A DNA stretch of 25,933 nucleotides from a virus, in the IMG/VR virus record IMGVR_UViG_3300021442_000269, positions 1 through 25,933 of that record. The stretch is one strand, 5' to 3'. Shown here piece by piece: positions 1 through 25,933 of the stretch; the stretch's first letter is position 1; each line of letters starts with the position of its first letter. The notes under the pieces are model-generated. The model made no database searches. It saw only the letters and a list, made by a program, of their open reading frames with translations, and was not told the origin of the DNA. A program made the translations under genes and the position numbers.

Positions 1-35
1 TCTCCTGTCCAACTATCTATACTTCTATATTCCAT
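1..35 (-). CDS. Start of a downstream gene, cut by the window edge
   Basis: Only the first eleven codons are visible, reading MEYRSIDSWTG, with no stop before the window edge. The start lies inside the end of the preceding minus-strand gene (11-base overlap), the same translational coupling seen through the rest of this operon. Nothing can be said of function; the call rests on operon continuity alone. Confidence 0.45.
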   Translation of the reverse strand, partial: MEYRSIDSWTG

Positions 36-411
36 TTATATGTTCCATCCACAAGTCTATCGCTTCACTGTGGTCTATCACTTCATGTGTCATCTTATAT
101 TCAAAACACTTTAAACTTCTCTTTGCCGAGCCTACTGCACACTGATAGATGAATTTATCATCTGGCCCTACCATACCCTCTATCATATAGAAAGCTTCGT
201 TGGGTGTTATAGTCTTAGGTAGGTTTTTCTCTAACATATTATCCAATATCAGCCTACGTTTGTATGCACCGATATGTCTACCTGTTACATCTGCTTCAGG
301 ATAGACTCTCTTTATTGCTTCAGCGCAATGCTTAGGCATAAGACCGTGTTCTAATAGAACTTTAGCTAACTTATGCCAATAAAGTTCCTTTCTTACCTTA
401 GCTCTAACCAT
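25..411 (-). CDS. Unknown protein, 128 aa, last full gene of the leftward operon
   Basis: I do not recognise this basic 128-residue protein with confidence. Residues about 29-53 read CAEAIKRVYPEADVTGRHIG and continue AYKRRL. This helix pattern (YP...VT..HI..YK..L) resembles the short helical domain found in DUF7669-like bacterial and phage proteins, but that is a weak likeness from memory. The start is ATG, five bases after the stop of the AAA+ ATPase gene, so it is probably translated from the same transcript. No membrane segment, signal peptide or metal cluster is visible. A small DNA- or protein-binding accessory is possible but unproven. Confidence 0.75.
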   Translation of the reverse strand: MVRAKVRKELYWHKLAKVLLEHGLMPKHCAEAIKRVYPEADVTGRHIGAYKRRLILDNMLEKNLPKTITPNEAFYMIEGMVGPDDKFIYQCAVGSAKRSLKCFEYKMTHEVIDHSEAIDLWMEHINGI

Positions 412-415
412 ATGC

Positions 416-1786
416 TTAGTCTCCCATTGACTGAATAGTCTGAATTACTCTTACTCTCTCAGTGTCATCTCCACCTTGCATAGGGTAGAAAGGTAGACAC
501 GTATGCTTAAGTGCATCTATAAGAGGCATACCATCTACTACTAACTCGGCAGTAGTTAAGCACATACGAGTAGAAACAGCTACGTTTAACTCTTCAGCTT
601 TATATAAATCTCTAATCTTCTTAGCAAACTCAGTTATACGTCTTGCATTATCCTCATCTATCTGTGGAACACGAACAGATAATAAATCCTGTTCTTTCTT
701 TTGAGGTAGATACTCTAACTCATATAAACCACCACAAAATCTATCTTTCCATGCTCTATCTAAATCATGCGCACAGCCAAGATACTCTCTACCTATGTTA
801 GCAGTAGCATAGAAAAATGCACCACTATCTAAGTTGACCATATCTGCATCTTCACTTTCGTCTAATGCTAAATACTTTTGGCCATCTAATACAGGCATAA
901 GGATATTAGCTAAGTCTCCAGTCCTATCTCTGGTAATTTCATCGAGCATTATAAACGCCCCACTGTTATCCGTTATAGCTGAAACGAAGCGAGATGGCTT
1001 AAACCATGTTCCTTCGTCTTTACTAAACTTAGTATCACCTAATATCTTTGCGGCAGGATTCATCGTATCACCGAAGTTAAACGAATAGAATGGCTTATTA
1101 GTTATCTCTGCGAGAATTTTCCCTAAAGATGACTTACCACATCCAGATGGCCCAGTTACAAGTATATTCTTACCTCTAAAGATATTCCTTAGCATGGTAT
1201 AGAATGTCATATCATCCGTGAATTTAAATTCTTCGGGAACGGATACGCTTGCTTTCAGCTTACCTATAACACTATCATCTATGATAGGCTCAGGTTCCTC
1301 TTCTATCTCTGCTTCACCCATCTCAATCATAACTTCAGACATATCATCCCAATCACTAAGTAGTGTATTCTCATATATTTCATCCATACCAAACAATTCT
1401 TTATAGTCTGACCTAACACTATATGCGTCGTGGTCTCCTAATATAAATCTTTCAGGTTCATCGGCCCTATCCTCCGCTAACAAGGATGACTCAGGCATAC
1501 CGCCCACATCATCTCTATATGTTTCACTTTCGTCACTCATATCTATCTCTTTTGAAACCCCATCGGGGCTTAAACTTACATCGTCTTTAGAGTATTTAAG
1601 CTTTTCCTCTGCTCTATACTCTTCCTTATGTTTCTCTATATCTTTCTCAAGATTTTCTATTATAGTTCTATAACTATCCTTCTCAGTATCACTCAAGTCA
1701 TCAGACGCCATATGTTTACGGTATATCTCTATCTGTCTAACCTTTTCACCTATCATATACTCTAATGCTTTATAACCAACACTCAT
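416..1786 (-). CDS. AAA+ ATPase of the MoxR/CobS (dynein-related AAA_5) type with an acidic coiled-coil N-terminus
   Basis: The C-terminal half is an AAA+ module. Walker A is GPSGCGKSS at residues 212-220, Walker B is FIMLDE ending at D282-E283, a sensor-1-like stretch reads FFYATANIG, and an arginine-finger-like WKDRF follows. This arrangement is typical of MoxR/CobS/CbbQ-type ATPases, which remodel or load metals into partner proteins. The first 180 residues are highly charged: a predicted coiled coil at about 10-70, then an acidic, low-complexity linker. The ATG overlaps the stop of the polymerase X-like gene by four bases and has GGAGG eight bases upstream. Such ATPases usually work with a von Willebrand A partner, and none is seen in this window. 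The family is confident; the substrate is unknown. Confidence 0.88.
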   Translation of the reverse strand: MSVGYKALEYMIGEKVRQIEIYRKHMASDDLSDTEKDSYRTIIENLEKDIEKHKEEYRAEEKLKYSKDDVSLSPDGVSKEIDMSDESETYRDDVGGMPESSLLAEDRADEPERFILGDHDAYSVRSDYKELFGMDEIYENTLLSDWDDMSEVMIEMGEAEIEEEPEPIIDDSVIGKLKASVSVPEEFKFTDDMTFYTMLRNIFRGKNILVTGPSGCGKSSLGKILAEITNKPFYSFNFGDTMNPAAKILGDTKFSKDEGTWFKPSRFVSAITDNSGAFIMLDEITRDRTGDLANILMPVLDGQKYLALDESEDADMVNLDSGAFFYATANIGREYLGCAHDLDRAWKDRFCGGLYELEYLPQKKEQDLLSVRVPQIDEDNARRITEFAKKIRDLYKAEELNVAVSTRMCLTTAELVVDGMPLIDALKHTCLPFYPMQGGDDTERVRVIQTIQSMGD

Positions 1787-2280
1787 TCTCTATCCTCCGG
1801 CTCCACATATGGCCACCCAAAGAAGTCATATATCTTTTTCTCATTGTCCCATATACCATCTCCAACTCTCTTCTCTTCTTCATCCCATATTCCATATTGG
1901 TTTAACTTATACCCTTTAGCTTGGCTACGTAGTCTCCTTCTTATGTTATATGTCTTAGACCCAGTGTTATGCATAAGGGCAGACCCCCATGCATGTTGTT
2001 GAGTAAAGAATATATTAAGATATACTCCACTCTTTAAGCGGTATATACATCTTCTATCACCTTCACTTGTTGCTTCTATACCAGCCATCCACATCATATC
2101 CCTTATATCACTTGGACTTCCTATCACTTGTATGTCTATATCATTTACTATTTCTTCTTTTCTCCTCAAGGAACCTACTATCGCTACTTTCTCAGTAGTA
2201 GGCATGCACGCTATACGTGTTACATACTTCATAGCTATCTTTCTGGCGTTTGCATACTCAGTCTTTACTCCTTTACTCAT
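1783..2280 (-). CDS. Minimal family X DNA polymerase-like nucleotidyltransferase (palm and thumb only)
   Basis: At 165 residues this is about half the length of a typical PolX. It keeps the palm signature: VGSLRR at 35-40 followed by DID at D47 and D49, which should bind catalytic metals. It also keeps the thumb signature: ALMHNTGS at 101-108, then YNIRRRLRSQAKGYKLNQYG, and a terminal FFGWPYVEPEDRE that matches the PolX ending. The N-terminal 8-kDa helix-hairpin-helix lyase domain is missing. Aligned on the TGS motif, the third catalytic aspartate of PolX (D256 of human Pol beta) is N89 here, encoded by AAT. Activity may therefore be altered or lost. The gene sits in a replication-like operon and overlaps both neighbours. 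A repair or gap-filling role is inference. Confidence 0.85.
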   Translation of the reverse strand: MSKGVKTEYANARKIAMKYVTRIACMPTTEKVAIVGSLRRKEEIVNDIDIQVIGSPSDIRDMMWMAGIEATSEGDRRCIYRLKSGVYLNIFFTQQHAWGSALMHNTGSKTYNIRRRLRSQAKGYKLNQYGIWDEEEKRVGDGIWDNEKKIYDFFGWPYVEPEDRE

Positions 2281-2434
2281 CTTTTACTCTTCTCTTCTTT
2301 ATCTTTACTATTCTCTTTACAGGTATCTTACTCTTATATGGTTCATTGAAGTCCACAAAGGCTACTCCCTTATTACTACTATCCGGTAGGTTATATCCTT
2401 CATATGGTTCTTTAGTTACTCTTTTCTTCTTCAT
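2273..2434 (-). CDS. Small basic protein, 53 aa
   Basis: This short gene runs from ATG at 2434 to TAA at 2273. It starts inside the 51-residue gene before it (23-base overlap) and its stop overlaps the start of the PolX-like gene (…GATGAGTAA). The product begins MKKKRVTKEPYEGYNLPD and ends in a very basic stretch, VKRIVKIKKRRVKDE, which could bind nucleic acid. I recognise no family. Tight coupling on both sides is the main reason to believe it is real. Confidence 0.65.
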   Translation of the reverse strand: MKKKRVTKEPYEGYNLPDSSNKGVAFVDFNEPYKSKIPVKRIVKIKKRRVKDE

Positions 2435-2567
2435 ACATCTTCTCCGCTTTACCTATCTCTTCCATATCTATCTCTACCTTAGGTCTTACTTCTAAACCAA
2501 ACTTATCCATCTCACCCATAAGCATCATAGCTATAAGTTGTTCAAATATATCACTCGCATCACTCAT
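2412..2567 (-). CDS. Small acidic protein, 51 aa
   Basis: ATG at 2567 lies two bases after the stop of the GP88-like gene and the frame runs to TAA at 2412. The product is acidic and helical, beginning MSDASDIFEQLIAMMLMGEM and ending KAEKMYEEEKSN. It fills the otherwise empty gap between larger genes and overlaps the next gene by 23 bases. No family is recognised. Confidence 0.65.
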   Translation of the reverse strand: MSDASDIFEQLIAMMLMGEMDKFGLEVRPKVEIDMEEIGKAEKMYEEEKSN

Positions 2568-2569
2568 AT

Positions 2570-3235
2570 CTAATGTGCTATATAGCTTACCTCACTCACT
2601 TTATCATTCCAACATGCTCGACACTCTTTACATTCATTATTCTGTTTAGATGCCGGACATATATATCCTTCGCTATTCTCAAGCATATCTTTTGAATATA
2701 CGGTAGATATATAATTATATCCATTTAACGTGCTACTATTAACATTAGGGTTACTCACCCGTATAACTAAGTTGGGTGCTATATCATTCTTTTGTGAATA
2801 GGACTTCACAAGTTTATACTCTTTTGTCGGGAGCCAAAATCGTATGTTTGGAGATGACCATGCAACAGTGTTTATATCACTAAGCATAGCCTCTCCTTGT
2901 ATATCTCCCGAGTCAAACCATCGAAAGTGTCCTGTATCTATTATATGTTTCTTATTGTGCATTAAGTATATCATTGCATTTGTCCATGTATCTCTATCAT
3001 TACTCCATTTACTATATCTATTCTCAAGTGCATTCTGTGTTTGGGGAAACTGATACATACCTTTAAGTGCATAACACTTATTACATACACTACCTTCTAC
3101 CTTTGCTAATTTACTTCCTACGTTACATCTCTTAGCTGATATACTCCACGCATAGGTAGGCATCTTACTTGGTGCAGACAACCCTCCTACGCTTTCTTCA
3201 GCTTGCTTTATACTATTAATTTCAGTCCACCACAT
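2570..3235 (-). CDS. GP88-like phage protein (gene product 88 family)
   Basis: The protein resembles the phage GP88 domain (PF17338), whose biochemical role is unknown to me. The signature elements in order, numbering from the ATG at 3235, are an early cysteine (C37), CNKCYALK at 51-58, an RWFDSGD core at 105-111 and a C-terminal cysteine group C193, C202, C205, C208. The spaced cysteines suggest a bound metal. A TTG four codons earlier (3247) would overlap the upstream stop and is an alternative start; neither has a well-placed ribosome site. It lies in the leftward, probably early, operon. The family match is by eye and reasonably strong. Confidence 0.75.
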   Translation of the reverse strand: MWWTEINSIKQAEESVGGLSAPSKMPTYAWSISAKRCNVGSKLAKVEGSVCNKCYALKGMYQFPQTQNALENRYSKWSNDRDTWTNAMIYLMHNKKHIIDTGHFRWFDSGDIQGEAMLSDINTVAWSSPNIRFWLPTKEYKLVKSYSQKNDIAPNLVIRVSNPNVNSSTLNGYNYISTVYSKDMLENSEGYICPASKQNNECKECRACWNDKVSEVSYIAH

Positions 3236-3240
3236 TGTAT

Positions 3241-3495
3241 CTAACAATATCCTCTTATCTTTCTAATCATATTCTCATAGTCATAGTCCTCAAAGTATCT
3301 TAATGATATTAATAACTTCTTTATCTTCTGACTTACATCATACATATTATCTTCGGTCTTTGGGTCTATATCTTTACATAGTTTATATAAGAACTTATAG
3401 TCTACATCTTCATAACCATTAACATATAGTAAGGGGAAATTCTCTTTACCACTCATTACTAACTTTATATCTTCTATTGTAGGTTCAGTAGGCAT
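3241..3495 (-). CDS. Unknown protein, 84 aa
   Basis: A helical, charged protein beginning MPTEPTIEDIKLVMSGKENF with no recognised domain. The open frame extends to a GTG at 3516 (91 aa). I chose the ATG at 3495 because it has GAGG eight bases upstream and lies one base after the stop of the 37-residue gene before it, so the longer version would overlap that gene needlessly. The stop overlaps the possible TTG start of the GP88-like gene. Confidence 0.72.
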   Translation of the reverse strand: MPTEPTIEDIKLVMSGKENFPLLYVNGYEDVDYKFLYKLCKDIDPKTEDNMYDVSQKIKKLLISLRYFEDYDYENMIRKIRGYC

Positions 3496-3496
3496 A

Positions 3497-3610
3497 TTAC
3501 CATCCTCGCATATCACAAAGGCATTTATTATGCTCTATTGCGCAATCACATACTAAGCATACTTCTATCCCAAATTCATCTACCCTTATGGGTTCTATGT
3601 CTTTATTCAT
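3497..3610 (-). CDS. 37-aa cysteine-rich micro-protein
   Basis: ATG at 3610 overlaps the end of the upstream gene by eight bases and the frame ends with TAA one base before the next start. The product has C18 and C21 (CLVC), C23, then C30 and C32 (CLC), a pattern suited to one zinc ion. No family is recognised. It is supported by exact fit into the operon and by the regular cysteine spacing. Confidence 0.6.
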   Translation of the reverse strand: MNKDIEPIRVDEFGIEVCLVCDCAIEHNKCLCDMRGW

Positions 3611-3884
3611 TCATATACTCCATACGGATAGCTTCCCATATACCATCACGATGTCCATTATATTCTTCTGGACTCATTGGCCTATCTTTTATTAATTGAT
3701 GGGGCTTTGGCTCGGCACTGAAATACATATCATTGCGTTCTATACGTCTTAGTTTGTGTGAGTAATCAATAGTGTGAACTCTTTGGTTTACTGTTACCCC
3801 TTTCATTAAGGCATATATCTGTTCTGGGCTTAACATAGAGAGTGCTCTCTCTATATCACTGCATTCTGATTCGGTTTGACTCAT
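3603..3884 (-). CDS. Unknown protein, 93 aa, first gene of the leftward operon
   Basis: This is the promoter-proximal gene of the leftward operon. The product begins MSQTESECSDIERALSMLSP, is charged and helical, and shows no membrane segment. I do not recognise the family. The ATG lies about 30 bases downstream of the TATA box at 3914-3924, so the transcript should have a leader of only a few bases, and no ribosome site is seen. Being first under a good promoter suggests early expression. Confidence 0.75.
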   Translation of the reverse strand: MSQTESECSDIERALSMLSPEQIYALMKGVTVNQRVHTIDYSHKLRRIERNDMYFSAEPKPHQLIKDRPMSPEEYNGHRDGIWEAIRMEYMNE

Positions 3885-3913
3885 TTTTAACCTTACTTAA
3901 ACACGGTTTGAAA

Positions 3914-3924
3914 GTATTTAAAGG
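3914..3924 (-). promoter_or_regulatory. Archaeal TATA box for the leftward operon
   Basis: On the minus strand the box reads CCTTTAAATAC, about 30 bases before the ATG at 3884. That spacing predicts a near-leaderless transcript. The GTGAGCGG box seen before the small cassettes further right is not found here. Confidence 0.7.
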
Positions 3925-4063
3925 TTTGGGTCGTTTTGAGGGGTTTATATCTTTAGGTTGTGCTTAACCGTTTCTATGCCCTAATCCCGCTTATCATCTT
4001 TGAAAATCGGGGGTGGTTTAATATACTACCCCTCTTCTATATATTATACTATATTAAGATATT

Positions 4064-4478
4064 GCTCTATTATACACTATATCTCTTGCTTAATATATAC
4101 CAATAAGGGGGCTTTATAGAGCATATATACTATCTTAATAGAGCATTGGTTAATAGAGCATATATTAATATAACAATAATAGTAATTACTGTAGCTTTTC
4201 TCTGTTCACACATATAACAAAAAAAGCTTTCGAACCAACCCTCATGGCTCTATCAAAGCAATTTACTCAGCTATATATACCGAAAGTGAGCTCTATATAG
4301 CATGCTCAACAGAGTTCTCACGTTAGCGATATAAAGTTTCTCATTTGCACGGTGCGACTGTGCGAAATAGAGCTTAATACAAGTAGGTTTCATATTCTTT
4401 TGATATAACTTATAGTGCACTATATAAACTCTATACCCCCAGCCCCTGACAGACCCTGATTTTCTAAAAAGATAGAGC
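4064..4478. repeat. Non-coding region with eight ATAGAGC boxes; candidate origin or control region
   Basis: Between the divergent genes (3925-4588) I see no plausible coding sequence. The region is very AT-rich and holds the 7-mer ATAGAGC forward at 4116, 4138, 4153, 4367 and 4472, and reverse (GCTCTAT) at 4064, 4247 and 4290. The three copies at 4116-4159 share the longer form TAATAGAGCAT or TATAGAGCAT. A perfect palindrome TATAGTGCACTATA lies at 4411-4424, and two copies of the CAGGGGCTG-type motif lie at 4441-4460. Iterated boxes in AT-rich DNA between divergent gene blocks suit a replication origin or a regulator-binding array. Which of these it is cannot be told from sequence alone. Confidence 0.5.
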
Positions 4479-4511
4479 GGGAGCTATAACGGACTATATA
4501 TACTCCCTCGA

Positions 4512-4547
4512 GCTTTATATACTAATTTGACCCAAAGCTTTATATAG
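4512..4547 (+). promoter_or_regulatory. Tandem TATA promoter of the 118-aa gene
   Basis: Two boxes, GCTTTATATAC (4512-4522) and GCTTTATATAG (4537-4547), are exactly 25 bp apart. The stretch TTATATACTAATTTGACCCA between and over them recurs identically on the minus strand at about 8363-8382 in another promoter. The ATG is at 4589, leaving room for a short leader with a ribosome site. Confidence 0.75.
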
Positions 4548-4588
4548 TTTGAAACTGTGTGTAATATAGAAGAAAGGAGGAAAAAAAT

Positions 4589-4945
4589 ATGCCAGCTTCA
4601 ACAGAAACGCAAAAAGGCACCGCTATGGATTATTTAGCGGCCCCACGTGACTCGGGAATTGTTAAATCTATTATGGGTTTAATAGGATTCGAAGCACCGA
4701 AGGGTGGTCGATTACCGGCCGGAGTCAAGTATGACACCTTAATAGCACTGAATGAAATCTTAGCGTCGAAAGACACCGGAGATTTTAGTTCAATGTTAGC
4801 GACTCGAGTTGTAGAGCTACAGGGCGCAAGGCGAACCACTACATCAAAAGTAGCGGCCACACCGGAGTCCATCATAGCGGCCGTAAAGTCAGGTAAGATT
4901 AATCTTGCTGAGCTTAAGTCTGCTTTGAGTTCTATAGAGAGTTAA
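4589..4945 (+). CDS. Unknown alanine-rich protein, 118 aa, probably highly expressed
   Basis: The family is not recognised. The protein begins MPASTETQKGTAMDYLAAP, is rich in Ala, Ser and Thr, lacks cysteine, and looks like a compact soluble helical protein (…AATPESIIAAVKSGKINLAE…). It has no signal peptide or membrane segment. The start is firm: AAAGGAGG at 4573-4580 lies eight bases before the ATG and is the strongest ribosome site in the window, under a tandem TATA promoter. It is the only rightward gene in the left 9.4 kb and stands alone, followed by a perfect hairpin. Monocistronic, strongly expressed placement beside a candidate origin suggests a DNA-binding, regulatory or anti-host protein, but that is guesswork. 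Confidence 0.82.
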   Translation: MPASTETQKGTAMDYLAAPRDSGIVKSIMGLIGFEAPKGGRLPAGVKYDTLIALNEILASKDTGDFSSMLATRVVELQGARRTTTSKVAATPESIIAAVKSGKINLAELKSALSSIES

Positions 4946-4963
4946 AGCGTTCTAAATGTTCAA

Positions 4964-5169
4964 TGGGGGGAGAGAGAAAAAGAGTCCCCCCAAATTATGT
5001 TTATGGGGTAGCACCCCGTAATAGTGGTGACGGAATAAAGAGACCCAATCTCTTAACGTATTGGTAATAAGACTAAGAGCCGACTGGCGGAGGAATTATT
5101 ATTAAGTATGAACCGATTAAAAACTACTCTGTAGTTGGGCGGTTTGTTGGAGGTAAACACGAGACCTCC
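4964..5169 (+). ncRNA. Array of five perfect hairpins; candidate structured RNA or long 3' UTR
   Basis: Five perfect stems follow one another: TGGGGGGA/TCCCCCCA (4964-4971 with 4985-4992), GGGGT/ACCCC (5005-5009 with 5013-5017), AAGAGA/TCTCTT (5038-5043 with 5049-5054), a nested pair AACCG/CGGTT (5111-5115 with 5140-5144) around AACTAC/GTAGTT (5122-5127 with 5131-5136), and GGAGGT/ACCTCC (5149-5154 with 5164-5169). The first may also terminate or protect the mRNA of the 118-aa gene. No known RNA family is recognised. No credible ORF occupies the stretch. Confidence 0.5.
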
Positions 5170-5230
5170 CCACACTAATAAGGATAGGAAGATGAAAATA
5201 GTAAAATAGTATTACACCTATCCCACTTAC

Positions 5231-5240
5231 GTTTATATAG
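5231..5240 (+). promoter_or_regulatory. Possible TATA box for the structured RNA downstream
   Basis: GTTTATATAG followed by CTATATAATA on the plus strand. If used, transcription would begin near 5265 and run into the folded region that ends with the T-tract at 5613. Only the motif supports it, and AT-rich boxes are common here. Confidence 0.35.
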
Positions 5241-5264
5241 CTATATAATAGTCGTGAGCATATA

Positions 5265-5613
5265 AAAATCATTCGCACGTTAGCAAAGATAGAGACCACC
5301 AAAAGTATAGACTCATCCCTCTTGGAGCACTGTAAGTCACTTATCGGAAGTATATTATTTAAAGTCGACCGACGCACCTTTTTACACTTACTCGATGACT
5401 CACCGAACATGTTATATCATACCCCTTTAAAAGTTCTCATTCTCTCTAAGATGTATCGTCATGATTTAAATTATATGTGCGCTCCATTCCTGACTGGAAA
5501 CGGTTCGACTGGAGCCACGACACCTTATAATGACAAATGTTCTAAACAGGAGGGTGTTAAAGCGGGACGCCCGACCCCTTATATAGGGGCACCCTCCGAA
5601 GTGTATTTTTTTT
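5265..5613 (+). ncRNA. Candidate viral structured non-coding RNA ending in a three-way junction and U-tract
   Basis: The start is inferred from the TATA-like box upstream; the 3' end is set by a T-tract. Two structural domains are visible. At 5481-5515 the perfect stem GCTCCA/TGGAGC encloses the hairpin TTCC-tgact-GGAA. At 5549-5597 the stem GGAGGGTG/CACCCTCC encloses two adjacent hairpins, CGGG-acg-CCCG and CCCC-ttatata-GGGG, with only one unpaired base between them. No tRNA, RNase P or other known family fits. The overlapping frames on either strand (115 and 97 aa) have no recognisable content and no promoter-start logic. Confidence 0.5.
5549..5613 (+). terminator. Three-way-junction structure followed by eight Ts
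   Basis: The outer stem pairs 5549-5556 with 5590-5597, and inner hairpins occupy 5563-5573 and 5575-5589. After gaagtgta comes an uninterrupted run of eight Ts (5606-5613). Archaeal RNA polymerase terminates at T-runs, so this is a plausible 3' end, while the elaborate fold suggests the RNA itself is functional. Confidence 0.6.
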
Positions 5614-5917
5614 CTCAGGGGCTGAGCGAGGTGAAACAACTCGTCGTTAGAGTATCGTTCTCACAGTGAGGGTGAGTCCTTCAGTGACGCGAATTGCTTC
5701 TATCTCTTTTGTCCTTGACACTTAATGGGGTTCTTATGGTAACAGGTCTCCCAGAGAGCGAACTCTCACTCCTGCGCACGAAACCAAAAGGTTAGAGCGC
5801 ACAGTTTAGGCCGCAAGTATACAGTGTTTAACCCCTATATAAAAGTATGGGCGTCAGGCCCTGACCCCGCTGGCCTAAGAGCGCCACATTAATGACTGAG
5901 CTTAGACCTTGAGGGTA
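5614..5917. other. Non-coding stretch with further hairpins
   Basis: No gene is seen. The plus strand has CAGGGGCTG at 5617-5625, GAGAG-CGAA-CTCTC (5754-5767), TGCGC/GCGCA (5773-5777 with 5797-5801) enclosing AACC-aaaa-GGTT, and TTAGGCC/GGCCTAA (5806-5812 with 5872-5878) enclosing the palindromic GTCAGGCCCTGAC (5853-5865). A second structured RNA, or the 3' end of the leftward mini-operon, could lie here. Confidence 0.4.
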
Positions 5918-6079
5918 TTACCAATCGCCATTATCTTCGACATCAAAATCTAAAGTTTCAACTAATCCACATGTGCAATTAGAATATATCCAATCACAAT
6001 CAGGTTGGTGTTGTAATTCACTTTTGTTTGCGCCGGAGTTTTCATAATGAAAATCCATTTCTTTTTCGTAGCTACTCAT
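5918..6079 (-). CDS. Small acidic protein with three cysteines, 53 aa
   Basis: ATG at 6079 touches the stop of the upstream 70-aa gene at 6080, and the frame ends TAA at 5918. The product begins MSSYEKEMDFHYENSGANKS, has C28, C35 and C37, and ends in an acidic tail. No family is recognised. It is the second gene of a two-gene leftward cassette, and the exact junction makes it likely to be translated. Confidence 0.62.
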   Translation of the reverse strand: MSSYEKEMDFHYENSGANKSELQHQPDCDWIYSNCTCGLVETLDFDVEDNGDW

Positions 6080-6292
6080 TTATTTCTCCATTGGTTTTGC
6101 TTTTCTCATATCCAAACCGAGTTCTTTAGCTCTCAGTGCTTCACCCATCGGTGTCATTCCTCCAACTGAATGTCGAGGTTGTCCTGTTGGTCTTTTACGG
6201 ACATCATAGAATCTCTCTGGGAGAGGCGTGCTGGCTGGCTCACGTCGGGATTTTTCCCATGACGCAAGCATTTCTTTTATGCTTTGGCTCAT
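6080..6292 (-). CDS. Small basic protein, 70 aa
   Basis: The product begins MSQSIKEMLASWEKSRREPA and is Arg/Lys- and Pro-rich without a recognised domain. The open frame extends upstream to 6388, but that extension translates the promoter itself (its MSGT start is the GTGAGCGG box). The proximal TATA box at 6314-6324 lies only about 22-32 bases before the ATG at 6292, so this ATG is the true start on an almost leaderless transcript. First gene of a two-gene cassette. Confidence 0.7.
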   Translation of the reverse strand: MSQSIKEMLASWEKSRREPASTPLPERFYDVRKRPTGQPRHSVGGMTPMGEALRAKELGLDMRKAKPMEK

Positions 6293-6313
6293 TAATATCT
6301 CTTTAACGAGAGA

Positions 6314-6412
6314 GTATTTAAAGGTTTCTCTCTTAGACGTATATAAGTATCGAGGGGGTTTATATATTGCGTTATAGGTTCCGCTCACTGTTTTTGGTAT
6401 CCAGCCCCTGAT
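6314..6412 (-). promoter_or_regulatory. Cassette promoter: GTGAGCGG box plus two TATA boxes
   Basis: Read on the minus strand: ATCAGGGGCTGG (6401-6412), GTGAGCGG (6381-6388), distal TATA CTTATATAC (6339-6347), proximal TATA CCTTTAAATAC (6314-6324), then ATG at 6292. The two TATA boxes start 25 bp apart. Confidence 0.7.
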
Positions 6413-6547
6413 TTATTTAAATGGGTAGTCTTCCAACTCTGTTAAATACTCGTCGACTGCTACAGCTACATACTCGGGACAGTCCGAAACATTAATTTCG
6501 TCCCCGTCCTCATTTGTAACCATTAACCGCCATGATATTATTTTCAT
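6413..6547 (-). CDS. Small acidic protein, 44 aa
   Basis: ATG at 6547 overlaps the stop of the preceding 51-aa gene by four bases (ATGA), and the frame ends TAA at 6413, directly against the CAGGGGCTGG border motif. The product begins MKIISWRLMVTNEDGDEINV and ends DEYLTELEDYPFK. No family is recognised. Confidence 0.62.
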   Translation of the reverse strand: MKIISWRLMVTNEDGDEINVSDCPEYVAVAVDEYLTELEDYPFK

Positions 6548-6699
6548 AGTTCCAACCCGCACGCATGATAAAAACGTGCTCGGTCAAAATTAGAATTAGA
6601 GTTATAACAGAAATCTGCTAAGTCTCGAATCATGACGCCGTCGGCTTTATGTTCTCGCATAATTTCGGCGAGAGCTTTAAAGTGTTTGCGTGACATCAT
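6544..6699 (-). CDS. Small phage-type protein beginning (M)MSRKHFKALAE, 51 aa
   Basis: ATG at 6699 overlaps the upstream stop; a second ATG at 6696 is an equally good start. The sequence MSRKHFKALAEIMREHKADG followed by …LADFCYNSNSNFDRARFYHAC resembles a small protein type found repeatedly in tailed phages and temperate elements, whose function I do not know. The C-terminal pattern NFDRARFYHAC is the most characteristic part. It is the middle gene of a three-gene cassette. Confidence 0.75.
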   Translation of the reverse strand: MMSRKHFKALAEIMREHKADGVMIRDLADFCYNSNSNFDRARFYHACGLEL

Positions 6700-6863
6700 A
6701 GGAAATACCTATAATTATCTAAAGACATTTTGCCTCTTGCTACCTTAACTAAAAGTTTTTGGTTTACTTTCGAATGACTATAAAAAGTTTCGAAATCTGC
6801 ACTTCCGCCATTAGCGAAATAATCGTGCCATCTGTTTAATACTTGTGTTTCTTGATTACTCAT
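6696..6863 (-). CDS. Small protein, 55 aa
   Basis: The product begins MSNQETQVLNRWHDYFANGG and has no recognised domain. The open frame extends to 6968 but that part reads through promoter DNA. ATG at 6863 has GAGGAAAAT just upstream and lies 31-41 bases from the proximal TATA (6894-6904). An intermediate ATG 14 bases from the TATA box is too close to be transcribed. First gene of its cassette. Confidence 0.68.
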   Translation of the reverse strand: MSNQETQVLNRWHDYFANGGSADFETFYSHSKVNQKLLVKVARGKMSLDNYRYFL

Positions 6864-6893
6864 ATTTTCCTCTATACTTAACATGGTTTCAAA

Positions 6894-6990
6894 GTATATA
6901 AAGCTTTGCCTCGGAAACATATATAAGGCACGGGGAACTATATATAGTGCGTTTTGGGTTCCGCTCACCCTTTTTGGGCCAGCCCCTGAT
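6894..6990 (-). promoter_or_regulatory. Cassette promoter: GTGAGCGG box plus two TATA boxes
   Basis: On the minus strand: ATCAGGGGCTGG (6979-6990), GTGAGCGG (6961-6968), distal TATA CCTTATATATG (6918-6928) and proximal TATA GCTTTATATAC (6894-6904), 24 bp apart, with ATG at 6863. Confidence 0.7.
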
Positions 6991-7017
6991 TCCCTTATAT
7001 ACCCCTTTCTAAACTTA

Positions 7018-7191
7018 TTATTTCATATGTGGTGCGTGTGGGTCGTTCTGTTCATTTAACAAAACGGCACGTCGGCATTCTTGTAATACGTCGTCGTAAT
7101 ACGTTAGCTCGTCGCACTCATCAAGATGTTCAATTCTTTCTAAAAAATGTCTTAATGCGTTTATGCCTGTTATGACTTGACTTCTATTCAT
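7018..7191 (-). CDS. Small helical protein, 57 aa
   Basis: ATG at 7191 overlaps the upstream stop by four bases, with GGAGG about seven bases before it. The product begins MNRSQVITGINALRHFLERI, is rich in acidic residues and looks fully helical. No family is recognised. It is the last gene of a four-gene cassette; the CAGGGGCTGG border motif follows 28 bases later. Confidence 0.65.
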   Translation of the reverse strand: MNRSQVITGINALRHFLERIEHLDECDELTYYDDVLQECRRAVLLNEQNDPHAPHMK

Positions 7192-7346
7192 TCGTTTTCC
7201 TCCATTCCTAATTTAATGAGCATGGCGTCCGCGTCCCATGACTCTATCTTTTTCTTTTCTTTCTTTATCTGCTTAGCTAAAAGCTTTTCTATACGTTCTA
7301 ATGCTTCTACTGTCATCTCTACGGTTCCTACTTCTTTTAATAACAT
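7188..7346 (-). CDS. Small coiled-coil-like protein, 52 aa
   Basis: ATG at 7346 overlaps the upstream TAA (TAATG) and the stop overlaps the next start, so the gene is coupled on both sides. The product begins MLLKEVGTVEMTVEALERIE and continues through a Lys/Glu-rich helix (KQIKKEKKKIESW). No family is recognised. Confidence 0.65.
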   Translation of the reverse strand: MLLKEVGTVEMTVEALERIEKLLAKQIKKEKKKIESWDADAMLIKLGMEENE

Positions 7347-7600
7347 TATGCCACTTCCTTTCTTTTCATTTCATCTTCCTTAAAGATTTGGTCTAATTCT
7401 TGTATTCTTGAATAAACTTCTTTCTTCCATCGAACTAAATCTTGACCTTTTAACTTATCACCTCTTAAGGTGTATTCGTCAGCCCAAAAGCTAACCATAC
7501 CTTTTACAGTTCCAAGCACCCATGATTCAATAGAATATTGTTCACGGCTTAAACTGTCGGCTTCTCGAGCTCTCTTTAAATTTCTTCTTATTGATTCCAT
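7346..7600 (-). CDS. Unknown helical protein, 84 aa
   Basis: The product begins MESIRRNLKRAREADSLSRE, is highly charged and helical, and shows no recognised domain. The frame also allows an ATG at 7618 (90 aa) overlapping the upstream gene by 17 bases. I prefer 7600 because it sits one base after the upstream stop and has GGAGAG about ten bases before it. The stop is fused to the next start as TAATG. Confidence 0.68.
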   Translation of the reverse strand: MESIRRNLKRAREADSLSREQYSIESWVLGTVKGMVSFWADEYTLRGDKLKGQDLVRWKKEVYSRIQELDQIFKEDEMKRKEVA

Positions 7601-7601
7601 T

Positions 7602-7823
7602 TTACCAAAACTCTCCATTTTGAGTTATTACATCTATTGCGTGTCTGTCTTTTGGACTTCTTCGCATTCTTACTGCGTGAGTCTCACAGTCATATTTACC
7701 ATTACAGACATCTTTTCTTATTGACTCACCAGTCAAACTACCTTTCGGTGCATCTATCCAGTCGGGCATAACGTGCCCATCGGATAATCTAATTACATGT
7801 GTTAAAACTTTTATTGTATACAT
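7602..7823 (-). CDS. Unknown protein, 73 aa, first gene of a four-gene cassette
   Basis: The product begins MYTIKVLTHVIRLSDGHVMP and has two cysteines (C40 and C46) in a basic context, with no family recognised. ATG at 7823 is preceded by GAGGAAAAT and lies 31-41 bases from the proximal TATA at 7854-7864. It heads the longest cassette of the region. Confidence 0.72.
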   Translation of the reverse strand: MYTIKVLTHVIRLSDGHVMPDWIDAPKGSLTGESIRKDVCNGKYDCETHAVRMRRSPKDRHAIDVITQNGEFW

Positions 7824-7853
7824 ATTTTCCTCTATCTTAACTGTAGCGAGAGA

Positions 7854-7990
7854 GTATATAAAGCTTTGTGTCCAGATAGTATATAAGTCTCCTCTTTCCT
7901 TATATACCCCCTTTTAGAACCCGCTCGCACTTTTTGAAAAATAGGCCAGCACAAATGGTTTTATTTCAATTTTTGGGGCCAGACCCTGAT
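7854..7990 (-). promoter_or_regulatory. Cassette promoter: variant GTGCGAGCGG box plus two TATA boxes
   Basis: On the minus strand: ATCAGGGTCTGG (7979-7990), GTGCGAGCGG (7921-7930, a two-base longer variant of the box), distal TATA CTTATATAC (7879-7887) and proximal TATA GCTTTATATAC (7854-7864), 25 bp apart, with ATG at 7823. Confidence 0.65.
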
Positions 7991-8047
7991 TTTTTATTTA
8001 TAGTATATAAGGTTGTCGGTTGAGATTCATCCAGTGTCCCTCACGCT

Positions 8048-8122
8048 TCATTGGACTTTAAACCAAGTGGGCCATGAACCCGTTGTTTTACGCTTCGCCT
8101 TCAGTTGTCGGGCGACCGACAT
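8048..8122 (-). CDS. Possible 24-aa basic micro-protein
   Basis: ATG at 8122 gives MSVARQLKAKRKTTGSWPTW followed by FKVQ and TGA at 8048. It is very basic and ends just before the border motif at 7979-7990, but no ribosome site is obvious and the frame is too short to trust. The region 7991-8228 is otherwise empty of convincing genes. Confidence 0.3.
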   Translation of the reverse strand: MSVARQLKAKRKTTGSWPTWFKVQ

Positions 8123-8228
8123 TTATTTTAATTCGAGTATTAATCGAATCTATAAACAGATATCAGAACGACAGCATTAAAGTATACGTCTTAATACCTA
8201 TGAACTTCCTACCTGTTTTAAGTGTAAT

Positions 8229-8315
8229 TTATTTCTTTGACCACTTTGACATACGGGTGGACGTTGGAATACGTCCAATCTTTTGCCATAGCTTTTGAAT
8301 TGGTGTTAGTTTCAT
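8229..8315 (-). CDS. 28-aa basic micro-protein with a TRMSxW motif
   Basis: ATG at 8315 is preceded by AGGAGG and by a full cassette promoter, so expression is likely despite the size. The product begins MKLTPIQKLWQKIGRIPTST and ends RMSKWSKK. Its C-terminal half resembles that of the 47-aa protein at 8912-9055 (W, two to four residues, R, then TxTRMSxW, then basic residues). The open frame extends upstream to 8423 only by reading through the promoter. Function unknown. Confidence 0.6.
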   Translation of the reverse strand: MKLTPIQKLWQKIGRIPTSTRMSKWSKK

Positions 8316-8348
8316 TTCTTTTCCTCCTATATTACACGTAGCGACAAA

Positions 8349-8449
8349 GTATATAAGGCTATGGGTCAAATTAGTATATAAGGGTCGAGGGGGTATATAT
8401 ACCCCCCTATGCCTCCCGCTCACCTATTTCTGATAGGCCAGCCCCTGAT
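8349..8449 (-). promoter_or_regulatory. Cassette promoter: GTGAGCGG box plus two TATA boxes
   Basis: On the minus strand: ATCAGGGGCTGG (8438-8449), GTGAGCGG (8416-8423), distal TATA CTTATATAC (8374-8382) and proximal TATA GCCTTATATAC (8349-8359), 25 bp apart, then AGGAGG and ATG at 8315. Part of this promoter is identical to that of the rightward gene at 4589. Confidence 0.72.
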
Positions 8450-8539
8450 ACATAGGGGCATCCCTATGGGGGCCAATATATGGGGGGGTATGGAGAGGGG
8501 TCACCCCCTCCTATGTGCGTGTGCTGTTATGCTATATGC

Positions 8540-8611
8540 TTATGCGTATCTGCGTGACATTATAGACATTATGACTATAACATCTGTCAAATATGATTGA
8601 TATGTATCCAT
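8540..8611 (-). CDS. Possible 23-aa micro-protein
   Basis: ATG at 8611 gives MDTYQSYLTDVIVIMSIMSR followed by RYA and TAA. It lies 32-42 bases downstream of a TATA box (CCTTTATATGC at 8643-8653) with AGAGG upstream, which is cassette-like logic, but the short frame has little internal support. Downstream to 8450 nothing else is seen. Confidence 0.35.
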   Translation of the reverse strand: MDTYQSYLTDVIVIMSIMSRRYA

Positions 8612-8642
8612 TGTTTTACCTCTAATATACCATGGCGACCAA

Positions 8643-8653
8643 GCATATAAAGG
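8643..8653 (-). promoter_or_regulatory. TATA box of a short cassette
   Basis: The minus strand reads CCTTTATATGC with the border-type motif GTCAGGCCCTGCC just upstream (8665-8677). No GTGAGCGG box or second TATA is seen, so this is a weaker relative of the other cassette promoters. Confidence 0.45.
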
Positions 8654-8763
8654 TATGGGTAGGAGTCAGGCCCTGCCGGTATTTTTGTTAGTGCCATGGG
8701 GTAGTTATTAAAAATAAAATAACATAGCGCCAGTCAAGGCCCAACCACCTTAAGAGTCTACGC

Positions 8764-8889
8764 TTAATCAAGGCGCCCCCAGCTCAAAAAGACTGCCACG
8801 GCATCGGCATCAATTAAATGCATCTGCGGCTCTTCTTCTGAATCCCAAATTGTGTTTACTGTTTCGTAAAATGTATCGGTGAATTCCAT
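8764..8889 (-). CDS. Small acidic protein, 41 aa
   Basis: ATG at 8889 follows the 47-aa gene after a 22-base gap and the frame ends TAA at 8764. The product begins MEFTDTFYETVNTIWDSEEE and ends AVAVFLSWGRLD. No family is recognised and the ribosome site is poor; position in the cassette is the main support. Confidence 0.5.
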   Translation of the reverse strand: MEFTDTFYETVNTIWDSEEEPQMHLIDADAVAVFLSWGRLD

Positions 8890-8911
8890 ATGTAGTATAC
8901 CCCCTATACCC

Positions 8912-9055
8912 CTACCTACCCCTACGGGCCCATGTGGACATACGGGTTGGGGTGTCCATGCGGGATGTTTGTTTCCATATTTGGTGTGCCACTGTGCGGG
9001 CTATTACATCCCTATTGTGTGTGTCTATGTCTTGCTGTGTTATTGTTGTTGTCAT
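8912..9055 (-). CDS. 47-aa basic protein with a TRMSxW motif
   Basis: ATG at 9055 is preceded by AGGAG and a TATA box at 9090-9100. The product begins MTTTITQQDIDTHNRDVIAR and ends in QIWKQTSRMDTPTRMSTWAR plus RGR. The tail matches that of the 28-aa protein at 8229-8315, so the two are probably paralogues. No known family is recognised. First gene of the leftmost-reading block that faces the rightward operon at 9413. Confidence 0.6.
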   Translation of the reverse strand: MTTTITQQDIDTHNRDVIARTVAHQIWKQTSRMDTPTRMSTWARRGR

Positions 9056-9089
9056 GTTTCTTAACTCCTATTATACCAATAGCTACCAT

Positions 9090-9172
9090 ACATATAAGCC
9101 TATGGGTGAGTGTTATAGAGGATGTATGTTTATATCTCTAATGCACTATATAAAGGATATAATTCCGCTCAC
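9090..9172 (-). promoter_or_regulatory. Cassette promoter with GTGAGCGG box
   Basis: On the minus strand GTGAGCGG (9165-9172) lies about 65 bp upstream of TATA GGCTTATATGT (9090-9100); a further TATA-like CCTTTATATAG is near 9147-9157. The CAGGGGCTGG motif is absent here. From 9173 to 9358 I see only GC-rich inverted stretches and no gene. Confidence 0.6.
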
Positions 9173-9358
9173 TGTTTTCGGGTCTCTTCTCGACTACCCC
9201 CGGTCTAAAAAAAGAGAGCCCCCACCCGCTCCAAACATAGTGGTAGGGGGTAAAACACATCGAGCTAAATTTTGAATGTACTATAAAGCAACTATAGAGT
9301 ATATACTATATCTATATAGGGTCTTAATTAATCTCTCTTAATATACCAGAACCACAAC

Positions 9359-9371
9359 CTTTAAATATACA
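9359..9371 (+). promoter_or_regulatory. TATA box of the rightward modification operon
   Basis: CCTTTAAATATAC lies about 42-54 bases before the ATG at 9413. The leader contains GGAG nine bases before the ATG, overlapped by a three-codon frame ATG-GAG-AAT-TAG (9399-9410). Confidence 0.65.
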
Positions 9372-9412
9372 CACTGTATTACTACTATAGTAACCAAAAT
9401 GGAGAATTAGAA

Positions 9413-9868
9413 ATGACAAAGAAAACGCAGAATAGTATTAAGTGGACATGTAACGAAATATGTGATTTGCTCTTGAGCAAGAACAAAGCTTATGGCGATT
9501 CAGCCATAGAGCCAGATAATATTTTTAGCAAGCTCGATTCAGCACAGGCAATCTGTGCACGTATCGATGACAAGCTCAGTCGTATTAAGAACACTGGGCT
9601 CGATGATGCAACTGAAGACACGCTCGATGATTTGATAGGATATCTTATCTTACTCAAAATCGCGCGGAGCGAGGCGACAGCTAATGTGACAGTTTACACA
9701 ATGTGTAATTGTGAACATGGGTGCACTATTTGTGGACCTAAATGTGAATGTATATGTAATGAAGGTCAAGATGGTCGAACTGGATATGTTCCACCGTGGA
9801 GCCACGAAATTCCAAAGGAAGTGAGAGTGTTTACTAATGGAAGCGAAATGGAGCCTAATCAAAAGTAG
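9413..9868 (+). CDS. DUF1599 (Nmad1)-like protein with a C-terminal cysteine-rich tail
   Basis: Residues 10-85 match DUF1599 (PF07659, 'nucleotide modification associated domain 1'): LLLSKNKAYGDSA at 19-31, IFSKLDSAQAICARIDDKLS at 37-56, then a TLDDLIGYLILLKIA helix at 70-84. This all-helical fold is linked to MazG-like nucleotide handling and to phage operons that make modified bases; the exact reaction is unknown. Residues 98-115 add seven cysteines (98, 100, 104, 107, 111, 113, 115) and one histidine, a probable zinc or other metal site not usual for the family as I know it. It is the first gene of the rightward operon, ten bases before the propeller gene. Confidence 0.75.
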   Translation: MTKKTQNSIKWTCNEICDLLLSKNKAYGDSAIEPDNIFSKLDSAQAICARIDDKLSRIKNTGLDDATEDTLDDLIGYLILLKIARSEATANVTVYTMCNCEHGCTICGPKCECICNEGQDGRTGYVPPWSHEIPKEVRVFTNGSEMEPNQK

Positions 9869-9878
9869 AGTTGATTAA

Positions 9879-10937
9879 ATGATAGAGATGAAAGAACTTA
9901 TGAAGCAATCTCTAGCACAACAGGTGCTGGAGAAGGGAGGCAGAATTGAGCCTCTTATAGTAGATAGCAAAACAACCGATGGTCTAGGACTATGCAACCC
10001 GTCGATTTGGCATAAACCTGATACAACTAAGTATCTAATTAATGTGCGACATGTATCGTATTACCTACACCATTGTGAAGGCGACCAGAAATATCAGACC
10101 CCATGGGGACCTCTGAATTATGTTCGACCTGATGACGACCCGTTCCTTAGAACCAAGAACTATATATGTGACTTTAATCTAAGGAATATGAAACTAACTA
10201 ACCCGCGCGAAGTAAATACTAATAAGTTTACTAAAGAACCCGAATGGGACTTTGTGGGACTAGAGGACGCTAGGCTTGTACAATGGGATGGAAAGATGTA
10301 CATGACAGGTGTACGTAGGTATGCTCCTAATGGAAAGGGTAGAATGATACTGTCCGAAATTGACGTAACAGCGAAAGGTGTTAAAGAAATAGGACGTTAT
10401 GTTATAGACCCACCTGAAGGAGACGAACCCTTCTGTGAAAAGAACTGGATGCCTATTGAGGATATGCCATTCCATTATGTGAAATGGTCTAATCCGATTG
10501 AAGTGGTTAAAGTAGATATCAATAAGAAATGGAAGAACAACCCTAAGAAGTATAGATGTCCAAGTCAATACGTTTACAAGGGAAAGGACGACGAGAAGAT
10601 GGACCTTCAATTAGACCCACGTGGTGGTTCTCAGATAATCAAATACGGCGATGAGTATATGGCTGTAGTACATGAATGTGATTATTGGCACAATGAAAAG
10701 AATGACCGTGACTCACACTACTATCATAGAATTATGACATGGGATAGGAACTGGAAACTAACAGGACACTCTAAACCATTTAAATTTATGGATGGTCGTA
10801 TAGAGTTCTGTTGTGGAATGGCCCCTCATCCTGATGCAGAGAACGGTGGAGTTTACATTACGTTTGGTTTTCAAGATAACTCAGCTTACATGATTCATGT
10901 AGGTAAGGACCATCTAAACCAACTATTAGACAAATGA
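9879..10937 (+). CDS. GH130-like five-bladed beta-propeller (glycoside phosphorylase/hydrolase-like)
   Basis: The 352-residue protein has the repeating blade pattern of the GH130/GH43-like propellers: NPSIWH at 40-45, GLEDARLVQWDGKMYMTG at 127-144, EKNW at 187-190, GGSQIIKYGDEY at 249-260, YYHR at 281-284 and EFCCGM at 309-314. Family members act on mannosides or accompany glycosyltransferases in marine phages and giant viruses. The ED pair in GLEDAR is where the family carries acidic active-site residues, but activity cannot be judged by eye. ATG at 9879 is assumed; another ATG lies three codons on. The stop overlaps the next start (ATGA). Fold is fairly sure, substrate unknown. Confidence 0.7.
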   Translation: MIEMKELMKQSLAQQVLEKGGRIEPLIVDSKTTDGLGLCNPSIWHKPDTTKYLINVRHVSYYLHHCEGDQKYQTPWGPLNYVRPDDDPFLRTKNYICDFNLRNMKLTNPREVNTNKFTKEPEWDFVGLEDARLVQWDGKMYMTGVRRYAPNGKGRMILSEIDVTAKGVKEIGRYVIDPPEGDEPFCEKNWMPIEDMPFHYVKWSNPIEVVKVDINKKWKNNPKKYRCPSQYVYKGKDDEKMDLQLDPRGGSQIIKYGDEYMAVVHECDYWHNEKNDRDSHYYHRIMTWDRNWKLTGHSKPFKFMDGRIEFCCGMAPHPDAENGGVYITFGFQDNSAYMIHVGKDHLNQLLDK

Positions 10938-12502
10938 ATAACTATTGGACAACCACAGACTGGCCTACACTAGAAATCACAACCTCTATTCCTAAACAGG
11001 GGTGTGTGGTAGATTGTGTATTTTGCCCACAACGGGTTTTACAGAAGATATGGAATGAGAAACATTTCACTACTGAAGAAGCTAGAACCATGAAGTTAGA
11101 AGATTTTAAGATGGTAATAGATAAGTTACCTAAACAAATACGAATAACTTTTTCAGGATTCACTGAACCATGGTTAAATAGAAATACTTCAGCAATGTTA
11201 TTATACGCGCATCAAGAAGGGCACCCAGTATCTGTGTTTACTACAGCAGTGGGAATGAAGCTCAAAGATGTAGAGTTAATAAAGAACATTCCATACTGTG
11301 GTGGTCCTAATGGTGGATTCACGTTACATCTACCTGACAGAGAACGATTGGCTAAACACCCTGTTACTAAAACATACATTAAGGTATGTCAAGCATTAAA
11401 GGATGCTAACATTAAAAACTTTACTACTATGTCGATGGGAGAGGTCCACGAAGAAGTGGAACATATATATCCTGATAAGACAGTTAATAAATATGAAATG
11501 TGGCATAGAGCAGGTAATCTCTTAGGAGAAGCCCAACTTAAACCAGAAGTAAAGGAAGTGTTTGATAGATTTAAATCTGTAATGCATAACACTGAAAAGA
11601 CGTGTGGTTGTATAGAGGGACTGTATCATAATATATTATTACCTAATGGTGAAGTATCTCTGTGTTGTATGGACTATAACCTAGATGAAATACTAGGAAA
11701 CCTATACACACAAGAATATGATGATATATTACCAGCACCTAATACTACATACGATATGTGTATGATGTGTGAGAACGGTGTAGACCCTGTTAAGAGTAAG
11801 ACGAGTATTATAAAGACAATGGGAGAAGCTGAAACAGTTGACTCTCAACATTTCTTTGCTCCTGATGAAATGGTACAATATCTAGGGTTTGATATAAACC
11901 CAGAGAAGCGTGTACCTGAAGCAGACCTTATACAGAGTATGAGACAATATATATTTCCTAATAAAACCTTTGTTGACGTAGGAGCACATATTGGAACCTA
12001 TACATGGATACTAGGTCCATATGCTCAAAAGGTATATGCCTTTGAACCTACTCAACGTATATATAATCATTTATGTGCTAACATTATGATAAAGGACCTT
12101 TCTGATAAAGTAGACACTTATAACTGTGGATTATCTTCTGAGAATGGTAAGTTACCCTTTTATGAAAGACAACCTGATGGTGGTACCAATGGGTTCACTG
12201 CAATAGGATGGAAAGATGAAAATACATATGAACTACCAGTTATGAAATTAGATGAATTTGAAATAGAAGATATAAGTTTGATTAAGATAGATGTAGAGGG
12301 ACATGAGCTCCAAGTTATTAAAGGAGCTTCTGAAACCCTTATTAAGAATGAATACCCTCCCATACTCTTTGAGAGTTGGGAACCTGATGGCTCTCAGCTA
12401 AAGGGAGACCTAAGGACAGAGTTATTCAATTATTTATATGAACTGGGATATGCAATAGAACATACTGCTTATCCTGAGATATTTCTAGCAACGAGGAACT
12501 AA
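10934..12502 (+). CDS. Radical SAM enzyme fused to an FkbM-type methyltransferase
   Basis: The N-terminal half is a radical SAM domain with the cluster motif C24-x3-C28-x2-C31 (GCVVDCVFCP). Cysteines near 226-254 (CGCIEG, SLCCMDY) and near 280-285 (MCMMC) form a SPASM-like auxiliary cluster region. From about residue 340 the protein becomes an FkbM methyltransferase: FVDVGAHIGTYTWI near 345-358 (SAM-binding glycine loop), VYAFEP, and LIKIDVEGHELQVIKGA near 449-465. FkbM enzymes O-methylate sugars and related hydroxyls, while SPASM proteins modify peptides or small molecules. Both halves use S-adenosylmethionine. The single 522-residue chain shows no stop between domains. Four-base overlap with the propeller gene ties it to glycan or peptide modification. 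Confidence 0.85.
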   Translation: MNNYWTTTDWPTLEITTSIPKQGCVVDCVFCPQRVLQKIWNEKHFTTEEARTMKLEDFKMVIDKLPKQIRITFSGFTEPWLNRNTSAMLLYAHQEGHPVSVFTTAVGMKLKDVELIKNIPYCGGPNGGFTLHLPDRERLAKHPVTKTYIKVCQALKDANIKNFTTMSMGEVHEEVEHIYPDKTVNKYEMWHRAGNLLGEAQLKPEVKEVFDRFKSVMHNTEKTCGCIEGLYHNILLPNGEVSLCCMDYNLDEILGNLYTQEYDDILPAPNTTYDMCMMCENGVDPVKSKTSIIKTMGEAETVDSQHFFAPDEMVQYLGFDINPEKRVPEADLIQSMRQYIFPNKTFVDVGAHIGTYTWILGPYAQKVYAFEPTQRIYNHLCANIMIKDLSDKVDTYNCGLSSENGKLPFYERQPDGGTNGFTAIGWKDENTYELPVMKLDEFEIEDISLIKIDVEGHELQVIKGASETLIKNEYPPILFESWEPDGSQLKGDLRTELFNYLYELGYAIEHTAYPEIFLATRN

Positions 12503-12504
12503 GT

Positions 12505-13173
12505 ATGGATATACAAGCAAAATTAGAACAATACATCGACGCCCCTGATGTACCCGAGCATTCTTTTGAAGCAGGGTGGGAGTATGAACTCGCAGGGCAA
12601 TATGCATCTGCAATGGGGTTTTACCTCAAGTGTGCAGAGCTAACAGATAACGACCTTTTGGCATATGAGTGTTTAATGCGTAAAGCTATATGCTTTAATA
12701 GGTTAGGAGGAAGAGAATCACATCTGGCTAATTGTTGTCAATTGGCTATAGCACTAATGCCCGGTAGACCTGAAGCATATCATTACTTGAGTGCTTCTTA
12801 TGAACGTACTGGTCGCTGGCACGAGTCTTATAGTATTGCACGAGCAGGACAAAGACTGAATGCAGAACGTGACCCATTAATGTTTGACATAGATGGAATG
12901 GATTTAGATTATCCCGGCCCCTTCGCTATGCCTTTCCAAGAAGCAGTAGCTTTGTGGTGGATTGGTAGATTCGATGACTGTCGTGATAAATTTAAAGAAG
13001 TAATGAAAATGGATAAGGTATCCAAAGAATACAAAGGTCACTGTAAATGGAATATTGATAATCTAGAAGGTAGAGATGCAGACGCTTTAGCAGGAATAAA
13101 AAAGGTTAAGAAAGGCACCACTACTAACAAAGATGAGATTATCAAGAAAATGATAGCGGAGAAAAAGAAGTGA
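12505..13173 (+). CDS. TPR-like helical repeat protein, 222 aa
   Basis: Residues about 18-115 look like three tetratricopeptide-type helix pairs (FEAGWEYELAGQYASAMGFY, then AYECLMRKAICFNRLGG, then AYHYLSASYERTGRWHESYS). A region with DYPGPFAMPFQEAVALWWIG and YDxCR-like FDDCRDKF follows. The same pattern occurs, as I recall, fused behind family 2 glycosyltransferases in marine phages; here it stands alone without a transferase domain. The C-terminus is Lys-rich. ATG lies two bases after the upstream stop. It probably scaffolds the other enzymes of this operon. Confidence 0.7.
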   Translation: MDIQAKLEQYIDAPDVPEHSFEAGWEYELAGQYASAMGFYLKCAELTDNDLLAYECLMRKAICFNRLGGRESHLANCCQLAIALMPGRPEAYHYLSASYERTGRWHESYSIARAGQRLNAERDPLMFDIDGMDLDYPGPFAMPFQEAVALWWIGRFDDCRDKFKEVMKMDKVSKEYKGHCKWNIDNLEGRDADALAGIKKVKKGTTTNKDEIIKKMIAEKKK

Positions 13174-13919
13174 GCAAGGTCTTTGCTCCCCAAATTCAAC
13201 CCGATGGTTATATTTCTGAACCAGACTTTAAAGAAATGAGGGCTTTGGGTATGAATGACCCTAAAGAATTCGAACGACTAAAAGGACTGTCAACAGAAGA
13301 ACTGTTAAAAGAATATGTAGACGACTGTGTACCAGCACATCGTAAACCTACATTAATAGTAATAGATGATTTCTATACTAATCCTGATGCCATGAGAGAT
13401 TACGCCCTATCGAAAGATTATGTAGGAAGAGGATATCATGGAGCAGTAGGCAATCGTACTAACGAAAACCACCACCCCAAAGGAATTAGAAAATATTTCG
13501 AAGACTTGTTGGGTAAAAAGATATGTGATGGTAAAGAGTTGGGTGGTTGGGATTATGCAACCAATGGCGTCTTTCAACACTGTATGGCTGAAGACCCCTT
13601 TGTTATCCACTGTGATGACCAAGAGTTAGCAGCTATAATATACCTTACACCAGATGCACCAGTAGAATGTGGAACAACTTTATATCAACATAAAGAAACA
13701 AAACAGAATGCTGTAAGAGATGGTGATTGGTCTGTGTTCAAAGGTAACTTCTATGATAAAACTCCTTTCGAAGAAGTAGACAGAGTAGGTAATAGATATA
13801 ATAGAATGATACTAATGGATGGTAGGGCAATACATGCCGCCACCCAATATTTCGGAGATAATATAAATAATGATAGATTGTTTCATATTTTCTTTTTTAG
13901 TACAGAGGAACAACAATGA
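13170..13919 (+). CDS. 2-oxoglutarate/Fe(II) oxygenase-like protein (DUF6445-like)
   Basis: Residues 62-82 (LIVIDDFYTNPDAMRDYALS) match the opening of the DUF6445-like oxygenases common in marine phages. The double-stranded beta-helix iron site is visible: H147-x-D149 (VIHCDD), distal H222 in RAIHAA, and R236 in RLFHIFFF that would hold 2-oxoglutarate. Such enzymes hydroxylate sugars, peptides or bases. The start is GTG at 13170 overlapping the upstream TGA; an in-frame later ATG would cut into conserved sequence much further on. The final stop overlaps the nuclease start. The fold assignment is good, the substrate is unknown. Confidence 0.75.
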   Translation: MSKVFAPQIQPDGYISEPDFKEMRALGMNDPKEFERLKGLSTEELLKEYVDDCVPAHRKPTLIVIDDFYTNPDAMRDYALSKDYVGRGYHGAVGNRTNENHHPKGIRKYFEDLLGKKICDGKELGGWDYATNGVFQHCMAEDPFVIHCDDQELAAIIYLTPDAPVECGTTLYQHKETKQNAVRDGDWSVFKGNFYDKTPFEEVDRVGNRYNRMILMDGRAIHAATQYFGDNINNDRLFHIFFFSTEEQQ

Positions 13920-14890
13920 GTGAAGAGAAGTGGACCGCAAGTCACATGAGGCTGAGCCCGTCAAAAATAAATACATACATGAAATGCCCTAGGGAATTTT
14001 ATTACAAGTATATCGCTAAGATACCTGAGAAGAAAACAATTCATTTGTTTCGTGGAACCTTAGTGCACCAAGTTCTAGAAGACCTTTTTAAGAAAAAGTT
14101 TAAGTCCCTGTCAGTATGGGAAAAGGGAGCCCCAGAACAATGGGTACAGGAAGAGTTCGAGAAAGGTTGGGAAGAGAAGATAGCCAAACATAAGTGGCTG
14201 TGGGAAATACACACCAAGGAAGAGATGGATAATATGTATCTCGAGACTGAAGACATACTCCAGAATTTTGTAAAGAGTGTTAACAAGAAATTGACTGAGA
14301 TGGTTAAGTGGAAGATATATAAAAACAAATATCAGGCTTGGAACTCAGTAGCTCCGAAGTATGCTGAGAAGTGGGTTAAGTCTAAAGAATACGCAGTAAT
14401 AGGTATTGTTGATGCAGTGTGTAATGATTTCGATGGTGGTACAACTTTGCTGGACTACAAGACCAGTAAGCGCTATGGTGCATACCTCCCAGAGGATTAT
14501 TATCGCCAGCTGATTATCTATGCATTCTTGTACACATTAGAGATGGGCGAAATGCCGAAATTTGTGGGCGTTAATTACCTTCGCTTTGATGATACCTTCT
14601 TTGTGAAAGTTACACAGAGCGTGCTTGATGAAGCCAAGGACTTAATTAAGATGGTACACAATTGTTTAAAAGAGCGTGAGGAATATGAGGAACGCTATGA
14701 ACAAATTCCCCAAAATCTCTGTAAGTGGTGTTCGTTTAATAAACAACACAACGGTGGACCATGTGATGTAGAGATACCTAAGTGGAAGCCTAAATACAAG
14801 AAAAGTAAAGAGACATACGCAGACATTGATACGAAAGCGAAAGGACTAATACAACTTGATGCACAGACCCAATTTCCAGAGTTTGACTAA
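13916..14890 (+). CDS. Cas4/RecB-like PD-(D/E)XK nuclease with an iron-sulfur cluster
   Basis: The protein carries all parts of a RecB/Cas4-type nuclease: LSPSKINTYMKCPREFYYKY with C24, GTLVHQVLEDLF with H51, GIVDAV with D166, LLDYKTSK with D180 and K182, and YRQLIIYAF with Q198. C24 plus C269, C272 and C283 (LCKWC…GPC) are the four ligands of a 4Fe-4S cluster as in Cas4 and AddB. It should cut or resect DNA ends. No cas1, cas2 or CRISPR array is in the window, so a role in viral recombination or DNA processing is more likely than adaptation. It is the last gene of the rightward operon. Confidence 0.85.
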   Translation: MSEEKWTASHMRLSPSKINTYMKCPREFYYKYIAKIPEKKTIHLFRGTLVHQVLEDLFKKKFKSLSVWEKGAPEQWVQEEFEKGWEEKIAKHKWLWEIHTKEEMDNMYLETEDILQNFVKSVNKKLTEMVKWKIYKNKYQAWNSVAPKYAEKWVKSKEYAVIGIVDAVCNDFDGGTTLLDYKTSKRYGAYLPEDYYRQLIIYAFLYTLEMGEMPKFVGVNYLRFDDTFFVKVTQSVLDEAKDLIKMVHNCLKEREEYEERYEQIPQNLCKWCSFNKQHNGGPCDVEIPKWKPKYKKSKETYADIDTKAKGLIQLDAQTQFPEFD

Positions 14891-14897
14891 GAGTAAT

Positions 14898-14909
14898 CTT
14901 TATATATAT
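14898..14909 (+). promoter_or_regulatory. TATA box of the membrane-protein operon
   Basis: CTTTATATATAT lies about 20-30 bases before the ATG at 14929, so the transcript should be leaderless or nearly so. No ribosome site precedes the ATG. Confidence 0.7.
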
Positions 14910-14928
14910 CCTCTGTATAGAAATATAC

Positions 14929-15891
14929 ATGGCGCGCGATGATTATGGTGCTATCAATGTTATATCTGAGGAAGAAAGAGAGATTCTCGGCATTGGTGGG
15001 GCTAAAAGACCTGACGATGACGATGAGGAGAAGTTATTCGAGACTATTGGCAAAGCTGCTGATAAGATAGGAGAAACGAAAGTGGGTAAAAAGATAGGAA
15101 CTATAATCACTATAATTTTATTAGCGCTTCTTAGTGGGGGGGCCAACATGTCTATTATTCATGATTATATGAATGGAGATGATGATGGCCCACTCGGGGG
15201 CTGTCTACAACACGACGCTACAAATTACAATCCAGATGCCACCTTTGATGATGGCAGCTGTAACTTTTTAATCATAGTGTATGGTTGTACTAATTCTCAA
15301 GCTGAAAATTATCAACCCAATGCTACGCATGATGATGGACGTTGTGTAGTTATAAATGACAACCCTAATGGTACTAATGGTTCTAACGAAACTGCGGCCA
15401 TATATGGTTGTACAGACACAGAAGCTAATAATTATGATGATAAAGCTACGGAAGATGATGGTTCATGCGATTACGAAGATGAATATGAAGAAGAACATGG
15501 TAACCATACCTCTGTGCATTTCTATCCCGGTTGGTATAACGAAGAGACAGATAATATGTCTGTTTTCTGGGTAGACCCCAATGCTGATGGTATATCCGTA
15601 TTAACAGATATAGATACGGATTGTTTTGATTATAGTACTTCTGTATTAGTTTATGTAGACGTATGGCACGAAGAGTCTGGTAATTATAACTGGACAGATT
15701 TATATTTAACAGTCAATGGTGAAGATTGGGATTATCACTGGCTTAACTTTACTTTCGAAGAACTTAACGAAACAGAAGGTACGTGGTCCATGTGGGTAGC
15801 ATTACTCGTATGGGACGAGGAGTTAGAAGATTATACATATCAACAACAGTTTGATATTCCAATGATAAGAGTGGAGGCAACAGATGAGTAA
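14929..15891 (+). CDS. Membrane-anchored surface protein with three GC-x18-C DDGSC repeats
   Basis: A charged cytoplasmic-like N-terminus (residues 1-55, with DDDDEEK) is followed by one membrane segment at about 56-71 (IGTIITIILLALLSGG). Outside it come three repeats of the pattern GC…A.NY…AT.DDG.C, with cysteine pairs C92-C111, C120-C139 and C161-C180, each 19 apart, probably disulfide- or calcium-stabilised. An aromatic, acidic beta-rich C-terminal domain follows with many N-x-T/S sequons. This repeat is frequent in secreted proteins of marine bacteria and, I believe, marine archaea. There is no cleavable signal peptide. It may be a host-surface or virion membrane-anchored adhesin. Confidence 0.75.
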   Translation: MARDDYGAINVISEEEREILGIGGAKRPDDDDEEKLFETIGKAADKIGETKVGKKIGTIITIILLALLSGGANMSIIHDYMNGDDDGPLGGCLQHDATNYNPDATFDDGSCNFLIIVYGCTNSQAENYQPNATHDDGRCVVINDNPNGTNGSNETAAIYGCTDTEANNYDDKATEDDGSCDYEDEYEEEHGNHTSVHFYPGWYNEETDNMSVFWVDPNADGISVLTDIDTDCFDYSTSVLVYVDVWHEESGNYNWTDLYLTVNGEDWDYHWLNFTFEELNETEGTWSMWVALLVWDEELEDYTYQQQFDIPMIRVEATDE

Positions 15892-16207
15892 TCATAAAAA
15901 AGACGCAGCAAACCCTGACGGGAATTTCGCTAACTTCATGATGATGTTAGTAGCAGCACCTGTCGTAATGGCATGGGTAGGACTATCTATATTCTTAGTA
16001 ACGATGGCATTCCGTCATCCAGAGATAGTAGAAGATATAGAATCTTATAAGTCAGTACTACTAATCATAGGGTCACCTGCATTAGTTATTATATATAAGG
16101 TATTAGAGTTATGGACTGCTCAACAGAACAGTCAGATAGAACAAACAAGAAAAGGTACTTTCCGTAATGGAGATGACCATGAACACGAAGAGGAAATAAA
16201 AAAATGA
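15884..16207 (+). CDS. Small protein with two membrane segments, possible holin
   Basis: Two hydrophobic stretches, about 17-42 (FANFMMMLVAAPVVMAWVGL…) and 57-76 (SVLLIIGSPALVIIYKVLEL), are separated by an acidic loop and followed by a charged His/Glu-rich tail. Size and layout suit a holin, but many small viral membrane proteins look alike. The ATG overlaps the end of the surface-protein gene by eight bases and the stop overlaps the next start. Confidence 0.7.
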   Translation: MSNHKKDAANPDGNFANFMMMLVAAPVVMAWVGLSIFLVTMAFRHPEIVEDIESYKSVLLIIGSPALVIIYKVLELWTAQQNSQIEQTRKGTFRNGDDHEHEEEIKK

Positions 16208-16380
16208 ACGACTACGAAGGAGAAATAGTTCTGCAAGATATAGAGAAGATGAAGGCACAGATAAGCGGGCTTGAAGTTAAGATAGCAGCTCTAGGAGTCT
16301 TAGCATCATATATCCCTGAGGATGTAACAAATAAACACATCCCTAAAGGATGTTGCAGAGAAAAAGAAGAGGAAGAATAA
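16204..16380 (+). CDS. 58-aa coiled-coil protein with a CC motif
   Basis: ATG at 16204 overlaps the upstream stop (ATGA) and the frame ends TAA at 16380. The product begins MNDYEGEIVLQDIEKMKAQI, forms a heptad-like helix, and ends GCCREKEEEE. No family is recognised; the exact overlap supports translation. Confidence 0.65.
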   Translation: MNDYEGEIVLQDIEKMKAQISGLEVKIAALGVLASYIPEDVTNKHIPKGCCREKEEEE

Positions 16381-16382
16381 GC

Positions 16383-16505
16383 ATGGCTTATAAAAGAGGG
16401 AAGCTTAAAAAGAATGGTGTTCCCCGTAAAAAGCCCTCAAAGCGTAAAACTAAGAAGGGTGAATATAGGGACGGTAAAGGTAAGCTTCAAAAAAAGAGGA
16501 AATAA
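16383..16505 (+). CDS. 40-aa lysine-rich micro-protein
   Basis: ATG at 16383 follows the previous stop by two bases; the frame ends TAA at 16505. The product begins MAYKRGKLKKNGVPRKKPSK and is about half Lys/Arg, so it very probably binds nucleic acid. It may accompany packaged DNA. No family is recognised. Confidence 0.62.
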   Translation: MAYKRGKLKKNGVPRKKPSKRKTKKGEYRDGKGKLQKKRK

Positions 16506-16507
16506 AG

Positions 16508-16759
16508 ATGGCAGAAAATCAAAATAAGAAATACAATATTGATAAAACTCTTACAATGAGAAAAAGTGGTTCTGGAGAGAAAGTTTTTAGTCACGTAGGT
16601 GGCAAGACACATGCTTTAGAAAAACACCCTATAAGTAAGGAAACAGCTTTACATCAAATTAGAGATGTAACTGAATCTGAGATAGCTAGTAGGGAACATC
16701 ATAAACATCACATTGGAAAGAGACAACACAGTAAGACTCCCCACGGAGACCACACATAG
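16508..16759 (+). CDS. 83-aa histidine-rich protein
   Basis: The product begins MAENQNKKYNIDKTLTMRKS and has a His-rich C-terminus (REHHKHHIGKRQHSKTPHGD), which could bind metal or nucleic acid. ATG lies two bases after the upstream stop, with a GAGG-like site just before. No family is recognised. Confidence 0.72.
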   Translation: MAENQNKKYNIDKTLTMRKSGSGEKVFSHVGGKTHALEKHPISKETALHQIRDVTESEIASREHHKHHIGKRQHSKTPHGDHT

Positions 16760-16767
16760 GAGAAACT

Positions 16768-16953
16768 ATGACAGAAGAAGAAGAAACTAAAGAAACATGT
16801 TGCGACTGTTGTTGCACTAAAACAATTTTAGCTAAAATAGATAAACAGAATTTTATAAATATGAATTATCAAAATGAGAATGATAATGGATTTAATTCTA
16901 CTCTATCTAAGCTAAATGATATACTCGAACTGCTACAGAAAAGCGATAAGTAA
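16768..16953 (+). CDS. 61-aa protein with a CCDCCC cluster
   Basis: The product opens with an acidic patch and the motif CCDCCC at residues 11-16, then a helical C-terminus (LSKLNDILELLQKSDK). Such clustered cysteines suggest metal binding or oligomerisation; similar clusters occur in the 58-aa neighbour. AGGAG precedes the ATG and the stop shares a base with the next start. Confidence 0.68.
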   Translation: MTEEEETKETCCDCCCTKTILAKIDKQNFINMNYQNENDNGFNSTLSKLNDILELLQKSDK

Positions 16954-17222
16954 TGGCACCACGCAAGAAAACAGCAGCTAAGAAGAAACAAGCAGCCGCC
17001 CGTAAAAAGAAGGGTGGTTCTAATGTAGGAAAGTATAAGAAGGGTATAGCATTTGCTGGACCTTCTGGAGGCGCGCCAGCCGGAAGCTTTCCTATTAACA
17101 CGCGTAAGAGAGCTAAGTCAGCTCTCAAGTTAGCCCACAATGCTCCACGTCCCGCAGGGATAAGAGCAGCAGTTTATAGAAAATACCCCTCATTGAAGCC
17201 TAAGAAGAAGGGTAAGAAGTAA
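16953..17222 (+). CDS. Histone-tail-like basic protein with a phage DUF6582-like core, 89 aa
   Basis: Residues 1-30 are Lys/Ala-rich (MAPRKKTAAKKKQAAARKKK) like a histone H1 tail. Residues 34-80 carry FAGPSGGAPAGSFPI, then TRKRAKSALKLAHNAPRPAG and AAVYRKYPSLK. That core resembles a short phage domain (DUF6582-like) often attached to head or protease proteins, in which an FPI segment is followed by a helix and a basic 'Y/KKRA' end. A DNA-condensing or head-associated role is likely. Position just before the head module agrees. The family likeness is from memory. Confidence 0.72.
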   Translation: MAPRKKTAAKKKQAAARKKKGGSNVGKYKKGIAFAGPSGGAPAGSFPINTRKRAKSALKLAHNAPRPAGIRAAVYRKYPSLKPKKKGKK

Positions 17223-17233
17223 ACTTTATATAG
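17223..17233 (+). promoter_or_regulatory. TATA box before the structured leader
   Basis: ACTTTATATAG directly follows the stop of the histone-like gene. Usual archaeal spacing puts the transcription start near 17255, which is exactly where the 5' arm of the leader stem begins. Confidence 0.6.
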
Positions 17234-17255
17234 GTAGAGTTTCTATCTGTTTATT

Positions 17256-17318
17256 GGGCTCTCATCACAGGGCCACGGCTCCACAGGATACTTTACGCAA
17301 GTGCCACCGTGGGAGCCC
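17256..17318 (+). promoter_or_regulatory. Structured 5' leader that can hide the ribosome site of the next gene
   Basis: GGGCTCTC (17256-17263) can pair with GGGAGCCC (17311-17318). That 3' arm contains GGGAG, which lies eight bases before the ATG at 17324. Two other pairings use the same arm or its edge: GGCTCC (17277-17282) with GGAGCC (17312-17317), and CCACGG (17273-17278) with CCGTGG (17307-17312). The alternatives are mutually exclusive, as in RNA switches. No tRNA features are present. Confidence 0.5.
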
Positions 17319-17323
17319 CAAAC

Positions 17324-17800
17324 ATGGAGACAAACATGGTAAACAACACAACAAACGAAACAGCAACTAACGAGACCGCTGAGAATACGAATATGACCAA
17401 CGGTAACGTTACTGCGGATGAAGTAAGCGAATCTGGAATGTTAGATGGTATACTGGATGCATTAGTAGACTCACCCGAGCTTATGCTCGCGCTTGGAGTC
17501 ATAGGAGCACTTGTTGCTTATATTGCATACACTCAACCAACTGTAAAAGCGTTAATATACAAATTTGGAGGTTCTTATCTAAAGAACCACGAAGCTGAGA
17601 TAACGAAGTTATTGGATGTACATTTAACGACAGCCCAGTTGAAAGCTTACGAGAAGCTAGATGAAGTAGCTCAAAAGCATGTAAAAGATGCAATGCTCAG
17701 AAATGTAATACTGTCTGTATGGGACCAGAACGATGATAAATTCGTTGCCGCGGTCAAAGCAGAAACAAAGGAAGCTTTAGCTAGCGCTAAGACTCTTTGA
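17324..17800 (+). CDS. Membrane protein with a sequon-rich N-terminus, 158 aa
   Basis: Counting from ATG 17324, the first 35 residues hold six N-x-T sequons (METNMVNNTTNETATNETAE…), then a membrane segment at about 53-69 (ELMLALGVIGALVAYIA), then a long charged helical domain. This suggests an N-out anchor with a glycosylated tip and an inner helical domain. A holin, spanin-like or virion membrane protein are all possible. A GTG at 17309 is in frame but lies inside the leader stem; I prefer the ATG because GGGAG precedes it. The stop overlaps the next start. Confidence 0.7.
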   Translation: METNMVNNTTNETATNETAENTNMTNGNVTADEVSESGMLDGILDALVDSPELMLALGVIGALVAYIAYTQPTVKALIYKFGGSYLKNHEAEITKLLDVHLTTAQLKAYEKLDEVAQKHVKDAMLRNVILSVWDQNDDKFVAAVKAETKEALASAKTL

Positions 17801-18141
17801 ACGAACACGAGTACGAGCAGCGGTTAAGCCAGCGGGTAGGAGAAGGAGAATATGAACGTCATAAAGAACTTGTACGCCTGTTGGCTCGCAATCTTGCTCT
17901 TGAAGATATTTTGTGGGAAGAAATTTCTCTACATATTCGGGATGTTAACTTACGAACAGAGCTCTTGCGCCAAAGAAATTCAATCGTTCGTGACATACAT
18001 ACGGAATTCAGAGCATTAAATATAGAGATTCCAACTATTGTCGAACAGAAGACAGAAGGATTTGCTAAATTTTTGGAGGACTTAGGTGAGCCAAGCGATA
18101 AAGAACGAGGGAAAGAAACTACAGACAGCACTGACAGGTAA
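17797..18141 (+). CDS. Probable terminase small subunit, 114 aa
   Basis: A wholly helical, charged protein (…EYERHKELVRLLARNLALED…) with no recognised motif. It is called by size and by position directly before the terminase large subunit, with which it overlaps by 56 bases. The start is TTG at 17797, overlapping the upstream TGA; an ATG does not occur early in the frame. The small subunit would recognise viral DNA for packaging. An unrelated head or regulatory protein remains possible. Confidence 0.5.
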   Translation: MNEHEYEQRLSQRVGEGEYERHKELVRLLARNLALEDILWEEISLHIRDVNLRTELLRQRNSIVRDIHTEFRALNIEIPTIVEQKTEGFAKFLEDLGEPSDKERGKETTDSTDR

Positions 18142-19765
18142 GAACGTATATGATACACGTTCTCTTGAAGAATTATTTGAATCTGTAAGAAACGACGAAT
18201 CTAAAATGAAGATGCTCGTAAGAGCGTTTTGTGAGTCTTATTTAATAGACAATAAACAAAGACCATTAAAATTAAGACCCCTACAAGAAGCTATTATAGT
18301 TAAGTCATTAACTCACCCTAAAGATATGAGGCAACGTAAATTAGCAATATTAGCTCCACGAGGGTGTGGTAAATCATACGCTCTCTCTGTAGCGGTTGTT
18401 ATATATATGTTCTTTAAAAGGTTTAGGGATTTAATATTTGTATTAGCTCCTAGTGAAGACCAAGCTGCACTTATCTTTGGATATGTATATAGACACTTTA
18501 AAGATAACAAATTCTTGGATAGCTTAGTGGATAACTATAAATTTCACAATAAGCCCCATATACGCATGAAAGGGGGCACTATGATGCGCAGAGCTCCATT
18601 AGCGCCTAGTAATCAAGGACAAGCTATTCGGGGACAACACCCTACATTCTGTATTGTTGATGAGTCCCCTCTCATCGACGATAAATTGTTCATTGATAAT
18701 GTAGAACCAGCGATAGTTTCAAATATGGCCCCGTTCATAAATCTAGGTACGCCAAAGTCTAAAGACAACCATATGCATCGGTATTTGTATGATGATGCTT
18801 ATGAATCTACGTGGACGCGCCTAGTGTATACGTGGAGAGATGCAGTGAAGATAGGTGAGGCATATAGTCCTGCCTATACTGAAGAAGACATGCTAGCAAA
18901 GATGGTAGAGTGGGGAGAAGACTCCATATACTGGAGAACTGAATATGAATGCGAATTCGTGGAAAGTATATCTAATGTATTTAATCCAGAAAAAGTAAAA
19001 GCGTGCTATCATGATTACAAACTCAACATCCCCGACAACACTTACGAAGGCGGAGAAAATTGTGCTGTCGCTGTTGACATTGGCAAATCTGTTAACTCTA
19101 CTGTCATTAGTGTATGGGCCCGCGAGAAAGATGAGTTTGGAGATATTACCCGCCTTATATACATTGAAGAGATTAATCCTAGAACCGGTGGACATGACAT
19201 TCCATATCAGCGTCAACGTATTATGGATATTGCTCGGGGGTTTAGTGCTGGTAAAGTTATTATCGATGCTACGGGTATTGGCGGCGCTATTGAACAAGAC
19301 ATAAGAATGGAATGTATACAAAACTCACCCCAAATACAATTTATACCTTTTGTATTTACAGGAGGACCAAGGGGAAGTAAAACACAAATATATAGAGACT
19401 ATGTTTCTTATATGCAACAATTAAAGATTAAAGTACCTAATCCCGAAGGATTAGATTTCAATGAACGTAAACTAATAAATAAATGGTTTAGAGAACATGC
19501 AGACTTAGAGTATGTAATGGATGCAGCGAATAAGACTGAACGTATTAGTGCACCATCTGGGAGACATGATGATTATTGTGATAGCTCTGTATTAGGGATT
19601 CATGCTACTCTGGCAATGTTGCCCGGAGCAGCAGCTATAGCGCCTTCACAGAGTCATGGAAGGACTCGCACTCAGTTAACTTCTAATATAGGCAGGCACT
19701 CAGGAGCGCCCCTATTTAGGACCAGAACGCGCAATTTCAATCTAAAAAAGGGATTTTCATTGTGA
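18086..19765 (+). CDS. terL: Terminase large subunit (DNA packaging ATPase-nuclease)
   Basis: The ATPase half has Walker A APRGCGKS at 90-97 and Walker B FCIVDE ending at D192-E193. The RNase H-like nuclease half has its acidic residues at D331 (AVAVDIGKS), D394 (VIIDATG) and D495/D496/D499 (RHDDYCDS). At 559 residues the length is normal for the family. The start is GTG at 18086 with GGAGG seven bases upstream, inside the preceding gene. It cuts concatemers and pumps DNA into the prohead through the portal encoded next. This is one of the firmest calls in the window. Confidence 0.95.
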   Translation: MSQAIKNEGKKLQTALTGKNVYDTRSLEELFESVRNDESKMKMLVRAFCESYLIDNKQRPLKLRPLQEAIIVKSLTHPKDMRQRKLAILAPRGCGKSYALSVAVVIYMFFKRFRDLIFVLAPSEDQAALIFGYVYRHFKDNKFLDSLVDNYKFHNKPHIRMKGGTMMRRAPLAPSNQGQAIRGQHPTFCIVDESPLIDDKLFIDNVEPAIVSNMAPFINLGTPKSKDNHMHRYLYDDAYESTWTRLVYTWRDAVKIGEAYSPAYTEEDMLAKMVEWGEDSIYWRTEYECEFVESISNVFNPEKVKACYHDYKLNIPDNTYEGGENCAVAVDIGKSVNSTVISVWAREKDEFGDITRLIYIEEINPRTGGHDIPYQRQRIMDIARGFSAGKVIIDATGIGGAIEQDIRMECIQNSPQIQFIPFVFTGGPRGSKTQIYRDYVSYMQQLKIKVPNPEGLDFNERKLINKWFREHADLEYVMDAANKTERISAPSGRHDDYCDSSVLGIHATLAMLPGAAAIAPSQSHGRTRTQLTSNIGRHSGAPLFRTRTRNFNLKKGFSL

Positions 19766-19770
19766 CGAAA

Positions 19771-19782
19771 TCTTTATATACT
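19771..19782 (+). promoter_or_regulatory. TATA box of the head operon
   Basis: TCTTTATATACT lies about 30-40 bases before the portal ATG, and CTATATAAG follows at 19794-19802. GAGG precedes the ATG at the usual distance. No GTGAGCGG box is present, so this appears to be a different promoter class from the leftward cassettes. Confidence 0.65.
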
Positions 19783-19810
19783 ATTATCAAATACTATATA
19801 AGAGGTAGCC

Positions 19811-21115
19811 ATGGCTTTATTCGATAGAGTACGAAGAATTTTCGCTCAAACAGGAAGCGCACCTCCTTTTAAGGAGAATGACCCGCTAGATTTTGGAGCA
19901 GGTGTTATAAAGCGCCTGAAGCTTTCAAATAATTGGAATTACGGGAACAAAGGGAAGTATGAAGAACATTTAGGTAAACCACGTTTATATATGAATGTTT
20001 ATCTCGCTGACCCTATTGTTAGGAGTCTGATAGACCTACCTTGTTTTTATGCAGTGAAAGATGGTTTTGATATAGTCACTGATGATGACAAGCTTAGGCA
20101 AAGGATAGAGGAAATGTTCAGAGATATAAACATTAAGAACTTACTATATGGTTGGGTTCGTAATGCTAGAATCTTTGGTACAGGATACATGGAGTGGACC
20201 GGAGACAACTTGGTACTTCGTTCTAGCCAGAACATGTTTGTTCAAAGGAATGAACATGGACAAACAAAATATTATTTCCAAGATATAGGAGAGGAGAATG
20301 AAAACGTATTTTTTGAACCTGAAGAGATTGTATCTCTACTTAACAACCCCTTCGATGATTACGCTTACGGCCTTTCTGACATCCATCCCATTCTTTATTT
20401 GGTTGACCTCAAAGATTATGCCGAACGAGACATCGGAGCCGCTCTCAACAAATATGCTTCTTCTCGCTTTGATATATCTTGTGGACTTCCCGATATGCCT
20501 TATGGTCCTGACAAAATTAACGAAGTGGTGGATGCCTTCAACGCGCTAGAGCCCGGTGAAGATATTATTCACGGAAACGATATAATAATTAAAGAATTAC
20601 AAGGAACACAAAGAGCGTTTGAATATGGTAAATATACAGACGACATATTAGATAAGATACATATGGCATTGAAAGTTCCTAAAACAATGTGGACCGACCC
20701 TGAAAAGGCTCGACCCATTTTTGAACCATATGTAAGATATTTACAAACTATGATAGAATCTGCAATGAATGCACAACTAATGCCTCAATTAGAAAATGGA
20801 GAGGCTAGGTTTAAGTTTAGGCAGATTAACGTAGAAGATGCATTCACTAAAGCCAAGACGGATATGATTTATCTGTCTGAGGGTGTACTATCGCCGGGCG
20901 AAGTTAGAGAAGAGCGAGGTCTTGACCCTGAAGGTGTAACTGAACTAGACATGGAAACATCCGAAGATATCAAGGCTTCTCCTATAAAAAAGGAGCAAAG
21001 TGATAAGAATGCAAATATTTCTGGTGGAAAGAATCAAGATAAGAAAGAAGAATCTGCTAGAGCACAGAACAGAGGAAATAAGCCGTCTGCTAACGCAACA
21101 GGGGACAGAGCATGA
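19811..21115 (+). CDS. Portal protein
   Basis: The 434-residue protein has the look of an HK97/SPP1-type portal: an N-terminal region with LADPIVRSLIDLPCFYAVKD, a mixed clip/wing region (GTGYMEW…VLRSSQNMFV), a long stem helix region (DLKDYAERDIGAALNKYASS), and an ALKVPKTMWT…FEPYVRYLQTMIESAMNAQL segment typical of portals. The C-terminal 60 residues are low-complexity and polar. It forms the ring through which the terminase packages DNA. Order TerL-portal-protease-capsid supports the call. The stop overlaps the protease start. Confidence 0.88.
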   Translation: MALFDRVRRIFAQTGSAPPFKENDPLDFGAGVIKRLKLSNNWNYGNKGKYEEHLGKPRLYMNVYLADPIVRSLIDLPCFYAVKDGFDIVTDDDKLRQRIEEMFRDINIKNLLYGWVRNARIFGTGYMEWTGDNLVLRSSQNMFVQRNEHGQTKYYFQDIGEENENVFFEPEEIVSLLNNPFDDYAYGLSDIHPILYLVDLKDYAERDIGAALNKYASSRFDISCGLPDMPYGPDKINEVVDAFNALEPGEDIIHGNDIIIKELQGTQRAFEYGKYTDDILDKIHMALKVPKTMWTDPEKARPIFEPYVRYLQTMIESAMNAQLMPQLENGEARFKFRQINVEDAFTKAKTDMIYLSEGVLSPGEVREERGLDPEGVTELDMETSEDIKASPIKKEQSDKNANISGGKNQDKKEESARAQNRGNKPSANATGDRA

Positions 21116-22380
21116 GTTATAAAAAATGTGTAGCTTCAGTAGAAGCTTCCTTAAAGAAACGGGGTTTTGATAACTCCGATGAGCTTGCGTCCAATATGTG
21201 TAATATGTGGGCAGACGAGAACGGTGTAGAGAGGGAATTCGGAAGAAGTATATCTGAAGAACCCGTACGTCGCACCTTTGGACTTTCCTTAGATAGTCCT
21301 GAAGATATAAACTTCATGGACAATGAGGGGTTTAAAAGTGTAGAGATACCTGTTCTAGCTATAACATCTGGGCCACATGAATACAATAAGGATGATATAG
21401 AGCAAAAGGTTTATATAGAACCGGAAATATTAAAAAAGAATATAGAAGCTTTCAAAGAGCTTCCTATATACTTCAATCATCAACGTACGCCGGAGGATTT
21501 AATTGGCATGGCTGCTAATCCCGAAGTCGTTGAGTTGGAAAATGGAAAGACTGCTGTTAAGATGTTGGCGACTGTCAATAATCAAACCGACCGCGGTCAA
21601 GAAGTAATGAACAAAGTAAAAGAAGGTGACGTAACCCACGTTAGCATTGATTGGTTTTCCAATGATGTAGATGTGATGGGCGATACTTTCGCTACGAACA
21701 TACGTCCCACAGAAGTAAGTTTTATAGACAATACTACTATGGACCCTGTATGTAAAGAGTGTACTATTGAAAAGGAATGTGAAATACATACCGAGGCCAA
21801 AGACGAGGATTGCGACTCTTGTTGCGATGCTTGTAAAGTTGGCGAAAAGTGTGAGAGTGAAGATGGGAATCAAACTGAGGTAATAAATATGACTGAAGAA
21901 ACTCCTAAAGGTTCAGAAGCAGAGAATATAGTTGAACGCGAATTTGCGTCACTACGCTCGCAGCTAGAGCAATTAGAAGCATCCAAATCAGAAATCTCAA
22001 CACAGTACGAAGAGGCTTTAAAAGAAATTGAAGCATTTAAGTTACTGGAAGAAGAGAGAGCTGAGAAGGAAGCTGCTGAAAGAAAAGCTGCAACCGTAGA
22101 GGCAATTATATCCAAAGAAATCTTGTTCGGACAAATCGAAGAAGATGGAAAGGATGCCCGCGTTGAAGACTTGGCTGCTTGGGACGAACCGAGGCTGACT
22201 GGTTTCAGCGAAGCTCTTGCTGCAATGCCAGTTCCTGAAGAAACAGAACGAACTTTCGGAAAAGGTAAATCTAACGAAGGCGAAGCTGTTCCAGCAGAAA
22301 CTGAAAGAAAATTTGCAGTCAAGATAGACAAACAATCGGGTAAAATAACTCTCGATAAAGAATTACTAAAAGGTGATTAA
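21112..22380 (+). CDS. Prohead protease fused to a coiled-coil scaffold domain
   Basis: Residues about 76-210 form a prohead-protease-like domain, with candidate catalytic H123 (IYFNHQRTPEDLIGMA) and S178 (VTHVSIDW), and a third acidic residue not certain. Residues 1-40 (KKCVASVEASLKKRG…MW) are a small helical domain. Residues 214-247 hold eight cysteines (CKEC…CDSCCDACKVGEKC), a probable zinc-binding hinge. From M260 to the end is an Ala/Glu-rich coiled coil that would serve as internal scaffold, cleaved during maturation. An in-frame start at M260 has its own ribosome site. Position between portal and capsid gene agrees. Confidence 0.82.
   Translation: MSYKKCVASVEASLKKRGFDNSDELASNMCNMWADENGVEREFGRSISEEPVRRTFGLSLDSPEDINFMDNEGFKSVEIPVLAITSGPHEYNKDDIEQKVYIEPEILKKNIEAFKELPIYFNHQRTPEDLIGMAANPEVVELENGKTAVKMLATVNNQTDRGQEVMNKVKEGDVTHVSIDWFSNDVDVMGDTFATNIRPTEVSFIDNTTMDPVCKECTIEKECEIHTEAKDEDCDSCCDACKVGEKCESEDGNQTEVINMTEETPKGSEAENIVEREFASLRSQLEQLEASKSEISTQYEEALKEIEAFKLLEEERAEKEAAERKAATVEAIISKEILFGQIEEDGKDARVEDLAAWDEPRLTGFSEALAAMPVPEETERTFGKGKSNEGEAVPAETERKFAVKIDKQSGKITLDKELLKGD
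21889..22380 (+). CDS. Possible nested scaffold protein from an internal start, 163 aa
   Basis: ATG at 21889 is in frame with the protease gene (codon 260) and is preceded by GAGG eight bases upstream, a better ribosome site than many gene starts here. Translation would yield only the coiled-coil scaffold (MTEETPKGSEAENIVEREFA…). The layout is the same as C and Nu3 of phage lambda, where scaffold is made in excess from a nested start. This is inferred from sequence and analogy only. Confidence 0.5.
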   Translation: MTEETPKGSEAENIVEREFASLRSQLEQLEASKSEISTQYEEALKEIEAFKLLEEERAEKEAAERKAATVEAIISKEILFGQIEEDGKDARVEDLAAWDEPRLTGFSEALAAMPVPEETERTFGKGKSNEGEAVPAETERKFAVKIDKQSGKITLDKELLKGD

Positions 22381-22382
22381 AA

Positions 22383-22772
22383 ATGGCAACAGAAATACTA
22401 GTAAATGATGGTGGTGCACCAGCAAGAATTTTACCGTTCACAGCTGGAAGCGCTATTACTGCTGGTTATGCTTTACAAATGGGCGCAGACGCAGAAGTTG
22501 ATACAATAGCATCAGCTGACGTGAATCACCCCGTAGGTGTAGCACTAACTACAGTAAGCTCAGGCGAGACCGCTAGTGTCGTAACAGGTCATGGTGTAGT
22601 ACTTAATATGTACTGTTCAGGAACAATTGGAAGGGGCGGCCATGTGGCAACTCTAGCCGATGGTAACCTTGGACCGGGTTCAAGCTCAGCAGTGAGTTGT
22701 GGAATCTACATCGACCCAAGTGGCGCGCACAGTGGTGCAGCAACATTACAACGGATTCTGTGGTTTGGTTAA
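22383..22772 (+). CDS. Capsid decoration protein
   Basis: A 129-residue, Gly/Ala/Ser/Val-rich beta protein beginning MATEILVNDGGAPARILPFT, with a pattern like DUF2190/lambda D-type decoration proteins (…AGYALQMGADAEVDTIASAD…GVALTTVSSGETASVVTGHG). Such proteins coat and stabilise expanded capsids. It lies between the scaffold and the major capsid gene, the standard place for a decoration protein, with short gaps on both sides. Confidence 0.78.
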   Translation: MATEILVNDGGAPARILPFTAGSAITAGYALQMGADAEVDTIASADVNHPVGVALTTVSSGETASVVTGHGVVLNMYCSGTIGRGGHVATLADGNLGPGSSSAVSCGIYIDPSGAHSGAATLQRILWFG

Positions 22773-22791
22773 ATAAATATAGGTATTAACA

Positions 22792-23889
22792 ATGGTAGCA
22801 TTAAATGATAATTTAGCAACCGGTGTCCTTACGACCTTGAACACAGGTGCGTATAACGCAACTGGTGGTTCAGGAGAACGTGTACTTATTGACTACAAAG
22901 ATGCAATTCAGGATTATAAGGTTACAAACCTTCCTGCTCTTGGCATGTTTGCAGAACCAATGACTACAGAGACCGGCGGTGATATTGATATCACATTCGC
23001 AAAGCCCTCCATGGGAATGGAGGAAATCAACGAAGGTAACACACCTAAGTACCAACACACTAACCTACGCTCCGAGAGAGTGTCTGTTAATGAGTGGGGA
23101 CTTGCAATTGGTGTAACCCGACGTATGATTGAAGACTCAAGATATAACGAAGTTGAGATGGCCCTTAATGAGGCAAGAAGAGCGGTAGACCGTCATCTAA
23201 CCAAGCACGTAATTTATGCGTTGCTCGGTATAGGCGACTCCACTCTAGGTACTGGGCTAACACCCGGAACTTCTATCAGTTATGATAGTGCTGAATCAGG
23301 TATTGTTAACTTCACAAACAACGTTTATGGTGGTTTCTTAGGAACTGGCGGAACAGTTAACGCAGGACGTATTTACTCCTACGGTTTAACAAGTGACGCA
23401 ATTCTTACAGGAACTCACTACGTACAAGCAACTGGTGCAGCTGGTGACGGGGAATTCGCTTTAAGCGATGTAACCGACGCCATGGAACTAATCGGTGGTC
23501 ACGGATACACAGCATCCGAGATTATGATTTCTCCACAGCACTACAAGACTTTACTTAACTTAGCAGACTTCACAACTGCAATCAATGGAACCTCAAACGC
23601 TTCCATGCCGTATGTTGTAGAAGAAACCGAGATGCTCGGTAAGACTGCTTCGACTGGTATTGTTGGTAGCATTTACGGATTAAACGTGACTGTTAACGCT
23701 TGGTGTCCTCCGGACCGTGTTTTCATATGGGATGGCGCTGTCAAACCTATGGCATACGTGGAAAGGAGACCATTGACTGTTGAAGAGGCAAACCCCGGTT
23801 TCGGAATTGTCGGTTCATACATGTCGATGCGATACGGATTAAAGGTAGTTAACCCGGCATCCGGTGTAGTTGTAATTAACGCTGCTTGA
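22792..23889 (+). CDS. Major capsid protein, HK97 fold
   Basis: The 365-residue sequence shows the HK97-type core: a strand-rich E-loop-like region (ITFAKPSMGMEEINEGNTPK), then ERVSVNEWGLAIGVTRRMIE, the long spine helix (YNEVEMALNEARRAVDRHLT), and an A-domain end (PDRVFIWDGAVKPMAYVERR…YGLKVVNPASGVVVINAA). It assembles the icosahedral shell. No long N-terminal delta domain is present, consistent with the separate scaffold encoded upstream. A hairpin terminator follows at once, suggesting that head transcripts end here. Confidence 0.92.
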   Translation: MVALNDNLATGVLTTLNTGAYNATGGSGERVLIDYKDAIQDYKVTNLPALGMFAEPMTTETGGDIDITFAKPSMGMEEINEGNTPKYQHTNLRSERVSVNEWGLAIGVTRRMIEDSRYNEVEMALNEARRAVDRHLTKHVIYALLGIGDSTLGTGLTPGTSISYDSAESGIVNFTNNVYGGFLGTGGTVNAGRIYSYGLTSDAILTGTHYVQATGAAGDGEFALSDVTDAMELIGGHGYTASEIMISPQHYKTLLNLADFTTAINGTSNASMPYVVEETEMLGKTASTGIVGSIYGLNVTVNAWCPPDRVFIWDGAVKPMAYVERRPLTVEEANPGFGIVGSYMSMRYGLKVVNPASGVVVINAA

Positions 23890-23913
23890 GCAGGTTGAAA
23901 CAACAGGGCTTCT

Positions 23914-23953
23914 GGGAGTGAGCCTTAATCACTCCCAAATTTGATAATTTTTT
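23914..23953 (+). terminator. Hairpin-plus-T terminator after the capsid gene
   Basis: A perfect 8-bp stem, GGGAGTGA (23914-23921) with TCACTCCC (23929-23936) and a 7-base loop, is followed by TTTGATAATTTTTT. Archaeal termination needs mainly the T-tract; the stem may protect the 3' end of abundant capsid mRNA. Confidence 0.75.
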
Positions 23954-23980
23954 CGACAGCAGGCGCGAGAAGGTAGCAAC

Positions 23981-25933
23981 ATGAAAGGTGACAAAGCAAG
24001 AAAATCAATGATGAAGCAATCCGTTCCACGTGCGTGGCGCGCTTATGTTTCGGGTGCTACATGGACTGCTGGCACATCTACTCTTAGTATTCATAATTTT
24101 AATGCTCCTGATGTTGATGTAGGTATTACAGGAACTGGGGGTTCTCAAGGAACTCAAGGTACACAAGGTACTCTAGGAACACAAGGAGCTATAGGTGCTC
24201 AAGGTACAGCTGGTACAGCTGCATCTCAAGGAACTACTGGTACTCAGGGAACTACTGGAACTCAAGGAACTACAGGAACTCAAGGAACTACTGGTACTCA
24301 GGGAACTACTGGAACTCAAGGAACTACAGGAACTCAAGGTACACAAGGTACTCAAGGAACACAAGGGGTTCAAGGAACTCAGGGTACTCAAGGTACTCAG
24401 GGTACTCAAGGTACTCAAGGTATATTAGGTGCTTTTGGTGGAGACAGTCTTGAATTTAACTGGTCTACTTTAGATAATTCTGCTGCTGTGCCCGGTCAAA
24501 CTAATATAGCTTTAGATTTAGCTGCGCCCGCAGGAGCTACTCCATATGTTTATTCCGATGCTACAAAGGTAGCCGTTTCAAACTTTGATATAAACTCTGA
24601 TGATATTTCGGCATGGCTTGCTACTTTCGATGACCAAACTGATAACCCTAGAGGTTCTATAAAGATAACTCAATCTAATGATTCCTCTTATTGGGCTATA
24701 TATAATATTACAGGAGCATCAACTACGTCAGGCTCTAGTACTACTGCATGTCACTACTTAGACGTAGATGGTATAACCTATAATGGTAATTTTAATAATG
24801 GTGAGAACGTAGTTCTCAGTTTTGTTTCTTTTGGTGCTCAAGGAGCTCAAGGAGAACAAGGACTTATTGGAGTACAAGGTACTCAAGGAATTAGAGGTCT
24901 TACTGGTTCTCAAGGAATACAAGGTATTCAAGGAACTCAAGGAACTTCAGGTCCAATAGGAGACCCCGGCGAACCCGGACCTCAAGGTACACAAGGTACT
25001 TTAGGAACACAAGGTACTACAGGAACACAAGGTACTACAGGAACACAAGGTGCTACAGGTACTCAAGGTACTACAGGTGCTCAAGGTACTACAGGTTCTC
25101 AAGGTGCTACTGGTACACAAGGTGCTACTGGTACACAAGGTACAACAGGTGCTCAAGGTGCAACTGGTACTCAGGGAACTACTGGTACTCAGGGAACTAC
25201 AGGCGCTCAAGGTGCAACTGGTACTCAAGGAACAACAGGTACTCAAGGAACAACTGGTGCTCAGGGAACTCAAGGAACAATTGGAACTCAAGGAACAACA
25301 GGTACTCAAGGAACAACAGGTGCTCAAGGTGCACAGGGAATTCAAGGAACTACAGGAGCTACTGGTGCTCAAGGTGCAACTGGTACTCAAGGAACAACTG
25401 GAACTCAAGGTGCAACTGGTACTCAAGGTACTACAGGTACTCAAGGTACTACAGGTACACAAGGAACTCAGGGTACACAAGGAACTACTGGAGATACTGG
25501 TAGTCAAGGAGCTACGGGAACTCAAGGAACAACTGGAACTCAAGGAACAACTGGAACTCAAGGTGCTACAGGCGCTCAAGGTGCAACTGGTACTCAAGGA
25601 ACAACAGGTGCTACAGGTGCTCAAGGTACAACAGGAACTCAAGGAACTACTGGAGATACTGGTGCTCAAGGTACTACAGGTACTCAAGGAACAACTGGAA
25701 CTCAAGGAACAACTGGAACTCAAGGTGCTACAGGCGCTCAAGGTGCAACTGGTACTCAAGGAACAACAGGTGCTACAGGTGCTCAAGGTACAACGGGAAC
25801 TCAAGGAACTCAAGGTATTCAAGGTATAAAAGGAGATACAGGAGATACTGGTGCTCAAGGTACTACAGGTACTCAAGGAACAACTGGAACTCAAGGTGCT
25901 ACAGGCGCTCAAGGTGCAACTGGTACTCAAGGA
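23981..25933 (+). CDS. Collagen-like fibre protein, partial at the window end
   Basis: The frame is open for 651 codons from ATG 23981 to the edge. The first 47 residues ([20 protein letters not shown]…) are an attachment-like N-terminus. Residues about 48-147 are Gly-X-Y repeats, about 148-285 a non-repetitive domain ([20 protein letters not shown]…), and from about 287 on Gly-X-Y repeats again. The triplets are mostly GTQ, GTT, GAT and GAQ with almost no proline; [12 protein letters not shown] at about 325-336 is the only collagen-typical part. Such proteins form trimeric fibres on heads or tails. The start has only a weak AAGG ribosome site, after a terminator. No promoter is evident. Confidence 0.85.
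24134..24421 (+). repeat. First Gly-X-Y coding repeat block
   Basis: About 32 consecutive 9-base-related units of the type GGAACTCAA or GGTACTCAA code for GTQ/GTT triplets. The pattern stops abruptly where the intervening globular domain begins. It is coding repetition, not a CRISPR array. Confidence 0.85.
24838..25933 (+). repeat. Second Gly-X-Y coding repeat block with 162-base higher-order repeats
   Basis: Nine-base units continue to the window end. Within them a 112-base stretch at 25521-25632 recurs without change at 25683-25794, an offset of 162 bases (18 units), and part of it recurs again from about 25872. This points to recent duplication within the fibre gene. Confidence 0.8.

Follow-up and report, generated by a model that had tools for sequence, protein, structure and literature searches.

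A geometry-locked cassette with a predicted archaeal-type promoter heads shuffled mini-operons in one clade of tailed viruses

Short genes in one island of a tailed virus genome are preceded by a repeated 91-bp cassette whose sequence and geometry are conserved, which is restricted to one locus and one viral clade, and behind which the genes are shuffled. We think it probable that each copy joins a core promoter to a fixed-geometry upstream platform for a regulator that switches the units of the island on together. From these observations we infer that the cassettes act as promoters, bind a regulator, and are activated by it with common timing, as well as what roles the genes have.

The window analyzed here is the whole of a 25,933-nt IMG/VR virus record (IMGVR_UViG_3300021442_000269). 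It encodes a terminase, a portal, a capsid-like protein, a PD-(D/E)XK nuclease, and a CbbQ-like protein, and represents part of a tailed virus genome whose promoters are of the archaeal type. Its terminase (TerL) has hundreds of environmental relatives, and the cultivated ones are only distant (including Halogranum tailed virus 1). For host assignment, TerL relatives were sought in bacterial and archaeal genomes (84,980 species genomes) and none was found. The BRE/TATA promoters, together with the replication genes, ligase, and Hsp20 of an 81-kb relative (which encodes PolB, a class II ribonucleotide reductase, an ATP-dependent ligase, and an archaeal-type Hsp20), point to an archaeal host. 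The viruses of this clade are uncultivated and probably of marine origin.

Five leftward promoters of a single layout had been noted in this DNA (the original prediction), and the boxes are where they had been placed: four exact copies of GTGAGCGG and the variant GTGCGAGCGG at 7921-7930, all on the minus strand. The common 91-bp layout is present in four of these five copies; the one at 9172 is disrupted by an insertion and has a broken upstream part; its counterpart in a relative (G001, at 76143) is intact. Nor is the set confined to one strand. A sixth copy, previously missed, shares the layout and lies on the plus strand ahead of a 118-aa ORF; it was found as an inverted repeat, 75-81% complementary to two of the minus copies. 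The copies are as follows.

4467-4557, plus strand: cassette facing the rest; box-like TAGAGCGG at 4473-4480, dyad at 4494-4522, BRE/TATA core at 4533-4547
6304-6394, minus strand: cassette; box at 6381-6388, dyad at 6339-6367, BRE/TATA core at 6314-6328
6884-6974, minus strand: cassette; box at 6961-6968, dyad at 6919-6947, BRE/TATA core at 6894-6908
7844-7934, minus strand: cassette with GCGAGCGG box at 7921-7928, dyad at 7879-7907, BRE/TATA core at 7854-7868
8339-8429, minus strand: cassette; box at 8416-8423, dyad at 8374-8402, BRE/TATA core at 8349-8363
9091-9172, minus strand: degenerate cassette; GTGAGCGG intact at 9165-9172, insertion after the box, dyad broken, core TATA at 9091-9098

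The distance from box to TATA, first given as 62-68 bp, is indeed fixed, but at 66 bp from the box start to the proximal TATA in each good minus copy, of which there are four (68 bp applies only when the count begins at GTGCGAGCGG, which is 2 nt longer), and it is 74 bp to the core TATA in the copy at 9172. Taken alone, the box is weak evidence, and it is the one point in favor of a chance or base-composition artefact of AT-rich intergenic DNA: with one mismatch tolerated it is not enriched (nine matches in the window versus 7.5 expected). The geometry of the layout is beyond chance. In 25.9 kb there are five matches to TATATA-N14-TTATAT-N18-YTTAWATR, versus zero in 400 Markov-1 simulations, the reversed three-TATA pattern used as a control has no match in 26 records, and 76 distinct copies are confined to one clade (see below). 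A chance origin is refuted by these results, and we give it virtually no credence.

The anatomy of the cassette is given here by column number in the 91-column alignment of its copies.

Columns 1-4: A-run
Columns 7-14: box GTGAGCGG
Columns 19-22: TATA-like stretch
Columns 28-36: distal TATA-like element GTATATAAG
Columns 40-44: core, CCTCG or CGAGG
Columns 48-56: middle TATA-like element CTTATATAC
Columns 67-72: BRE-like CAAAGC
Columns 73-81: proximal TATA, YTTAWATAC

There are three TATA-like elements per cassette (distal, middle, and proximal), with TATA-to-TATA distances that peak at 21, 46, and 25 bp. The second TATA of the original prediction is present, and a third lies 21 bp upstream of it and pairs with it as an inverted repeat. 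Together, distal GTATATAAG and middle CTTATATAC form a 29-bp dyad around a CCTC/GAGG core, 21 bp from center to center, and of all axes in the cassette, which average 0.26, the one at column 42 has the best palindrome score (0.644). Columns 39-44 switch en bloc between CCTCN and its reverse complement, which is the strongest covariation in the alignment (z 39), and both core orientations are seen ahead of one and the same gene family. Judged from the alignment, such a flip on the dyad axis is as expected if recognition were independent of orientation. In two relatives, the dyad stands without the rest of the cassette just upstream of the lone cassette.

Columns 67-81 have what is looked for in an archaeal BRE/TATA core, i.e., a TATA octamer, an A-rich BRE immediately before it, and a consistent, short distance to the gene start. 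From the start of the proximal TATA to the ATG is mostly 39-51 nt, with a GAGG-type Shine-Dalgarno (SD) sequence, and this fits a predicted transcription start ~10-20 nt before the ATG. The proximal TATA with its BRE is likely the core promoter. It could instead be argued that the cassette is three tandem promoters, each TATA element being used and giving multiple starts without a separate regulator, given that every one of the three fits an archaeal TATA box. We find this very unlikely. The BRE-like A-rich element occurs only at the proximal TATA, the distal element mirrors the middle one in orientation, a start directed by the middle element would land near the proximal TATA, and the GTGAGCGG box and CCTC core are left unaccounted for. 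We see the middle TATA as more probably one half of a dyad operator than as a promoter in its own right.

The 76 distinct copies come from an iterative profile search of relatives, seeded with the copies of the window. In their alignment, the TATA columns mostly carry 1.9-2.0 bits and the CGG of the box 1.6-2.0 bits, and many spacer columns are near zero. Mean pairwise identity of nonredundant copies is 0.67, yet the 76 copies contain one insertion in total, of 1 nt. In comparison, where the rest of the noncoding DNA in the locus aligns at 69-80% identity, gap openings number 149 over 4,708 aligned bp, or ~2.9 per 92 bp. Profile searches are biased toward gap-free copies, and the control was a variable-gap pattern scan of 2.9 million viral contigs, with 30 spacing combinations allowed; the 47-bp spacing was found in nearly all matches. 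Records with other spacing lack the TerL of the clade, whereas most checked contigs with cassettes carry it. Genuine cassettes are confined to one TerL clade, with one island per contig. The exact pattern had no match in 84,980 prokaryotic species genomes, and a host copy of the promoter was rejected on the strength of this set, and no match to the cassette was found in 50,697 cultivated phage records. Recent duplication can also be set aside as the source of the likeness, because copies within one genome (identity 0.665) are as diverged as copies from different genomes (0.653). It is selection, rather than recent copying, that appears to keep the layout.

In every long contig, all of the cassettes found cluster in a single island, a few kilobases long, usually as one lone cassette facing two to six opposite cassettes. 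The short ORFs behind them fall into about 20 families, with lengths of roughly 27-126 aa; ORF calling was mechanical and may have admitted spurious ones. Units in the window have one to four tiny ORFs, just as was first described, but microgenes are not the only cargo, as RNAs are carried too. The features of the window island are listed here.

4589-4945, plus strand: 118-aa ORF (family 0) with conservation across 14 contigs; usually the leading gene behind the lone opposite cassette
5001-5178, plus strand: manA RNA (RF01745), full-length match, 48 bits, below the gathering score
5918-6292, minus strand: two-gene unit (6080-6292, 5918-6079)
6413-6863, minus strand: three-gene unit (6696-6863, 6544-6699, and a short ORF ending at 6413)
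7018-7823, minus strand: four-gene unit (7602-7823, 7346-7600, 7188-7346, 7018-7191)
8084-8156, minus strand: two-hairpin RNA candidate, conserved, with compensatory changes
8229-8315, minus strand: 28-aa ORF (family 3), always the gene nearest its cassette (13 of 13 cases)
8912-9055, minus strand: 47-aa ORF that resembles the 28-aa leader gene of family 3

The manA match exceeds the gathering score in five relatives. Islands of relatives also include tRNA-Glu(UUC), and both RNAs, like the microgenes, switch partners behind cassettes. The two-hairpin candidate has no Rfam match, and neither Pfam nor PHROG gave an informative match for the window microproteins examined. For the 118-aa protein, the AlphaFold model (mean pLDDT 56) was too weak for a recognizable DNA-binding fold to be assigned.

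Gene order is shuffled, with 57 distinct neighbor pairs among about 21 families. Some families (3, 7, 8, and 15) are always first in their unit, family 2 is first once, and families 5, 6, 10, 16, 17, and 18 never are. Loci with microgenes carry cassettes, save for three closely similar contigs in which the outermost unit retains only the core; together with the disrupted copy at 9172, this suggests that units can sometimes do without the upstream module. The pattern named at the outset as counting against the idea was that relatives keep the genes and lose the box or its spacing. Instead, the 76 copies retain the box and its spacing and the genes vary, which supports the notion of a “plug-in” system with defined geometry.

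The same swapping of partners between cassettes raises the question of whether the cassettes are retained mainly as recombination sites, similar to the PeSLs of phage T4, with modules swapped at the repeats by homologous or site-specific exchange and any promoter role secondary. Formally, an asymmetric core that is found in either orientation and flanked by inverted arms does resemble the core site of a recombinase. We consider this explanation unlikely. Copies within a genome are only 66% identical, too diverged to recombine well by homology, and show no homogenization. Further, the left and right halves of cassettes are weakly but positively correlated (rho 0.14-0.18), and recombination leaves the fixed spacing as far as the BRE/TATA unaccounted for.

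In the reading that we prefer, a core promoter with a regulator platform, each cassette would be an archaeal-type promoter complete in itself. The BRE/TATA core used by TBP, TFB, and RNA polymerase would be columns 67-81 (CAAAGC-TTTATATAC), and a short leader with a Shine-Dalgarno sequence would precede the first gene. The upstream module would be bound by a sequence-specific regulator and would comprise, counted from the predicted start, the A-run with the GTGAGCGG box near -93 and, centered near -62, a TATA-like operator of two-fold symmetry. The operator half-sites are 21 bp apart (two helical turns), so that a dimer or paired dimers could occupy one face of the DNA at a set distance from the core. 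By means of multiple copies, the virus would turn on its mini-operons together (microproteins, tRNA-Glu, and structured RNAs), and new genes could be acquired or swapped behind cassettes without altered control. Common control of the units, as originally proposed, is what this arrangement suggests. The island genes may have accessory or host-takeover roles, possibly in anti-defence.

The regulator is unlikely to be a viral general factor, because no virus-encoded TFB or TBP was found in 10 contigs, and a search of the small ORFs of one relative yielded no convincing DNA-binding family. Activation is favored over repression by the position of the module upstream of the BRE: the dyad is ~25 bp upstream of the TATA and overlaps neither the BRE, the TATA, nor the start. 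Still, dyad symmetry and several operators per locus are common for repressors, and nearby lineage-specific motifs resemble the operators of diverging repressors. That the module is a repressor operator, silencing the island until lifted (or silencing it late), is accordingly possible, if somewhat unlikely.

The lineage-specific motifs are short sequences that adjoin the cassettes and vary by virus lineage. In the window, the motif is the following.

4440-8675: CAGGGNCTG, nine copies, at 4440, 4450, 5616, 5855, 6402, 6980, 7980, 8439, and 8667

All nine are in the locus (0.42 expected) and none is in the rest of the window. Similarly, among the relatives, G003 has 13 copies of CAGGGGCTG in the locus and zero in the other 30 kb, G005 and G006 have six to seven copies of GACAGTC in the locus and zero outside, and G009 has 11 copies of ACATGTC in the locus and two in 66 kb. 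The fraction of cassettes with the lineage motif no more than 40 bp upstream ranges from 2/5 to 6/6. G001, a relative with a closer terminase, has a motif different from that of the window, whereas the motif of the window is shared by G002 and G003. From its distribution, the motif may be a lineage-specific operator. We tentatively raise the possibility of a two-layer regulon, with a clade-wide, geometry-locked module and exchanged lineage motifs (CAGGGNCTG, GACAGTC, ACATGTC, AAGGTTTGG, and others).

Several archaeal viruses offer comparisons. The class I and II intergenic repeats of HF2 are clade-conserved promoters with TATA and BRE, proven with reporters (PMC8707807). They too are repeated intergenic promoters of an archaeal tailed virus, some preceding tRNAs and small genes. 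However, they are 56-58 bp or 29 bp long, have other motifs, and are scattered over the early and late arms rather than placed in one island. The HF2 class I motifs (TCTTTAAGTC and CGTCTNNTAGAG) are absent from the cassettes, and the cassette profile found nothing significant in HF2 14-50 kb. As for HF2-type repeats, the cassettes are kept among relatives in the same genome region, i.e., one island per contig.

Halogranum tailed virus 1 (HGTV-1) is one of few cultivated viruses in which a TerL relative can be detected. In it, a TATA plus inverted-repeat motif precedes many ORFs, was likened to T4 PeSLs, and was proposed to act in gene regulation and shuffling (PMC3950731). A promoter and an inverted repeat ahead of many units in a shuffled region is what we see as well, but in the part of the HGTV-1 genome examined the motif is a TATA repeat of the ACTTAAA type, without the three-TATA geometry, and the cassette profile found nothing significant at 40-90 kb of HGTV-1 (best E 0.37). 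The cassette dyad, being upstream of the predicted start, would be outside the transcript of its own unit, although read-through RNA could contain it (compare the T4 PeSL stem-loop).

Early and anti-defence promoters of the SIRV2 type share a regulatory sequence around the BRE/TATA ahead of small, variable genes (PMC11065993). A single common regulatory sequence ahead of many small variable genes in one genome is likewise found here. The SIRV2-type promoters differ in that they belong mostly to non-tailed Sulfolobales viruses, in some of which the inverted repeat overlaps the BRE, and in that their early expression is known. On sequence comparison, the principle of the cassette is common to the HF2, HGTV-1, and SIRV2 promoters; its sequence and architecture are not. 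The start-associated sequences of cluster K mycobacteriophages are likewise repeated ahead of many small phage genes, in a different context, being bacterial and associated with translation starts.

Gene timing is hardly known in marine archaeal tailed viruses because almost none can be grown. Exact spacing of parts amid drifting spacers marks a testable regulator site, one that could be used to capture the regulator. Cassette-led genes are candidates for host-takeover or anti-defence functions and can be listed by the approach used for Sulfolobales virus early promoters (PMC11065993). If the two-layer reading is true, then the box and the orientation-independent TATA-like dyad would mark the units, with a short motif adding lineage-specific control; the lineage motifs would be comparable to diverging immunity operators, placed over swappable microgenes and RNAs.

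Nine copies of CAGGGNCTG, a lineage-specific motif, occur at 4440-8675 of the window, every one of them inside the island (the single few-kilobase locus that holds all promoter cassettes found in a long contig), and other virus lineages carry different short motifs at the same location (GACAGTC, ACATGTC and AAGGTTTGG). Two simple TATA promoters on the minus strand (8667 and 5855), which have neither the box nor the dyad of the cassettes, each show CAGGGCCTG immediately upstream.

Adjoining the lone plus-strand cassette is about 340 bp of noncoding DNA (3885-4228), AT-rich, with repeated AGAGCATATA-type words and 70-80% conserved in several relatives, which is possibly an origin or regulatory region. 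A 47-nt segment (5867-5913) with the stem GGTCTAAG...CTTAGGCC has 87-100% identity in several relatives, and both orientations, relative to the window, are found among them. The remaining features are:

5001-5178, plus strand, match to manA RNA (RF01745)
8084-8156, minus strand, conserved RNA candidate (about 75 nt, two covarying hairpins)
24067-25933, long collagen-like repeat ORF, open at the contig end

The two-hairpin candidate, for which Rfam has no entry, is also present in the relatives' cassette loci L103, L126, L129, L137, L138, L139 and others; in L103 it stands close behind manA. The window lacks tRNA-Glu (UUC), which lies, with CCA encoded, within the island of eight relatives (L123, L129, L138, L139, L093, L112, L104 and L113).

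manA RNA is known from cyanophages and marine metagenomes. It also occurs in L123, L129, L126, L139, L136, L103, L137 and L111, and the island of these archaeal-type viruses, counting the match in the window, is a recurrent site of this RNA.
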